From Agrobacterium vitis (lineage in GTDB: Bacteria; Pseudomonadota; Alphaproteobacteria; Rhizobiales; Rhizobiaceae), in assembly GCF_037039395.1 (NCBI RefSeq), contig NZ_CP146241.1:310001-374000 (forward strand): a stretch of 64,000 bases of DNA, written 5' to 3'. The notes below the pieces were generated by a model. It worked only from the letters and a program-made list of their open reading frames with translations, searched no databases and had not been told where the DNA came from. Positions 1-64,000 of this stretch are shown here, in pieces. The position numbers were made by a program, and so were the translations under genes. Positions within the stretch are counted from its first letter, which is position 1. Every line of letters begins with the position of its first letter.

Positions 1-1133
1 AAGGGAAATGCCTGATGGTCGAGCGCATCCGAGAAGCGCTCCTGAACCGCCCCGACCCACTGCGAAAACGTCATGCGCGGATCGAGTTGCGCGCGCAGCA
101 CCAGCGTGTTGGTAAACAGACCAATCAGCCCTGCGGCATCCGGATCGTCGCGTCCGGCGACGGGCACGCAAACCGACAGGTCCCGCTCGCCACTGTAGCG
201 ATGAAGCAGCAGCGAGAAGGCCGCAGCCATCACCACAAAAGGCGTCGTTCCAAGCTGGCTGGCGAGCGAGGCGACCTGCGAGGACATCGAGACGGGAATG
301 ACCCGTGTCACGGTGGCCGCCGTCATGTCAACGCTGCTGCTGCGGGATCGGTCGCTTGGCAATTCCAGCGGCTTGAGATCGGCGAGGGTTTGCTTCCAGT
401 AGTCGCGGGCGCGTCCGCAATCCGGGCTCTGAAGCCATGCGTGTTGATCAAGAACCAGATCACCAAAATCGCGCGTGATGTGCGAAAGCGCGGGCGCGGC
501 ACCCATACGATAGGCGCGGTAGCAGGCCGTCAGCTCGCGCATCAGCACGCCGCGTGACCAGCCATCCGCGACGATGTGATGGAGGGTGATCGCCAGCAGA
601 TGGTCGCCTTCGTGTTGCCGCAAGAGATGCGCCCGGATCAGCGGTGCCTTTGAAAGATCGAAAGGTTCAGTCGCAACAGCCAGCGCCAGCGCCTCACCAT
701 CCTCGCCTGTCGCTTCCAGATCGGTAAAGCCCATGGCAAAAGCGTGGTTCGGATCAACCTCCTGCCAAGGCTCACCTGCGTCCACGGGAAAGGCTGTTCT
801 GAGCGGTGCATGCCGGGAGACAATCGTTGCAAGGCTGCGCTCCAGTGCTGCGCGATCAAGCGGCCCCTCAAGCCGCCAGCGATAGGCGACGTGATAAGCA
901 GAACTCTCGGGATAGAGGCTCTGCTGGAGCCAGAAATGTTTCTGGCCGGGTGTCAACGGCAGGCGCCCGGTGCGCGTTGACACCCTTGACGTCTCTTGTG
1001 GCGTCTCTTCCGGGGCCACCCGTTCCCAGGCGATCCCACGGGCTTCGAGCTGGCGGCGGAAGGCCTCGCGTTCCGCAAGACTGAGCGCCGCAACGCGGGC
1101 GCGCAGCGCCACAATCGGATCGACAGAGTTCAC
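1..1133 (-). CDS. NRPS, N-terminal condensation domain (partial, runs off left edge)
   Basis: Translation of the minus strand from a GTG at 1133 gives an open frame to the window edge (about 377 residues). A short N-terminal segment (NSVDPIVALRARVAALSLAE) leads into a condensation domain with the opening LTPGQKHFWLQQSLYP and the catalytic motif HHIVADGW (His pair near 570-600). The enzyme would form a peptide bond between carrier-bound intermediates. The GTG is preceded by GGGAG and lies 11 bases after the stop of the monooxygenase gene, so it is the fourth gene of the leftward operon (FAAL-ACP, PKS, monooxygenase, NRPS). Adenylation and carrier domains presumably follow outside the window. 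The domain call is firm. Product and substrate are unknown. Confidence 0.88.
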   Translation of the reverse strand, partial: MNSVDPIVALRARVAALSLAEREAFRRQLEARGIAWERVAPEETPQETSRVSTRTGRLPLTPGQKHFWLQQSLYPESSAYHVAYRWRLEGPLDRAALERSLATIVSRHAPLRTAFPVDAGEPWQEVDPNHAFAMGFTDLEATGEDGEALALAVATEPFDLSKAPLIRAHLLRQHEGDHLLAITLHHIVADGWSRGVLMRELTACYRAYRMGAAPALSHITRDFGDLVLDQHAWLQSPDCGRARDYWKQTLADLKPLELPSDRSRSSSVDMTAATVTRVIPVSMSSQVASLASQLGTTPFVVMAAAFSLLLHRYSGERDLSVCVPVAGRDDPDAAGLIGLFTNTLVLRAQLDPRMTFSQWVGAVQERFSDALDHQAFP

Positions 1134-1144
1134 GGGCAGTCTCC

Positions 1145-2212
1145 CTATACGGCTTCGGCGATGGTCAACTTCGGCGCATGCTGGCGCGCAAGCCGCGCCA
1201 GATGCGGCAGACCACCCATGACGAGATCGTAATCCTGCACGAAGTCGATCAGGCAGGCGATTTCATCGATGCCCGCCGCAGCCAGCGCCTCCACGGTCTC
1301 TGCGGTGCTTTCCGGCGTGCCGATGAGAGAGCAGCCCTTGATGAAGCCCTCAACCCCGAACTCGATCAGGCTGTCGAGATCGTCCCGGCTGAAATTCTCG
1401 AGCGCGATATCGAGACCCATGCTGCGGGCCAGCCCCTCAAGCAGATGATAATGGGTTCTGAGATAATCGCTGAAGGGGCCTTTTACATTGGCTTTCACGG
1501 TCTCGACATCGCCGCCGAGATAGGTGTGCACCATAATGGTGACGGTGCCCGCAGCCGGATCAAAGCCGTTCTTTTCCAGCGATCGGCGATAGGCGGCGAT
1601 CTTGGGCGTCAGGCTTTCCAATGTCTCACCAAGCAATGCCGTCAGCACATTGATGCCGCGACGGCCCGCTTCCACAAAGGTCTCCATGGACTGGCACGCC
1701 ACCCAGAAGGGCACGCGCGGCTGCACCGGGCGCGGCAGTGTCTTTGCCTCGACGGCATTGCCTTCTGCATCTTCAAAGGTCAGCGTCTCGCCAGCAAGCA
1801 GCTTGGTAACCTGATCGTAGCTCCGCCACATCAGGCTGCGGCGGCTGCCGTGCGGTTCGCGCGACAGCACAAATTCGTTGCGCGTCCAGCCGGATGCTAT
1901 CGCCACACCCACACGGCCTTGCGAGAGATTGTCCACAACGGCAATTTCTTCCGCCACGCGCACGGGATGATGGAGCGGCAAAACAATGCTGCCGGAGCGC
2001 AATTGCACCCGCTTCGTCACCATTGCCAGTGCGGCATGGATCATCGACGGATTGGGATAGAGGCCACCGAAAGCATGGAAATGGCGCTCCGGCACCCAGA
2101 GCGCGCTCAGGCCATTGTCATCGGCAAACCGTGCGCTGTCCATCAGCAGCCGATAGCTGTCACCGTTCGTAGCAGAGCCGTCGCCATCGAAATAGAAGAG
2201 GCTGAATTTCAT
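1145..2212 (-). CDS. LLM-class FMN-dependent monooxygenase, MupA/Atu3671 family
   Basis: This 355-residue protein is a luciferase-like monooxygenase. It opens with MKFSLFYFDGDGS, continues with LWVPERHFHAFGG, and contains the family-typical segments LRSGSIVLPLHHP and RVGVAIASGW. It matches the MupA/Atu3671 subfamily, whose members are either fused into PKS/NRPS lines or encoded next to them and oxidise a carrier-bound acyl chain using FMNH2 and oxygen. A related flavin monooxygenase of the fabrubactin pathway has been proposed to drive a Favorskii-like backbone rearrangement. Here the gene stands alone, 44 bases after the PKS and 11 bases before the NRPS, so its substrate is probably the beta-ketoacyl chain on that PKS. 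Family assignment is strong. The exact reaction is inferred. Confidence 0.88.
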   Translation of the reverse strand: MKFSLFYFDGDGSATNGDSYRLLMDSARFADDNGLSALWVPERHFHAFGGLYPNPSMIHAALAMVTKRVQLRSGSIVLPLHHPVRVAEEIAVVDNLSQGRVGVAIASGWTRNEFVLSREPHGSRRSLMWRSYDQVTKLLAGETLTFEDAEGNAVEAKTLPRPVQPRVPFWVACQSMETFVEAGRRGINVLTALLGETLESLTPKIAAYRRSLEKNGFDPAAGTVTIMVHTYLGGDVETVKANVKGPFSDYLRTHYHLLEGLARSMGLDIALENFSRDDLDSLIEFGVEGFIKGCSLIGTPESTAETVEALAAAGIDEIACLIDFVQDYDLVMGGLPHLARLARQHAPKLTIAEAV

Positions 2213-2256
2213 CGTCGTTGTTCCTTTGCATATTGCTGATGGAAGGCAGGTGACAG

Positions 2257-5200
2257 TCAGGCTTCCTTGCGGAGCGCCCCTGCCTCAATGTCGTCCAAGA
2301 GGGCGGCAAGCTCTGCCTGTTCTTTCCGTGCTGCCTCGAGGCGCTCACGGATGACGGCCGCGATGCCGCCTACGGTCGGTGCATCAAACAGCAGGGCGCG
2401 CATGGGCAGTTCGATTGAGAATTGCTTGCGCAACCGCGTTACGACCTGAACGGCAAGCAGTGAATGCCCACCAAGCTCGAAGAAATTATCATCGATTCCG
2501 ACACGTGAAATGCCAAGGAGATCGCCCATGACATCAGCCACATCGGTCTCGATGGGATCGCGCGGGGCGATGAACGCTGCCTGCACACGCTCGCGCCCAG
2601 TGTTTTCCTTCTGATCCGCCACACCGGCCCTTGGTTCCTGCCGTGCTGCGGCCATGCGATGCCGCAGATCAACCGGCGTCACGGCGAGCCGGGAAACCTG
2701 TGGATGGGCGAGAACCGCCCGGGTTGCCCGCCAAACCTCGTCGGCGTCAATAGCGTCTGCAAGAAAGCCTGTTGCCTCTTCTCGCGTGGTGCCGAAAGGA
2801 AGGCATGTATCCCACGCGATTGCCTGCCAGACCGGACGCTGTGCGCCCCGCTGTGTATCAACGAAGGCATCAAGAAAGCTGTTGGCCCCCGCATAGGCAG
2901 CAAGACCCGCGCCGCCGACCAGCGTTGAGAGGGAGGACTGAACGAGGACGAAATCGGGGGTGTGATCGGCAAGCGCCGCTGACAGAGCGTTCAGGCCATC
3001 AACTTTGGTTGCGAACAGTGCAGCATTGCGTTCTGCCGTGGCCTCCGTGAGCGGGCAGTGATAAACCTCGCCCATGCCCGCTGTCTGGAAAACCCCACGG
3101 ATCGGGCCAAATGGCGCGCCAAGCGCGTTGAGGCATGCAGCAAGCCAAGCGGGCTCAGCGAGATCACCGCTGAACAGCATATAATCCTCGCCCGGAGTGC
3201 CAATGCCGCGCAAAGCCCGGATCAACACGCTCATCGGATGCTTCGGCCCGTGCGAGGCAAGCCAGTGTTCCCAATCCGCAGCATTCGGAAGCCCAGCGGG
3301 TCCGACAAGGACGACCTTCGCGCCCAGTGTTTGAACAAGCGCCCGGGCATAAACGAGAGCGAGACCGTCGAGGAGATCGCCTGCGATCAGGTAAGTGGCC
3401 CCCGCCGTGAGAGCCGGAACATCGGCTGGCTCCGGCAGGCACGTCGGCACATGGCTCTCGACCCAGCAATAGCCATTGCGTAGCGCCATCACGATTCTAT
3501 CATCACGCCAAGGGCGTGATAGCGCCTCAGCGAGGCCGGGAACAATGGCACCTTCTGCCGATGGTAAATCGATGCTTCGGCAAGAAATGCCCGGAATTTC
3601 CTGCGGCAAGACGCGGAGCATGCCGAGCACCTTTGCCGCCTGCGCATCAACAACCTCCGCGCCAGTCACACCATGCAGGCCGCACGCCAGAACAGTCAGA
3701 AGCGGCGGGCGGCTCTCACTGGCGATCAGGGCTTTCGCAAGCGCAAATGTGCTGGTGAAAGCTGTGTCCGGGGCCGCATTGGCATCAAGGGAGAAGCCAT
3801 TGACGATCTGGGTTGGTGTCGCACCGTTGGCGGCAAGATCGGCAAGAACTGCGCTGTAGTGCTGCGGCTCAGCGGAATCGATGTGATACGTCCCCCCGGC
3901 ATTCTCATAGGCTATCCCAGACCGTACCCGTGTGACCTTGATCTGATCCGAAACCGGACCGATCGCGGCGACAGTCTCGTCGCCACCAAAGATCAGCCAA
4001 TGCTCATGACCGCTCGTCGTGAGAGGCTCAAAGGGGGCGCGTTGCCAAACCGGTTGGTTGAACCAGTCCTCTATCGACGTGCGCCGGGCCGCTTCGTCGG
4101 GCATGGATTCGGTTGGTGCAATCCGCGCAATCGCGTAGGAATTGCGCTGGAAAGGGTAGGTTGGAAGTGGCACGCGGCGACGCGGGCCTGCATCTATTTC
4201 GGCAACAAGTTCGACATCGATGCCAGCGACCCAAAGCTCCGCCAATGCCAGCAGCGCGTGGTCGCAGGCGTCCTGCGGTGCCTTCGCATCGGGCAGCGAG
4301 GTGGCAACGCGAAGCAGCGCTTTTCCTTGTTGGCGAGCAAGCCGGGTCAGTGTCGAACCGGGTCCAACTTCGAGAAGAAACGGGGCTGGCAGTTCAAGCA
4401 CCCGCGCAAGGCAGGGGCCAAACAGAACTGTTTGGCGCAGATGGGCCACCCAATAGGCCGGGTCGGTTGCCTCCTGTGCTGTCAGCCAATTGCCCGTCAG
4501 GTTCGAGACAATGTCAATCTGCGGCGGGTTGAGCGTCACCGTGGCGAGCACCTGCGCAAACGCTTCAAGCGCAGGCTCCATCATGAAGCTGTGAAAGGCG
4601 TGGGAGGTTTTAAGCTCATGCCTGCCGATACCGCTGCGATCAAACCGGTCCGCGAGTTCAGCAATCGCCTCTGCCGTGCCCGCCAGAACCGTACTGCGCG
4701 GACCGTTGACGGCGGCAAGTTCCACGTCTGGCGAAAGCGAAGCGCGCGCCTCCTGTTCCGAGAGCATGACAGAGAGCATGGCGCCGGGCGGGCAGGCCTG
4801 CATCAGCCGCCCGCGGGCGACAACCAGCTTCACCGCGTCTTCCAGCGAGAACACCCCGGCAAGGCAGGCAGCAACATATTTACCGAGACTGTGACCGACC
4901 ATGGCCCGTGGCTTGATGCCTCTGGCAAGCCACATCTGCGCCAGCGCGTATTCGACGGCGAAAAGTGCTGGCTGCGTTATCTCTGTGCGGGAAAGTTGCT
5001 CTGTCGTTGTGCCATCGCCAAAGATAATGGCCGCGAGGTCAAGTTCGGTCGGCATGAAGCGCAGGCAGGCATCGAAGGCGGTGCGGAATGTTGCATCCGT
5101 CTCGTACAGCGCCCGCGCCATTCCCGGATATTGTGCACCCTGTCCGGGAAACAGCAGGATCAAACTTGCATCGCCAGCCAGCGGCTCACCCGCGACACAA

Positions 5201-6843
5201 TGGGGGCCTTCACCGTTGCGGATGATATGCGCAGCGTCGTCTCGCTCCCTTGCAAGGGCGACAAAGCGATGCTCCATCTTTCGGCGGCCCTGCCGGAGGG
5301 TGTAGGCAATATCGGCAAGCTGTGCGCCATCATCGGCGCCAAGATGATCGGCCACAGCACTTCGCATCGCCGCCAGCGCTTCCGGCGTCTTGGCCGAGAG
5401 TGGCAAAAGATAAGGCCCGGTGGTGTCCACTTCGCGGTCCCGAACCGGAGGCTCCTCAATGATCACATGCGCATTCATCCCGCCCATGCCAAAGGCGCTT
5501 ATGGCAGCGCGACGCTTGCGCAGCAACGTCACGGGCCATGCCCGCTGCTCCGCAACAATGTCGAAAGGGCTTGCCGCCAGATCAAGGGCCGGGTTCGGGC
5601 TGGTAAAATTGATGCTGGCGGGCAAAATCTGGTGCTTCAGCGCAAGAATGGTCTTGATCAATCCTCCCATTCCGGCGGCCACATCCATATGTCCGAGATT
5701 GCCCTTCACAGAACCAAGACCGCAGCGGCGGCCCTGCTGTTGCAGCGCATCGCCATACACACTGGACAGGGCGCGGATTTCGATGGGATCGCCGAGGGCC
5801 GTTGCGGTTCCATGCGCTTCGACATAGTCCACCTCAGAGGCTTCAAGGCGGGCGTCGGCAAGGGCTGCCTGAAGCACCGCCGTTTGCCCGGCAACGCTGG
5901 GCGCTGTTAACCCGACCTTGGCGGAACCGTCATTGCCGATGGCCGACCCGCTGAGAACAGCATGAATTGTATCGCCGTCAGCAATCGCGTCGCTCAGCCG
6001 TTTGAGAACGAGGACGCCGACGCCATTGGTGAACACGGTGCCCTTGGCATTGGCGTCAAATGGACGGCATAGGCCATCCGGGGAGGCGATGCCTTCGCTC
6101 TTGTAAAGATAGCCTTCCGGGCGCGGCTGCCCAATGGCGACGGCACCCGCCAGCGCCATATCCGCCTCGCGTGCCAAAAGGCCGCGCGCCGCGAGATGAA
6201 GCGCCACGAGCGCCGTGGCGCAGGTCGCCTGTACGCCAACCGTTGGCCCGGTGAGATCAAGGTGATAAGCGACACGCGAAGCAATCATGCCAAGCACATT
6301 GCCAAGGCCCGCATGGATCGGATCTGTTGCCTCCCGGAGCGCCGGATTGGCCTGTATCTGGCTGAAATGATAGTTCAGTGCACCACCGGCATATACGCCG
6401 ATACGACCACCATACGTCGCGCTGTTATAGCCCGCATGGTCGAGTGCGCCCGCTGCGCATTCGAGGAAGACACGATGTTGGGGATCCAGCAATTCCGCAT
6501 CGCGCGGCGAATAGCCGAAGAAACCGGCATCGAAAGCCGTTGGATCATCGAAGCCACCCCAGACCCGGACATAATCCGACCGGGCCGCCATCTTGGGATC
6601 GACGCCAGCCTCTTGCAGTTCGTGATCCGTGATGGGGCGAAGGCCGCTTTGACCTTGCTTCAAAAGGCCCCAGAACGCGTCGAGATCATCGGCTCCGGGA
6701 AAGCGCCCGGCCATGCCGACGATTGCCACGCGCTCGTCCTTCTCCCTTTGCGCCGCCTCCAGACGCGCACGCGCATCCTTCAGAATCGAGAGGATCTCAT
6801 TCTGGTCTATGCTGTCGGGGGTCAGGTTTTCAACGTCAGTCAT
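2257..6843 (-). CDS. Type I polyketide synthase module, KS-AT-KR-ACP
   Basis: This is a 1528-residue PKS. The KS domain (about 45-465) has the active Cys208 in VQATCATAL plus HGTATALGDP and KGNLGHMD. The AT (about 560-860) has GHSLG with Ser652 and the malonyl-type motif HAFH. A KR-like region (about 1130-1390) keeps the Ser/Tyr/Asn segment SSLSTLVGGAGLAAYAGAN, but the nucleotide-binding loop reads YLIAGDLLDGLA instead of GGTGGLG, so reduction may be lost. The ACP has DNFFELGGHSLLA with Ser1461. ATG 6843 is preferred over the upstream TTG at 6861 because GAGAG sits seven bases before it. The gene is 34 bases behind FAAL-ACP, which suggests it extends the activated acyl starter by one malonate unit and leaves a beta-keto group for the next enzymes. 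Confidence 0.93.
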   Translation of the reverse strand: MTDVENLTPDSIDQNEILSILKDARARLEAAQREKDERVAIVGMAGRFPGADDLDAFWGLLKQGQSGLRPITDHELQEAGVDPKMAARSDYVRVWGGFDDPTAFDAGFFGYSPRDAELLDPQHRVFLECAAGALDHAGYNSATYGGRIGVYAGGALNYHFSQIQANPALREATDPIHAGLGNVLGMIASRVAYHLDLTGPTVGVQATCATALVALHLAARGLLAREADMALAGAVAIGQPRPEGYLYKSEGIASPDGLCRPFDANAKGTVFTNGVGVLVLKRLSDAIADGDTIHAVLSGSAIGNDGSAKVGLTAPSVAGQTAVLQAALADARLEASEVDYVEAHGTATALGDPIEIRALSSVYGDALQQQGRRCGLGSVKGNLGHMDVAAGMGGLIKTILALKHQILPASINFTSPNPALDLAASPFDIVAEQRAWPVTLLRKRRAAISAFGMGGMNAHVIIEEPPVRDREVDTTGPYLLPLSAKTPEALAAMRSAVADHLGADDGAQLADIAYTLRQGRRKMEHRFVALARERDDAAHIIRNGEGPHCVAGEPLAGDASLILLFPGQGAQYPGMARALYETDATFRTAFDACLRFMPTELDLAAIIFGDGTTTEQLSRTEITQPALFAVEYALAQMWLARGIKPRAMVGHSLGKYVAACLAGVFSLEDAVKLVVARGRLMQACPPGAMLSVMLSEQEARASLSPDVELAAVNGPRSTVLAGTAEAIAELADRFDRSGIGRHELKTSHAFHSFMMEPALEAFAQVLATVTLNPPQIDIVSNLTGNWLTAQEATDPAYWVAHLRQTVLFGPCLARVLELPAPFLLEVGPGSTLTRLARQQGKALLRVATSLPDAKAPQDACDHALLALAELWVAGIDVELVAEIDAGPRRRVPLPTYPFQRNSYAIARIAPTESMPDEAARRTSIEDWFNQPVWQRAPFEPLTTSGHEHWLIFGGDETVAAIGPVSDQIKVTRVRSGIAYENAGGTYHIDSAEPQHYSAVLADLAANGATPTQIVNGFSLDANAAPDTAFTSTFALAKALIASESRPPLLTVLACGLHGVTGAEVVDAQAAKVLGMLRVLPQEIPGISCRSIDLPSAEGAIVPGLAEALSRPWRDDRIVMALRNGYCWVESHVPTCLPEPADVPALTAGATYLIAGDLLDGLALVYARALVQTLGAKVVLVGPAGLPNAADWEHWLASHGPKHPMSVLIRALRGIGTPGEDYMLFSGDLAEPAWLAACLNALGAPFGPIRGVFQTAGMGEVYHCPLTEATAERNAALFATKVDGLNALSAALADHTPDFVLVQSSLSTLVGGAGLAAYAGANSFLDAFVDTQRGAQRPVWQAIAWDTCLPFGTTREEATGFLADAIDADEVWRATRAVLAHPQVSRLAVTPVDLRHRMAAARQEPRAGVADQKENTGRERVQAAFIAPRDPIETDVADVMGDLLGISRVGIDDNFFELGGHSLLAVQVVTRLRKQFSIELPMRALLFDAPTVGGIAAVIRERLEAARKEQAELAALLDDIEAGALRKEA

Positions 6844-6877
6844 AGGGTTTCTCTCGTTCAAATTGCGGATGCTGTGC

Positions 6878-9145
6878 TCAACGAAGCAATGCCTTCAGGG
6901 CAGCAAGTTCCGAGGTGATTGCAGAGCTGGCGACAGAGGCAGACCCAGATGCAAACGCGGGCGGGTTCTGAGCCACAGGCCCATCACTCCGGGGCTTTGC
7001 GTCCTGAAGAGGCGCTATCTCCGATTGATCGTCTTCGATGAGACCATAGAGATGGTCCGAAAGGGCCAGGATGGTGGGATGTTCGAAAATCAGTGTTGGG
7101 CGGACCGGCACGCCGAGTTCCCGCTCAACCGTCGCGCCGATATTGACGAGCGCCACAGAGTCGAGACCAAGATCGAAAAAGCCAGCGGAATTTCCGGGCA
7201 AGTCCCCTTCGCCCAGCCGGGCAAGCATGGCCACTTCCTGCCGCAGCAGATGCCGGAGCGCTTCCTTGCGAAGCGCTTTGGGCGATTGCTGAAGCTGGTC
7301 GCGCCAGCTTCGTTGCTCGACAATTGCCGGGGCATTGAGCACGCTCTCCGGCTTTGTATCCCAGCGGGCAACGATGCGCAGATCACCCGTCACGATCCCC
7401 TGTCGGCAAGCGAAGCGGCGGACTTTTCCACTCGGCGTGCGTGGCAGACTGCTTGGCCGCAACAGCGCGATGACGGCGGCCCTGACATGGTGATTGCGCG
7501 AGACGGCACCGCGCACGGCGCGGATGACATCATCACCATCAAGATCGCGCAGGCCCTCGCGGGTCAGCTCACAGACCACGCCCAATTGCTCCTCGCCATC
7601 GACCTCGATGGCAAAGACCCCTGCCCGGCCTTGTGCAAGCGCCGGATGGCTGGAGAAAACGGATTGCTCAATATCTTCCGGGTGATGGTTCTGGCCACGG
7701 ATGATCACCAAATCTTTCAGCCGACCAGTGATATAGAGCTGCCCATTGCGGCGAAAGCCCAGATCGCCAGTCCGGCGCCAGCCGCGCGATCCATCCAGCA
7801 CCTGATCAAAAGTCTCTGCGTTCAGCTTGGTGCGGCCCCAATAGCCGGGCGTGACGTTCGGCCCCCGGATCCAGATTTCGCCGACCGTTCCATCATCCAC
7901 ACGCAGGCCCGCCTCGGGATCGACAAGCGCAAGGTCAAGCCCCTCCGCAGGGCGGCCGCAGGCGGCAAGAGCGAGTTTATCATGCTCGTCGCCATCATCC
8001 GCTTCGACCGCAGCCCCGGTTTCGACAAGCGCCTTGCGGCTGACGGACAGGATCAACGGTGGATCGTCGGGACTGTTGCCCGTCTGGAACAGCGTGGCTT
8101 CTGCCTGCCCGTAGCAACAATAAAAGGCCTTGCCACGGAAACCATGGGCCGCAAAGGCGGCTGTGAAGCGCTCCAGCGTCTTCGGGCGGATCGGTTCCGC
8201 CCCATTATAGGCGATGCGGATTTCGGAGAGATCAAGTCCGGCGGCAACCTCTGGCGAATATTTATCGACGCAATGCTCGTAGGAAAAATTCGGGCCGCCA
8301 ATAACGGTGGCGCGTACATGGCTTGCCAGTTCCAGAAAGCGCAGGGGCCGACGCAGGAAGGAGGCAGGCGCCATCAGCGCCACAGGAAAGCCGTTGAACA
8401 CCGGTGACAGGATGCCGTCGATCAGCCCCATATCGTGATAGTGCGGCAGCCAGCAGGCGGATATGTCGGATGGACCGTATTCGAAGGCAGTGCTGATCTG
8501 CCGCAGATTGGCCATCAGGTTGCCGTGCGTGACCATCACGCCCTTCGGATCGCTCGTCGAACCCGATGTATATTGCAGGAAAGCGACATGCTTTGCCTCC
8601 AGCGCATGGAATGGCGCGCCGTCATCTTCAAATACAACCGGGTTTGCCGGATCGGCTGCTTTTGGGGCGAGCGCAAAGCCATGACCGACTGCCCGTTGCA
8701 AAGGGCGAAGGGCGTCCAGAAGTTCCTCGGCGCAGAGAATTCCGGATATCCCAGCATCCCGCGCGATATGCAGCCAGCGATTGATTCCATCAGCACGCCG
8801 TGGAGCCGGAACGGGGACAGGGACGGTGCCTGCATAAAGGCATCCAAGGAAGGCGGCGACGAAGGCAAGGCCTGGCGGATAGACCACAAGAATGCGCGCG
8901 CCGGGGATGACAAGCCCTGTCTGCGCAATCTCGCGACCAACAAGCCGCGCCCGATCGCGCAACATGCGCCAGGTCCAGGAATCCGGCCTTGCCTGCGCCG
9001 CAGCGACCGCGTCATCATGAAAGAAACGCATGGCAATATCATCCGCCATATCTCGAGAACGATGCTCAAGTATATGAATTATTGATGTAAATTCCGCCGA
9101 ATTTTCCGAGGCTCGTTGCGTCCAGGACGTATCGTGCACTGCCAT
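6878..9145 (-). CDS. Fatty acyl-AMP ligase with C-terminal acyl carrier domain (FAAL-ACP)
   Basis: This 755-residue protein has an ANL-fold adenylating domain (about 30-620) with the phosphate loop LQYTSGSTSDPKGVMVTH, the segment YNGAEPIRP, CYGQAEATLF and the C-terminal hinge GRLKDLVIIRGQNHHPEDIE, all typical of fatty acyl-AMP ligases rather than amino-acid A domains. An ACP domain (about 650-720) ends it with FFDLGLDSVALV. It should adenylate a carboxylic acid and load it on its own carrier, so it is the likely starter module. It is first in the leftward operon, facing the IRO-box control region. AAGGAG sits close (3 bases) before the ATG. The chain length of the acyl substrate cannot be read from the sequence. 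Confidence 0.92.
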   Translation of the reverse strand: MAVHDTSWTQRASENSAEFTSIIHILEHRSRDMADDIAMRFFHDDAVAAAQARPDSWTWRMLRDRARLVGREIAQTGLVIPGARILVVYPPGLAFVAAFLGCLYAGTVPVPVPAPRRADGINRWLHIARDAGISGILCAEELLDALRPLQRAVGHGFALAPKAADPANPVVFEDDGAPFHALEAKHVAFLQYTSGSTSDPKGVMVTHGNLMANLRQISTAFEYGPSDISACWLPHYHDMGLIDGILSPVFNGFPVALMAPASFLRRPLRFLELASHVRATVIGGPNFSYEHCVDKYSPEVAAGLDLSEIRIAYNGAEPIRPKTLERFTAAFAAHGFRGKAFYCCYGQAEATLFQTGNSPDDPPLILSVSRKALVETGAAVEADDGDEHDKLALAACGRPAEGLDLALVDPEAGLRVDDGTVGEIWIRGPNVTPGYWGRTKLNAETFDQVLDGSRGWRRTGDLGFRRNGQLYITGRLKDLVIIRGQNHHPEDIEQSVFSSHPALAQGRAGVFAIEVDGEEQLGVVCELTREGLRDLDGDDVIRAVRGAVSRNHHVRAAVIALLRPSSLPRTPSGKVRRFACRQGIVTGDLRIVARWDTKPESVLNAPAIVEQRSWRDQLQQSPKALRKEALRHLLRQEVAMLARLGEGDLPGNSAGFFDLGLDSVALVNIGATVERELGVPVRPTLIFEHPTILALSDHLYGLIEDDQSEIAPLQDAKPRSDGPVAQNPPAFASGSASVASSAITSELAALKALLR

Positions 9146-9277
9146 CCACTCCTTGCTGAAGAGCGCTGCGGAAGATCCGCCTATCGCCGACCCATGCCCG
9201 TTTTGCTTTCACAAAAGGTCGCTCAGCCGCTTGAAATTTCGTTGATGGCAATCTGTCTTCGCCATCGAATTGGCACT

Positions 9278-9306
9278 TGCATATAATTCTTGAATGTCTT
9301 AGTCAA
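9278..9306. promoter_or_regulatory. Divergent promoter pair in the 326-bp control region between the two siderophore operons
   Basis: The gap 9146-9471 holds no gene. On the plus strand TATAAT at 9282-9287 is a perfect -10 box, with only a weak -35 (TTCGCC, 9258-9263). On the minus strand TTGACT (complement of 9301-9306) and TATATG (complement of 9280-9285) or TATGCA (complement of 9278-9283) lie 15 or 17 bases apart. Both would fire from almost the same spot, in opposite directions, toward the two biosynthetic operons. The boxes are visible; promoter activity is inferred. Confidence 0.5.
9291..9305. promoter_or_regulatory. Iron-responsive operator (IRO box), putative RirA site
   Basis: TGA-ATGTCTTAG-TCA matches the rhizobial IRO consensus TGA-N9-TCA exactly, flanked by a T and an A that extend the palindrome to TTGA...TCAA. 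It overlaps the likely start point of rightward transcription (-10 at 9282-9287) and the -35 box of leftward transcription (9301-9306). One bound repressor could therefore silence both operons in iron-replete cells. In Hyphomicrobiales this motif is bound by RirA. No rirA gene is in the window. Confidence 0.65.
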
Positions 9307-9471
9307 CAATATAAACAGCAGTTCAACGCCTTCATAATCGAAATTCACAATCCAATCTGAGGTTGTAATGACTTTCAAAATAGCCTCCGGCAAAGGCATC
9401 TCCAAGACGGCCGTTTCCACCCTTCAGCTGCGCGCGCACGACGCCCGGTGCGCTCTGGCGGAGGCATGGCA

Positions 9472-12400
9472 ATGACTGCTTTTGAAACGGTGGAAGCGCT
9501 GCTGTCGCGTCTGTCGGAAAAAGGCATCCGCATCACAAGCGTCGATGGGCGGCTGCGGCTGTCCGGCTCCGAGAGTGTGCTGACGCAGGATATCACCGAC
9601 GCGATCCGCGCCCACAAGACGGAGATCATTGCGAAGCTTTCTCTGAACGTTAAGGATGGGGCGGCGAATCATGACGCGGCAAATAGCGAGACGATCCCGG
9701 CCCGTCATGCGGACACGCCGCCGCTTTCCTTTGCCCAGCAGCGCCTGTGGTTTGTCGAACAGATGATGCCGGATGCAGGCCTGCACCATATATCGCTCGC
9801 TGTCGAGGCACGTGGCAGGATCGATCTTTCCGCATTGAAGGCAGCGCTCCAGGCGGTCGCAGAGCGCCATGCGATCCTGCGGACCCGCATCGCGATGCGG
9901 GATGGCCTGCCCTCTCAACGCATCATTTCCGACAATGATATTCCGCTGCAACTGATCGACTGGCAGAGCGACATGCCGGATGAACCGGAACTCGACCGGA
10001 TACGGCAAGAGGAAGTGCGGCGTCCGTTCGATCTCGCCTGCGAGCCACCACTCCGGCTCACGGCGATCCGCCTTGGCCCCGAGCGAACTCTTCTCCTGCT
10101 GACACTGCATCACATTGCCGGAGACGGTTGGTCGATGGATGTGCTGCTTGGCGATCTCTCGGCGATCTACCACGCCAAGATGTCGGGCGTTGATCTTGAT
10201 CTGCCCACGCTTCCCATCCAGTACGGCGATTTCGCTGCATGGCAGCGCGATTATCTTGCAGGCCCGGCGCTTGAGCGGTCTTTAGCGTTCTGGACCGATC
10301 ATCTCGAAGCTCCGCTTCCCGCCACGCAATTGCCGGGGGATTTCACACGGCCACCTGTTCAGGCCAATGCCGGAGCCTTGCATTCCATCGCCTTCGATGC
10401 TGGCACCACGGCCAGGCTAAAAGCGCTTGCGAAAGCAGAAGGTGCCACCCTCTTCGCCACGCTCTTCACGGCCTTCAACACCCTCGTCTATCGCTATACC
10501 GGGCAAAGAGATCTGGTGATCGGCACCCCCGTCGCCAACCGTCGTCACAGGGAGACGGAGGGATTGATCGGCCTCTTCGTCAATCCGCTGCCGGTCCGCA
10601 CACAGCTTCATCCCGCAGCGAGCTTCCGCGAGACGCTGCGCCAGACCCAGGCGACCCTATGGTCGGTGCTTGACCATCAAGACCTGCCTTTTGAGCAATT
10701 GGTGGAAGCATTGAAGCCGGAGCGCGATCCGAGCGTCCATCCGCTTTTCCAGCTGAAATTTCAGCTTGATACTCAGCCTTCGCAAAGGGTCGGACTTTCG
10801 GGCCTCACGTTGACCCGCCTGCCACGGCGCGACGGTGTTGCGAAGCTCGATCTCAGCCTCAACCTGATCGATGCCGGAAGCACGATCCATGGCACTTTCG
10901 AATATGACACAGCCATTTTCCGCCCCGAGACAATCGCGTCTCTTGCCGCCCATTTCGGTGTGCTGATAGAGGCGATTGCCATTGAGCCGGAGATGGCCCT
11001 CGCTGCTCTTCCCTTGCTGGGAACCGAGGAGCGTCAGCGCCAGATCGTCGGCTGGAATGCAACGGCAACACCCTTTGATGAGAAGGCCTTTTTCCACGCG
11101 GTCTTCGAGGCTCATGCGGCCCGCACACCAGACGCGATTGCGCTTGTTCATGTCATCGACGGCAAGCGACACACTCTGACCTATGACGACCTGAACCGAC
11201 GCGCCAACCAGATCGCACACCACTTGCGCGGTCTCGGTGCGGGTCCAGAGACCATTGTTGCCATCGCGCTTGAGCGCGGTTTCGATATGATTGCCGCATG
11301 GCTCGGCGTGCTCAAGTCTGGTGCTGCCTATCTGCCGCTTGATCCGGCCTACCCGCCGGAACGCCTCGCCATGATGCTCTCAGACTCGCAAGCCCGTTTG
11401 GTTCTCACCGAGAGCCGCCGGACATTGCCGGAGACAGTGACCCGCATTGATCTCGACACCGATTGGCCACGGGATGCGGCGACGGGCAATCTTGATCTCG
11501 TCAATCGGCCCGATCACCTTGCCTATATCATCTACACCTCGGGATCGACCGGGCGGCCAAAAGGCGTGCTTGTCGAGCACAGGGGCCTCGTCAACCTGAC
11601 GCAAGACAAGATCCGCATCGGCGGGGTGAAGCCGGGCGATTGTGTGCTCCAGTTTTTCTCCTTCTCCTTCGACGCCTCGATTCCAGAACTCGTGATGGCG
11701 CTCGGCGCGGGCGCGTCATTGCTGCTGCTGCCTGCCAGCGACCTTCTGCCCGGACCGGCGCTTGCCGAACACATGAAAACGCAAGCCGTGACGCATGTGA
11801 CGATGACTCCCTCCGCGCTTATCGCGCTGCCAGCGGGCGATTATCCAGCACTGCGCATGGTGCTGACCGGCGGCGAAGCGCCAACGCCCGAATTGATCGA
11901 GCGTTGGGGGACGGGACGGCTGTTCATCAACGCCTATGGCCCGACGGAAACCACGGTTAATGCGAGCATGGTGCCCTGCGGCAACGGTCATCTTATCGAG
12001 GCGACCTTGCTGCCCGCTGCCAACAAGCAACTCTATGTGCTCGACGCCAACCTAGAGCCGGTTCCGATCAGTCAACCGGGCGAATTGCATATCGGCGGGC
12101 TCGGCATCGCCCGAGGCTATCACGGTCGCCCGGCATTGACCGCCGAGCGCTTCGTGCCCGATCCATTTTCGCCAACAGGCGGCGTGCTCTATCGAACAGG
12201 CGACCGTGCCTGCCAAATGGCGGACGGTCGCATCCGGGTGCTTGGCCGCCTTGACGATCAGGTGAAAATCCGCGGCTATCGCATCGAGCCGGGTGAAATC
12301 GAGGCCATGGTGCTGGCGCATCCCGCCACCGCAGCTGCGGCAGTGGCAATCCACGAGATCGATGGTGAAAAACGCGTCATTGCCTACGGCGTTGCCAAGG

Positions 12401-14004
12401 ATGCAACCGCCATCAGCGTCATGGAAATGAAGGCATTCCTCGCCGCACGGCTGCCTCGCTACCTCGTGCCGGACGCCTTTGTCTGGCTTGATCGCTTGCC
12501 ACTCACCGTCAATGGAAAGATCGACACCAGAGCACTTCCGCTTCCGGATCTGGCGCAAGAGGCTGGTCGGTCGCCGGAAGGGGAAACGGAAAAAGCAATC
12601 GCGGCAATCTTTGCGCAGATCCTCGGGTGCGCGCCTGTCTCGGCCACGGATGATTTCTTCGCGATCGGCGGTCACTCGCTGCTGGCCACGCGGCTATCGG
12701 CGCTTGCCAAATCGGCGTTCGGCCTCGACATCGCCATTATCGATCTCTTCGAGGCCCCGACGGTCGAAGCACTGGCGGCAAGGATAAGCAACCGAAACCA
12801 GAGCCTCATGACGGAAGAGGAGATGTGCCGGGCCGATACCGAGCTTGATGCGGCCCTCCGCTTTCCGGCGCGGATCGTGTCTACTCATCCTGTAAGCCAT
12901 GTGTTTCTCACCGGAGCGACAGGCTTTCTGGGCGCGTATCTGCTCAGTGAACTGCTCAAGGACACGTCTCGCACAGTCTCCTGCCTCGTCCGGGGCATGA
13001 CCGGGGCGGATCGCCTGCGCCAATCGCTTCAATCCTACGGTCTCTGGCGGGATGACCTTGCAGAACGCATCAGACCGCTGCTGGGCGATCTCTCACAACA
13101 TAGGTTCGGGCTTTCCGATGCTACGTACACTGCACTTGTCGAAAGTGTAGACGCCATCATCCACAATGGTGCGGAGGTTCACCATCTCCATCCCTATGAA
13201 CGGCTTCGCGCGGGCAATGTCGGCGGCACGGTCGAGGCGATCCGACTGGCGGCGGCAGGCCGGGGACGACCCCTGCATCTTGTCTCCTCGCTCAGCGCCC
13301 TGACACGGCGAGGTGCTGGCGAGGTCATTGCCGAAAGTGCTGCGATCCGGGACTTTCCCTTGCCTGCGGGCGGATATAACCAGACCAAGTGGGTTGCGGA
13401 GCATCTTGTGGAAGCCGCAAGGGAGCGTGGCCTCCCGGTGACGATCTACCGTCCCGGCGCGATTTCCGGCGATAGCCGCACCGGCACCTTCAACAAAGCT
13501 GACATCCTGTGCAGACTCATGCAGGGCTATCTGCGCTCAGGGCTTGCGCCGGAGGGTGACACCCCGCTGGAAATGCTACCGGTGGACACTGTCGCCCAAG
13601 CGATCATTGCCCTTGCGGACAGGCCGTCATCCGTCGGCCAGACCTTCCATCTGGTTCATTCCTCGCCAGTCTCCTCTGCGCTGCTGTTCGAAGCGGCAGC
13701 CGCCGAAGGGCTCCATCTGCGACGCATTCCCCGGCTGGAATGGCGTGCCGAGCTGGATCGCATTGCGCGGGAAGAGACCGATCATCCGCTTTACCCGTTG
13801 ATGGGCCTTTTCGAACAAAAGCCAGCCAGTTCATCGCAGGGCACAATCCGCACCGTTGAGCGCAGTGAAACGCATCGCGCGCTGGCGCTCGCATCGATTG
13901 TCGAGCCAGCGCTCGATCTTCGCCTTTTTCGCTCCTATCTGCGCGCTTTCATTCTCAATGGCGCGCTCAACCCTTCCAAAGAAAATGAGCAGAGATATGC
14001 TTGA
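9472..14004 (+). CDS. NRPS with TubC docking domain, C-A-PCP-thioester reductase
   Basis: This is a 1510-residue synthetase. Residues 1-60 form a TubC-like N-terminal docking domain, which receives a chain from another megasynthase. The condensation domain (about 80-500) has HHIAGDGW at 213-220. The A domain (about 540-930) has YIIYTSGSTGRPKG near 685. The PCP has FFAIGGHSLLA near 1066. The terminal NAD(P)H reductase domain (about 1140-1480) starts with VFLTGATGFLGAYLL and releases the chain as aldehyde or alcohol. A manual alignment with GrsA gives the specificity code DAPTLGAVNK, resembling aromatic codes (DAxTxxAVxK). ATG 9472 is chosen because GGAGG ends seven bases before it. ATG 9466 and GTG 9448 have poor spacing. 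It is the first gene of the rightward operon and overlaps the methyltransferase gene by 20 bases. Confidence 0.93.
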   Translation: MTAFETVEALLSRLSEKGIRITSVDGRLRLSGSESVLTQDITDAIRAHKTEIIAKLSLNVKDGAANHDAANSETIPARHADTPPLSFAQQRLWFVEQMMPDAGLHHISLAVEARGRIDLSALKAALQAVAERHAILRTRIAMRDGLPSQRIISDNDIPLQLIDWQSDMPDEPELDRIRQEEVRRPFDLACEPPLRLTAIRLGPERTLLLLTLHHIAGDGWSMDVLLGDLSAIYHAKMSGVDLDLPTLPIQYGDFAAWQRDYLAGPALERSLAFWTDHLEAPLPATQLPGDFTRPPVQANAGALHSIAFDAGTTARLKALAKAEGATLFATLFTAFNTLVYRYTGQRDLVIGTPVANRRHRETEGLIGLFVNPLPVRTQLHPAASFRETLRQTQATLWSVLDHQDLPFEQLVEALKPERDPSVHPLFQLKFQLDTQPSQRVGLSGLTLTRLPRRDGVAKLDLSLNLIDAGSTIHGTFEYDTAIFRPETIASLAAHFGVLIEAIAIEPEMALAALPLLGTEERQRQIVGWNATATPFDEKAFFHAVFEAHAARTPDAIALVHVIDGKRHTLTYDDLNRRANQIAHHLRGLGAGPETIVAIALERGFDMIAAWLGVLKSGAAYLPLDPAYPPERLAMMLSDSQARLVLTESRRTLPETVTRIDLDTDWPRDAATGNLDLVNRPDHLAYIIYTSGSTGRPKGVLVEHRGLVNLTQDKIRIGGVKPGDCVLQFFSFSFDASIPELVMALGAGASLLLLPASDLLPGPALAEHMKTQAVTHVTMTPSALIALPAGDYPALRMVLTGGEAPTPELIERWGTGRLFINAYGPTETTVNASMVPCGNGHLIEATLLPAANKQLYVLDANLEPVPISQPGELHIGGLGIARGYHGRPALTAERFVPDPFSPTGGVLYRTGDRACQMADGRIRVLGRLDDQVKIRGYRIEPGEIEAMVLAHPATAAAAVAIHEIDGEKRVIAYGVAKDATAISVMEMKAFLAARLPRYLVPDAFVWLDRLPLTVNGKIDTRALPLPDLAQEAGRSPEGETEKAIAAIFAQILGCAPVSATDDFFAIGGHSLLATRLSALAKSAFGLDIAIIDLFEAPTVEALAARISNRNQSLMTEEEMCRADTELDAALRFPARIVSTHPVSHVFLTGATGFLGAYLLSELLKDTSRTVSCLVRGMTGADRLRQSLQSYGLWRDDLAERIRPLLGDLSQHRFGLSDATYTALVESVDAIIHNGAEVHHLHPYERLRAGNVGGTVEAIRLAAAGRGRPLHLVSSLSALTRRGAGEVIAESAAIRDFPLPAGGYNQTKWVAEHLVEAARERGLPVTIYRPGAISGDSRTGTFNKADILCRLMQGYLRSGLAPEGDTPLEMLPVDTVAQAIIALADRPSSVGQTFHLVHSSPVSSALLFEAAAAEGLHLRRIPRLEWRAELDRIAREETDHPLYPLMGLFEQKPASSSQGTIRTVERSETHRALALASIVEPALDLRLFRSYLRAFILNGALNPSKENEQRYA

Positions 14005-14875
14005 ACAAGCAAGCAAATACGATCACTGGGCGTGGCTTTACAACCGCACACTTGGCCCCCGCTACGGCGCATACAAGATCGGTCCGATTGAGCGTGTGGT
14101 GCTGCCCCATGTGCCAACTGGTGGTGCTATTCTGGATCTGTGCTGCGGCACCGGCCAGCTCGCGGCGGCTCTTGCTGAGCGCGGCTTTAAGGTGACTGGC
14201 CTCGACGGCTCCGCCGACATGCTGCGCTATGCCCGCGAAAACGCCCCGTCGGTGGCCTTCACGGAGGGTGACGCCTGCAATTTCGCGTTCGTCACGCCCT
14301 TTGACGCCGTGCTCTGCACCAGCGCCTCGCTCAATCACATGCAAAGCGTCACTGATCTGGTCTTTGTGTTTTCGAGCGTCAGCCGCGCATTGAAGCCGGG
14401 CGGCATCTTCGTCTTCGACGTCAACCATCCGGCCCAGATGTCGCGCTATTGGCGCGGCCATCCAACGGAGGGCGAGATCAACACCGACTTCGCGTGGCTG
14501 ATTACACCACAATATGACTCGGCAGCAAACCGGGGTGCCTTCACCGTGGATATCTACCGCCGTCCCGATGCGCATCCGGTTTCCGTGCTGGATCGGCTGG
14601 TTGGCTGGTTGGCGCGGTCCCGGCGTATCCGGCTCGCGCTCCTCTCCCGCTTCAGCCGCTTGCGGCCCCAATGGGAACATCACTCGGTCGTCAACCGAAT
14701 CTGGGGTCACGATCTCGGCGCGGTTTCGCGCGCGCTCCATGAATCTGGCTTTTCCACCGAACTGCGCAGCACGCAAGGCGGGCCGGTCGATGATAGCCAT
14801 GCCGCCTATTTCTTCTGCCGGAAAGCGCCCGCTGCCGAAATGCAGGCAGAGACTGCAAAGGAGACCGCCCTATGA
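13985..14875 (+). CDS. SAM-dependent class I methyltransferase
   Basis: This 296-residue protein has a Rossmann-type methyltransferase fold. Motif I is ILDLCCGTGQLAAAL (about 49-63), followed by the acidic loop VTGLDGSADML, GDACNF and the post-motif LKPGGIFVFDVNH. It belongs to the Methyltransf_25/11 type group acting on small molecules. The start ATG lies inside the last codons of the reductase-NRPS gene (20-base overlap), so the two are translationally coupled; ATG 13997 is an alternative. Between a reductase-terminated NRPS and an aminotransferase, the most economical role is N-methylation (possibly N,N-dimethylation) of the amine made from the released aldehyde. That is inference. The fold call is firm. 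Confidence 0.88.
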   Translation: MSRDMLEQASKYDHWAWLYNRTLGPRYGAYKIGPIERVVLPHVPTGGAILDLCCGTGQLAAALAERGFKVTGLDGSADMLRYARENAPSVAFTEGDACNFAFVTPFDAVLCTSASLNHMQSVTDLVFVFSSVSRALKPGGIFVFDVNHPAQMSRYWRGHPTEGEINTDFAWLITPQYDSAANRGAFTVDIYRRPDAHPVSVLDRLVGWLARSRRIRLALLSRFSRLRPQWEHHSVVNRIWGHDLGAVSRALHESGFSTELRSTQGGPVDDSHAAYFFCRKAPAAEMQAETAKETAL

Positions 14876-16272
14876 ATGCGTTGACGAGCAACCCAACGCC
14901 CGCCCAAGCGGCAGCAGCCATCATAGCCGCCTTCAACAGGAAAACGGGAAAATCGAAGGCTTTGAGCGCGCAAAACCGGCGCGTGCTCTCTGATAAATCG
15001 GCAATCGGCGTCCCCTTCTCGCTGATGGCCAAGGAGGCGCTCTACCCCATCGTGGTAGACCGGGCGGAAGGTACGGCACTCTACGATATCGACGGCAATC
15101 GCTATATCGATGTGCTGATGGGGATGGGCATCAACCTCTTTGGCCACAATCCGCCCTTCATCCGCAACGCGATTGAGGCACAGCTTGCCAAGGGCTTTGC
15201 GCTTGGGCCGCAATCTGATCTGGCAGGCGAGACCGCAGCACTCTTTTGCAAACTGACGGGCAAGGAAAGAGTAACCTTTACCAATACCGGGACCGAAGCC
15301 GTGATGACCGCGCTGCGGCTGGCGCGCGCGGCCACCGGGCGGCGCAAAATTGCGATGTTCATCGGCTCGTATCACGGCCATTCCGATCAGGTTCTCAACC
15401 GCATTGCCGCCCCGGATGACGAGCGCACCGTTCCCGCCTTTCCCGGCATTTCGCCCGCGACTGCCGAGGATGTCGTTTTGCTCCCCTATAACGACCCTCG
15501 CGCACTGGAAGTCTTGGAGCGGGATGGTGAAACCTTTGCCGCCGTGCTGGTCGAGCCGGTGCAAAGCCGCAATATCGACGTCCAGCCCCGCGCCTTTCTG
15601 CATGCGCTGCGCGACATCACGCAGCGGACTGGCGCGGTTCTCATCTTCGACGAGATGATCAGCGGCTTTCGCGTCGCACCCGGCGGCGCGCAGGACCATT
15701 TCGAAGTTGAGGCGGATCTGGCGACCTATGGCAAGATTGCCGGTGGCGGTTTGCCGCTGGCGTTGATTGCGGGCAGCAACCGGTTGATGAACCATATCGA
15801 CGGTGGCCCCTGGTCTTTCGGGGATGAGTCCGTGCCCCCAGCCCAGCCGACCTTTTTCGCCGGAACCTATTGTCGTCATCCTCTGGCGCTTGCGGCAGCG
15901 CGCGCAGCCGCGACTTACCTGCTCCAGCAGGGCCGGTCTTTGCAGGATGGCCTCAACGCACGCACGTACAGCCTTGTGGAGCGCCTCAATGCATCGCTTG
16001 CGGCAGCGCGGCTTCCCGTTGTCTTCACGCAGTTCGGCTCCTTCTTCTCGATTGCGGTCAACCGCAGCCGCATTCCGCCGCTTGCACTGGGATTGCTGTC
16101 GCTTGAACTGCTCACCGCTGGCATTCATCTGCGCAGCGGTGACAAGGGCGGCTTCCTTTCCACTGCCCATTCGGATGGCGACATCACAGCCATCCATGAT
16201 GCCTTCCTGAACGGCCTGCAATCGCTTGCAGGTTTCGGCCTCATCCCCCTATCCGACGGAACAACGCCATGA
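14872..16272 (+). CDS. Class III PLP-dependent aminotransferase (glutamate-1-semialdehyde aminomutase-like)
   Basis: This 466-residue protein is a fold-type I aminotransferase of class III. It has the cofactor segment [18 protein letters not shown], the SYHGHSDQ loop, [11 protein letters not shown] with the conserved Asp, and the PLP lysine in [18 protein letters not shown]. Class III members accept omega-amino groups or aldehydes. Two roles suit the cluster: amination of the aldehyde freed by the reductase domain of the upstream NRPS, or beta-amination of a beta-ketoacyl thioester as the AMT domains of mycosubtilin-type synthases do. Its position directly after the reductase NRPS and methyltransferase favours the first. 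It is coupled to both neighbours by ATGA overlaps (14872-14875 and 16269-16272). Confidence 0.9.
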
Positions 16273-16496
16273 GCAACCAGGACCAAACCATTGATTTTCC
16301 ATACCGCGTCGTCATCAGCGACGAGGAGCGATACTCGATCTGGCCGACCTACAAGGCTATCCCCCTTGGCTGGCGCGATGGCGGGTTCGAGGGGGCAAAA
16401 CAGGCCTGCCTCGACCATATCGCTGCGGTCTGGACCGATATGCGCCCGCTTTCGCTTCGTCGCCAGATGGACGGCGACACGTCCGTTAACCGATAA
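16269..16496 (+). CDS. MbtH-like NRPS chaperone
   Basis: This 75-residue protein shows the whole MbtH signature: [19 protein letters not shown], then a Gly-rich turn, [19 protein letters not shown] and a closing Met. MbtH-like proteins bind adenylation domains and are needed for folding or activity of many NRPSs. Three A domains in the window are possible partners. It starts inside the aminotransferase stop (ATGA). Its own stop codon at 16494-16496 overlaps the AAGGAGG that serves the following gene. Confidence 0.95.
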
Positions 16497-16508
16497 GGAG
16501 GCGCAGCC

Positions 16509-17087
16509 TTGAGCCAGTATAAACGCGCCCTCGACCCGGATATCGTGAGCGAGGAAAGCCGTCCTGTCGAAAGTCCGGTTCGCGGCCAGATCACCCTGAA
16601 AGAGGTCAAGGCATCCGGTCAGATGGAGGCACCTGCCGATGATGGCTGGCTCGACCTGCCACTTCCTGATTGGCTGCCCGCTGAAACCCCGCTCAGCGAG
16701 ATCGAGAAACGCCGCATGCATGGCGTCCTCTCCGGTCTGCTTGAGGCGATTGAGCTTGACCATCTGGAGATCACCGAACGGCTGGACGCGCTGCTGGCCG
16801 AGCTGGGCAAGGCGGCAGGCGAAAGGCCAAAAATCGAAACGGCGGGGCTGCCGCTCACGGCCTTTCAGGTAACGGACTATGATCGCTATTTCCGCGTCAA
16901 CCGTCAGTCGGAGGAAGAGCCCGCCGTCGCCATGGTGCGGAGCCTCGTCCAGACGGTGCGCGCCGTCACGCAGCTCTTTGCCCGCAGCCCGGAACTTTCC
17001 GTGGTCCACGTCCGCCACCAGATGGAAGGCTTTGAAAGCCACGCGCATTTGCTCGCCCGGACCTTCGGTCTGGAGCCGCTTCGATGA
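16509..17087 (+). CDS. Siderophore-cluster protein of unknown function (192 aa)
   Basis: I do not recognise a family. The start is a TTG at 16509, fixed by a strong AAGGAGG (16495-16501) seven bases upstream, and the stop overlaps the next start (ATGA at 17084-17087). The first 60 residues are polar and proline-rich, with WLDLPLPDWLPAETPL. The rest is mostly helical, with LLEAIELDHLEITERLDALLAEL and MVRSLVQTVRAVTQLFARS. There is no signal peptide or membrane helix, so it should be cytosolic. Tight coupling with the following unknown gene suggests the two products work as a pair, perhaps as a two-subunit tailoring enzyme. See the finding on this pair. Confidence 0.75.
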   Translation: MSQYKRALDPDIVSEESRPVESPVRGQITLKEVKASGQMEAPADDGWLDLPLPDWLPAETPLSEIEKRRMHGVLSGLLEAIELDHLEITERLDALLAELGKAAGERPKIETAGLPLTAFQVTDYDRYFRVNRQSEEEPAVAMVRSLVQTVRAVTQLFARSPELSVVHVRHQMEGFESHAHLLARTFGLEPLR

Positions 17088-17644
17088 TCGCCGTCAGCCC
17101 TCCCTCTCCCTATGCGATCTGGCGGGAGTTTCACTGGGCATTCTTCCTGAACGTTCAGGGGCTCATCGTTTCGCTGCGCCGGTTCCAGCTGTCGGTGGAG
17201 CGCGGCGTGCTGGCGTCTGCCGAACAGGAACTCAATACCGCTTCGACACTGCTCGTCTCGTCGGCTGCGTCCATGGAACTTGCCGCGAGTTTTCCGAAAG
17301 ACGTCTACGAGACGACAGTGCGTGCCTCCATGACGCAGCCGAATGTGGAATCGGATGACTTCAGCGGCCTGATGTCCTGGGACCATGCCGTCCTCATCAG
17401 CATCTGGCGGGATCTCCGCCCGATCTTTGAAACGCTGCCGGATGAACTCGCCGTCGCCCATTCCAAGTTTATTGCGGCCTATAAATATCTCGCTGAAAGC
17501 CATACCGGCGTCTGCTCACGCTTCGTCGACAGCGGAAGCCTGCGCTTCGAGGACCGCAATGCTGTCGATACCCTGCGCCGCTTTGAGCGCGGACGGCTCG
17601 GCCTCATCGATCCTAAGGGCAAAGGTTGCCCGTTTCATTCCTGA
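17084..17644 (+). CDS. Siderophore-cluster protein of unknown function with C-terminal GCPFH (186 aa)
   Basis: I do not recognise a family. It overlaps the previous gene by four bases. The protein is predicted helical and soluble, with an early HWAFFLNVQGLIVSLRRF, a middle MSWDHAVLISIWRDLRPIF and a C-terminus ending KGKGCPFHS. The histidines in the first two segments plus the Cys/His tail could be metal or haem ligands. Helical haem proteins of the TDO/PrnB/TyrH superfamily, some of which 3-hydroxylate tyrosine, would fit a pathway that needs DOPA, but this is only a hypothesis from motif and context. It is followed by a 51-base gap before the second PKS. Confidence 0.75.
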   Translation: MIAVSPPSPYAIWREFHWAFFLNVQGLIVSLRRFQLSVERGVLASAEQELNTASTLLVSSAASMELAASFPKDVYETTVRASMTQPNVESDDFSGLMSWDHAVLISIWRDLRPIFETLPDELAVAHSKFIAAYKYLAESHTGVCSRFVDSGSLRFEDRNAVDTLRRFERGRLGLIDPKGKGCPFHS

Positions 17645-17695
17645 GCCCTCCCACATTCTTGAGCGCTCCACGAGAACAGATCAAGGAACCTTGTT

Positions 17696-20600
17696 ATGAA
17701 TGACCTGTCCGCAGCCCCTCTTTCCGATGACATCAGGCATCATATTGCCGTCATCGGCATGGCTGGCCGCTTTCCCGGAGCGCCGGATGTTGAACGCTTC
17801 TGGCAGAACCTGGTCGATGGTGTGGAATCGATTGAGCGCCTCTCGCCGGAAACACTCAAGGAACGCGGCGTCTCTGCGGAGACGACAGCACTTGCCGATT
17901 TTGTGGCCGCTAGCACACCGCTGGCGGGTGCGGATCGCTTCGATGCGGGATTTTTCGGCTACAGCCCGGCCGAAGCTGAAATTCTCGATCCGCAGCAGCG
18001 TATTTTCCTCGAATGCGCCTGGCAGGCACTGGAAACCGCCGGTTATGTGGGTGATCGCTACCAAGGACCGATTGGCGTCTTCGCCGCAGCGGGCATCAAT
18101 ACCTATCTCTTCAACCTGCATGACAACAGCCGCATCCGCGAGACCGTCAGCCCCTATGAGCTATTCGTCGGCAATGACAAGGACTTTCTGGCCACCCGTA
18201 CAGCCTTCAAGCTGAACCTGCGAGGCCCGGCCATTACCGTGCAAACCGCCTGCTCTTCCTCGCTCGTTGCTGTCCACATGGCCGCCCAGAGCCTGCTGTC
18301 CGGCGATTGCGACATGGCGCTGGCTGGCGGCATTGCACTGTCGCAATCCTCCGGCTACCGCGCTCGCGAAGGCGGAATCCTGTCTGCCGATGGCCATTGC
18401 CGCGCCTTCGATGCCGCCTCTAGTGGCACGGTCCCCGGCAGCGGGGTCGGCATCGTCGTTCTGAAACGGCTTGAAGATGCACTGGCCGATGGCGATACGA
18501 TAGACGCCGTCATCCTTGGCTCTGCGATCAACAATGACGGTGCGTTGAAGGCAAGCTTCACCGCGCCGCAGGTCGATAGTCAGGCGGCAGTGATCGCCGA
18601 TGCGCAGGCCATGGCAGGCGTGCGCGCTGACACCATTGGCTATATCGAGGCCCATGGAACGGGCACCAGACTCGGCGACCCGATAGAGGTTGCAGCACTG
18701 ACCAAGGCGTTTCGTCGCGATACGCAGCGTCAGGGCTTCTGCGCGCTCGGCTCCGTCAAAACCAATATTGGCCATCTCGACACCGCCGCCGGTATTGCAG
18801 GTTTCATCAAGGCGGTGCTGGCCCTGAAAAATCGGCGGATTCCCGCAAGCCTCCACTATGAGAACTCGAATCCGCAAATTGATTTCGCAGCCAGCCCCTT
18901 CTTCGTCAATCAACGTCTGCGCGACTGGGACAATCAGATCGGCACGCGCCGCGCGGGCGTGAGTTCCTTCGGCATTGGAGGGACCAATGCCCATGTCGTG
19001 CTGGAAGAGGCACCACCCAGCCCGGCCTCAAAGGCAGGCAGCGGCCCGGAACTGTTGCTTCTGTCGGCACGAACCGAGGAGCAACTTGCAGCCAGCAGCG
19101 AGGCCCTCGCGGCACGCCTTGCCGTAGGCTCGGAGTATGCAGATGCCCCGGTATTGGCAGATGTCGCGCACACGCTGCGCCATGGCCGCCGCGATTTTGC
19201 CAAGCGCCGCTTCGTCGTAGCACGCGATGCCAAAGAGGCTGCCAGGAACCTACGCAACCCTGCCCAAACAGGCACAGCCGCAGGCGAGACAGCGCAAGCC
19301 GTTTTCCTGTTTCCCGGTCAGGGCAGTCCGTATACGGCGATGGGCAAGGCGCTTTACGCCGACATGCCAGCCTTTCGTGCCCCCTTTGACGCCTGCGCAT
19401 CCGAATTGGATCGGCTGATGGGGATCAACTTCAAAGCCTGCCTGTTTTCGAACGCGGATGACCTTGACCGCACAGCATTTGCCCAACCGGCGCTGTTTGC
19501 TGTTGAATATGCGCTTGCGCAAGCCTTGATGAGCCACGGTGTCAAACCAGCGGCCCTGCATGGCCACAGCATTGGCGAATATGTCGCCGCCTGCCTTGCT
19601 GGTATCTTTGACCTCGAAACAGCGCTCCAGCTCGTCGTTGCGCGCGGGCGGTTGATGCAGGCGCAAGTACCCGGTGCCATGCTCGCGGTGATGCATGCGG
19701 ATGAGCCGATCACGCCGTGGCTTGACGGGGTCATTACGCTGGCTGCGGCCAATGCGCCCGGTCTCAGCGTTCTCTCTGGCCCGGTGGAGGCAATCGCAAG
19801 CCTTCAGGGGCGCCTGAAAGACAAGGGCATTGCCGCACGCCTGCTGAAAATCTCCCACGCCTTCCATTCGCCGATGATGTCGGAAGCGGCGGCACAGTTC
19901 CGCGATGTCGTTGCAGGTGTTCGCCTCTCAGTGCCGCAAATTCCTTTGATTTCCAATGTCACGGGAACATGGATGACGGCACAGGATGCGACCGACCCGG
20001 ACTATTGGGCGCGTCACCTGTTGCAGCCCGTCCGCTTCGAGGACGGTACGCGCACGCTGCAATCCCTTGCAGCACCTGTTTTCATAGAAATCGGCCCCGG
20101 CCGCGCACTCGGCACGTTGAGCGCTGCGGCAGGCGTTGAGAGGACCCGAATCCTGGCAACACTCGCGGAAGGCAAGGATGAATCGGGACAGGTTTTGTCT
20201 GCTGTCGGTCAGTTCTGGCAATTGAACGGCATTCTGGATTCAGCCGAAGTGGCTGGTCGGCGGCGCGTACGGCTTCCGACCTATCCGTTCCAAAGCGAGC
20301 GTTACTGGGTCGATGCGGATAGCGAGCCTGCCACGCCCAAGAGGACGGCCGCGAATGTTGAAGGCCCCGGCCTCTACCGCACCAATTGGCGGCGTGCACA
20401 ATTGAACCACAGCCCTAATCGGTTGAAGGGCCGCGTGCTTGTTTTTGACGATGGTCAGCTTGGCTCCGCCCTCACTGCCGAGCTTGAGCGGAGCGGTGCT
20501 GAACCCTATCGCGCAATGATCGGCACCGGCCTCAGCGAACCAGACTTCCGCTGCTTCAGCCTCCGCCCCACGATGAGCGAAGACTACGCCAGCCTTTTCG

Positions 20601-22102
20601 AGACCCTTGCCGAGCGAGGGGCAAGCCCCGACCATATCGTCTTCGGCTGGCCGCTCACACCTTGCTCGAACGAAGCGCCGGAAACTGCTGCGCAAGCCCT
20701 TCTGGCGCTGGCGCGGGAACTGGCGAAGTTTGATCGCGCCGTCACTCTCACGCTTCTGACCCGGTCGGCAGCCGATGTCACGGGTCTGGAAGACCTCGAT
20801 ATTCCGCAGGCTCTGACTGCGGGCACTCTTCAGGTGATCGCCCAAGAATATCCATCGCTCCATTGCCGTCATATCGACATCGATGCTGCACGGCCTGTTG
20901 ATATCGCGAGGCGCATCCGCGAAGCCCTGTCGGAGAAAGACGATGTGCTCGCCTTGCGCGGCGCGCATCGCTGGCTGCCGGAAACGGAACGGTTTGACGC
21001 GCCGCAAGGCGGCCCCGATTTCAAGCGGAACGGTGTCTATGTGGTGATCGGCGATATCGTTGATGGCGTTGGCAAGACCTGGGTTGATGCCCTGTCTGGG
21101 CTCGGCGCAACCGTCGCTCTGCTTCAAGATACTACGGCACCGGCTTTTGAGTATCCGGTTCAGCTCAAACGGCAGCTTGATTGCGGCGATGCCGCCGCCT
21201 TGAAAGGCGCTCTCGACGATGTTTTCGCAGAGCTGGGCCGGATCGACGGCATCTTTCTCAGCCTGCCGCAGTCAAACCATCAATCCGCCGCGCTGATTGG
21301 TGAGCTGGCGGGGGCCCATTGGGCCTATAATATCGCGAGCAAACTGCGCCCGGTTCGTGCGCTCAGCGAAGCTGTGGCGAAACGGAAAGTCGGCTTTTGC
21401 TGCGTTCAGTCCTCGCTCTCAACCCTCGTTGGCGGGCTCGGACTTGGCGCCTACGCTGCCACGCACCAAGCCATCGACCGGATTGTCGCCGAAGAGAATA
21501 AGAATGGCACCACGCCATGGTTCGCGATTGGCTATCCACTGATCGAGGCAAATCCCGGCACGACCTTGCAGGCAACGGGCCGTGCGAACGCCTTCGCGAT
21601 ATCGACGGAAGCCGCATGGGATCTGACGCGATGCCTGATTGAAAACGGCGCAACCGGACAGACCATGCTTTCGGGCGGAGCCATTCCCCCGGTCGCTTCC
21701 GACATCGACGCGCAAGAACCAGCCGATGGCGGGCGTGGACGCCCCGCCCTCAGTGTCGCCTACCGCAAGCCGGGCAATGACACCGAGGGGAGGATCGTCG
21801 GCATTTTCGAAGAGATCCTCGGCCTATCGCCCATCGGGGCCGATGACGGCTTTTATGAACTCGGCGGCCATTCCCTGCTCGCCATCCGCGCCGTTGCCAA
21901 ACTCCGGGAGGCCTTCCCCGTCGATATCGCCATGCGCGAGCTGCTTTTTGACAATCCGACCGCTGCCGCCATCGCCAAATCGATTTTGGAGCGCATGTCG
22001 GAGAAGACCGACCTTTCTGCCCTCGCCGATCTTCTCGATGAGGTTGACACCCTGTCCGACGCCGATGTGAGCAGGCTTCTCGCCGGAGGAAATGCACGAT
22101 GA
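17696..22102 (+). CDS. Type I polyketide synthase module, KS-AT-KR-ACP
   Basis: This is a 1468-residue PKS. The KS has QTACSSSLVAVH (Cys186), EAHGTGTRLGDP and TNIGHLDTAAG. The AT has GHSIGEY (Ser625) and HAFH, predicting malonyl-CoA. The KR-like region (about 1110-1340) retains SSLSTLVGGLGLGAYAA, but the NADPH loop is YVVIGDIVDGVG rather than GGTGGLG and the usual Asn position after Tyr is altered, so ketoreduction is doubtful. The ACP has DGFYELGGHSLLA (Ser1393). It resembles the leftward PKS in layout, including the unusual GD..DG loop, so the two modules probably share ancestry. AAGGAA about nine bases before ATG 17696 sets the start. The stop overlaps the next NRPS start (ATGA). Confidence 0.93.
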   Translation: MNDLSAAPLSDDIRHHIAVIGMAGRFPGAPDVERFWQNLVDGVESIERLSPETLKERGVSAETTALADFVAASTPLAGADRFDAGFFGYSPAEAEILDPQQRIFLECAWQALETAGYVGDRYQGPIGVFAAAGINTYLFNLHDNSRIRETVSPYELFVGNDKDFLATRTAFKLNLRGPAITVQTACSSSLVAVHMAAQSLLSGDCDMALAGGIALSQSSGYRAREGGILSADGHCRAFDAASSGTVPGSGVGIVVLKRLEDALADGDTIDAVILGSAINNDGALKASFTAPQVDSQAAVIADAQAMAGVRADTIGYIEAHGTGTRLGDPIEVAALTKAFRRDTQRQGFCALGSVKTNIGHLDTAAGIAGFIKAVLALKNRRIPASLHYENSNPQIDFAASPFFVNQRLRDWDNQIGTRRAGVSSFGIGGTNAHVVLEEAPPSPASKAGSGPELLLLSARTEEQLAASSEALAARLAVGSEYADAPVLADVAHTLRHGRRDFAKRRFVVARDAKEAARNLRNPAQTGTAAGETAQAVFLFPGQGSPYTAMGKALYADMPAFRAPFDACASELDRLMGINFKACLFSNADDLDRTAFAQPALFAVEYALAQALMSHGVKPAALHGHSIGEYVAACLAGIFDLETALQLVVARGRLMQAQVPGAMLAVMHADEPITPWLDGVITLAAANAPGLSVLSGPVEAIASLQGRLKDKGIAARLLKISHAFHSPMMSEAAAQFRDVVAGVRLSVPQIPLISNVTGTWMTAQDATDPDYWARHLLQPVRFEDGTRTLQSLAAPVFIEIGPGRALGTLSAAAGVERTRILATLAEGKDESGQVLSAVGQFWQLNGILDSAEVAGRRRVRLPTYPFQSERYWVDADSEPATPKRTAANVEGPGLYRTNWRRAQLNHSPNRLKGRVLVFDDGQLGSALTAELERSGAEPYRAMIGTGLSEPDFRCFSLRPTMSEDYASLFETLAERGASPDHIVFGWPLTPCSNEAPETAAQALLALARELAKFDRAVTLTLLTRSAADVTGLEDLDIPQALTAGTLQVIAQEYPSLHCRHIDIDAARPVDIARRIREALSEKDDVLALRGAHRWLPETERFDAPQGGPDFKRNGVYVVIGDIVDGVGKTWVDALSGLGATVALLQDTTAPAFEYPVQLKRQLDCGDAAALKGALDDVFAELGRIDGIFLSLPQSNHQSAALIGELAGAHWAYNIASKLRPVRALSEAVAKRKVGFCCVQSSLSTLVGGLGLGAYAATHQAIDRIVAEENKNGTTPWFAIGYPLIEANPGTTLQATGRANAFAISTEAAWDLTRCLIENGATGQTMLSGGAIPPVASDIDAQEPADGGRGRPALSVAYRKPGNDTEGRIVGIFEEILGLSPIGADDGFYELGGHSLLAIRAVAKLREAFPVDIAMRELLFDNPTAAAIAKSILERMSEKTDLSALADLLDEVDTLSDADVSRLLAGGNAR

Positions 22103-25100
22103 ACGAACTTTTCGCGAAGATCGCCGGGCTTTCGCCGGAGCGGCGGGCGCTGCTGGAGCAGAAGCTGAAAGCACAGGGCATCACTGTTCCCGCCCCCTCC
22201 GGCATCCAGCCGCGGGCGGATCGTGAGGCTGCGGTTCCGCTGTCATCGGCGCAAAAACGCCTCTGGTTCATGCAGCAACTGGAACCCGGCACCGTTGCCT
22301 ACAACATGAACCTCGCGCTGCGGCTGAAAGGCCCGCTCGACCGCGCAGCTCTCGCGCGCGCCTATGCTGCCCTCATTGCTCGGCACGAACCCCTGCGGAC
22401 ACGGTTTACGATGGGCGAGGATGGCCAGCCGCAGCAAATCGTCGGGGCATCCGGCGCGGCTGATATCGGCTATCACGACTGCCGGCAGTATCCAGAGCCG
22501 GAAAAGGAGGCCCGTCTTCATCTCAAAGCATTTGTCGAGACGCCCTATGATCTCACCCGCCCGCCGATCCGCGCGACGCTGGTTGCGGTGCACAGTCACG
22601 AGCAAGAGCACGAGCAAGGGCACGAGCATGTGCTGGCGCTCGGCATGCATCATATCATCAGCGACCGCTGGTCGATGGGCGTCTTTGCCCGCGATCTCTC
22701 AACGCTCTACCATGCCGAAGCGACGGGAACAGCAGCAGCGCTTGCGCCCCTTCCGGTGCAGTTTGCCGACTGGACGCTCTGGCAACGCGACTTGCTGGAC
22801 GGTCCCGCCCTTGCCAACCAGCTCGCCTACTGGACGGAAAGCCTTGCGGGCGAACTGCCCGTGCTGGAATTGCCATTGGACCGGCCGCACAGCCTAGCGG
22901 CAAGCTTTAGCGGCGCACATCTTCCCGTTCTGATCGACCGGGCATTGTCACTCAAGTTGCGGGCGCTCGCTGCTGAGCAGAATGTCAGTCTGTTTACATT
23001 GCTGCTTGCCGCCTTCAACGTGCTTTTGCATCTTTATACCGACAGCGACCATATCATCCTTGGCAGCGAGGTTGCCAACCGCGACCGGCCCGAGACGCAA
23101 ACAATGATGGGGCCGCTCGTCAACACGCTTGTCTTTCGCAACGACCTGTCCGGCGATCCGGCCTTTACGGCTCTGCTCCAGAAGGTTGCCGATGCTGTGC
23201 GCCGTGGCCTTGCCCATCAGGATATTCCGTTCGAGCGCCTCGTCGAAGCAATCAATCCAGAGCGCTCGCTCTCGGACCTGAACCCGCTCTTCAACGTGAA
23301 ATTCGACATTCAGCACAGCATTGCTCCGCCGCCGGGCCTGCATGGACTGACGATTGAACCCTATCCGCTGCGCGAAGTGGCAACAAAATATGACTTGCGC
23401 TTCAACCTCGAAGACGACCAGCCGGACATCAAGGGCAAGATCGAATATTCGAGCCAGATTTTCGACGAGAGCACCATCGCCTCTATGCTTGTCCGTTTTG
23501 AGCGCCTGCTGGAGCTTGTGGTGCGCGAACCCTCGCGGCGGCTCTCCACACTTTCTCTGCTGAAACCTGAGGAAGAAGCGGTCATCATCGCTTCCGGTTC
23601 CGGTCCAGTGCGGGATTATCCGGCTGAGGAATGCCTGCATGATCTCTTCCTGAAACAGGTCGAGGAAACGCCGGATGCGGACGCGGTGACCGATGGCGAT
23701 CTGACGTGGTCCTACCGCGACCTCGAAGCGCAGTCTTCGCGCATTGCCTCAAGTCTGGTGGCCGCTGGTGTGAAACCCGGCGACCGGGTCGGCATTTGCA
23801 TGCGCCGCTCGCCCCGGATGATCGCGGGTATCCTTGGCATCATGCGCGCAGGTGCGGCCTATGTGCCGCTCGATGCCGATTATCCGCCAAGCCGCCTCGC
23901 CTTCATTGCCGAGGACAGCGGGATTACCATCCTGCTTGTCGATCATCGCCCAGCCTTCGCCACGCAAGCCCAGACGCTCGTTGACGTCACGACATTGCCG
24001 GACATCCGGCTGGAGGCGCGGCCCACAGTTTCACCGAACCATCTCGCCTACATCATCTATACGTCCGGCTCGACGGGCAGACCCAAGGGTGTCGCGATTG
24101 AGCATCGCTCCGTCGTCGCCTTCATGTATTGGGCGCGGGAGCGGTTCACCCGCGAAGAGGTGGCGCGCATGCTGGTGCCAACCTCGATCAGCTTCGACCT
24201 GTCGATTTTCGAACTCTATGCGCCCCTCGTCCTCGGCGGCACGCTCGTTGTCGCAGATCATTTTCTGGCGCTGCCGCAGCTTGCCGCCAAGGTTGATGTG
24301 ACTTTCATCAACACGGTCCCAAGCCTTCTGCAAGAACTGTTGCAAGAACACAGATTGCCAAACAGCGTGCAGACTGCAACCTTCTGCGGCGAGCCATTGC
24401 CAGCAGCGCTTGTCGCCATCCTGAAACGCGATTATCCGAACCTGCGTATCCTCAATCTCTACGGCCCTTCCGAGGATACCTGCTTTTCAACGGAAGTCCC
24501 GTTGCAGGGTGATCATTATCAGGGCGGCGTCGTGCCGATCGGCAAGCCATTGCCAAACACGCAAGCCTATATTCTCGACCGCACTGGCCGCCTTCGCCCG
24601 CCCGGCCTTTCCGGCGAGCTTTATCTCGGCGGCACGGGCCTTGCGCGCGGCTATTTTGGCCGACCTGAGCAAACAGCTGAGCGGTTCATTGCCAACCCGT
24701 TCTCGAGTGAGCCCGGCTCTCGTCTTTACCGAACCGGGGATCGCATCCGCCGCCGGGCAGATGGCAATCTGGAATTTTGCGGGCGGCTTGACCATCAGGT
24801 CAAAGTGCGCGGCTTGCGCATCGAAACAGGCGAGATCGAGCACAATCTCGAACAGATTGCCGGCGTCGAAAAGGCGGTTGTGGCTGTCACGCAAGGCACG
24901 GATCGGCAGCTTGCCGCCTTTATCGAACCCCAAGACGGCGTGAGACTTGACGAAACCGAGCTGCGCCGGGCGTTGTCCGACGTCCTCCCCGTGCATATGG
25001 TGCCGACGCTCTGGTGCTTCCTGCCGCGCCTGCCACAGCAGCCGAACGGCAAGATTGATCGCGCAGCACTGCCATCGCTGGCCGCAACAGTCGCAACCTG

Positions 25101-28100
25101 GTCCAGCCCGCCAGAGACCGAAACGGAACAGCGGGCAGCAGATGCATGGGCCGATGTGCTGGCCATCGATTCGATCAGCCGGGATGACAATTTCTTCCGG
25201 CTTGGCGGTCACTCGCTGCTGGCCATGCGCATGATTGCCCGGCTGTCGTCATCGCTTCCGACAAATGCCGTGTTGCGAAAACTGTTTGAATTCCCCCGCC
25301 TCAAGGATTTCGCCGCCGCCCTTGAGCGTGACGAGACACCGATGGCGGCACCTTTAAGCGCCATCGATGCCCTCCCGAATAGTGCGGCGATACCTCTGTC
25401 CTTTGCCCAGCAACGGCTTTGGACATTGGCCGAGCTGGAGCCGGACAGCGCCGCCTACACTGTTCCCGCTGCAATCCGCTTTCATGGCGCGCTTGATCTG
25501 GAAGTGCTGCAACACGCTTTCACAGCCCTTGCCGCACGCCATCCGGCATTGCGCACGCGGATCGTCAATCGCGATGGACAACCTGCTGTCGAGATCGGTG
25601 CGACCGACATTCCAGACATCGCAATTGTGGATGCGGACGAAGCCGCCTTGCCGGAGGCGCTTGCTGCTGCATGCAGGCAGCCGTTCGACATGGCGACGGG
25701 TCCGCTCTTCCGCGCCCGGATTTTCCGTCTCTCCACTGACGAGCATGTTGTTTTCGTAGCACTCCACCACATTGTCTCGGATGCGCAATCGCTTCAGCTG
25801 ATGCTGCGGGATCTGACGCGGTTCTATGATGCAGGCAGACAGGGCAAAGTGGCAGACCTTCCACCGCTTACCCTGACCTATGGTGATTTTGCCGCTTGGC
25901 AGCGAAAGCAGCCGCTGGGCGAGCAGATCGACTATTGGCGCCGCCTGCTGGAACATGCCCCCCCACTTCTGGAGCTGCCGACGGATTTTCCGCGCGGTGC
26001 GCGCCAAGAGTTCAAGGGCGGCAGCATTCCCTTCCATCTCGATCATGCGCTTACGGCCCGTCTGGTCAATTTTGCCCATGAGCGGGACGCCACACCCTTC
26101 ATGGTGCTTCTCTCCGCCTTTTCGACCCTGCTGTCGCGTTATTCCGGCGCTTCCGATGTCGTCATCGGAACCCCGGTATCCGAGCGGCCAAACCGCGCGC
26201 TGGAGGATGTTATCGGGCTGTTTGTCAACACGCTGGCGCTGAAACTGACGCATGATGCTGCAACAAGCTTTTCACAGCAGGTCGCGGCCACACGTTTGCT
26301 CGTTCTGGATGCCTTCCGCCATCAGGAGGCGCCGTTTGAATGCGTGGTCGATGCCCTCTCGGTCGAGCGAAGCTGGAGCCACAACCCTGTGTTCCAAGTG
26401 ATGGTCACCTGGCAAGCCGACGAGCCGCATAGCCCATGCCCTGATGGGCTGACCGTTAGCCCGGTGATGCTCGCGCAGGAAACGTCGAAGGTCGATCTGA
26501 CGCTGGATCTGCGCCATCGCGGCGACCAGTTTTCCGGCACCTTGATCTATCGCAGCGATCTCTTCCGCAAGGAGACGATCCACCACATGGCTGAGGCTTT
26601 CACGGCCTTGGTCGAGGCTCTTCTATCGACCCCTGAGCGAGCACAGGTCGAAATAGACGGACTGCCAGAGCGGCAGCGTCAGCAGATTGCCGCTTGGAAC
26701 GCGACGGCGAAGACCTATGACGCGGTGCCAGCGAGTCTGCACGGTTTCTTTGCGCGCTCAACGGAGCGCACACCAGATGCCATTGCCGTCACTGATCGGC
26801 ACCGGAGCATGACCTATACTGAGCTTGACCAGCAAGCGGAGGCGCTCGCCCGGCGTCTAGTCTCCCTTGGCATCGGACGCGGCAGCGCCGTCGGTATTTG
26901 CCTTGAGCGTACCGTTAATCTCATTGCTTCCATGCTTGCCGTCTTGAAGACGGGCGCTGCCTATGTGCCGCTCGATCCGAAATATCCGAAGGAACGAATT
27001 GCCTTTGTCGCAAATGATGCAAGCCTTTCCCTGCTTTTGACGCAGGAGGAGCGCGATGACTTCGCCGACATCCAAACGCTCGATCCGACCACCATCTGGA
27101 ACGGAACGCAGGCCGTCTCCGGGACCCCTCTCCCCCATACGACCGAAGGCAGCGACCTCGCCTATCTTATCTACACCTCCGGCTCGACGGGCCTGCCGAA
27201 GGGGGTTGCAATCGAACATCGCAATGCGGTTGCCTTCACACACTGGGCGCTCGACACGTTCCCGGCGGAGAGCTTTGCCGGAATGCTGGCGTCAACATCC
27301 GTCTGCTTCGACCTGTCCATCTTCGAAATTTTCGTGACGCTTGCCGCCGGTGGGCGGATCTTCATCGTCGATGATCTTTTCGAACTGCCGGACGCAGAAT
27401 TCGCCCACGAGATCACTTTCATCAACACAGTGCCGACCCCGATGACCGAACTCATGCGGTTCGGCCCGTTGCCCGCTAAGGCAAAGACGGTCTGCCTTGC
27501 AGGTGAACCGCTGCCACCGAGCCTTGCACGCGCGATTCTGGACACTGGACAGGTCGATGCGCTTTACAATCTCTATGGTCCCTCCGAGGACACGACCTAT
27601 TCCACGGGATGCCGGATCGAAAACGAGGGACTGCCCATCCATATCGGCAAGCCCATCACCAACACCACCGCCTATGTCCTTGACGCTGCGCTCAACGAAG
27701 TGCCAATCGGCATGCCGGGCGAGCTTTATCTTGCGGGCGAGGGTATCGCGCGGGGCTATCACAATCGCCCCGACCTGACGGCGGAGCGCTTCCTGCCGAA
27801 TCCGTTTGACAGGGCTGGCCAAGCCCCTGTGCTCTACAAGACCGGCGACCGCGTTCGTCGACTGGCCGACGGCAATCTCGACTATCTCGGCCGTGCAGAC
27901 CGTCAGATGAAGATCAGCGGTTTTCGGATCGAGCCGGGCGAGGTCGAGGCCGTGCTGATGCGCTATCCCGGCGTGACAGGTGCTGCCGTCGATGCCTGGC
28001 GTGACGATACCGGCTATGCCCGCCTCGCCGCATGGATCGAGGTGGTAGCACCTGTCGGTAAGGCGGCGCTCTCTGCCCATCTGAGCCGAGAACTCCCACG

Positions 28101-29844
28101 CCATCTGGTGCCGACGTTTTTTGCAATGCTGGACAAGCTCCCGCGCCTGCCAAACGGCAAGCTCGACCGCAAGTCTCTACCCGACCCATCGGATGAAACC
28201 ACGACGGTCACAGAAGACCAGACACCACATGATGGCTATGAAGAGAAGATCGCCGCGATCTGGGCGAAACTTCTCGGACGCGAGGCAATCGGACGCAACG
28301 ACAACTTCTTTGCGCTCGGCGGAGATTCAATCCTCGCTATTCAGGTCGTGGCTGCCGCGCGCCGCGTTGGCATTGCCATTAAGCCACGCGACATCTTCCA
28401 ATATTCAACGCTTGCAGCCCTTGCCGCATCCGTCTCCGATCTGGCGACAGAATTACCCGAGACCGGACCGATGCGCGGAGACATTCCGCTTGGCCCGGCA
28501 CAGCACTGGTTTTTTGAGCAGAATTACCCTGATATGGCCCATTGGAATCAGGCATTGGTGCTGAAACCCGGCAGGGTGATCAATGAAAAGACGCTCCAAA
28601 ACGCCTTGGACCTTCTCCACCAGACCCATGATGCGCTGCGCGGTCGTTTTTGCAAGCAAAACGGACAATGGCGTCAGGTCGTGACGGAAGCCGAAGGGGC
28701 ACCGCCGCTGCGTTCCACCCGTTGTATGGCAACCGAGGCCGATGCCGTGCTTTTGAGCGAAGCAAATGCGCTGCAACGCCGCTTCGATCTCGCCGAAGGC
28801 CCCGTTTGGGGTGCCACGCTTGTCACCATCGACGGGTGTGAGCAACGGCTGCTGATCGCAGCGCATCATCTCGTGATCGACGGCGTCTCATGGCGCATCC
28901 TGCTCGATGACCTTCAATCATGCCTCGCAGCGGGTGAAGCCGGTCTTGAGATGAACTTGCCGCCCCGAACGACAGGCATTGATAGCTGGGTGCGCAGGCT
29001 GAAAGACAGCGCGGTGTTCGATGGTGAAAAGGACCATTGGCGCACGATTACCGAGGCCAAGACCGCAGCGATCCCGACGGACCGTTCGGGCAGCAATTGC
29101 GCTGGCGACACTGAGATCATTGATCTGACAATCGATCCTGACCTCACCGGACGCCTTCTCCGGGACGTGCCGTCCTGCTATCCAATCGATGCCGAAGAAG
29201 TCATGCTTGCGGCACTTTATAATGCAATCCGCGACTGGACCGGACACGACAGGCTCCGGCTGATCCTTGAAAGTCATGGCCGGGCAGACCTGTTCGAAGG
29301 CGTCGATCTGAGCCGCACCGTCGGCTGGTTTACGGGTCTTTATCCCGTTCTCTTCAATGTCACCGGGCGCGACACCCGAACCACGTTGCTCTCGGTCAAG
29401 GAAAGCCTCCGCCGTGTTGCAAACGACGGCATCGGCTATGGCGTCCTGAAATATCTGAAGGGCGTGGCATTGCCCCGGCTGGAGGATATCGCCGAGATCC
29501 GGTTCAACTATCTTGGCCAGACGGATACGCTGTTTTCCACCGATGCCTTGCTGTCACGCGCAGCCGAGCCATCGGGCGATCCACGTGGCGCGCGCAATGC
29601 GCGCGGGGTGCTGCTCGACATCAATGCAATTGTCAGCGGCGGGCATTTGCGCATCCGCCTCGCCTATTCCCGGCAAATCCATGATCGGCAGACGATGGAG
29701 ACGCTTGCAGCGGGGCTGCAAAACCATCTCGAAAGCCTTGTCGATTTCTGCCTGACATCAACCGAAGCCGGCTATACGCCTGCGGACTTCAAGCACATGA
29801 CACTTGACCAGGATGACCTCGAAGCCATCCTGCGCAATCTCTGA
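22099..29844 (+). CDS. Two-module NRPS, C-A-PCP-C-A-PCP-E
   Basis: This is a 2581-residue synthetase. C1 has HHIISDRW near 183. A1 has YIIYTSGSTGRPKG near 652. PCP1 has FFRLGGHSLLAM (Ser about 1038). C2 has HHIVSDAQ near 1222. A2 has TSGSTGLPKG near 1692. PCP2 has FFALGGDSILAI near 2075, the GGDS form typical before epimerases. The E domain (about 2130-2560) has HHLVIDGVSWRIL, ESHGR, RTVGWFTGLYP and IRFNYLGQ. Manual alignment with GrsA gives codes DLFNTCLCFK (A1) and DLFNCALTYK (A2). Both are related to DLFN-type codes seen for small residues, but I cannot name the substrates. The second residue should be epimerised to D. It takes its chain from the preceding PKS, to which it is coupled by ATGA. 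Confidence 0.94.
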   Translation: MNELFAKIAGLSPERRALLEQKLKAQGITVPAPSGIQPRADREAAVPLSSAQKRLWFMQQLEPGTVAYNMNLALRLKGPLDRAALARAYAALIARHEPLRTRFTMGEDGQPQQIVGASGAADIGYHDCRQYPEPEKEARLHLKAFVETPYDLTRPPIRATLVAVHSHEQEHEQGHEHVLALGMHHIISDRWSMGVFARDLSTLYHAEATGTAAALAPLPVQFADWTLWQRDLLDGPALANQLAYWTESLAGELPVLELPLDRPHSLAASFSGAHLPVLIDRALSLKLRALAAEQNVSLFTLLLAAFNVLLHLYTDSDHIILGSEVANRDRPETQTMMGPLVNTLVFRNDLSGDPAFTALLQKVADAVRRGLAHQDIPFERLVEAINPERSLSDLNPLFNVKFDIQHSIAPPPGLHGLTIEPYPLREVATKYDLRFNLEDDQPDIKGKIEYSSQIFDESTIASMLVRFERLLELVVREPSRRLSTLSLLKPEEEAVIIASGSGPVRDYPAEECLHDLFLKQVEETPDADAVTDGDLTWSYRDLEAQSSRIASSLVAAGVKPGDRVGICMRRSPRMIAGILGIMRAGAAYVPLDADYPPSRLAFIAEDSGITILLVDHRPAFATQAQTLVDVTTLPDIRLEARPTVSPNHLAYIIYTSGSTGRPKGVAIEHRSVVAFMYWARERFTREEVARMLVPTSISFDLSIFELYAPLVLGGTLVVADHFLALPQLAAKVDVTFINTVPSLLQELLQEHRLPNSVQTATFCGEPLPAALVAILKRDYPNLRILNLYGPSEDTCFSTEVPLQGDHYQGGVVPIGKPLPNTQAYILDRTGRLRPPGLSGELYLGGTGLARGYFGRPEQTAERFIANPFSSEPGSRLYRTGDRIRRRADGNLEFCGRLDHQVKVRGLRIETGEIEHNLEQIAGVEKAVVAVTQGTDRQLAAFIEPQDGVRLDETELRRALSDVLPVHMVPTLWCFLPRLPQQPNGKIDRAALPSLAATVATWSSPPETETEQRAADAWADVLAIDSISRDDNFFRLGGHSLLAMRMIARLSSSLPTNAVLRKLFEFPRLKDFAAALERDETPMAAPLSAIDALPNSAAIPLSFAQQRLWTLAELEPDSAAYTVPAAIRFHGALDLEVLQHAFTALAARHPALRTRIVNRDGQPAVEIGATDIPDIAIVDADEAALPEALAAACRQPFDMATGPLFRARIFRLSTDEHVVFVALHHIVSDAQSLQLMLRDLTRFYDAGRQGKVADLPPLTLTYGDFAAWQRKQPLGEQIDYWRRLLEHAPPLLELPTDFPRGARQEFKGGSIPFHLDHALTARLVNFAHERDATPFMVLLSAFSTLLSRYSGASDVVIGTPVSERPNRALEDVIGLFVNTLALKLTHDAATSFSQQVAATRLLVLDAFRHQEAPFECVVDALSVERSWSHNPVFQVMVTWQADEPHSPCPDGLTVSPVMLAQETSKVDLTLDLRHRGDQFSGTLIYRSDLFRKETIHHMAEAFTALVEALLSTPERAQVEIDGLPERQRQQIAAWNATAKTYDAVPASLHGFFARSTERTPDAIAVTDRHRSMTYTELDQQAEALARRLVSLGIGRGSAVGICLERTVNLIASMLAVLKTGAAYVPLDPKYPKERIAFVANDASLSLLLTQEERDDFADIQTLDPTTIWNGTQAVSGTPLPHTTEGSDLAYLIYTSGSTGLPKGVAIEHRNAVAFTHWALDTFPAESFAGMLASTSVCFDLSIFEIFVTLAAGGRIFIVDDLFELPDAEFAHEITFINTVPTPMTELMRFGPLPAKAKTVCLAGEPLPPSLARAILDTGQVDALYNLYGPSEDTTYSTGCRIENEGLPIHIGKPITNTTAYVLDAALNEVPIGMPGELYLAGEGIARGYHNRPDLTAERFLPNPFDRAGQAPVLYKTGDRVRRLADGNLDYLGRADRQMKISGFRIEPGEVEAVLMRYPGVTGAAVDAWRDDTGYARLAAWIEVVAPVGKAALSAHLSRELPRHLVPTFFAMLDKLPRLPNGKLDRKSLPDPSDETTTVTEDQTPHDGYEEKIAAIWAKLLGREAIGRNDNFFALGGDSILAIQVVAAARRVGIAIKPRDIFQYSTLAALAASVSDLATELPETGPMRGDIPLGPAQHWFFEQNYPDMAHWNQALVLKPGRVINEKTLQNALDLLHQTHDALRGRFCKQNGQWRQVVTEAEGAPPLRSTRCMATEADAVLLSEANALQRRFDLAEGPVWGATLVTIDGCEQRLLIAAHHLVIDGVSWRILLDDLQSCLAAGEAGLEMNLPPRTTGIDSWVRRLKDSAVFDGEKDHWRTITEAKTAAIPTDRSGSNCAGDTEIIDLTIDPDLTGRLLRDVPSCYPIDAEEVMLAALYNAIRDWTGHDRLRLILESHGRADLFEGVDLSRTVGWFTGLYPVLFNVTGRDTRTTLLSVKESLRRVANDGIGYGVLKYLKGVALPRLEDIAEIRFNYLGQTDTLFSTDALLSRAAEPSGDPRGARNARGVLLDINAIVSGGHLRIRLAYSRQIHDRQTMETLAAGLQNHLESLVDFCLTSTEAGYTPADFKHMTLDQDDLEAILRNL

Positions 29845-29851
29845 GGACACC

Positions 29852-31543
29852 ATGCAGAATGCGAGCCAGCGCCTTGAGCGCAACAATATCGCCGACATCT
29901 ATCCGCTTGCCCCGATGCAGGAGGGCATCCTTTTTCATTCGGTGTCTTCCCCCGGCGACGGCCTCTACATGCCGCAAACGGCGCTGCGCATCACCGGCAC
30001 CGTCGATGCGGACGCTCTGAGGGCGGCGTGGCAAGGCGCAATCGACCGCCATCCGATTTTGCGTTCAGGGTTCTTCTGGGAGGAGCGCGACGAGCCGTTC
30101 CAGATCGCCTTCCGCAGCCTTCCGGTGACATTCAATATGCTCGACTGGACCGGCAGCGATCCCGCAAGCGAGCGTGACCAGCTACAAGCGCTGTTTTCCG
30201 CCAACAGGGCCGAGCCGTTTGACCTGCGCCGTCCGCCTCTCATCCGGGTCCAATGGATTCGAACCGCACAAGACCAGTCGATCATGGTCGTCTGCTACCA
30301 TCATATCATCCTCGACGGCTGGTCGATCCGTCAATTGCTCGATGAGGTGCTCTCGCTCTATCGGCGCGCAACAGGCAAGGCCGAGCCAGCCCTTCCGCCC
30401 GCGCGCCCTTACGGCGATTACATCGGTTGGCTTAAAAAACGCGAGCGGGCCGTTTCGCTTCGCTTCTGGAAGGATCGGCTTCAGGGTTTTGCGGGCGCGA
30501 CCCGGCTTCTGGCAGGGGAAGCGACAGGCCAGTTCGAGCGGCTCTGCCGAGAAGTCCCAAAGCCGCTGCATGAGACCATGCTGGCCTATGGTGCCGCCCA
30601 TGGGATTACACTCAATACGATGCTGCAAGGCGCGTTGAGCTTGCTGATTGCACGCCAGACCGGCAGCCGTGATCTCATCTTCGGCACGACGACGGCGGGG
30701 CGTCCGGCGACACTGGAGGGCGCGACGACGATGATCGGCCTCTTCATCAATACGCTGCCCGTGCGTGTCCGCCTTGAGGAAAGGCAACCCGTCTCTGACT
30801 GGCTTGCAGCCATTCAGAAAGCCCATGCCGAAACGGGTGAGCACGACCATGTACCCCTCGCCGCTATCCAAGGTCCGGGCGTTTCGCTTTTCGACACGCT
30901 GCTCGTTGTTGAGAATTTCCCGGTGCAGGCGAAGCGAGGTGATGCGCCTGCACTGCTCAAAACAGAAGGCATCGACTTTGACGAGCGAACCCATTTTCCG
31001 CTCACGCTCTGGGCAACACCGCACCCGACGGGCCTGACGCTGATGGCCGGTTTCAGCCGCGACATGCTCGCATCGGAGACCGCAGCGGCTCTGCTTGAAC
31101 GACTGGTTGATATTACCTCCATCATGATCCGCTCATCCACCACAGATGTGTGCGCAATTCTGGATGAACTGCCTTCAGTGATGGCGGCGGCTGGTCTCTC
31201 TGAGGGCGGTTCTGGGGGCGGCACCCATTTGATGCCACTGAAACAGGCAGTATCGGGCATCCCGACATCCGCAACGCCTTCCGCAACTGAAATCACACTG
31301 GCGCAAATCTGGACGGAGGTGCTCAAATGTGGTCCCCTTGATGGGCAGGCTAACTTCTTTGAGCTTGGCGGCCATTCGCTCCTTGCCGTGCGTGTCGCCA
31401 GCCGACTTCGCGGCGCGTTTTGCGTTCCGGTGCCAATGCGCGTCCTGTTTGAGCACCCCGTCCTTGCCGACCTTGCGACCTATATTGACAGCCTTCGCCC
31501 GCAAGTCCCCCAGACCACAGACTATATCGAGATTGACATATGA
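29852..31543 (+). CDS. Free-standing condensation-PCP protein (no adenylation domain)
   Basis: This 563-residue protein starts DIYPLAPMQEGILFHSV, the opening of a D-L condensation domain that follows an epimerase. HHIILDGWSIRQLLDEV is the catalytic motif (about 150). After a linker rich in Gly/Ser (about 450-475) a PCP ends it with NFFELGGHSLLAVRVASRL. No A domain is present, so the carrier must be loaded in trans or used to hand the chain on, perhaps to the TubC-docked reductase NRPS. ATG 29852 is supported by GAGGA six bases upstream and lies seven bases after the previous stop; more distal in-frame starts would lie inside the NRPS. The stop overlaps the thioesterase start. Confidence 0.9.
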   Translation: MQNASQRLERNNIADIYPLAPMQEGILFHSVSSPGDGLYMPQTALRITGTVDADALRAAWQGAIDRHPILRSGFFWEERDEPFQIAFRSLPVTFNMLDWTGSDPASERDQLQALFSANRAEPFDLRRPPLIRVQWIRTAQDQSIMVVCYHHIILDGWSIRQLLDEVLSLYRRATGKAEPALPPARPYGDYIGWLKKRERAVSLRFWKDRLQGFAGATRLLAGEATGQFERLCREVPKPLHETMLAYGAAHGITLNTMLQGALSLLIARQTGSRDLIFGTTTAGRPATLEGATTMIGLFINTLPVRVRLEERQPVSDWLAAIQKAHAETGEHDHVPLAAIQGPGVSLFDTLLVVENFPVQAKRGDAPALLKTEGIDFDERTHFPLTLWATPHPTGLTLMAGFSRDMLASETAAALLERLVDITSIMIRSSTTDVCAILDELPSVMAAAGLSEGGSGGGTHLMPLKQAVSGIPTSATPSATEITLAQIWTEVLKCGPLDGQANFFELGGHSLLAVRVASRLRGAFCVPVPMRVLFEHPVLADLATYIDSLRPQVPQTTDYIEIDI

Positions 31544-32292
31544 CTATAACGCCATCACGCCCCGTGCTTCTTTGCCTCCCGCCAGCAGGCACCGGGGCCG
31601 GGCTTTTCCGCAACTGGACACGAACCGCACCGAGCACGATGACGGTGCATGCGGTCGCGCTGCCGGGCCGCGAAGCGCGCTATACCGAACAGGCACCGCG
31701 ATCGATCGACGCGCTTGCCGATCAGCTTGCCGTTGAACTCGAGCCTTATATCGGCGGGCGGTATGCGATCTTCGGCTATTCGATGGGTGCCCTCCTCGGC
31801 TATGAAATCGCCCGCCGATTCATGGGGGCAGGTTTGCGGATGCCGGAGGTTTTCTTCGCACTCGGTTGCAATGCACCGGACCGCATGGTCTATGAGCGAG
31901 ACCCGTTCCACACCATGGAAGCTGACGCCTTTCGCCAGGCGCTCATCGATCTCGGCGGAACAGATGCTGAAATCCTGAACAATCCCGAGGCAATGGAGCT
32001 TTTCGAACCGGTGCTGCGCAATGATTTCCGGATCTGCGAGACCTATACACATGATGCGACGCGCGGCACGCTCGATTGTCCCGCCCATATTTTTCTCTCC
32101 GATGCCGACGCCTTTGTAAACCAGCAGGCAGCCGCAGCCTGGTGTGATTTCGTGACCGGCGGCACGAGCCTGCATCAGGTCACGGGGACGCATATGCTGG
32201 AGCGTTCGGTGCTTGACACGCTGCCAGCACGACTGGAAACTCTCTGGCTCGGAACTGGGGTTCGGAACTGGCGAAAATCGCCTAAGGCGTGA
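31540..32292 (+). CDS. Type II thioesterase
   Basis: This 250-residue alpha/beta hydrolase is of the NRPS/PKS editing type. It opens with LLCLPPAGTGAGLFRNW, carries the nucleophile elbow FGYSMGALLGYEIARR (Ser about 84), the family-typical ALIDLGG lid segment, an Asp in LSDADAF and the catalytic His in GTHMLER. Such enzymes clear misprimed or stalled acyl groups from carrier domains. It overlaps the C-PCP gene by four bases (ATGA) and is followed by a 10-base gap to the reductase gene. Confidence 0.93.
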   Translation: MTITPSRPVLLCLPPAGTGAGLFRNWTRTAPSTMTVHAVALPGREARYTEQAPRSIDALADQLAVELEPYIGGRYAIFGYSMGALLGYEIARRFMGAGLRMPEVFFALGCNAPDRMVYERDPFHTMEADAFRQALIDLGGTDAEILNNPEAMELFEPVLRNDFRICETYTHDATRGTLDCPAHIFLSDADAFVNQQAAAAWCDFVTGGTSLHQVTGTHMLERSVLDTLPARLETLWLGTGVRNWRKSPKA

Positions 32293-32302
32293 GGTTTAAG
32301 CG

Positions 32303-33181
32303 ATGACGTCCGCGATGGAAATACCAAGGTCGCAGGAGACACTGGTCCAGCGCGCGCTCGACGCGCAGGCCGCCTATATGCCGGATGTCCGTGCGGATAT
32401 CGGTCCGGCTGGCGCAGGATGGACGACGACCGAGGCATTCTTTTTCGATGAGGCGGCGCTTGATGAATTTCTCGCCTTCGAACAATCGCTGAACGAGGGC
32501 ACCGACATCAAGACGGCTGGGGCGCTGTTGATGACCGACTACGGCTACATTCTGGCCGCCGCTATTGTGCCGATCTTCACCGGTTTTGGCCTCATCCCGG
32601 ACCTTTCGCCGTCTCGCGTCGCGCTCTCATTCTACACGGTGGAAGAGCAACATGACGGGAAGACGCAGCGGGTGCGACGCGCCCATGTCCGTTTCCTCGA
32701 AGAGATTTTCTGGCATGGCCAACTGGGCGACGCCGCTGACGAAGAACGGCTCCGGGCCGAAATCGAGGGGCATTTTCGCCCGGTCGTCGAGGCGGTCCAC
32801 GCGCGCACGCGCCTCTCCCGCCCGGCGCTCTGGCGGCTCGCCAGTGATGCGATTGCCGGTCGCTTTCTCGATTCCGGCCGCCGTTTTGCCAGAGTTGAGG
32901 CGGCCAAGGCGTCTGCGATGCAGATCCTCAAAGTGCCCGGTTCGCCGCTTGCCAACCGTCAGCTCCACTATTTCGATCTGAGCGTGCTCGACAAGAACCA
33001 GCAGGAATTTTCATACACTTTCCGTCAACGCGGCGGCTGCTGTCGATTTTATCTCGTGAAGGACGGAGAATACTGTCCGACCTGCGTCCTGAAGGCACCT
33101 GCAGAGCGGGACGAAGAGTTGCGCCTTGCCATGCGTCAATATTTAGGTGTCGCTGACGAGAGTCAGTCAGGGACCAACTGA
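32303..33181 (+). CDS. FhuF-like [2Fe-2S] ferric siderophore reductase
   Basis: This 292-residue protein has the FhuF iron-sulfur signature at its C-terminal end: two adjacent cysteines, ten residues, then CPTC (GGCCRFYLVKDGEYCPTC). An IucA/FhuF-type domain precedes it (LMTDYGYILAAAIVPIF). It would reduce ferric siderophore in the cytoplasm to release iron. GAGG eight bases before ATG 32303 supports the start. The last codons, encoding about DESQSGTN, lie inside a RIME1-like repeat (33159-33260), so the natural C-terminus may have been replaced when that element inserted. It is the last gene of the rightward biosynthetic operon. Confidence 0.88.
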   Translation: MTSAMEIPRSQETLVQRALDAQAAYMPDVRADIGPAGAGWTTTEAFFFDEAALDEFLAFEQSLNEGTDIKTAGALLMTDYGYILAAAIVPIFTGFGLIPDLSPSRVALSFYTVEEQHDGKTQRVRRAHVRFLEEIFWHGQLGDAADEERLRAEIEGHFRPVVEAVHARTRLSRPALWRLASDAIAGRFLDSGRRFARVEAAKASAMQILKVPGSPLANRQLHYFDLSVLDKNQQEFSYTFRQRGGCCRFYLVKDGEYCPTCVLKAPAERDEELRLAMRQYLGVADESQSGTN

Positions 33182-33260
33182 ATCAGACAGTCTTTCGATT
33201 TTTTTGTCGTCGTTTGTCTTCTTGGGAAACCGGTGATCGATTGTTCCCTGACAAACTCTA
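33159..33260 (+). repeat. RIME1-like intergenic mosaic element, copy A
   Basis: This 102-bp element begins AGAGTCAGTCAGG and ends CCTGACAAACTCTA, imperfectly inverted termini. It matches copy B (40394-40498) over nearly its full length, including CAGACAG, CGTTTGTCTT, GGGAAA.CCGG and TTCCCTGACAAACTCTA. The sequence and size fit the Rhizobium-specific intergenic mosaic element RIME1. It overlaps the last codons of the FhuF-like gene and sits about 30 bp before the receptor promoter, where its hairpins could end upstream transcription. Confidence 0.75.
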
Positions 33261-33289
33261 AAAATCTCGACATTTTTTTATCGATCGGA

Positions 33290-33318
33290 GTCCCAAACCG
33301 GGAAAATCAATCGTCTAC
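33290..33318 (+). promoter_or_regulatory. Putative ECF-sigma promoter of the TonB receptor gene
   Basis: GTCCCAAACCGGG (33290-33302) followed after ten bases by CGTCTAC (33312-33318) is matched upstream of fecR at 40565-40593 at 25 of 29 positions. AAACC and CGTC have the look and spacing of -35 and -10 boxes read by group IV sigma factors. The neighbouring sigma factor gene is the obvious candidate. A start point near 33325 would exclude the ATG at 33333 as the receptor start. Confidence 0.6.
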
Positions 33319-33392
33319 CTCCCGAGCACAATGTGGAGTTGCTCCTTACGGTGGGCTGCAAAGCCTTGAATACCGGAGAGTTTGGGGGTTCT

Positions 33393-35786
33393 ATGACGAA
33401 GACTTTTTCCGCTAAAGGCGAGGCCCGGGCGAGCCTCAGAGCCGTTCTTTTTGCAGGATCGACGCTTGCTATGCTGGCACCTGCCTTGCCGGCAATGGTG
33501 CGAGAGGCGCAGGCTCAAATGTCGCAGCACGCGATTTCCGTACCGGCCGGTCCGCTTACTCCGGCGCTCAACAGCCTTGCTGCCCAGACGGGCCTCCAGA
33601 TTCTGTTCGACGCGTCGGTTGCCCAAAACAAATCGACCCGCGGCGTGAATGGGACGCTGACACCCGAGCAGGCCTTGAAGGCCGTGCTCGCCGGGACCGG
33701 CGTCGATGCTCGCTTTGCTGGCGAAAACCGGGTTACCTTGCAGAGCACGACTTCTGCCTCAGGAAGCCCGGAGCAGGAAGGAACCCTGCTCGAGCCAATC
33801 GTGATCTACGGTGCCCGCAATGCGACCACCCTTGGTGGCACGACAAGCAGTGTTGCTATTCTCAATGCCGAAAGCTTGGCGAACAGCCAGATCCGCACCA
33901 CACAGGAAACGTTTCGCCGCATGGCGAACACGATGGACAGCGCCACGGTCAATGCCGGTTTCGTGATCCGTGGCATGAGTTCCGAGGGTCTCGTATCTTC
34001 CGGTGGGCCGGCAGGCTCCATCTATATCGATGGCATCCTTCAGACGCGCTACAATGCCCGCTTCGGTGCGCGCAATCTCTGGGACGTTGAGCAGGTTGAG
34101 GTCTATCGCGGCCCGCAATCGACGCTCTCCGGCCGCGCCGCCATGACCGGAGCTGTCTACATCAAGTCGAAGGACCCGACCTTCGAGAAGGAAGTCGAGG
34201 TTTCCACGACCGTTGGTACCGATCATCTCGTGGGTACCGCCATCACGGTCAACACGCCTATCGTAGAGGATCAGGTCGCGCTGCGGCTGTCCGGGTCCTA
34301 TGAACGTTCGAAGGCCCAGCCCAGCTACTCCGATTTCAAGTCATATGACAATTACGACGATCTGATCACCGATATCAGCGGCATTGCGCGCGCCAAGCTG
34401 CTATTGACGCCGTCAGAGCTGCCGGACACCCGCGCAGTGCTCACTTATTCCTACTCGAAAGACCGGCCGAACGACGCACTCGTCGGGCTCTATTCGGGGC
34501 GGGGTGATTTCAATAACGCACCCGTCACCTACACCGAATATCGCTGGACCGAGGCGCATAATCTCGGACTTGAGGTCACCCACGACATTTCTGAAACCCT
34601 GCGCTTCACATCGCAGACCGGCTATCAATATGGCATCAATAACCGGCGCTCCATTGATTATGGCACCGAAAACGTCGTCAACGGTATCACCGGCGAAGAT
34701 GACAACTCCATCGTCACCCAGGAATTCCGCCTGAACTACGAAGGCGATCGCTGGAAATGGGTGACCGGCATCTATGGCAGCTACGAAAAGTGGGATGGTG
34801 CCACGGATATCGTTGCGTTCGATTATTACCAGCAGAATGACACGCAGCACCGCACAACCGCGAACCTGGCCATCTTCGGTGAAGCGACCTACGAGTTTGC
34901 ACCGACCTGGTTTGCGACGCTGGGCGGACGCCTGGATTACCTGAGAGACAAGGACCACCAGCAGAATTATTCCGGTCTGATCGATGACTCCCCTGTCCTG
35001 ACTGGTGACCCGACGTCCCTTACCGAATATAATTTCGTGCCTAAAGTCGGCATATCCAAGGAGTTCGGCAGCAACCAGAAGGTGGGCCTCACCTATACGG
35101 AAGGCTTCCGCTCTGGTGGGTCCTATCTCGACCGCGTGACGGGCGAACTCGGCACCTATGATCCGGAATACTCGAAGAACGTCGAACTCTCGTACAAGGG
35201 AACGCTGCTGGACGACCGCCTGACGTTGAATGCCAATCTGTTCTACACCAAGTATTCGGATCAGCAGGTCGAGATCAGGCCTGATCCTTCTATCCCCGGT
35301 TATCGCATCATTTCGAACGCCGCCACATCGCGGTCCTGGGGTTTCGAAATCGAACCGTCCATGCAGGTCACGGACCAGTTCACCACCTTTGCATCAATCG
35401 GTTACCTGAACACCAAGTTCATTGACTTCAACCATGCGGCACTCAGCGAACCGCAGGACGGCAAGTCCTTTCCTGAAGCACCGGAATGGAGCCTGGGCTT
35501 TGGTGGCCGTTATGAGTTCCAAAATGGTGTTTTTGTCGGTGCCGATGCGAAGTACACAACGAGCTATAATTCGCGCTTCGGTACGAATGGCATGTACAAG
35601 ATCGATGCGCGCTTCATCGTCAACGCACAGGTGGGCTTCAAGAAGAACAACTGGGAAGTGACGCTGTTTTCGGAGAACTTGACGGATGAAAAATACTTCA
35701 CGCTGATTGATCCGGATTACTCGCTGCCCTACGGCCAGGCTGGTAAGCGCCGGTCATTCGGATTGAACCTCCGGGCCAAGTTCTGA
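33393..35786 (+). CDS. TonB-dependent siderophore receptor with STN signalling domain (FecA/FpvA type)
   Basis: This 797-residue outer-membrane receptor starts at ATG 33393 with a signal peptide (about 1-43, ending REAQAQ). The ATG at 33333 is rejected because it lies about 15 bases after the promoter -10 box. The STN domain (about 45-120: HAISVPAGPLTPALNSLAAQ) marks a transducer that signals through FecR to an ECF sigma factor. A plug domain with NAGFVIRGM and SIYIDGILQ and a 22-strand barrel ending in GLNLRAKF follow. The C-terminal Phe is typical of barrel proteins. It should import the ferric form of the siderophore made by the cluster. A hairpin terminator follows at 35795-35821. Confidence 0.95.
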   Translation: MTKTFSAKGEARASLRAVLFAGSTLAMLAPALPAMVREAQAQMSQHAISVPAGPLTPALNSLAAQTGLQILFDASVAQNKSTRGVNGTLTPEQALKAVLAGTGVDARFAGENRVTLQSTTSASGSPEQEGTLLEPIVIYGARNATTLGGTTSSVAILNAESLANSQIRTTQETFRRMANTMDSATVNAGFVIRGMSSEGLVSSGGPAGSIYIDGILQTRYNARFGARNLWDVEQVEVYRGPQSTLSGRAAMTGAVYIKSKDPTFEKEVEVSTTVGTDHLVGTAITVNTPIVEDQVALRLSGSYERSKAQPSYSDFKSYDNYDDLITDISGIARAKLLLTPSELPDTRAVLTYSYSKDRPNDALVGLYSGRGDFNNAPVTYTEYRWTEAHNLGLEVTHDISETLRFTSQTGYQYGINNRRSIDYGTENVVNGITGEDDNSIVTQEFRLNYEGDRWKWVTGIYGSYEKWDGATDIVAFDYYQQNDTQHRTTANLAIFGEATYEFAPTWFATLGGRLDYLRDKDHQQNYSGLIDDSPVLTGDPTSLTEYNFVPKVGISKEFGSNQKVGLTYTEGFRSGGSYLDRVTGELGTYDPEYSKNVELSYKGTLLDDRLTLNANLFYTKYSDQQVEIRPDPSIPGYRIISNAATSRSWGFEIEPSMQVTDQFTTFASIGYLNTKFIDFNHAALSEPQDGKSFPEAPEWSLGFGGRYEFQNGVFVGADAKYTTSYNSRFGTNGMYKIDARFIVNAQVGFKKNNWEVTLFSENLTDEKYFTLIDPDYSLPYGQAGKRRSFGLNLRAKF

Positions 35787-35794
35787 TCATCTCG

Positions 35795-35821
35795 GGCTGC
35801 GGGGGCACCACCCCCGCAGCC
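35795..35821 (+). terminator. Hairpin terminator or attenuator after the receptor gene
   Basis: GGCTGCGGGGG and CCCCCGCAGCC form a perfect 11-bp stem with a CACCA loop, eight bases after the receptor stop. Only a weak T-rich tail (AATTTCGATTT) follows, so it may lower rather than stop transcription into the transporter genes 23 bases downstream. Confidence 0.6.
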
Positions 35822-35843
35822 AATTTCGATTTCCGGCGACAAA

Positions 35844-36779
35844 ATGGTGGCCCTCTTGCGTTTCTGTTTGCTTCTCCTCGCTTTTCTTTTGACCGGTTCG
35901 CTGGCGCAGGCCGCCTGCCAGGGGACATTACTGACCGAGAACGTCTACAATCCGCCACTTTGCATTCCGGCTGAACCAAAACGGATCGTCACGCTTGACC
36001 CGCTGATCACGCTTGGAATGCTGATCGAACTCAAGGCACCTGTCATCGCCACCCCCTATATGGCGATCACGGAAAGCGAAGTGCTCGATGTGGTCAGGGC
36101 CGAAAAAATGGTCGACCTCGGCAATCCCAAGGAACCAAGCCTGGAGCGTGTCGCAGCTTTGAAGCCGGATCTCATCATCGGTTCGGCGGAGGTTCATTCA
36201 GGCATCTACGAACAGGCGGCCAAGATTGCACCAACGGTGCTGTTCAAGCACATGGACTGGAAGGTCTATCTCCAGCGGCTTTCCGAAGTGACCGGTCGTG
36301 AAGGTGTGGCGAGGAGTGCTTTGACGGCCTATAATGACCGTGTCGCGGCCATTCGTGACCGTATGAAAGACAAGAAGCTCACGGTCTCTACCGTCCGTTT
36401 GGCCCCTGATCGGTTTGTCGTGTTTGTCGACGGACCAAACGCCTACGCCCCCTTTGCGGTACTGCATGAGGCGGGCGTGAAGCGCACGGCCTATGAGACC
36501 GTGACCGACGGCACGATTGTGAAGCGGCCAGACTGGGAAGAGCTGGCCAATCTTGATGGCGACGTGCTGCTCTACGTTTCCGCCAGCGGTTTCGAAAGCG
36601 GGCCGGATGACGCGTTGGAAAAGCAGGTAACGGAAAATCCCCTCTGGCAATTGCTGCCCGCTGTTCGTGAAGGTCGCGCCCATCGGGTCGATCGCGGCCC
36701 CTGGCAGAGCTTCTACGGCATCAGTTCGGCGAACCGCATTCTCGACGATGTGGAACGCTTCATTCTGGCGGTCCCATGA
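35844..36779 (+). CDS. Periplasmic iron-siderophore binding protein of an ABC transporter (FecB type)
   Basis: This 311-residue protein has a signal peptide (about 1-26, LLLLAFLLTGSLAQAA) and a class III periplasmic binding domain: PKRIVTLDP, LIELKAPVIATP, SLERVAALKPDLIIGS, and a C-terminal GISSANRILDDVERFI. It would carry the ferric siderophore from the receptor to the permease. A cysteine follows the signal, but the preceding residues do not make a lipobox, so a soluble periplasmic form is more likely. The stop overlaps the permease start (ATGA). Confidence 0.92.
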   Translation: MVALLRFCLLLLAFLLTGSLAQAACQGTLLTENVYNPPLCIPAEPKRIVTLDPLITLGMLIELKAPVIATPYMAITESEVLDVVRAEKMVDLGNPKEPSLERVAALKPDLIIGSAEVHSGIYEQAAKIAPTVLFKHMDWKVYLQRLSEVTGREGVARSALTAYNDRVAAIRDRMKDKKLTVSTVRLAPDRFVVFVDGPNAYAPFAVLHEAGVKRTAYETVTDGTIVKRPDWEELANLDGDVLLYVSASGFESGPDDALEKQVTENPLWQLLPAVREGRAHRVDRGPWQSFYGISSANRILDDVERFILAVP

Positions 36780-37804
36780 CCGACCGCACGGCCGGGTTTA
36801 TTGCCGAAACCGATGCAGGACGGATGCTTGCGCTTGCCGCATTGCTCTGTCTGCTCATGCTTGCCACCATAATCGCCATCTCGCTCGGAGCAGCGATGAT
36901 GCCGCCCGCCAAGGTCATTTCGGCACTCTTCGCATCTGATATGTCACGGGATCACCTGATCGTCATGACCATTCGCCTGCCACGTGCCCTTGCGGCGCTG
37001 CTTGCAGGCAGCGCACTTGCTGTCTCCGGTGCCATCATGCAGGCGGTGACAAACAATCCACTTGCCTCACCGGACCTGCTGGGTATCAACGCAGGCGCAG
37101 CTTTCGCAGTCGTATCCGTCATGGCCCTTTTCGGCTCCGGCATCGGTGATATCTACGTTTGGTTTGCTTTTCTCGGCGCAGCCATCGCGGCGACCATTGT
37201 CTATGCGCTGGGCTCGCTCGGAATGGTCGGCCAGTCCCCCCTCAGGCTCGTGCTGGCGGGGGCCATCGTTGCCACCTTCCTGACCTCTGTAACCACAGTC
37301 GTGTTGATCTTCGACCAGAGCACTCTTGATGCCGTGCGTCTCTGGACCGCAGGCTCGGTCACGGGACGAAACATCGAACAGGTCAAAACCGTTGCGCCCT
37401 ATATCATTGCCGGGCTGATCGCCGCCCTGCCCTTTGGCCGTCATCTGACGACAATCAGCCTTGGCGCGGATACGTCGCGCTCGCTCGGTCAGAACCAAAT
37501 CGTCTGGCGCGGCGTGTCGGTCGCCGTGGTCATTCTGCTTGCGGGCGGCGCCGTCGCCCTTGCCGGACCGATCGGCTTCGTCGGGCTGGTCGTGCCCCAT
37601 GTTGTGAGAATGTGTATCGGCGTCGACTATCGCTGGATCATTCCTTTTTCGGCGCTCGGCGGGGCGCTGCTGGTGATCGTGGCAGATACGGCCGGACGAT
37701 TGGTGTTTGGAAGCCAGAGCTTTCCGGTCGGTGTCACCATTGCGCTGATCGGCGCGCCGTTTTTCCTCTATCTCGCTCGCACGCGGCTGAGGGACGGAGC
37801 ATGA
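36776..37804 (+). CDS. FecCD-family iron-siderophore ABC permease, subunit 1
   Basis: This 342-residue inner-membrane protein belongs to the BtuC/FecCD permease family. It shows IRLPRALAALLAGSALAVSGAIMQ, NPLASPDLLGINAGA and the coupling-helix region with GPIGFVGLVVPHVVRM. About nine to ten membrane helices are visible as hydrophobic runs. It forms the translocation pore with the next permease and overlaps both neighbours by four bases. Confidence 0.94.
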   Translation: MTDRTAGFIAETDAGRMLALAALLCLLMLATIIAISLGAAMMPPAKVISALFASDMSRDHLIVMTIRLPRALAALLAGSALAVSGAIMQAVTNNPLASPDLLGINAGAAFAVVSVMALFGSGIGDIYVWFAFLGAAIAATIVYALGSLGMVGQSPLRLVLAGAIVATFLTSVTTVVLIFDQSTLDAVRLWTAGSVTGRNIEQVKTVAPYIIAGLIAALPFGRHLTTISLGADTSRSLGQNQIVWRGVSVAVVILLAGGAVALAGPIGFVGLVVPHVVRMCIGVDYRWIIPFSALGGALLVIVADTAGRLVFGSQSFPVGVTIALIGAPFFLYLARTRLRDGA

Positions 37805-38785
37805 CCCGGCTTCTCCTCGCCCTGATACTTTTGCTCACATTTCTCGTGGCGGCAAGTCTCGCTTTTGGGGACGTTTCCTTGGGGTGGCGTGAACTCTACG
37901 ACGTGCTGATGGGCACGGGCCGTGCCCAGTTGCAGAGCGAAATGATTGTTTGGGATCTCCGTCTTCCGCGCGTTCTCCTGGCGCTCCTCGTCGGCGTAGC
38001 ACTCGCGATCGCTGGCACAATCAGCCTTGCCATCATGCGCAATCCGCTTGCCGAACCGGGCGTTCTGGGCATCAACAGCGGTGCGGCCGCAGCGGCCATG
38101 GCGGTCATCGTCTTGGTCAGTGATCCGCCTGTCGCGCTTCTGCAAGTGGCGGGCTTCCTGGGCGCCAGTGCCATGGCGCTCGCAGTCTTTGCGCTCGCCT
38201 GGCGCAGCGGCACCTCTTCGATGCGCATCATCCTGATCGGCATCGGGCTTTCCTCCCTCGCCACCGCCGGTACCACCTTCCTGTCAGCCTTCGGTGACAT
38301 TGGCGACGTTCAGCGGGCGCTGGTATGGCTAGCGGGCAGCGTCTACGACGCGAACATGGTCAAGGTCCGGCTTCTTGCTCTCTGGCTCGTCGTGCCGATC
38401 TCACTCACCTGTCTCGCCGCGCGGGAGTCTCGATCTCATCCGCTTCGGTGACAATAGTGCCAGGAGCCTCGGCCAGCCCGTCGATCGCATACGGGGCCTG
38501 ATGATCCTCTTGGTGACTGTACTCTCCGGTGCCGCGATTGCCGTGTCCGGTCTCATCGGCTTTGTCGGCCTTGTCGCGCCACATATCGCGCGCCGGCTGG
38601 CAGGGGTCTCCCATGCCCGAATGCTCCCGGTCGCTGCCCTCGTCGGTGCCTGCCTCGTCGTCGCCGCCGATCTCATCGGTCGTGTTATCCTGCCTCCGGC
38701 GCAGATCCCGGCTGGTATCGTGACCGGGCTCGTCGGCGCTCCCTTCTTTGGCTATATTCTCTGGAGACGTCGCCATGGCCACTGA
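37801..38785 (+). pseudogene. FecCD-family ABC permease, subunit 2, broken by a one-base frameshift
   Basis: Frame 1 from ATG 37801 gives a FecCD permease (RLPRVLLALLVGVALAIAG, NPLAEPGVLGINSGA) up to about 38427, then ends at 38451 with a nonsense tail. The rest continues in frame 2 from about 38429 to 38785, with LDLIRFGDNSARSLGQ, GLIGFVGLVAPHIARRLAG and GAPFFGYILWRRR. Removing one T at 38428 restores ARELDLIRFGD, the normal family sequence. The total length of 985 bases is one more than a multiple of three. Either the transporter is inactive in this strain or the base is a sequencing error; both halves are otherwise well conserved. Its 3' end overlaps the ATPase start. Confidence 0.85.
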
Positions 38786-39560
38786 TGCTGCCAGAATCAC
38801 CAGCAAGGGCGTCGATATTGCCTATGGCCATCGCCGCATCGTCGAAAATCTCGATCTTGCAATTCCGCAACAGCGCTTTACAGCCCTGCTTGGCCCCAAT
38901 GGCAGCGGCAAATCGACAATCCTGCGCGCATTCGCAGCGCTGATGAAACCATCGGCCGGCAGCATTATCCTTGATGGCTTTGATTTGTCGCAACTTTCCA
39001 CCCGCGAGGTGGCGCGAAAAGTGGGGGTGTTGTTGCAGGGGCCTGTCGCGCCGGAGGGGCTGACGGTTGCCGATCTTGTCCGTCAGGGTCGCTATCCGCA
39101 TCAGTCGCTTTTCAGTCGCTGGTCCCTTGAGGATCAGCAGGCGTGCGACGAGGCCCTCATGCTGACGGGCACGACCGATCTTGCAAGCCGCATGCTGGAT
39201 ACGCTGTCCGGCGGCCAGCGGCAGCGCGCCTGGATTGCCATGACGCTGGCCCAACAGGGCGAGACTATCTTTCTCGACGAGCCAACAACCTATCTCGACC
39301 TTGAACATCAGATTGAACTGATGAAGCTGATTACCATGCTGGTCGCAAAGCGCGGCAAGACGGTGGTGGCTGTGCTGCACGACATCAATCAGGCCGCACG
39401 CTACGCCGAACACATTGCCCTCTTGAAGGATGGTCGGATCAGGGCCACCGGAACGCCTGATGAGGTCATCAGTGCGGAGACGATCGCCGATGTCTTCAAG
39501 GTCAAGAGCATGGTGATCCGTGATCCCGTTGCCGGAACCCCTTTGTGCATTCCGCTCTGA
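38775..39560 (+). CDS. Iron-siderophore ABC transporter ATPase (FecE type)
   Basis: This 261-residue ATPase has Walker A GPNGSGKST, the Q-loop QGPVAPEG, the signature LSGGQRQRAWIAMTLAQ, Walker B ETIFLDEPTTYLDL and the switch His in VLHDINQAARYA, all typical of FepC/FecE proteins. It powers the permease pair. ATG 38775 is chosen over the TTG at 38748 because GGAGA lies nine bases upstream and the protein then begins at the usual point. It overlaps the preceding permease gene by 11 bases. Confidence 0.94.
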   Translation: MATDAARITSKGVDIAYGHRRIVENLDLAIPQQRFTALLGPNGSGKSTILRAFAALMKPSAGSIILDGFDLSQLSTREVARKVGVLLQGPVAPEGLTVADLVRQGRYPHQSLFSRWSLEDQQACDEALMLTGTTDLASRMLDTLSGGQRQRAWIAMTLAQQGETIFLDEPTTYLDLEHQIELMKLITMLVAKRGKTVVAVLHDINQAARYAEHIALLKDGRIRATGTPDEVISAETIADVFKVKSMVIRDPVAGTPLCIPL

Positions 39561-39697
39561 AGCAGCCGTCTCTGAGACCGCAAGGAATGTCACCAAAATA
39601 TCACACTTCTTGCTATTTTCGATAAGACCCGGCTTGCTTTGCCACCAGCAGGCGAAGTCGATAAGCGGGATTCAGGCAAGAAAATCAGACACAAAGA

Positions 39698-39712
39698 TGA
39701 GTTTTATAGTCT
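39698..39712. promoter_or_regulatory. Near-match to an IRO box before the ECF sigma gene
   Basis: The gap 39561-39848 has no gene. It holds TGA-GTTTTATAG-TCT, one base from TGA-N9-TCA, and further on a TTTCTAAA half-site (about 39747-39754) resembling half of an Irr control element. Iron control of the sigma factor would make sense here, but both matches are imperfect and could be chance. Confidence 0.25.
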
Positions 39713-39848
39713 TCTTTTATTCTGCCGCAACAGAATGAAGCCTCATATTTCTAAAGCATTGCACTTGCACGTCTTTTCGGGATTGTCTAGCCATTCCCCA
39801 TGACGGTTCAGCCGCGTCTATCCTGACCTACCGTCCGCTGGGAACCAT

Positions 39849-40397
39849 GTGCAGATGTCGAGATCTTCCTCCTCGTCCCTTGTCTGGGACACCGTTGACA
39901 GCAGCGAGTTGCTCAATCGAGCCATGGAAGCACACTATGCTGATATCACCAATGCGGTGCGCCGACGGGGACACCCAAGCTCAACGGCCCGCGACGTCGT
40001 GCACGATCTCTATGTGAAGCTCGCCGCCAAACCGGAGGTTCTCCTGAACAAGCGGTCGATCAAGGCCTTTCTGTGCCGCGCTGCCATCAATCTCGGCATT
40101 GACCGCCAACGCCGGGATACGAAGGAAGCCCGGTTGTTCTCAGGATCGGAGCGGGAGGCCCTCGCGGCGGCAAGCGCCGGGCACGCGCCGGACCACGCTC
40201 TGGAAATAGAAGCGCGGCTTGCTGCCCTTCGCGAAGCGATTGCGGAACTGCCGGAGAGGCGACGTGTCGTCTTCATTCTCCATCGCCTCCATCATCTGAC
40301 GCCAGACCAGATCAGCACCAGGCTCAACATCTCAAGGAACATGGTCGACCGGCACCTGCGCCGTGCGTTCGCCCATTGCCTTGACCGTATTCTCTAG
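39849..40397 (+). CDS. ECF RNA polymerase sigma factor, FecI/RpoI-like
   Basis: This 182-residue sigma factor has region 2 (HYADITNAVRRRG ... ARDVVHDLYVKLAAKP ... KAFLCRAAINLGIDRQRR) and region 4 (AIAELPERRRVVFILHRLHHLTPDQISTRLN with a helix-turn-helix). It sits between the transporter genes and fecR and is the likely partner of both FecR and the STN-domain receptor. It would be freed when ferric siderophore binds outside, and then transcribe the receptor gene and fecR. The start is either GTG 39849 (GGGA six bases upstream) or ATG 39855. Its stop codon lies in the first bases of RIME copy B. Confidence 0.92.
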   Translation: MQMSRSSSSSLVWDTVDSSELLNRAMEAHYADITNAVRRRGHPSSTARDVVHDLYVKLAAKPEVLLNKRSIKAFLCRAAINLGIDRQRRDTKEARLFSGSEREALAAASAGHAPDHALEIEARLAALREAIAELPERRRVVFILHRLHHLTPDQISTRLNISRNMVDRHLRRAFAHCLDRIL

Positions 40398-40498
40398 AGT
40401 CAGTCAGGTTCAAAGTGAACCAGACAGACACTCGTTTCTTTTGTTTTCGTTTGTCTTTTCGGGAAAACCGGAGACCACTTTTCCCTGACAAACTCTAG
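40394..40498 (+). repeat. RIME1-like intergenic mosaic element, copy B
   Basis: This 105-bp element is bounded by CTAGAG and CTCTAG. It contains hairpins GGTTCA/TGAACC (40407-40421) and GGGAAAA/TTTTCCC (40461-40485). It is the same element as 33159-33260, in the same orientation. The sigma-factor stop codon TAG (40395-40397) is within its first bases. Its placement right after a gene suggests a 3' stabiliser or terminator role. Confidence 0.75.
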
Positions 40499-40564
40499 AT
40501 CCCCAAAAAATCCGGTATCATGAACGCAGAACGGTCACATCCTTGTATTTGGACAGTTGTCAGT

Positions 40565-40593
40565 GTCCTAAACCGGGGATGTCAAACGTCTAC
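40565..40593 (+). promoter_or_regulatory. Putative ECF-sigma promoter of fecR
   Basis: GTCCTAAACCGGG (40565-40577) then CGTCTAC (40587-40593) is the same two-box element as at 33290-33318 with the same ten-base gap. It lies 134 bases before the fecR start. If used by the adjacent sigma factor, fecR would be under feedback control while the sigma gene itself uses another promoter. Confidence 0.55.
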
Positions 40594-40601
40594 TGTATAC
40601 T

Positions 40602-40693
40602 GCCTTAGGTCGGAATCGATTTAAGGCGGAAATTATGCAGCAGATATAGAGCGCTACAGCCCGTTTTTGTGCGCCATATATGGCGTATGACAC
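40602..40693 (+). repeat. Two-hairpin intergenic mosaic repeat in the fecR leader
   Basis: GCCTTA (40602-40607) pairs with TAAGGC (40622-40627) around GGAATCGATT. After ATTATGCAGCAGATATA and a CTACAGC, the perfect palindrome CGCCATATATGGCG (40672-40685) follows. Order and core words match a second element at 58749-58847. It would be transcribed as part of the fecR 5' leader. Confidence 0.55.
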
Positions 40694-40726
40694 TGTAGAG
40701 GTCGCAGGATGCGTCTGGAGTAAGCT

Positions 40727-41686
40727 ATGCCGGTCAAGGAATCGAGTGACAGTCGGAAAAGACGAAACCGCGAGGCGGCCGACTGGCTTTTGCGCAACGG
40801 TGACCCAAACCAATCGCCGGACGACCGGTCTCGCTTCGAGGCATGGCTTAAGCACGATCCAGAAAACTGTCGGACCTACAGGGCAGCCGAGTTTCTGATG
40901 GGCGATGCCGGTCGCGCGATTCAGTCCGATCCTGCTCTGGTCAATATCGACATGCGCCCCCGCAATATGGCCAAGCCGATCATCGCAACCCTGTTGGTGG
41001 CAGCGCTTGCAACCGGCGCCTTCTTTGCACTTGATGGGCCACTGCGCATTCAAGCAGACATGATTGCCGGTACGGACGAAACCCCCGTTCGTACACTGGA
41101 GGATGGCTCCATCGTCCAGCTCAATGCTTCCTCGGCGATTGCCGTGGATTTTACCGAGGGTCACCGCGTCATCCGGCTCCTGCGGGGCCAAGCCTTCTTT
41201 CAGGTCGCTCATGCGCCCGAACGACCTTTCACGGTGGTGGCTGGCTCGACAAAGGTGATTGCACTCGGCACGGCGTTCGATGTTCGCTACGGCAAAGAAG
41301 ATACCGAGGTGACGGTGACGGAGAATGCAGTGCAGCTTGAGCGCGATGGCGCGCAAGCGGCCTCTCTGCGGGTGAACGAAGGCGAGCAGGCGACCTACGA
41401 TTACGACCGGAAAACGACCGCCGTGGCACCGGTCGACGGCCTCGTCGCTCTCGCATGGAGGCGCGGACAAATCGCCGTGGACAACGCGCCTCTTTCCTAC
41501 GTCGTTGAGGAAATGAACCGGCATTTCCGAGGCCGGATCGTCATTGCGAGTTCGGCTTTGGCACGTCGCCGGGTCAGCGGTACAATCAAGATTGCAGATA
41601 CCAAAGACGCGCTTGCCTTCGTCAAAAAGGCGCTTGGCTTGGCCGCTACACGGTTAGGTCCGTTGATCGTTATCCATCAGTCATAA
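40727..41686 (+). CDS. FecR-family anti-sigma/sensor protein
   Basis: This 319-residue inner-membrane protein has a cytoplasmic DUF4880-type N-terminus (EAADWLLRNGDPNQSPDDRSRFEAWLKHDPENCRTY), one membrane helix (about 84-105, IIATLLVAALATGAFFAL) and a periplasmic FecR domain (TLEDGSIVQLNASSAIAVDF, RLLRGQAFFQVAH, GTAFDVRY). The C-terminal part (LSYVVEEMNRHFRGRIVI) would contact the receptor's STN domain. It should hold and activate the upstream sigma factor. GGAG about eight bases upstream supports ATG 40727. It is separated from the sigma gene by RIME copy B, the ECF-type promoter and a mosaic repeat. Confidence 0.93.
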   Translation: MPVKESSDSRKRRNREAADWLLRNGDPNQSPDDRSRFEAWLKHDPENCRTYRAAEFLMGDAGRAIQSDPALVNIDMRPRNMAKPIIATLLVAALATGAFFALDGPLRIQADMIAGTDETPVRTLEDGSIVQLNASSAIAVDFTEGHRVIRLLRGQAFFQVAHAPERPFTVVAGSTKVIALGTAFDVRYGKEDTEVTVTENAVQLERDGAQAASLRVNEGEQATYDYDRKTTAVAPVDGLVALAWRRGQIAVDNAPLSYVVEEMNRHFRGRIVIASSALARRRVSGTIKIADTKDALAFVKKALGLAATRLGPLIVIHQS

Positions 41687-41915
41687 TATCCGCAGAACGC
41701 TCTTCGTCATGGCTGTTCATAAACACTCTGGGATAACGGGAATTGCAAGGGGTCGGATCGGCATTCATGACATCAAGATCATGATGGATGAACCCTTTTA
41801 AGTCGATTGTTCACCATTCATAGCGGGTGCTCCTGCACAATCAGTCCAAGTGCCCGGTTGCTTCCAGAGGCAAATAGATCCTATTCCGACAATACCTGCT
41901 TTCCAGGTCGTCCCT

Positions 41916-42617
41916 TTAACCGTCTTCCATCTCGCCGTCTTCCCCATGCGCTCCATCCATCATCTGAAGCTCGCCCTTTCGGCTGAGCAGTCCAGCATCT
42001 TCAAGCGCTTCGATGTCTGGCAGGTCACGCAGCGTCTCCATATCGAAAGCGGACAGGAAGTGTTTGGTGGTTACATAGGTATAGGGCGCACCAGGGGTCG
42101 GACTGCGAGGCCCTGAGGCTATGAAACCGGCACCCCGGAGCGCTGCAATGGTATCGCGGCTGACCTCCTTGCCGAAGATCTTGCTCAGCTCTGCCCGGGT
42201 AACTGGCTGGAAATATCCCACCGCCATCAACACCATCGCCTCAAACTCCGACAACGTCGCTGTTGCGCCGCGCGTCGGAGCGGTTGAGGTGCGTATTGTC
42301 TCTGCGAACCGCGCCCGAGTTCGGTGTTGCCAGCCGCCGGCCACCCATACCAGTTCGTAGGGGCGAGGCCGAAGCTCCTCGATGAGATCGTCGATCAGCA
42401 GATCGATGCTGCACTCTTTTCCCACCACGCGCGCCAGCGTCTCGCGGCTGACCGGATCAGCCGAGGCAAAGATCACCGCCTCTACGCGCAGCATCCATTC
42501 GCGCCAGCGCAGTTCCGGCGGCAAATCCTCCAGTTCACGATCAAACAGCCGTTCGGCTGCGGCACTCGCCCTTTCCTTGCGGGATTGTTTGGCGGTAGGG
42601 GATCTGGCCATCGTCAC
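41916..42617 (-). CDS. ScpB-like segregation/condensation protein, copy 1
   Basis: This 233-residue protein resembles ScpB, the winged-helix partner of SMC-ScpA condensin: EWMLRVEAVIFASADPVSRETLARVVG, a WQHRTRARFAETIR strand and SEFEAMVLMAVGYFQPVTRAELSKIFGKEVSRDTIAALRGAGFI. It starts GTGACGATGG, with the GTG overlapping the stop of the DUF1403 gene, so the pair is translationally coupled. Copy 2 (61280-61969) is very similar by eye over the central 200 residues. No ScpA or SMC gene is in the window. The C-terminal tail (acidic, GEDGEMEDG) differs from copy 2. The role is presumably in segregation or topology of this replicon, but that is unproven. Confidence 0.85.
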   Translation of the reverse strand: MTMARSPTAKQSRKERASAAAERLFDRELEDLPPELRWREWMLRVEAVIFASADPVSRETLARVVGKECSIDLLIDDLIEELRPRPYELVWVAGGWQHRTRARFAETIRTSTAPTRGATATLSEFEAMVLMAVGYFQPVTRAELSKIFGKEVSRDTIAALRGAGFIASGPRSPTPGAPYTYVTTKHFLSAFDMETLRDLPDIEALEDAGLLSRKGELQMMDGAHGEDGEMEDG

Positions 42618-43567
42618 AGTCCAAACACCCGGAAAGAGCTGCGACCGGAGAGTTCGCGCACCGCTTCAAAGCTTTCCAGCCGTTCGAACAGCCGGTTGGC
42701 CGCCCAGCGGGAGAGGCCACTGCCAGGCGCCGAGGCCAGCACGGCATCTTCGTTCAGCAATCTGCGGATCACTGGCTCGGCGCCTTTGGTGCGAACCTTC
42801 GGCGTGACAGCCAGCAGCCGCGCCGCACGTCGATCGATGTCGACGGCGCAACGGAGTGCTGCGTCAACCCCATCGACCAGTGCCAGGCAGATCGCCTTTG
42901 GATAAGCCAGCTCGCCCGGACGAACGCGCCCCCGCCCACCGATCGTCCGGAAGGACGGACCAAAACGCTCGGGCAGCAGCATCGGCACGGGTTTCGGCCA
43001 CTTCAGCTTTTGAGCTATCACAACATCGGCCAGTCCCAGAGCCAGTACCTCTGCGTCCGGACGGATTGCGCAAATCTCTGCTATCAGGTCCACCGCCACG
43101 AAGGGTGCCGCTCGACCTGATTGGATCGCAGAATCCACCAGGTCTGGAATGGAGGCTAGCCCGTTATCCCAGCGAAGGTCCAACAGCGCGGCAAGCTCCT
43201 GTATAAATGGCGTGGTGATTGTCCCGGCCCGAGGCGACAGCATTCGTGTGGCCAAAAACAATTTGCCGGCTGGCCCCGGATCGTCACCATGTGCCGTCAG
43301 CAAAAGCGCGTCACGCAACGCGTGTTCGTCCTCGCCGCGGCCACCGATTCTGGCAGCGACGGCAGCCGATTTCAGGGCGAGGCGATCACGCCAGCAGCCA
43401 AGCCAGGGCGGATCGGCCCGCACCAGATCGTCGAGCGATTTCAGAGCGATACCGGCAGAAAACGCCGCGTCGGCTTCAAGAATGTCGCGACCGCGCAAGG
43501 AAGCCCAGCCTGGCAGACGGGACGACCAGCTCGAGGATGGCTCTGTGGTGGGCGTGCGCGAATCCAT
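42614..43567 (-). CDS. DUF1403 family protein, copy 1
   Basis: This roughly 317-residue protein is of the uncharacterised DUF1403 family: DAAFSAGIALKSLDDLVRADPPWLGCWRDRLALKSAAVAARIGGR, GDDPGPAGKLFLATRML, DVVIAQKLKWPKPVPMLLPERFG, and a C-terminal helix-rich end GLSRWAANRLFERLESFEAVREL with a winged-helix look. ATG 43567 is chosen to match the start of copy 2 (both begin Met-Asp-Ser); ATG 43579 is possible. It precedes and overlaps the ScpB-like gene just as scpA precedes scpB in condensin operons, so a kleisin-like role is conceivable, though I see no clear ScpA motif. Function is unknown. Confidence 0.82.
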   Translation of the reverse strand: MDSRTPTTEPSSSWSSRLPGWASLRGRDILEADAAFSAGIALKSLDDLVRADPPWLGCWRDRLALKSAAVAARIGGRGEDEHALRDALLLTAHGDDPGPAGKLFLATRMLSPRAGTITTPFIQELAALLDLRWDNGLASIPDLVDSAIQSGRAAPFVAVDLIAEICAIRPDAEVLALGLADVVIAQKLKWPKPVPMLLPERFGPSFRTIGGRGRVRPGELAYPKAICLALVDGVDAALRCAVDIDRRAARLLAVTPKVRTKGAEPVIRRLLNEDAVLASAPGSGLSRWAANRLFERLESFEAVRELSGRSSFRVFGL

Positions 43568-43763
43568 GCGAAACAGCATAAATCAGGGGCGCAGTTTAAT
43601 CCAGCTGGATCGCCATAACCGCACATTCTGTCATGCTGGCTCCAACTCGAACTTCAACACTGGGAACTTCTTGCCTTGTTAGCGGGTTGTGGTGACGTAA
43701 CAATCCTCACCTCAATCTGCAGAACGTCCAGGTAATGGAGTTCCCTGTCTGAAAGACACGATT

Positions 43764-44276
43764 ATGAACAAGGTTCTTGCGAGCGCGATTACCGTGGCGA
43801 TGACATGGATGATACCAGCGGGCGGTGCTTACGCCGACGAATCCGCTTTCTTGAAAACGCTGGCGGGAAGCTGGAGCGGCAAAGGAACAGTCAAGGTGCG
43901 CACGAATGCACCCACGATCAATGTCACCTGCAGATTCAAATCGAACACGACGGCTCAATCACTGGCGTTGAATGGCCGCTGTACGAGCCTCGTTGTGTTT
44001 TCTCGTGCCATCAGTGCCGATTTGAAGATCAACGGCGCGACCTATAGCGGCTCTTACGTGGGTGCGGGGACGGGCGTCGCGGGCCTGAACGGCAAACGCG
44101 GTGGAGATGCCATCAACCTTGCAATCAACTGGGCGAGAGAGGTCAATGGCGATCGTCGTGCACAGATGACAATCGAAAAAGTTGGAGCCTCCGGCATGCG
44201 CCTGACGACCGTTGATACCGACCCGGTCACAGGGAAACCGATCGTTACCAGTCGGATCGATCTGCGTCGGGGCTGA
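43764..44276 (+). CDS. Small exported protein of unknown function
   Basis: This 170-residue protein has a signal peptide (MNKVLASAITVAMTWMIPAGGAYA, cleavage about 24/25) followed by a compact domain starting FLKTLAGSWSGKGTVKVRTNAPTI. It has an even pattern of beta strands and two cysteines (INVTCRF and LNGRCTS) that could form a disulfide. Such GSWSGKG proteins are common in rhizobia and lack a known function. It stands alone, transcribed rightward, with about 200 non-coding bases on each side. Confidence 0.75.
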   Translation: MNKVLASAITVAMTWMIPAGGAYADESAFLKTLAGSWSGKGTVKVRTNAPTINVTCRFKSNTTAQSLALNGRCTSLVVFSRAISADLKINGATYSGSYVGAGTGVAGLNGKRGGDAINLAINWAREVNGDRRAQMTIEKVGASGMRLTTVDTDPVTGKPIVTSRIDLRRG

Positions 44277-44512
44277 TATCATCAACCGACATTAGGATGA
44301 ACCCTCAACCCATACTCCCGTTTGATCTCAGCCGCTGATATGGGCTGCATTTCCACTGGCCTTGGTCCGGTCTGCCTCCGGTAGCGATTTGAAATATTTG
44401 ATAAATTCAACGCTGGCCTTGAGTCATTGTGTAACGACAAACGTGATTAAGTCGGCGCGAAAACCAACAACTCCCGTTGCAACGCGCCAAAGGTTTCGTC
44501 GTAATACGGCGT

Positions 44513-47485
44513 TTAAAAACTACCAGCCAGATTGACCTGCGCTGCGCTGGACCGCAGACCTTTGCCAAACTCGCTGGAATAGCTGAATGTCAGGCGAGCC
44601 GACTTCGAAAGCCTGGCGGAAACCCCGAACTTTGCCAGCACGGCATCCCTTGGCATTTCCACGCCTTCGACGACAAATGGTGTGCCGCCAGCAAATGCAA
44701 GGTTGGAATACGGCGCCACGTCGCCTTCAATATGCCGCCAGCCCAGCATGCCGGAGACCGCAACCGGGAAATTGTCTTCCGGCCACCTCCAAGACCAGCG
44801 CAGGCCGATCGTGGAGGTTGCGATCTCGTCACTACTTTTTGCTGCCACCAGACCCCCATCGCCGCCATTTTCGCGGAAGGCGTCAGTCTTGAGATTGACA
44901 TAGGCGAGATTGGCGAAGGGTTGGAGCTTGATCGCATCCAGTTCATGCGTCCAAGAAAGATCTGCGAAAACCTGGCTGGTGACACTGGCATAGTCAGCGG
45001 TGAGTTGGCTGGCAATCGTGCCAAAGGAGATATCGCGCAGGGTTGATGCGTCGTTGTGGGAAAAGATGGCGCCGCCAATGATGTTCAAGGGGCCAAGATC
45101 ACTCGTAGCGTAGAGCCCGGCGTGGTAAGACTCTGTTTTCCCCTGCTCGAACGAGTCATGACTGTAACCCACCAGGCCGCCGAGACGCCACGGATCAGCG
45201 ATCGACGCATCCACTCCCATGACTACGCCTGCGGTGCGGGTATCGATGCCGGCTGCATTTCCATTCCCTGACCAACGGTTGGACGACAGATAGCTGTTGG
45301 TCCAAACCGTCACATCATCCTTGCGCTGATCAAGATCCAGGGCCATTTCGTCAAGCACTGCATCGCGTGCAAAGCGGCTCTCCCACAGCAGCGCGCTTTT
45401 GAGCGAGGCATGAACCTCACCGCTCAATTGCGAGAAGGCGCTGTTCGCAGTGGAGGAGTTCAGTGACAAGACCGCATCGTAAATCGAGTTTCCTGTCCCT
45501 AATGCTTCAACAGCAACAGCGGTTGCCCGACTGTTTGCGGTATCCGCGACATCTGCGAATGCTACACTATTGCGGTCGAACTGCATGTCTATCGTGGTGA
45601 GACCATAGGTCAACGTTGGCGTCAGGAAAGCGAAATCACTTGAAACGCTGTCGAAGGTGCCAGTGATGCGGCTTGCAGTCAGGATGGTGTAGGTGGTTGT
45701 CAGCCCGTAATTGCCGCCCGCCGCTCTAATTTCAAGTGTTCCCCCCTGGATGGAGACTGCGCCTGTCGCATCCACCCGGTCGGAGGCACCATTGGCATCG
45801 ATGTCGACCTGGTAGATTGACCCTGTGCGAAAGGTCACATCTCCGTCGACGGTGAGCGTTCCCACGTCTCGCCCGGGTGAAAGTACACCGCCTGCGTTGA
45901 CGAAAAGCTCGCCAATGCTCCCACTGCCTGAAAGAAGTCCGCCCTCATCGATGACGACTGCTCCGGCTACGGTTCCATCGTTGATGAGCGAACCGCCCGA
46001 AATCGTCGCTGTTCCATCAATTGTACCGGTATTGGAAAAGATGCCGTCAGTGTTGACGAGCGCGGCGATTGTTCCGTCGTTCGAGGCACTGCCAGAATTG
46101 GTAACCGTGCCTGCCACAGCGCCATTGTTGTTGATGAATTCGCCCGCCGCCTCATTAGAGACGTCAGCCAATGTGGCATTGTTGACGACACGACCTCCGC
46201 TGATCGTCGTTGTACCGGTAACGGTACCGCCAGAATTGTTCGTGAAAGTGCCGCCATCGTTTTGAAGCGCGGCGACGGTTCCCGCATTGGTAACCGTGCC
46301 AGAGTTTCTTATAGTGCCAGCGGTGGCTCCCGAGTTGTTGACGAATATTGCGGCGGCAGCAACGTCCGCATCGGTAATGACGAAGTTGTTGGTGACGGTT
46401 CCGCCTGCGATTGTCGACTTACCGGTAATCGTGCCGCCGGCATTGTTGGTAAAACTTCCAGCCGTATTGGTCAGGCTCTCGATTGTCCCGGCATTCGACG
46501 AATTGCCCGCATTGACGACGACGCCGGCGATGGCGCCGCTGGCATTGGTGAATGTTGCACCTGCTGCAACATCGACGTTGTGAAGCGTGGCGTTGTTCGT
46601 AACGCTGCCACCGGTAATAGTGCTATCCCCCGTAACCATCCCGCCGACATTATTGGTGAATGTACCGGCATCGTTCTGTAGCGAGGCAATGGTGCCCGCA
46701 TTGACGACGGTGCCTGAATTCCTGACCACGCCGGCTGTTGCACCGGTGTTGTTGATGAATGTCGCCGCTGCGGCGACATCGGCTTCGGTAACGACGAAAT
46801 TGTTGGTGACGGTTCCACCCGAAACCGTCGTCTTTCCCAAAATCGTTCCGCCGTCATTATTGGTAAAATTTCCAGCGGTATTGGTCAGGCTCTCGATCGT
46901 TCCGGCGTTGGATGCCGTCCCGGCATTGGTAACCGCGCCCGCGGTTGCGCCGCTATTATTGACGAAGGTCCCGCCTGTGGAGATATTGACCTCATCAACA
47001 GCGCCATTGTTGGACAGCGCGGTCCCTGTCTCCACCATGGCACCGTCGAGCGTACCGTTCACGGTGACATTGCCATTGTTGAGCGTCAAGTGGCCATTGA
47101 GGTCGCCATCGATGGAGAGGCTACCACCATCAAGGCTGACATTGGAGTTCAACACCCCGCCTGCATTGACGCTAACGCTGCCTGAAGTGATTGTTGTGCC
47201 GTTCGTGGCGGTCAATGCACCTGTGTCGGTGATGGTGACGTGTCCTCCATCAACGTCAAGCTGGTTGATCGTCACGTCATTGGTGACTTGTGGAGAGCCT
47301 GTATCGACATGCGCATCATCGCCTGCCCCGGGCGCTGAAGGGATCCAGTTCGATGCATTGCTAAATTCGTTGTCAGCGTTTCCAGACCATGTCGATTGCG
47401 CAAATGAATGCGCGGGCAACACTGTGGATGCCAGTGCTGTGAACACACATAATCGGTGACGGAATGCTGGCAGCAATGGTTTCAT
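44513..47485 (-). CDS. Autotransporter (type Va secretion) with repeat-containing passenger
   Basis: This 990-residue protein has a signal peptide (about 1-30, ending HSFAQ). The beta-helical passenger is rich in Asn, Gly and Thr, with four and a half tandem repeats of about 69 residues (about 176-515). The linker starts near GGLLSGSGSIGELFVNAGGVLSPGRDVGTL, and an autotransporter beta-domain (about 705-990, from LSGEVHASLKSALL to the final Phe of VNLAGSF) forms the outer-membrane barrel. It should expose or release an adhesin-like surface filament. No cysteine-rich, protease or lipase motif is seen. It is downstream of topoisomerase IB on the same strand with a 167-base gap, probably with its own promoter. 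Confidence 0.9.
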   Translation of the reverse strand: MKPLLPAFRHRLCVFTALASTVLPAHSFAQSTWSGNADNEFSNASNWIPSAPGAGDDAHVDTGSPQVTNDVTINQLDVDGGHVTITDTGALTATNGTTITSGSVSVNAGGVLNSNVSLDGGSLSIDGDLNGHLTLNNGNVTVNGTLDGAMVETGTALSNNGAVDEVNISTGGTFVNNSGATAGAVTNAGTASNAGTIESLTNTAGNFTNNDGGTILGKTTVSGGTVTNNFVVTEADVAAAATFINNTGATAGVVRNSGTVVNAGTIASLQNDAGTFTNNVGGMVTGDSTITGGSVTNNATLHNVDVAAGATFTNASGAIAGVVVNAGNSSNAGTIESLTNTAGSFTNNAGGTITGKSTIAGGTVTNNFVITDADVAAAAIFVNNSGATAGTIRNSGTVTNAGTVAALQNDGGTFTNNSGGTVTGTTTISGGRVVNNATLADVSNEAAGEFINNNGAVAGTVTNSGSASNDGTIAALVNTDGIFSNTGTIDGTATISGGSLINDGTVAGAVVIDEGGLLSGSGSIGELFVNAGGVLSPGRDVGTLTVDGDVTFRTGSIYQVDIDANGASDRVDATGAVSIQGGTLEIRAAGGNYGLTTTYTILTASRITGTFDSVSSDFAFLTPTLTYGLTTIDMQFDRNSVAFADVADTANSRATAVAVEALGTGNSIYDAVLSLNSSTANSAFSQLSGEVHASLKSALLWESRFARDAVLDEMALDLDQRKDDVTVWTNSYLSSNRWSGNGNAAGIDTRTAGVVMGVDASIADPWRLGGLVGYSHDSFEQGKTESYHAGLYATSDLGPLNIIGGAIFSHNDASTLRDISFGTIASQLTADYASVTSQVFADLSWTHELDAIKLQPFANLAYVNLKTDAFRENGGDGGLVAAKSSDEIATSTIGLRWSWRWPEDNFPVAVSGMLGWRHIEGDVAPYSNLAFAGGTPFVVEGVEMPRDAVLAKFGVSARLSKSARLTFSYSSEFGKGLRSSAAQVNLAGSF
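45941..46960 (-). repeat. Tandem repeats in the autotransporter passenger
   Basis: Residues 176-451 are four consecutive 69-residue units beginning NNSGATAG or similar (207 bp each), with a shortened fifth to about residue 515. Units 1 and 3 share GTIESLTNTAG and GGTVTNNFV. Units 2 and 4 share LQND.GTFTNN and NNATL. The repeat thus looks duplicated as a 138-residue pair. Confidence 0.8.
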
Positions 47486-47652
47486 CTCGATCGGCCAACG
47501 TTAGCGGACGCCCGTATACATCTACGGGACGGTTAACGATTGTTATCCGAGCTTGGTTAATGAAATCCTCCATCTTCGATTTGGAGATCATCTTCGATGA
47601 TTTGGAGTGATCGGTCACGATGCACAACCGATCTGACGTAAGCAGCGTTAGG

Positions 47653-48723
47653 CTAGCCCTTGGATAGTGTTTGTGTCTTCAGCCATTTTAGCACCTGGAT
47701 CTCGTCTTCATCCATCCATTGAAGAAGGCGTTCACTCGTGGTTTGCAACTTAAGGACATCACGAAGCGTACCAGCTTGGAAGCCTTCGAACACGGCGGGA
47801 TGGATGTAGGAAGACCGACAGACAGACCGGGTATTGACCAGCTTCGCGGCGACTGCGTCGATCGCATCATTGAGTTGACGGGCCAGTTCGCGCTTCGTCG
47901 TGGCGGGCTCGACAGATGCAAGTGCATCCACCGCCATGCACGTTGCGCCCCACGTTCTGAACTGGCGTGAACTGAAATCATCACCTGTCATCTCTCGGAT
48001 ATAGGCATTCACATCATGCGACGAGATGGGTCTGCACCCGCCTTGATCGCAAACGTATTGAAAGAGATGTTGTCCTGGAAGTTCCTGTAGTTTTCGCACG
48101 ACATTGGCGATCCGGCGGTCGCTATGGGCAAGGTTCCATTCCTTGCCGGATTTACCTTTGAACCGAAACTTGACGCTGCCGCCTTCGACCCTCACGTGAC
48201 GACTGCGCAACGTCGTGAGGCCAAACGACTTGTTCGCCTCTGCATAGGCGGCGTTTCCTATCCTGATATAGAGGTTATCGAGCATCCATACGACAGTTGC
48301 CAGCGCCTTGTCGATGTTGAGGCCGCGCGAGCGAAGGTCGATGTCGACCCGCTCACGTAGGTCAGGAAGTCGGGACGCGAAATCGGCCAGCCGTTCGAAC
48401 TTGGCCTTGCCTCGCTCGGCGTGCCAATCTCTATGATAGCGGTATTGCCGACGACCCTTGGCATCCGTGCCGATTGCCTGCAGGTGTGAGAACGGATTTG
48501 TCGAGATGACGACGTCTGTATAGGCCGGCGGTATTGCCAGAGAGTTCAGGCGAGCGATCTCATCAGCCTGGGTAATCCGCCGCCCGTCTGGGCGGTAATA
48601 GAGGAAGCCCCTGGCACCCATTTTCCGAGTGATCCCGGTTTCCAAACCAGGACCATAGACCAGCCCGGACGTGATTTTGGCCTCGGTAGCGTTTCTATCG
48701 ATTTCGGTGACGATCTGGTTCAT
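47653..48723 (-). CDS. DNA topoisomerase IB (poxvirus-like bacterial type)
   Basis: This 356-residue protein shows the bacterial topo IB layout: an N-terminal DNA-binding part (GFLYYRPDGRRI, DEIARLNSLAIPPAYTDVVI), a catalytic domain with the Arg/Lys residues in YIRIGNAAYAEANKSFGLTTLRSRHV and FRFKGKSGKEWN, RQFRTWGATCMAV, and the nucleophile Tyr in CRSSYIHPAVF. It relaxes supercoils through a 3'-phosphotyrosyl intermediate. Such genes are often on large rhizobial replicons. It is divergent from the rep region with a 740-base gap. Confidence 0.92.
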   Translation of the reverse strand: MNQIVTEIDRNATEAKITSGLVYGPGLETGITRKMGARGFLYYRPDGRRITQADEIARLNSLAIPPAYTDVVISTNPFSHLQAIGTDAKGRRQYRYHRDWHAERGKAKFERLADFASRLPDLRERVDIDLRSRGLNIDKALATVVWMLDNLYIRIGNAAYAEANKSFGLTTLRSRHVRVEGGSVKFRFKGKSGKEWNLAHSDRRIANVVRKLQELPGQHLFQYVCDQGGCRPISSHDVNAYIREMTGDDFSSRQFRTWGATCMAVDALASVEPATTKRELARQLNDAIDAVAAKLVNTRSVCRSSYIHPAVFEGFQAGTLRDVLKLQTTSERLLQWMDEDEIQVLKWLKTQTLSKG

Positions 48724-49397
48724 CCCGAAATAACTATGTAAAGGCCTGCGTGTTCCATTTTCAGGTTAACGCAGGCGGAGATCGGCTAGGAACGCGATTG
48801 GGCGAAGCCACCACCCCCATGGTAGCTGGCCCGATACAGCGTCGCGGACATCGTGACTTATGCCCTCAATGGGTGGTGATCAGATCCGTGAGCCTGCCAT
48901 TTGCTATGCTGTAAAGGGCTACGCATGATGATATGAGATCTCATGTCAGATTAGTCCCGGCGATTTTGAATGGTGAACTGATGAGGAAAATGCCTTCGCA
49001 TAAGGCTGAAAAATCTTGTCACTCCCCTCCCCTCCCCTCCCCTCCCCTCCCCTCCGCTCCCCTACCTTCTTGCCCGGAAAAGTCTAAGTTACGATCGAGA
49101 ACTGAAGTTTTATTCAGGGCTCTATGGGAGAAAAATAATTTTGTAAGTCGCCCGAATTTCTGCGGATCTTCAGAGACTGATTCTACCGAGTTGATGGGGT
49201 TGTCGTGAAACTGATCGTTACCAGTGCTGTGCAAAACAGCTGTCTGGATCAGCAGATCTGCATTTTGTTCAAGCTGGCGCGGGTACCGCAAATCTGGCTA
49301 AATGTCAGATAAGAATTGTGAAATCGGCAGAAATGCGCAATGTGGCGAGGCCGCGTTAACCTTTTGCTAACCTAAAACTCCTTGCTCGAAAATCCGA
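48724..49397. other. Non-coding stretch between topoisomerase IB and repA
   Basis: I see no credible gene here. Short frames in this stretch include the low-complexity tract at 49023-49062 and lack a ribosome-binding site. AT-rich DNA follows the tract (49100-49150), with a GCAGATCTGC palindrome about 49253-49262. GTTAACCTTTTGCTAAC (about 49354-49370) is a weak inverted repeat. The repA promoter must lie near the right end. Confidence 0.6.
49023..49062 (-). repeat. GGGGA pentanucleotide repeat tract (possible G-quadruplex)
   Basis: Eight consecutive TCCCC units, the seventh with one C-to-G change, give G4 runs every five bases on the minus strand. This exceeds the four G-runs needed for an intramolecular quadruplex. 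It sits about 400 bases before repA. Confidence 0.8.
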
Positions 49398-49454
49398 ATC
49401 GGCGCTATTGATTAATGGCGAAATTTTACTGGTTTCGCGAAAATTAGCGCCGAT
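49398..49454. promoter_or_regulatory. Nested palindromes before repA, likely autoregulatory operator
   Basis: ATCGGCGCTA (49398-49407) and TAGCGCCGAT (49445-49454) are perfect 10-bp inverted arms. Inside them GCGAAA (49418-49423) and TTTCGC (49433-49438) form a second inverted repeat. The outer arm ends eight bases before the repA ATG. RepA proteins of repABC plasmids repress their own operon through such sites, often aided by RepB. Confidence 0.5.
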
Positions 49455-49462
49455 AGCAAAAA

Positions 49463-50688
49463 ATGGGTTTTGAAATGGCGAAGACCGCCCCGAAAACTGA
49501 GGCCGTGATTGAGGGGTTGACTGCCTTGATGGAGCGTCACGCCGACGCGCTTTCCAGCCAACTGCAAGCACATCATTTGAAAGTTTTCCCCCGACCTCCG
49601 AAAAGGGGATTCGGACCTTCGGGCCGTCTGAAGCGTCTAAGTTGCTTGGCGTTGGGGAGTCTTATCTAAGGCAGATTGCTTCAGAAATGCCAGAGTTGAA
49701 TGTCAGCATGAGCCCTGGGGGCCGGCGCATTTTCTCGATTGAAGATATCCACGTGATCCGCAAGCACATGGACCAGATCGGTCGCGGAAACCGTCGCTAC
49801 CTTCCGCATCGTCGAGACGGCGAGCAGCTTCAAGTCATTTCTGTCATGAATTTCAAGGGTGGCTCGGGCAAAACGACCACCGCCGCGCATTTGGCTCAAT
49901 ATCTCGCAATGCGTGGTTACCGGGTCCTTGCTATCGATCTTGATCCTCAGGCAAGCCTGTCTGCGCTCTTTGGCAGCCAACCGGAGACGGACGTCGGTCC
50001 AAACGAGACCCTCTATGGCGCCATCAGATATGATGATGAGCAAGTGCCGATCGAACAGGTCGTTCGAGGAACGTATATTCCTGACCTTCATCTCATTCCC
50101 GGCAATCTCGAACTTATGGAATTTGAGCATGACACCCCCCGCGCCTTGATGAAGCGCAAGGAAGGTGACACGCTCTTCTATGGTCGCATCAGTCAAGCGA
50201 TTGAAGACATTGCTGATAATTATGATGTCGTCGTCATCGATTGCCCTCCGCAACTCGGTTACCTCACGCTGTCAGCGTTGACGGCTGCAACATCCATCCT
50301 TGTTACGGTTCACCCCCAGATGCTCGATGTGATGTCAATGAACCAGTTTCTGGCAATGACGTCGAATTTGCTGAGAGAAATTGAGAGCGCTGGTGCGGAG
50401 TTCAAGTTCAATTGGATGCGCTACCTTATCACCCGTTTCGAACCGAGTGATGGGCCGCAAAACCAGATGGTTGGCTATCTCAGGTCTATTTTCGGGGAAA
50501 ACGTCCTTAATTTTCCAATGCTCAAAACGACGGCTGTCTCAGACGCGGGCCTTACAAACCAGACCCTTTTTGAAGTGGAACGCGGTCAGTTCACGCGATC
50601 AACCTATGACCGTGCCTTGGAGGCTATGAACGCTGTCAACGATGAGATTGAATCTCTGATCAAAAAAGCATGGGGTAGAACCACATGA
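49463..50688 (+). pseudogene. repA: repA, ParA-type partition ATPase, interrupted by a one-base frameshift
   Basis: The N-terminal part (ALMERHADALSSQLQAHHLKVF) reads in frame 2 from ATG 49463. The rest (PPTSEKGIRTFGPSEASKLLGVGESYLRQ ...) reads in frame 1 to 50688. The switch falls in TTTTCCCCC at 49584-49591, and one extra C would restore the canonical KVFPPTSEKGIR. Downstream are the Walker-type motif MNFKGGSGKTTTAAHLAQYL, IDLDPQASLSAL and VVIDCPPQLGY of RepA. The full protein would be about 408 residues and works with RepB and parS to segregate the replicon and repress the operon. Because the homopolymer run is the usual site of sequencing error and partition is normally required, a working gene is quite possible. 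TTG 49642 would give a protein lacking the N-terminal helix-turn-helix. The stop overlaps repB (ATGA). Confidence 0.85.
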
Positions 50689-51707
50689 GCCGGAAGCATA
50701 TCCTTGGCGTCTCGACGGACGCCCAAGACGTTAAGCCGTCTGACAATCGGGCAGGGAAAACGCGGTCAATGCCGCTTCTCGGAGTCACCAGAAAAGAACG
50801 CGACCCGGCAACAAAGCTGACTGCGAATATTGGAAACGCACTGCGTGAGCAGAATGATCGCTTAAGCCGCGCCGAAGAGATAGAGCGGCGTCTTGCTGAA
50901 GGCCAAGCTGTTGTCGAATTGGATGTCTCGACCGTAGAGCCATCCTTCGTGCAGGACCGTATGCCCGGTGACATTGACGGACTTCTCGAATCGATTCGCG
51001 ACCAGGGCCAGCAGGTCCCGATCCTCGTACGCCCTCACCCGGATATGCCGGGGAGATATCAGGTTGGCTTCGGACATCGCCGGCTCCAGGCCGTTTCAGA
51101 ATTAGGTCTTCCGGTCAAAGCGGTTGTTCGCGAGTTGACGGACGAACAATTGGTCATTGCACAGGGCCAGGAGAATAACGAGCGCCAGGACCTCACCTTT
51201 ATCGAGAAAGCGCGTTTTGCACATCGCTTGAATAAGCAATTTTCACGCGAGATCGTTATTGCCGCAATGTCGATCGACAAGAGTAACCTGTCGAAGATGC
51301 TTCTGCTGGTCGACACCCTCCCCCCGGAGTTGATCGATGCAATCGGCCCCGCGCCGGGGGTCGGCCGACCGAGCTGGCAGCAACTCACGGAGTTTATCGA
51401 AAAGGCCCCCTCGCCTTCTGACGTCTCAAAATACGCGCTATCGAACGAGGTGCAAGCGCTGCCATCTGCGGAGCGGTTCAAGGCGGTGTTGGCCAGCCTT
51501 AAGCCTCGACGGGTCTCTCGAGGGCTTCCGGAAATTATGTCGACCCCTGATGGGGATAGATTGGCTCAGGTTTCGCAAAGCAAATCCAAATTGGAAATCA
51601 CGATAGACAGGAAGGCGACGCCGGATTTCGCAGCCTTCGTAATGGATCACTTGCCTGCGCTTTATCAGGCGCACCGAGCACAGACCCAGAAGAAACAAGG
51701 AGAGTAG
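50685..51707 (+). CDS. repB: RepB, ParB-type centromere-binding partition protein
   Basis: This 340-residue protein begins with a short RepB-typical N-terminus (MSRKHILGVSTDAQD). The ParB/Srx domain has LLESIRDQGQQVPILVRPHPDMPGRYQVGFGHRRLQA and a helix-turn-helix (FSREIVIAAMSIDKSNLSKMLLLVDTLP), followed by a C-terminal dimerisation region. It should bind parS and stimulate the RepA ATPase. It overlaps repA by four bases and is separated from repC by the usual intergenic stretch that encodes a counter-transcribed RNA. Confidence 0.95.
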   Translation: MSRKHILGVSTDAQDVKPSDNRAGKTRSMPLLGVTRKERDPATKLTANIGNALREQNDRLSRAEEIERRLAEGQAVVELDVSTVEPSFVQDRMPGDIDGLLESIRDQGQQVPILVRPHPDMPGRYQVGFGHRRLQAVSELGLPVKAVVRELTDEQLVIAQGQENNERQDLTFIEKARFAHRLNKQFSREIVIAAMSIDKSNLSKMLLLVDTLPPELIDAIGPAPGVGRPSWQQLTEFIEKAPSPSDVSKYALSNEVQALPSAERFKAVLASLKPRRVSRGLPEIMSTPDGDRLAQVSQSKSKLEITIDRKATPDFAAFVMDHLPALYQAHRAQTQKKQGE

Positions 51708-51710
51708 TCC

Positions 51711-51768
51711 GCAAAAGAAAAGAGCTCCCCCAACGTCGCCGTCGTGGAAGCCCTTCTGTCTCTCTAGC
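51711..51768 (-). ncRNA. Counter-transcribed RNA of the repB-repC gap (incompatibility RNA)
   Basis: On the minus strand TTGACG (complement of 51798-51803) and GATTCT (complement of 51775-51780) are 17 bases apart, a good promoter. Transcription from about 51768 would end at a hairpin formed by GGGCTTCC and GGGGGAGCTC with TTTTCTTTT after it (down to about 51711). Size (about 57 nt), place and strand match the antisense RNA that limits repC expression in repABC plasmids. Confidence 0.75.
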
Positions 51769-51858
51769 AAGAACAGAATCGCATTTCCTCGAATCCTCGT
51801 CAAGAGTTTTTGCGCCATTTTGGTGAGTGATTTTCTTTTGCCTGCTGAAAGGTGAAAG

Positions 51859-53076
51859 ATGATGGAGACTGGAAATGTAACGACGCCCTTTGGGCGGCGG
51901 GGTATGACGCTTGCGCTGGTCCGTCGGCAAGTCGCCACAAGCGACATTAAGCCGGGCAAACATGCGGATAAGTGGAAAATATTCAGGGATACCTCAGCGG
52001 CAATGGAAATGCTTGGGATACAATCCAACAGCCTTGCGGTTCTCGATGCCTTATTGAGCTTTTATCCGGAGAATGAACTGCGGCAGGATTCGCAGCTCGT
52101 TGTTTTCCCCTCGAATGCTCAACTTGCTCTTCGGGCGCACGGGCTGGCTGGGGCGACTTTACGCCGGCATATCGCTGTGCTTGTAGATGCAGGCCTGATC
52201 GTTCGCAAAGATAGCGCCAATGGAAAACGCTACGCGCGCAAGGATAACGCCGGTCAGATCGAGCAGGCATTTGGCTTCGATTTGTCACCGCTTCTCGCAC
52301 GCTCAGAAGAGCTTGCGATGATGGCGCAACAAGTGATGGCTGATCGCGCTGCATTTAGGAAAGCCAAGGAAAGCCTGACCATTTGCCGTCGAGACGTTCG
52401 CAAGCTGATCACGGCGGCGATCGAGGAGGGCGCGCAAGGCGACTGGCATGAGATCGAATGCACCTATGTATCGCTCGTGGGCAAAATATCCAGGACCCCA
52501 TCCCTGTCAGAGGTTACTGCGATTTTGGATGAGATGAACAACCTGAAGAGCGATATTATTAAAAGATTGGAAAATCAGCTAAATTCAGAAAAAAATAGCG
52601 GCAATGCTGCTCAATTTGAGCAGCACATACAGAATTCAAATACCAAACACATTAATGAACTTGAACCTCGCTCTGAAAAAGAGCAAGAGGCGACCAGGGA
52701 GCAAAACAGCTCGCCTCAAAGTGTGCCGATAAAGTCGTTTCCGCTTGGAATGATTTTGAAGGCCTGCCCTGCGGTTAGCGATTACGGTCCGGGTGGGAAA
52801 ATAGAAAGTTGGCGTGACTTAATGACGGCCGCAGTGGTGGTTCGATCTATGTTGGGAGTAAGTCCGGACGCCTATCAGGAAGCCTGCGAAATTATGGGTC
52901 AAGAGAATGCAGCTACCGCTGTTGCATGTATTTTAGAGCGTGCAAATTTTATCAACTCAGCTGGGGGATATTTGCGTGATCTAACCCGTCGATCAAAACA
53001 GGGAGAGTTCTCCCTCGGGCCTATGATGATGGCTTTGTTGAGGTCCAACGGACAAGTAGGTATGAAGGCGGGGTAA
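51859..53076 (+). CDS. repC: RepC, replication initiator
   Basis: This 405-residue initiator is of the repABC family: TTPFGRRGMTLALVRRQ, GKHADKWKIFRDTSAAMEMLGIQSNSLAVLDALLSFYPE, FPSNAQLALRAHGLAGATLRRHIAVLVDAGLIVRKDS (winged helix), and the C-terminal ACPAVSDYGPGGKIESWRDLMTAAVVVRSMLGVSPDAYQEA. It initiates replication at an origin inside its own coding sequence. AAGGTG precedes ATG 51859 by a few bases. The counter-transcribed RNA of the preceding gap should control its translation or transcription. Confidence 0.95.
   Translation: MMETGNVTTPFGRRGMTLALVRRQVATSDIKPGKHADKWKIFRDTSAAMEMLGIQSNSLAVLDALLSFYPENELRQDSQLVVFPSNAQLALRAHGLAGATLRRHIAVLVDAGLIVRKDSANGKRYARKDNAGQIEQAFGFDLSPLLARSEELAMMAQQVMADRAAFRKAKESLTICRRDVRKLITAAIEEGAQGDWHEIECTYVSLVGKISRTPSLSEVTAILDEMNNLKSDIIKRLENQLNSEKNSGNAAQFEQHIQNSNTKHINELEPRSEKEQEATREQNSSPQSVPIKSFPLGMILKACPAVSDYGPGGKIESWRDLMTAAVVVRSMLGVSPDAYQEACEIMGQENAATAVACILERANFINSAGGYLRDLTRRSKQGEFSLGPMMMALLRSNGQVGMKAG
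52545..52675. other. AT-rich stretch inside repC, candidate oriV
   Basis: Bases from about 52545 to 52675 are clearly richer in A and T than the rest of repC (for instance GATATTATTAAAAGATTGG and TCAGAAAAAAATAGC) and encode the variable linker between the two RepC domains. In studied repABC plasmids the replication origin lies in such a stretch within repC. No iterons are visible. Confidence 0.5.
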
Positions 53077-53141
53077 GGCGTTGAGAAAATCCCGTCCAGA
53101 AGATGGATTGGGATAGAAGTGTGTGTAATTGAGGGCCTGAT

Positions 53142-53163
53142 TCGGTGGTCAGCTGACCACCGA
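53142..53163. promoter_or_regulatory. Candidate parS centromere site (perfect 22-bp palindrome)
   Basis: TCGGTGGTCAG followed directly by its complement CTGACCACCGA makes a perfect palindrome 66 bases after repC. Its core GTGGTCAGCTGACCAC fits the repABC parS consensus GTTNNCNGCNGNNAAC at 8 of 10 defined positions. parS lies downstream of repC in some repABC plasmids. The remaining bases 53077-53391 show no gene. Confidence 0.55.
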
Positions 53164-53391
53164 CATAAGTAATTGAAAGACCAACGTTTTTTCCATGCGG
53201 TTCGAAGCCCCGATTTTTGATGATTCCTGACGCGGAAAATGCGAATTACCGTGAAAATCATGGTCGTGGACGGGATATTGGGCCGTTGTCTTGCTCATGA
53301 CAATAGAGAAAGAGCGCAGATTATCGGCGGTATCTCCAATCTGGACACGTCCACACCTCAGTTCGGGAGCGGGTCACAAATCCTACTAACA

Positions 53392-53480
53392 TCAGGCCTG
53401 CGGCCTGTAAGCCAGGTAGTTATCCTGAATGGTGATGTGGTCGGCCAAGTGTCTGGCATCATGCCAGACACCCCAGATGA
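53392..53480 (-). pseudogene. 3' end of the flavin monooxygenase gene, cut off by the IS
   Basis: The minus strand reads FIWGVWHDARHLADHITIQ, then DNYLAYRPQA and a TGA stop at 53392-53394. This is exactly the C-terminus expected after the LPGLSGRGSS at which the gene on the other side of the IS stops making sense. Joining the two parts across one AGCT restores a continuous frame. Confidence 0.85.
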
Positions 53481-53484
53481 AGCT

Positions 53485-54794
53485 GGACACCTCTAAAAAC
53501 CTCCCCATTTTCCGCGTTTCATGATTCAATCCGGCCAGTGTGATTTTCTGGGAGCGGATGATGCGTGGGCAACCGGGCTTTTGGGATTTGGATGATCGTT
53601 ACGAACGGCTGAGTGCCGTCGGCGATCCGCTGGAGAAGCTCAACAGCATCATTCCATGGGCGATATTTGAAAAACCTTTAGCGAAGGCGCTGAAGCGGTC
53701 CGACGGATCGAAGGGTGGACGTCCACCATTTCCGTCGGTTCTGATGTTTAAAATCCTGGTGCTGCAAGCGCTTTATAATCTCTCCGACGACCAAGCGGAG
53801 TTTGTTATCCAGGACCGGCTGTCGTTTATGCGTTTCCTTGGCCTTTCCCTTTCGCAGAAGGTGCCGGATGCCAAGACGATCTGGCTGTTCCGAGAGAGTT
53901 TGGTGCGTGCAGGTGCCATTGATAATCTGTTTGCCCGTTTCGACAAGCATCTCTCACGTTCCGGATATCTGGCCAAAGGCGGGCAGATCGTTGACGCCAC
54001 GATCATCCAGGCTCCCAAGCAACATAACAGCCAGGACGAGAAAGACGCGATCAAGGCCGGCGAAATCCCTGAGGACTGGAAGGATAAACCCGCCAGGCTG
54101 GCCCAGAAGGACCGCGACGCGCGATGGACAGTGAAGTATTCCAAGGCGAAACGGCCAACGGAGACGCCGACGTCGACGACGACTGGCCAGCACGATATTG
54201 CCATTCCAATGTTTGGTTACAAAAACCATGCAGGCATCGACCGAGCCCATGGCTTTATCCGGGGATGGACGGTGACGAGTGCGAGCGCCCATGACGGAGC
54301 CCAGCTTCGAAACGTAGTGACCAAAGACAATACCGCGTCGACGGTCTGGGCCGATACGGCCTATCGCTCCAAGACCAACGAGGAATGGTTGCAGGACAAT
54401 GGCCTAAAGTCCGACATCCATCAGAAGAAGCCAAAGGGCAAACCCATGCCGGAGGCGATGTCGCGCGCCAACGGCCGTCGTTCGAAGGTCCGCTCCGCCA
54501 TCGAACATGTCTTTGCGCGGCAGAAGGACAAGATGAAGCTCTTCGTGCGCACCATCGGAATCAGCCGAGCGAGGGTGAAGATCGGCATGGCCAATATCAC
54601 CTACAACATGCTTCGCTATGTCTGGCTGACTGGAAAACCACGGACCGCATAACGCGCAGCTGGCCGGAAGGCCGAAATGCATGCCGCAGATGCGGCAATC
54701 ATCACAAAAAATGGGCGATCATCCGCGCGAGTTCATCGCGGAAATACATCCACGGCACCATCTTGCCAACTGCGACCGGTAAATCGAGGTGTCC
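53485..54794 (+). mobile_element. IS5-family insertion sequence
   Basis: The 1310-bp element is bounded by perfect 9-bp inverted ends GGACACCTC and GAGGTGTCC. The AGCT at 53481-53484 is repeated at 54795-54798 as a 4-bp target duplication, which makes the visible inverted match 13 bp long. It contains one DDE transposase gene. It landed in the last part of a flavin monooxygenase gene, downstream of repC. Confidence 0.88.
53561..54652 (+). CDS. IS5-family DDE transposase
   Basis: This 363-residue transposase starts MRGQPGFWDLDDRYERLS. DUF772-type N-terminal homology (PFPSVLMFKILVLQALYNLSDDQAEF) is followed by the DDE domain: Asp in GGQIVDATII, Asp in VWADTAY and Glu in RSAIEHVFARQKDKMKLF. ATG 53561 is favoured because GGGAG lies six bases upstream; GTG 53540 and ATG 53558 are in frame. 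The gene looks intact, and the exact target duplication and inverted ends suggest recent movement. Confidence 0.92.
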   Translation: MRGQPGFWDLDDRYERLSAVGDPLEKLNSIIPWAIFEKPLAKALKRSDGSKGGRPPFPSVLMFKILVLQALYNLSDDQAEFVIQDRLSFMRFLGLSLSQKVPDAKTIWLFRESLVRAGAIDNLFARFDKHLSRSGYLAKGGQIVDATIIQAPKQHNSQDEKDAIKAGEIPEDWKDKPARLAQKDRDARWTVKYSKAKRPTETPTSTTTGQHDIAIPMFGYKNHAGIDRAHGFIRGWTVTSASAHDGAQLRNVVTKDNTASTVWADTAYRSKTNEEWLQDNGLKSDIHQKKPKGKPMPEAMSRANGRRSKVRSAIEHVFARQKDKMKLFVRTIGISRARVKIGMANITYNMLRYVWLTGKPRTA

Positions 54795-55959
54795 AGCTGG
54801 AGCCGCGACCGGAAAGTCCGGGAAGACCGAGGAAGTAGAGGCCTCTCTCACAAGAGACACCTCGATGATGTTTCGGGCGCCCCGCTTCATCGAAGGCATT
54901 CACCTTCAACCAGCTATAGTCGGACCTGAAGCCGGTGGCCCAGACGATCGTGGTGATGCCTGCGTTAGTAAGATCCAGTTCACGGATAGGATTGACAATG
55001 CAACCGGCTTTCGGACCAAGGATGCGCGCTTCCGGCTCTTCAGGAAGGTTCAGACCGTTGCATGCAACGAAAGCATCCGCCTCGTCGAGCAGTGATAGAT
55101 AGTTCTGGTCGCCACGCTCAAGATTGTCACCAAGATCTTGAGCAAAGGATAATTTGCCGTCCTTAAAGCTTTCGGTCATGCCAACCAACACTATGCCCTG
55201 TGCTGCAAGACGACGGAAGTCGATCGTTTCTCCGCCTCGAGCGCCGCTGACAGCGACCGTAACATGGTTGCTCGACCGCAATTCTTGTATTTTGGCGTCC
55301 CATTTGCCGAGAACGCCGAGCCACCAAGCGCAGTCCCGACCGCGATAGCTGCGCGGAGGACGATCATGCGGGCCAACCGAAAGATAGGTCTTGCAGCCCG
55401 CACGCATTAGTTCCTCGGCAATCTGCACTCCCGAAGAGCCCGCGCCAATCACGAGAACAGCCCCCTCCCCGAGCTGATCAGGATTGCGGTAGTTGCTGGA
55501 ATGCATCTGGTTGATATCGGCGGTCGGCGCAACGATTGGCGGAATGTTTGGCAACTGGAACGGACCGGTCGCCACGACTACGTTTCGGGCTTCAAACACA
55601 CTGTTAGACGTTTCGACATGGAAGCCTGGACGACCGTCCAGACGCTCGACTTGAGACACCTCGGTTCCACAGCGTATTGGTGCGTTGTACTTTTTCGCAT
55701 AGGCTTCAAAATAGTCAGCAACACCTTCTTTGGGAACAAACGCATCGGCATTGCCGGGAAACGTCTGGTTTGGAAAACGGTCGTGCCAGGCTGGACCGTT
55801 GGTAACCAGCGAATCCCATCGCATCGAACGCCAGCTCTCCGCGACCCTTCCCTTTTCAAGGACAAGATGCGCCACATTATTCCTGCTGAGATGTTCGCTC
55901 ATAGCGATGCCAGCCTGGCCACCGCCGATGACGAGTGTATGTATGTTTTCGACAGGCAT
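54795..55959 (-). pseudogene. Flavin-containing NAD(P)H monooxygenase (CzcO-like), 3' end displaced by the IS
   Basis: About 388 residues are left of a two-dinucleotide-fold monooxygenase: FAD motif LVIGGGQAGIAMSEHL near the N-terminus, SWRSMRWDSLVTNGPAW, the second nucleotide site VLVIGAGSSGVQIAEEL and the ATGF motif in IVWATGFRSDYSWL. The native frame runs to LPGLSGRGSS and then enters the IS, where translation ends at 54733 with a foreign tail (WTPRFTGRSWQDGAVDVFPR). The missing 29 residues are on the far side of the IS (53392-53480). Members oxidise varied small substrates. The physiological substrate is unknown. The truncated product lacks a conserved C-terminal helix and is probably inactive. 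Confidence 0.88.
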
Positions 55960-56373
55960 TAGTTCATCCTTGTTATGATTGAAGTGCGTGTGCTGGACCC
56001 CTTGCAGCGCAAAGGAGGCTGTAAGTGCGCGGCGTTCGAGAGACGGACCTTGAGGGTAGGGCCAGGAGAATTCATAATGATGCGGCTGTGCGTGCTAAGT
56101 TTGGCTGCATTTCCCAGTTCTCTCGTTTGTGGGCATCCAATCGAGCCGGCATCCGTTGCCTTTGTGAATGCTGCTTAGGGTAGCCTCTGGCTTCTCCTTG
56201 TACGGTCACTGCCGACGAATATCTGGCTGATGTAGGCGTTCTAAAACTCAATGATGGCCGTGAACCGAAATCTGCATGTCGCTAGATGGGGTTTAAGTTG
56301 GTATCGGCAATATAAGAACCAGAGCCCGTTTTTGGCGAGATCAACAATGCAATAAGAGACGAGGGGAGGGGAA
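55960..56373. other. Non-coding gap between monooxygenase and GGDEF genes
   Basis: These 414 bases lie between divergent genes. A few short frames start here, but none has a ribosome-binding site or recognisable product. A strong GAGGGGAGGGGAA precedes ATG 56374. Promoters for both flanking genes must be here; I cannot pick them out with confidence. Confidence 0.5.
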
Positions 56374-58287
56374 ATGATCAATCAAAAATTGGCGCACCTG
56401 GCCCCTAAGTTAGACGAGGAATATTCAACTTTGGGCAACGAGTTTGCCTCGATCAGGTTAGATCTGTGCGTCAAAGGAAGCCAACGCTGACATATGTTGG
56501 CAACGGCTTATTGCAAGCCACGAAGAGGGGCCCTGTGAATATATTGGGTTTAGGATTCCCTTAAATGGATCTCTGCTAAATTTATTCGGTATGCGTCTAA
56601 TCATTGCACAAGATGAGCCGATGATGTTGAACCACCAGTTTGGCAATCGTAAAAATAGTTTTGATTTGGACGCTGCAGCCGTGCTGGATGAAGCTTGGGA
56701 CCTCGCATGCACAGGTCGTTCCATTCGCGCATTTTCTTTAGCAAATTCAGTTTTGGTTTCAGCAGAACATCGAGGAGATCAAGGTCTTATAGCGGCAGTT
56801 CTCATCAATGTGCCTGGTATTGCTTTCAACTTGGCGAGACAGAAGCGGGGCTAGTCTACGCGGAAAAAGCAATTTCCCTATGGCGCCAGCTTGAAGAACC
56901 GGTGCTAGAGGCGCAAGCTCTGAGTGTCGGTGCTTGGCTGCATCTGGAACTCGGTAATTTAGAGAAGGCCGTCGAATTTGCCGCAGAAGCACTGAACATT
57001 GCCGACCAGAGCCGTAATCTTCGATCCCGGTCTTTGGCCATAAATGTCATTGGTGTGATTTTCTGGATGACGTGCCAACCATCCCTTGCTGTTGACTATT
57101 GCGCTCGTGCCGTAGAGCTCGCCCGTGAGGCATTCGATCTTACATTCGAATGTTGGTGGTTGATTAATCTTGGTGGAGCGCATGCAGAGGATGCGTACCT
57201 CGCTCAGGATGGGGATGAGCAAAAATTCGAAACGTCGATTAACAGTGCAATAGACATTACAAGACAAGCACTCAGCCTTGCTCAATCACGCAAAGACGCC
57301 TGGGCCGAGAGGTTATGTATCGCGAATTTAGCAGAATATTTTAACGCGATTGAGGATTTTTCTGCCGCTGAAATGTTGTTGGAACGGTATCGTGACGTTC
57401 CGGGAGACGATTATGTCCGGGGTGAAGGGCACTATCTGGTTACACTTGGAAGCACGCTCGTATCATTAAAACGCTATGATGAGGCCCTGGTTCCACTTGA
57501 ACAGGCCCACTCGCTTGCCAGGGAAAATGTGAATCTTGATACCTTAATGCATGCCTGTTTGGCTCTGTCAAAGGCTCATGAGCATCTCGGAGCATTCGAG
57601 CCTGCGTTGGATTTTTACAAAAAGTATCACAAGCTACATCAGCAATTTACTGCGGAGCGCATCCAGCAAAATGCCCGTATGGCGGAGATCCGTTATCAAA
57701 CGAAAAAACTCAAAACCATGCTTGATACAGAGGCAGAGCGTTCTGCGGAAATTGCCCGGTCATTAGAGGCCCTTCAGCAGCAAACCAATGTGCTGACGGA
57801 AGCGGCCAATACGGACCCGTTGACGGGGCTTTCCAATCGGCGGCATTTGGAGGCGATAATATCTGATATTAATATTCAGAGCACGAAGTATGCGCTGGCG
57901 ATCCTCGATGTGGACTACTTCAAGAAAATCAATGACACGTTTTCTCATATTATTGGTGATCGGGTCCTAGTGCAAATTGGCACACTGATCAAAACGATTG
58001 TGAGCGAAACAGATCTTGCGGTTCGCTTTGGTGGCGAAGAGTTCGTCATACTCATGACGGACGTAACACCGAAACAAGCAGAAAGTGCTTCCGAGAAACT
58101 GCAAATGACAATTGCCGACTACGACTGGTCCAAAATAGCCGATGGGTTGAAGGTATCGGCCAGCATCGGAGTGGCAATGTCGGACGACGGAGTCGACGCC
58201 GAAACGGTTTTGCAACAGGCTGATCGGTGCCTTTATCGGGCAAAGCAGGGCGGTAGAAATAGAGTTGTTTGTTTTTTGCCATATTGA
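56374..58287 (+). pseudogene. TPR-GGDEF diguanylate cyclase gene with two compensating frameshifts
   Basis: ATG 56374 with a strong GAGGGGAGG reads about 36 codons, then stops near 56490. Removing one G near 56476 carries on as VKEANADICWQRL into frame 2. That frame fails after INVPGIAFNL near 56834, where adding one base returns to GETEAGLVYAEKAISLWRQ and frame 1 to the stop at 58287. The restored protein of about 638 residues has an N-terminal variable part, several TPR-like repeats (LEEPVLEAQALSVGAWLHLELGNLEKAVEFA), a coiled segment and a GGDEF domain (DPLTGLSNRRHLE, RFGGEEF, YRAKQGGRNRV). The GGEEF site is intact, but the inhibitory RxxD before it reads SETD. It would make cyclic di-GMP if repaired. 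Decay and sequencing error are both possible. Confidence 0.75.
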
Positions 58288-58748
58288 AACAGGTTGAACA
58301 AACGATGAGCAGGATCATGTCTTGAAGACATGACTCCACTCTGCTGACTGCCTCACAACCTTCTCGAGATTGCTTTTCTGTCGCTATGAATCCACGTTCG
58401 CATGGTGAGCACTTCCGCTGGAGTAAAGAGGCATGCAGACAGCCGTCCAAAGTGCGCCGTAGCGCCTCGTTTTAATGTCATCAACGGTTGAAACCGTTGA
58501 TCGGTTTTCATGAAAGGCTAAAAGTTTGGGGTATGGCGCGAAAGTAGATTTCGACGCGATATGCAAGATAATCCGTTGTAATTTTCGACAGTGATGAAAC
58601 GCCGTTAAGGTACGGTCTCACAGTTTGCATGATAGGGTTCTATCTGATCAGTATGGCTCCTCTCGGAGCGCCACAGGAATGTTAGCAGCGTGATATTTGA
58701 TTGGCCAAATGCGCGAAATCGGACGGCAATAAACAATGAACAGACCGC
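58288..58748. other. Non-coding region after the GGDEF gene
   Basis: Bases 58288-59017 contain no supportable gene. A perfect palindrome lies at 58480-58501: 10-bp arms ATCAACGGTT and AACCGTTGAT around GA. It is separate from the mosaic hairpin repeat further right (58749-58847). Bases 58850-59017 show nothing recognisable. Confidence 0.5.
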
Positions 58749-58847
58749 AATCTGCTGCATACTTCCTTAAAACAGAATCGATTTAGGGAAGTATGCAGCA
58801 GATTAAAATGGTACAGCGCCATGCGTTTTATAAAACGCACTGCGCTG
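58749..58847. repeat. Two-hairpin intergenic mosaic repeat
   Basis: AATCTGCTGCATACTTCC (58749-58766) and its exact complement (58787-58804) form an 18-bp stem around a loop containing GAATCGATTTA. A second hairpin has CAGCGC/GCGCTG arms (58814-58819, 58842-58847) around the perfect palindrome TGCGTTTTATAAAACGCA (58822-58839). It shares order and core words with the element in the fecR leader (40602-40693). It looks like a dispersed non-coding repeat. Confidence 0.7.
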
Positions 58848-59017
58848 CAAACGTGCCCCAGCATATCGCTCTCACGGCTCTGTCGAATCCCTCGGCGGTA
58901 GGTTGAAGACCGTTATTGATGACGCGGCAAGAAAGTCGATCTTTCCAGCATTATTGCGGAGCGTGCTCGCCCCGGTTCCAAAGTCTGAGTCGGTCCGCCG
59001 GGCGGGGGAGGGGCGAG

Positions 59018-60205
59018 CTACAGCCCCGCCGCTTTTGTCAAATTGACCCTGAAGCGATCCCGTCGGCGCTGGTACCTGCGGGTCATCTCGGCTGAGGCAT
59101 GACCGAGTTGCTTCTGCACATAGCGTTCATCGACTTCCGCGGAGGAGGCGAGACCGGCGCGAAGCGAATGGCCGGAGAATTTGAAGGCGCGCTCGATCTC
59201 GCTGAGATCGCCGCGAACCCCGGCAGCCATGGCAGTCCGCTTCACCAGCCTTGCCACTTCCTTATCGTTCAAGCGTTCCGGGCCAACGGACTTGCCTTGT
59301 CCGGTGACGCGGCGGAACAGGGGGCCATGGGCAAGTCTGGCAAAGGTGATCCAGGTTTCGACCGGAACCACCGGGCAGGTGGTGTCGGAGGAGCCACGGC
59401 CGATCTCGACCTCGCGCCAGCCGGTCTTGCCGCGCAGGGTGACGAGCATGCCCTTGTCGAATATTTCGATCCAGCCGCGCCCGTCTTCGGTTTGGTCAGC
59501 CTTGATGTCGAGACCAACAATCTCGGACCGCCGCAGGCCACCGGCATAGCCGATCAGCAGCATGGCCCGATCGCGCAGGCCGCGCAATGTTCCTCGATCG
59601 AGTGTCTCGATCATGGCGATAATATCCTCGGCCAGCACCGCTTCCTTCTGCACGGGTGGGCGTGCGTGGCTGTTGCGAATGCCGGCCATGACGGTGGCGA
59701 TATGCCGATCCTTGCGATCGAGCATCAGCCCGCGTTGCGCGTAGTTCCAAGACAATGAGGAGAGGCGACGCTCAACGGTCGAGACAGCATTTGCCTTGGC
59801 GCCAGGTTTCGATGTGCCAAGTGCCGGTGTGCCAAGTGTCGGCGTGCCAACGGTCTCGCCTGAGGCACAGGCGGTGATATAGAGGCCAACGGTCTGTGGG
59901 TCCGGGGGGAGGGGGGCCAAATTCAAACGCCGGCACCAGGCGCTAAAATGTTTCCAATCGGAGGCATAGGCTTTTCGGGTATTGGCAGAACTTGCCGCCG
60001 CCACATAGTCGCGGGCGCGGTCCGCCAGGCTGGCGAGATGCGTTGGCATCTGCTCGTCGGTGGAGGAGAGGGGAGGGGCTTGCATCGAGGTGCCAGCGGC
60101 CAACACCTGCGGCGCGCAAACATCACCCTCAGCCGCCGTGCTGAGCGACGGCGCGCCGCTCTCCTGGCGGGGAATATCGGTGTTTTGCGCGATGATTTGG
60201 GCCAT
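59018..60205 (-). CDS. Tyrosine recombinase (phage-integrase family)
   Basis: This 395-residue recombinase has a long low-complexity N-terminus (about 1-60), a SAM-like core-binding domain (SLADRARDYVAAASSANTRKAYASDWKHFSAWC) and a catalytic domain with Arg in YAGGLRRSEIVGL, the beta-hairpin GMLVTLRGKTG, HSLRAGLASSAEVD, QLGHAS and the nucleophile Tyr in MTRRYQRRR. A linker repeat (GTPTLGTPALGTSKPG) separates the two domains. It is divergent from the DUF1403/ScpB-like pair with 124 bases between, holding a perfect 11-bp inverted repeat. Likely roles are multimer resolution or rearrangement of this replicon. AGAGAA precedes the ATG at 60205. Confidence 0.92.
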   Translation of the reverse strand: MAQIIAQNTDIPRQESGAPSLSTAAEGDVCAPQVLAAGTSMQAPPLSSTDEQMPTHLASLADRARDYVAAASSANTRKAYASDWKHFSAWCRRLNLAPLPPDPQTVGLYITACASGETVGTPTLGTPALGTSKPGAKANAVSTVERRLSSLSWNYAQRGLMLDRKDRHIATVMAGIRNSHARPPVQKEAVLAEDIIAMIETLDRGTLRGLRDRAMLLIGYAGGLRRSEIVGLDIKADQTEDGRGWIEIFDKGMLVTLRGKTGWREVEIGRGSSDTTCPVVPVETWITFARLAHGPLFRRVTGQGKSVGPERLNDKEVARLVKRTAMAAGVRGDLSEIERAFKFSGHSLRAGLASSAEVDERYVQKQLGHASAEMTRRYQRRRDRFRVNLTKAAGL

Positions 60206-60224
60206 TTCTCTATAATGTACAACA

Positions 60225-60251
60225 TGTCCGATAATGCAAGATTATCGGACA
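60225..60251. promoter_or_regulatory. Perfect 11-bp inverted repeat between recombinase and DUF1403 genes
   Basis: TGTCCGATAAT (60225-60235) and ATTATCGGACA (60241-60251) are exact complements around GCAAG. The 11-bp arms around a short centre resemble a tyrosine-recombinase core site, although five bases is shorter than the usual 6-8. It begins 20 bases upstream of the recombinase start, so it could equally be an operator for the divergent promoters. TTTTTATTT follows. Confidence 0.5.
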
Positions 60252-60329
60252 TTTTTATTTAACGACAGACTGTGCGCTTTCTGTCGAAATATCTGGCATA
60301 AACTGCGCATCCAATGTATCTTCATCCGT

Positions 60330-61283
60330 ATGGATTCACTTGCGCCAACTCCACCTCCTGTCTCGACGTGGTCGCCCCACCTGCCAACCTGGACCTTGTC
60401 GCGCACACACGACATCACCGAATCCGACGCCGCGTTTGCTGCCGGTATCGCTCTGAAATCGCTTGATGATCTGCTCCGCACCAACCCGCCATGGCTCGGC
60501 TGCTGGCGTGATCGCCTTGCCCTCAAATCGGCCGCCGTCGCTGCCAAAATGGTAGGCCGTACTGAAGAGGAAAACGCTCTCCGCGACGCGGTCTTGCTAA
60601 CCGTCGCCGGCGACGATCCCGGCCCGTCCGGAAAGCTGTTTCTGGCCACACGAATGATGGCACGCCAATCCGGGACAATTGCTACCTCATTCGTCAGAGA
60701 GATCGCCGATCATTTTGGCCTTCGGTGGGACGATGGTCTTGCCTCGATCCCGGATCTGGTCGATTCTGCCATCCAGTCCGGGCGAGCAGCACCCTTCGCG
60801 GTGGCGGACGTTATTACGGCGATCTCCGCCGTTCGCCCGGATGCCGAGGTGCTGGCGCTTGGGCTGGCCGAGGCCGTTCTGGCGCATAAGCTGAGCTGGC
60901 CGAAATCCGTGCCGCTGCTGTTGCCCGAAAGGTTTGGCCCCTCGTTCCGTACCATCGGCGGACGCGGCCGGGTTCGCCCGGGCGAGCCGGCCTATCCGAA
61001 AGCAATCTGTATGGCGCTGTTCGACGGCGTCGACGCCGCGTTGCGCTCCGCCGTCGAAATCGATCGTCGTGCGGCGCGATTGCTAGTCGTGGCACCAAAA
61101 CTGCGCACCAAGGGCGCCGAGCCTGTCATCCGTAGATTGCTGAACGAAGACGGCGTGCCGGCCTCAGTGCCCGGCAGCAGTCTGTCGCGCTGGGCGGCTA
61201 AACGGCTGTTCGAGCGTCTCGAAAGTTTCGAGGCGGTGCGGGAGCTGTCCGGCCGGTCATTCTTCCGGATCTTTGGGTTGTGA
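60330..61283 (+). CDS. DUF1403 family protein, copy 2
   Basis: This 317-residue protein is a close paralogue of copy 1 (42614-43567): DAAFAAGIALKSLDDLLRTNPPWLGCWRDRLALKSAAVAAKM, GDDPGPSGKLFLATRMM, FGPSFRTIGGRGRVRPGEPAYPKAIC and the C-terminal SLSRWAAKRLFERLESFEAVRELSGR. ATG 60330 aligns with copy 1; upstream in-frame starts lie in or near the inverted repeat. The stop overlaps the start of the ScpB-like gene (GTGA). The C-terminal segment looks like a winged helix, so DNA or protein binding is plausible. Function is unknown. Confidence 0.83.
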   Translation: MDSLAPTPPPVSTWSPHLPTWTLSRTHDITESDAAFAAGIALKSLDDLLRTNPPWLGCWRDRLALKSAAVAAKMVGRTEEENALRDAVLLTVAGDDPGPSGKLFLATRMMARQSGTIATSFVREIADHFGLRWDDGLASIPDLVDSAIQSGRAAPFAVADVITAISAVRPDAEVLALGLAEAVLAHKLSWPKSVPLLLPERFGPSFRTIGGRGRVRPGEPAYPKAICMALFDGVDAALRSAVEIDRRAARLLVVAPKLRTKGAEPVIRRLLNEDGVPASVPGSSLSRWAAKRLFERLESFEAVRELSGRSFFRIFGL

Positions 61284-61969
61284 CGATGGCCGAGTCTCCT
61301 GCAGCCAAACCAAACCGGCGGAAGGCGAACGCCGCAGACGAACGTCTGTTTGATCGCGAGCTCGAAGAGCTGCCATCAGATCTACGCTGGCGCGAATGGA
61401 TGCTGCGTGTGGAGGCGGTGATCTTTGCTTCTGCCGAACCTGTTAGCCGCGAGACGCTGGCGCGGGTGGTAGGAAAGGACTGCAGCATCGATCTGCTCGT
61501 TGATGATCTGCGCGAGGAACTCAGTTCCCGGCCCTATGAGCTGGTGTCGGTCGCCGGTGGTTGGCAGCATCGAACCCGTCCGCGGTTCGCCGAGACGATC
61601 CGGGCTTCTTCGGCGCCGACGCGGGGAGGGGCGGCGGCGCTGTCGGAGTTCGAGGCGCTGGTGCTGATGGCGGTGGGATATTTCCAACCGGTGACCCGTG
61701 GTGAACTGTCCAAGATCTTCGGCAAGGAAGTCAGCCGCGATGTGATCGCGGCGCTACGCGGCGGCGGCTTCATTGCATCCGGGCCGCGCAGCCCAACACC
61801 GGGCGCGCCCTATACCTATGTGACAACGCCACACTTTCTCTCGTCATTCGGCATGGAGACGCTGCGCGACCTGCCAAACATCGAAGCGCTTGAAGATGCG
61901 GGTCTGCTCAGCCGTAAGAGCATCCAAGTGGTAGACCTGGCTTCGACAGGCGACGACGAGGATGAGTGA
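61280..61969 (+). CDS. ScpB-like segregation/condensation protein, copy 2
   Basis: This 229-residue protein is nearly the same as copy 1 over its core (EWMLRVEAVIFASAEPVSRETLARVVGK, WQHRTRPRFAETIR, SEFEALVLMAVGYFQPVTRGELSKIFGKEVSRD). The start region GTGACGATGGCC is conserved between both copies, including overlap with the DUF1403 stop, so coupling is preserved. ScpB normally forms dimers that bridge ScpA and SMC. Here the only partner encoded nearby is DUF1403. The final 20 residues differ from copy 1. Confidence 0.86.
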   Translation: MTMAESPAAKPNRRKANAADERLFDRELEELPSDLRWREWMLRVEAVIFASAEPVSRETLARVVGKDCSIDLLVDDLREELSSRPYELVSVAGGWQHRTRPRFAETIRASSAPTRGGAAALSEFEALVLMAVGYFQPVTRGELSKIFGKEVSRDVIAALRGGGFIASGPRSPTPGAPYTYVTTPHFLSSFGMETLRDLPNIEALEDAGLLSRKSIQVVDLASTGDDEDE

Positions 61970-62133
61970 GAGTGGAGCCGCGATCCGCCCAAATTGTCTG
62001 GTATTCAGAATTTTCAGTGGATGTGACGAATGTTTCAATGGAATCTTGGCTCGGGCACTGTGGCGAGCGCGGCAACGGGCGCGCGGGGTGTTTGTCCCGC
62101 ACCCGAGACAACATCTGTGAGGGCACCTGGTAA

Positions 62134-62991
62134 ATGGAAGCGCGTGACGTCGGGACGATCGGCGAAGACCAGTTCGTCAGTTGGTGCCAGCCAGAAGGTT
62201 TCAGGGCACAGAAATCACGAGTTGACCGGCTGGGCTGGGACTTCCTTCTCGAACGCGAGCCGGTACGCACGGCGGATACGCCGCTCGACGGGCAAAATAA
62301 CCTGCCGAAATTCCTCGTGCAGGTCAAATCCACCGATCGCCCAGGGGAAACACCGCGCATCAAACTGTCCGCGCTCAAGCATCTTGTCGACGCCGATTTG
62401 CCGGCGGCAATCGTCATTCTTGAGTACGGAAACGCTGCACGGTTGCCGAGGCGCAACCTGATTGTGCCGGTCGATGCGCAGATCATGTATCGGACGTTGC
62501 ACCGCGTCCGGAGAGAGGAGGCCCGCGGCAACCGAAAAATTCACAAGGTCACTGTCCCGGTTCCACTCGAACGTGCCATCGAACTGGGTGCTGCGGGAGA
62601 AGGCTTGTCAGACGCCCTCGACGCGATGGTCGGCGGGTCGTTCTCCAGTTATCTCAAAAACAAAATCCAACAGCGGCAGACCTGTGGTTTCGAAGACGGT
62701 TCGATCACCGGTCACTTCCTGATTCCTGGCGAGAACGCCGAGGAAAAGGTCCATAGCCTCTTTCTCGGCAAACGGCGGGAGATCGATGTGGTGGACTTCA
62801 CCGTCGAACGTCGGCGGTTCGGGATCCGCCTCGACAACGATATCGATTTTTTCCGTGAAGCGGTTCTGGAGTTTAACGCGCCCTCGCTGATGTCGGTTTC
62901 GATCGAGCTGGAAGATCTGGAAGATGGTACCTGGACGAAATTTCCGGTTGATATGTTCGCTGTCCCGCCGTTCGTGGAGGGCAGTCAATAA
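62134..62991 (+). CDS. DUF4365-like protein with PD-(D/E)XK nuclease-type N-terminus
   Basis: This 285-residue protein begins with GTIGEDQFVSWCQPEGFRAQKSRVDRLGWDFLLE and then KFLVQVKSTD, the order G-E ... W-D ... Q-V-K-S of DUF4365 nuclease-like domains (about 5-110). The rest (ALDAMVGGSFSSYLKNKIQQ ... REIDVVDFTVERRRFGIRLDNDI) is unfamiliar. Active-site residues Asp and Gln-x-Lys are visible. The gene starts 164 bases after the ScpB-like gene; a degenerate copy of the operator-like repeat of 63703-63794 lies upstream at about 62012. It overlaps or abuts the next gene. A defence-related nuclease is a reasonable guess from family and context. Confidence 0.75.
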   Translation: MEARDVGTIGEDQFVSWCQPEGFRAQKSRVDRLGWDFLLEREPVRTADTPLDGQNNLPKFLVQVKSTDRPGETPRIKLSALKHLVDADLPAAIVILEYGNAARLPRRNLIVPVDAQIMYRTLHRVRREEARGNRKIHKVTVPVPLERAIELGAAGEGLSDALDAMVGGSFSSYLKNKIQQRQTCGFEDGSITGHFLIPGENAEEKVHSLFLGKRREIDVVDFTVERRRFGIRLDNDIDFFREAVLEFNAPSLMSVSIELEDLEDGTWTKFPVDMFAVPPFVEGSQ

Positions 62992-63691
62992 GGCCCCGAC
63001 CCGCTTTGCAAACGCGTTCTTCGAGATAACCCTCGATTTTGAAAAGGAATGGGCAGGCATAGTCTTTGACTACGACGGATCGCGCTCCGTTCCATTGAGC
63101 GAAGCGGTGACGATGGTAGAGGTCGGCGCCATATTGGCGCGTCCGAAGAAACGGGTCAAAATCGAGTTCGCCGGCGGAGCCGTTGAGCTCCCGGCCGCCG
63201 ATGGGGAGGAGGGTCCGTTCCACAATTGGATACCGGTTGCGCCCATGCTGCGTCGGATGGTCTCGGCAATCGAGAGGCACACGCGCGGTAATGAACCCGC
63301 TGTCCTGCTCTCGGACTTCTACGCCTGGATCGAAAAACACCAGCAGCTACTCGCGCTCGGTTCCGTTCCAGGCGCAAACCTCTTCTTTCCTAGATGGGAG
63401 GACGATGCCGTCATCGACGATCAGGACGTGGTCCTTGCGCCTTTGACGCTGCAATTGGCTGGTACGCAGTACACGGTTTTGATCGAGGTGCTGATAGAGA
63501 CGAAGGACCGGAACCCAGATGAAATCCGGATCGTTGGCGGGCAGCCCCGCGTGATCGATGACATCGCACGTTCTCCAGGTTCGAAGACCGAGGATTTTAT
63601 CAATCGCGCGGTCGAATTTTCTAAGCACCATCGCAAGGCTAGGGGGCCGGCGCTTGTGCTGGGTGCTTTCGAGGATTGGGAAATCGGATAG
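62924..63691 (+). CDS. Protein of unknown function next to the nuclease-like gene
   Basis: I do not recognise this family. Up to 255 residues read from ATG 62924, overlapping the previous gene by 68 bases; TTG 62948 is another start. The clearly protein-like part starts near 62990 (FANAFFEITLDFEKEWAGIVFDYDGSRSVPLSEAVTMVEVGAIL). Later segments are VAPMLRRMVSAIERHTRGN and VLIEVLIETKDRNPDEIRIVGGQPRVI. It is acidic and soluble, with no signal or membrane segment. Overlap with the nuclease-like gene suggests a joint function. Confidence 0.65.
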   Translation: MVPGRNFRLICSLSRRSWRAVNKAPTRFANAFFEITLDFEKEWAGIVFDYDGSRSVPLSEAVTMVEVGAILARPKKRVKIEFAGGAVELPAADGEEGPFHNWIPVAPMLRRMVSAIERHTRGNEPAVLLSDFYAWIEKHQQLLALGSVPGANLFFPRWEDDAVIDDQDVVLAPLTLQLAGTQYTVLIEVLIETKDRNPDEIRIVGGQPRVIDDIARSPGSKTEDFINRAVEFSKHHRKARGPALVLGAFEDWEIG

Positions 63692-63702
63692 TTTTCAGGG
63701 TG

Positions 63703-63794
63703 GATAGCGATTTCAGCGGATGTTGAAAAATCTAATTCTAATGAAAAACCTTGACTAATTTCACTAGTGATAGCATTTTCAGCGAATGTTGAAA
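63703..63794. promoter_or_regulatory. Paired 26-bp operator-like repeats around a promoter
   Basis: Two copies (63703-63728 and 63769-63794) of a 26-bp word differ at three bases. Each contains TTTCAGCGRATGTTGAAA, whose ends TTTCA and TGAAA are inverted. Between them TTGACT (63751-63756) is a fair -35 box. The second copy covers the first codons of the last gene. This arrangement suits a repressor that controls its own promoter. Confidence 0.55.
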
Positions 63795-64000
63795 GCGCCA
63801 AAATCTGTGAAAGACCTGGAAATCCGCGCAGCGGAGGCAATCGGCGCGCTGTTGCGCCGGGTGTCCGTCATAAACGTCGAAAAAATCGAGCTTACCGAAC
63901 CCGGATCCAGTTTCGATATCCTTTCCGAGCTTCGGCTCGACGGCGAACGGCGGTTCCTGGCCTGCGAGGTCAAACCGGTCGGGCAGCCCCGGCATGTCCG
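63786..64000 (+). CDS. Nuclease-fold protein, possibly AbiEi-type antitoxin/regulator (partial, runs off right edge)
   Basis: The open frame from ATG 63786 has 71 codons in the window: KDLEIRAAEAIGALLRRV ... SSFDILSELRLDGERRFLACEVKPVGQPRHVR. The FDIL ... E ... ACEVKP pattern resembles a PD-(D/E)XK fold. Proteins beginning this way are often annotated as type IV toxin-antitoxin AbiEi-family antitoxins, with a winged helix later on. AbiEi proteins repress their own promoter by binding inverted repeats, which agrees with the repeats just upstream. The rest of the gene and any AbiEii toxin lie outside, so this is tentative. GTG 63807 is an alternative start. Confidence 0.6.
   Translation, partial: MLKAPKSVKDLEIRAAEAIGALLRRVSVINVEKIELTEPGSSFDILSELRLDGERRFLACEVKPVGQPRHV

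Follow-up and report, generated by a model that had tools for sequence, protein, structure and literature searches.

Several described systems come close to the locus analysed here. Cre/loxP of the plasmid-prophage P1 employs a single tyrosine recombinase and a site with palindromic arms and an asymmetric spacer, which is 8 bp long in loxP, and Cre is not known to need accessory proteins. The TnpS/TnpT/rst system of Tn4651-type cointegrate resolution is comprised of a tyrosine recombinase and a helper encoded by divergent genes, and the site between them contains a core inverted repeat and a second repeat pair (PMC7157771). At rst, TnpS reportedly acts with the aid of TnpT. Plasmids of bacteria that interact with plants are the source of the recombinase family Famint18 (Van Houdt et al., 2012; PMC3414803). 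A role in plasmid resolution has been considered for such plasmid recombinase families (Famint11/Famint18) and no further support for it was found; the part of that article that covers them reports no site (PMC3414803).

Here, a locus on a 536 kb replicon of Agrobacterium vitis (genome of ~6 Mb) is compared with these systems. The window, which is the whole stretch of 64,000 nucleotides that was analysed, carries a tyrosine recombinase gene and, divergent from it, genes for a DUF1403 protein and a ScpB-like protein. TnpS/TnpT/rst is the nearest described layout. Both have divergent genes with a palindromic core between them, and a second inverted-repeat pair beside the core is also found in relatives of the window module, while in the window it is imperfect. 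The helpers differ. TnpT is a KfrA_N protein without similarity to DUF1403, whereas the window module has two partners, the Fic-like DUF1403 protein and ScpB, and resides on plasmid backbones. Profile searches and direct comparison found no TnpT-type (KfrA_N) helper in the module, and DUF1403 as a TnpT relative was rejected for want of similarity. With Cre/loxP the module shares the single tyrosine recombinase, the palindromic arms and the asymmetric spacer, but its spacer is 7 bp long. It has a defined core, in contrast to Famint11/Famint18 as covered in that article, and our guess is that the window recombinase belongs to Famint18. With a probability of roughly 0.6, we read the locus as a plasmid-borne, lox-like site-specific recombination module with DUF1403-ScpB accessory proteins.

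Organization of the Locus

The recombinase gene (59018–60205, minus strand) encodes 395 amino acids and matches PF00589 (E 3.3e-15). The catalytic R, K, H-x-x-R, H/W and Y are present; R and HxxR were placed by PF00589 and a Cre alignment, and the rest by eye. All 16 PDB sequences that match the protein are Cre (best E 6.7e-6), which makes Cre its sole PDB relative by sequence. The recombinase is 25% identical to the integrase of pWW0. The annotation of these two pWW0 genes goes no further than integrase and DNA-binding protein, and we take them to be TnpS and TnpT of Tn4651. The DUF1403 gene (60330–61283, plus strand; PF07183) encodes 317 amino acids, and the ScpB-like gene (61280–61969, plus strand; SMC_ScpB, PF04079, E 1.8e-31 in the profile search) encodes 229. 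The two overlap by 4 bases. A longer DUF1403 frame, 60234–61283 on the plus strand, gave a DUF1403 match with E 6e-138 in the profile search. The ATG at 60330 is the more likely start, because 60234 lies inside the palindrome and most close relatives match the 317-residue form end to end. The original prediction named these three genes with their divergent recombinase, the coupling of ScpB to DUF1403 and the absence of ScpA or SMC nearby, and all of this was borne out. ScpA is matched just once in the genome, on the chromosome (C2) next to the ScpB gene there, and the one SMC-sized match (a 1161-residue frame) is also on C2.

The repA-repB-repC genes (49642–53076, plus strand; profile matches) lie 6 kb from the recombinase gene, and a type IB topoisomerase gene (47653–48723) is near them. 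At 9448–35786, large NRPS/PKS genes and, after them, a gene for a TonB-dependent receptor probably form a siderophore-type cluster. Two strong inverted repeats, 58749–58804 (23-nt arms) and 58814–58847 (17-nt arms), are downstream of the recombinase gene and are not kept in the copies on replicons C3 and C5.

The pair was said to occur twice on this replicon, and a homology search recovered the second pair (C1b), whose DUF1403 gene (42614–43579) and ScpB-like gene (41916–42617) are both on the minus strand, have no adjoining recombinase and are 74 and 81% identical to the first. Upstream of this solo DUF1403 gene the second inverted repeat is present (43589–43625, minus strand) and the core site is absent. 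Two more copies are on other replicons of the genome: C5 has the recombinase, and C3 has the recombinase with DUF1403 and ScpB in pieces. The recombinase is 99% identical across C1, C3 and C5, and DUF1403 and ScpB are 65–83% identical there. In the C3 copy (L017, G000:C3, 8560–9720) a stretch of roughly 0.8 kb interrupts DUF1403, and the ScpB frame is broken. An isolated fragment elsewhere on C3 (L018, G000:C3:98965–99195) corresponds to residues 1–77 of the longer frame of DUF1403.

The Probable Core Site and the Second Repeat

The intergenic region between the recombinase and DUF1403 genes is 124 bp long and contains two repeats. The first is the probable recombinase core site (60226–60250, plus strand), to which a repeat search, a site survey and breaks in sequence identity point. 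Its left arm (60226–60234) and right arm (60242–60250) enclose the asymmetric 7-bp spacer TGCAAGA (60235–60241). The repeat reaches 60221–60255, with arms of 9–14 bp, and the core usually lies 103–104 bp before the DUF1403 start. A scan of the 6-Mb genome that allowed up to 3 mismatches found the core three times, on three replicons and each time beside a copy of the recombinase; a reversed-pattern control gave none. DNA inversion by the recombinase, another of the predicted roles, is unsupported because each of the three recombinase-carrying replicons has only one site.

The association was surveyed in 47 full-length DUF1403 loci, namely 31 genome contigs and 16 plasmid loci picked along the identity ranking (L048–L050 are near copies of one another); 7 of 54 loci had a partial DUF1403 and were excluded, and 2 of the 47 were untestable for the recombinase. 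ScpB follows DUF1403 in 46 of the 47, and a divergent recombinase is kept in 37 of the 45 testable loci, with DUF1403 identities down to 29%. This co-occurrence is non-random, as the original prediction expected. The core is present in 36 of the 37 loci with the divergent recombinase vs 2 of the 8 without it (Fisher p 2.3e-5), in both untestable loci, and in none of 45 downstream control stretches. A first impression that all recombinase-less loci lack the core was corrected by those two. The lone core-less locus among the 37 (L044) has a longer spacer. The outer arm bases covary (GTCC/GGAC, GAAC/GTTC, GACC/GGTC), and GATAA and TTATC are nearly invariant.

The exact core pattern has 29 sites in the 297 family genomes, spread over 25 of them, against none for the reversed pattern. 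At 19 of the sites, a DUF1403 match is no more than about 175 bp away. Among the remaining 10, four (L166, L167, L168, L170) have a recombinase within 2 kb, three of these with repABC in the stretch; one (L171) adjoins repABC and has no recombinase match in the stretch; and five have neither recombinase nor repABC in the stretch examined, which was only 3 kb for L081, L082 and L089. Four of the six sites without a recombinase in the stretch have spacers unlike TGCAA. Recombinase and core stand beside repABC without DUF1403 in three stretches of this survey. Because core sites beside the recombinase exist without DUF1403, the core, judged by these sequence surveys, goes with the recombinase and not with DUF1403; some sites stay unexplained. 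The same spacer is often common to replicons of one genome (G229 C10/C11, G161 C6/C9, G000 C3/C5; GTCAACG, TGCAAAA, TGCAATC), as expected if replicons recombine with each other, and genome G153 is a counter-example.

The second inverted repeat (60271–60309, plus strand), TGTGCGCTTT ... AAACTGCGCA, is imperfect in the window. Seven of its 10 positions pair, and it is not the best-scoring repeat of its stretch; its position is kept in relatives. Across 81 loci (duplicates and off-module sites removed), the best repeat starts 18–23 bases right of the core in 70, and a score of at least 8 was reached in 22 vs 1 of 81 shuffled. The repeat is kept in two loci where DUF1403 is gone (L094, L096).

DUF1403 was matched on 691 of 72,556 plasmid records and in 109 of the 297 family genomes, and the module is carried by large plasmids of soil and plant-associated bacteria. 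Genes of the Tn402/Tn5053 kind (tniQ, tniB, transposase) are beside scpB, downstream of it, in 3 of the 16 annotated plasmid loci (L065, L071, L072). Transposons of this kind target resolution sites. Toxin-antitoxin or similar pairs lie between DUF1403 and the recombinase in 6 of the 16 (L061, L068, L069, L070, L073, L075), and such pairs have been reported next to Tn3-family resolvases (PMC7157771). Searches of the open-access literature returned no paper on DUF1403, on ScpB with repABC plasmids, on ScpB with an Agrobacterium plasmid recombinase, or on a Fic domain with a winged helix in site-specific plasmid recombination, which is weak evidence of novelty. The module is ordinary in abundance and, within these searches, undescribed.

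Probable Sequence Exchange at the Core

The C3 and C5 copies have 8 kb in common on the recombinase side at 99%; they are identical up to the core, and identity then falls to 0.66. The flanks of 84 of 103 candidate sites were compared (19 duplicates or off-module sites removed), which gave 3240 pairs in which each flank was long enough. The left-right flank correlation of -0.05 is not counted as evidence, because unalignable flanks were scored 0. Over about 1.2 kb, the change-point fell between -16 and +30 of the first base of the core in 11 of 14 pairs, which had been selected for one near-identical flank, are not independent of each other and were aligned with the core as anchor. It fell elsewhere in three (L023/L053, L079/L093, L033/L034), two of which have small likelihood gains. 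The sharpest change-points are at 18–20 (C5/C3), 11–18 (best 16; L100/L115) and 0–1 (best 0; L093/L100).

Protein distances were compared over loci kept by coverage (41 of 58, then 32). In the 32 loci, pairwise distances correlate at 0.75 within the recombinase, 0.79 within DUF1403 and 0.63 between DUF1403 and ScpB, vs 0.11–0.22 across the core (recombinase with DUF1403, r 0.21, Mantel p 0.025; recombinase with ScpB, r 0.11, p 0.19). In the wider 41, the cross-core values are 0.54–0.70 (0.54–0.65 for recombinase with DUF1403) vs 0.84–0.95 within genes and 0.87–0.90 for DUF1403 with ScpB.

A natural joint was found in contig C15 of genome G113 (L163). Starting at the core, 4158 bp are 99.9% identical to contig C14 of genome G009, a DUF1403 plasmid, and on the other side 4.1 kb match plasmid pRheCIAT894c at 91% identity. 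The gene interrupted by the joint in G113 is complete in that plasmid, with a frame of 276 residues. On the left of the core, 62 of the 71 adjacent bases of the joint agree with the insert-free plasmid and 15 with the donor; on the right, 14 of 65 agree with the plasmid and 64 with the donor. The joint has the same spacer as a further site of that genome (G113 C32). No near relative of the recipient gene was found in the 297 genomes (4 matches, one of them the joint itself and the best other 33%), and one was found among plasmids. In pRheCIAT894c, this gene (L163 4279–4854 / L177 3743–4573) has a gene for an ATP-binding protein as its neighbour, and it may be part of a defence-like pair. The simplest account of the joint would be a site-specific event at a secondary site, which is favoured because the parents share almost no homology there (a few bases). 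From these comparisons, site-specific exchange very probably occurs at the core.

The DUF1403 and ScpB-Like Proteins

DUF1403 is predicted to have a Fic-like fold with a winged-helix tail. Both structure models, made of DUF1403 alone, match Fic proteins over 273–281 residues, and Fic proteins top both lists of the fold comparison. The models show a helical part and a C-terminal winged helix. Fic proteins with a C-terminal winged helix (SO_4266, 3eqx; 7cb8) are about 10% identical to DUF1403, and the Fic motif HxFx(D/E)GNGR, which was found in none of 66 DUF1403 members, is missing. A profile comparison of these 66 returned no Fic family, and hhalign of DUF1403 against one single Fic protein gave no match. 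A search of PDB sequences found nothing even at E 10, and the viral structure library gave no match with E at or below 0.001.

The ScpB-like protein has its domain in common with ScpB of SMC-ScpA-ScpB and scores below the TIGR00281 cut-off (68.6 of 89.2 bits). In a tree with 33 of 34 plasmid rows (length filter), plasmid ScpB forms a lineage separate from chromosomal ScpB. ScpA is beside ScpB in 0 of 34 plasmid loci vs 30 of 30 chromosomal loci; in the window, DUF1403 takes that place.

Proposed Mechanism and Alternatives

The tyrosine recombinase would bind the two 9–14 bp arms at 60226–60250 and exchange strands within the asymmetric 7-bp spacer. Where a plasmid dimer or fused cointegrate carries two directly repeated cores, recombination would resolve it into monomers; where the cores are on separate plasmids of one cell, this reaction could swap or fuse DNA. 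DUF1403, with its predicted Fic-like fold and winged helix and without the Fic motif, and the translationally coupled plasmid-lineage ScpB would be accessory and regulatory proteins. One or both may bind to the second inverted repeat, which lies 20 bp away from the core, regulate the divergent promoters and steer recombination toward resolution, like TnpT with TnpS at rst. The core site, its link to the recombinase and exchange at the core are supported by the sequence comparisons, and we infer the strand-exchange chemistry and the DUF1403-ScpB binding site. Resolution is probably the main (selected) role of the module. We hold the accessory role of DUF1403-ScpB tentatively, at slightly less than even odds. 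It is a long shot that a DNA-binding protein with a degenerate Fic fold and a ScpB captured by plasmids tie recombination to the host SMC complex, with crossover confined to sister plasmids while these are condensed and separated.

DUF1403-ScpB may instead be a separate plasmid maintenance or regulatory pair, such as a repressor or a host-SMC loader, that merely shares the intergenic region. This is possible, though we lean against it: pairs without recombinase and core keep the second repeat (C1b, L036, L040, L042, L121) and the sequence history of the pair is weakly tied to that of the recombinase, but the divergent recombinase persists in most testable loci even where DUF1403 identity is low. 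The replicon-specific maintenance module that had been proposed stands in part, as the gene set is conserved and the recombinase appears to act on plasmids, judging by the core, the identity breaks and the joint; its two halves are separable. The same proposal let DUF1403 stand in for ScpA, as a kleisin for host SMC with the ScpB-like protein. The order DUF1403-scpB mirrors scpA-scpB, and a kleisin also has a helical part and a C-terminal winged helix. Against this stand the extended Fic matches of both models, with no kleisin among the matches listed for either, and the lack of any sequence match to a solved structure, and we consider it very unlikely.

The recombinase could also be the integrase of a mobile element, with the core as its attachment site and DUF1403-ScpB as passenger or neighbour. 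The G113 joint does resemble an insertion or fusion at a secondary site, and near-identical recombinase flanks are found on several replicons (C3 and C5 among them). However, the single site per replicon of this genome leaves no second att copy that bounds an element, no element of constant length was seen, and even in plasmids that have diverged strongly the block stays at one position ahead of DUF1403, which makes an integrase unlikely. Similarly, the palindromes could be operators of the divergent promoters, and the identity breaks the product of homologous recombination around a conserved module. Both repeats are intergenic and may overlap promoters, and resolution sites are known to serve as operators as well (PMC7157771). 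This explanation is quite improbable, given that identity breaks inside the 25-bp core where the flanks on one side are unrelated (L093/L100 and L100/L115), that the parents of the natural joint have no more than a few bases of homology in common there, and that the repeat accompanies the recombinase even without DUF1403. The lox-like recombination module remains our preferred reading.

Implications for Large Plasmids

Large plasmids of the repABC type and their relatives, among them symbiosis and Ti plasmids, persist as single-copy replicons, and a cell holds several. To our knowledge, the resolution of their dimers and fusions has been little studied. A defined core site makes plasmid resolution directly testable, and the core gives a mechanism for exchange and fusion of these large plasmids. 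DUF1403 gains a first setting and a predicted fold, and a ScpB lineage is shown to live on plasmids, apart from ScpA. Our analysis suggests that the module is a hitherto overlooked machine that keeps plasmids apart.
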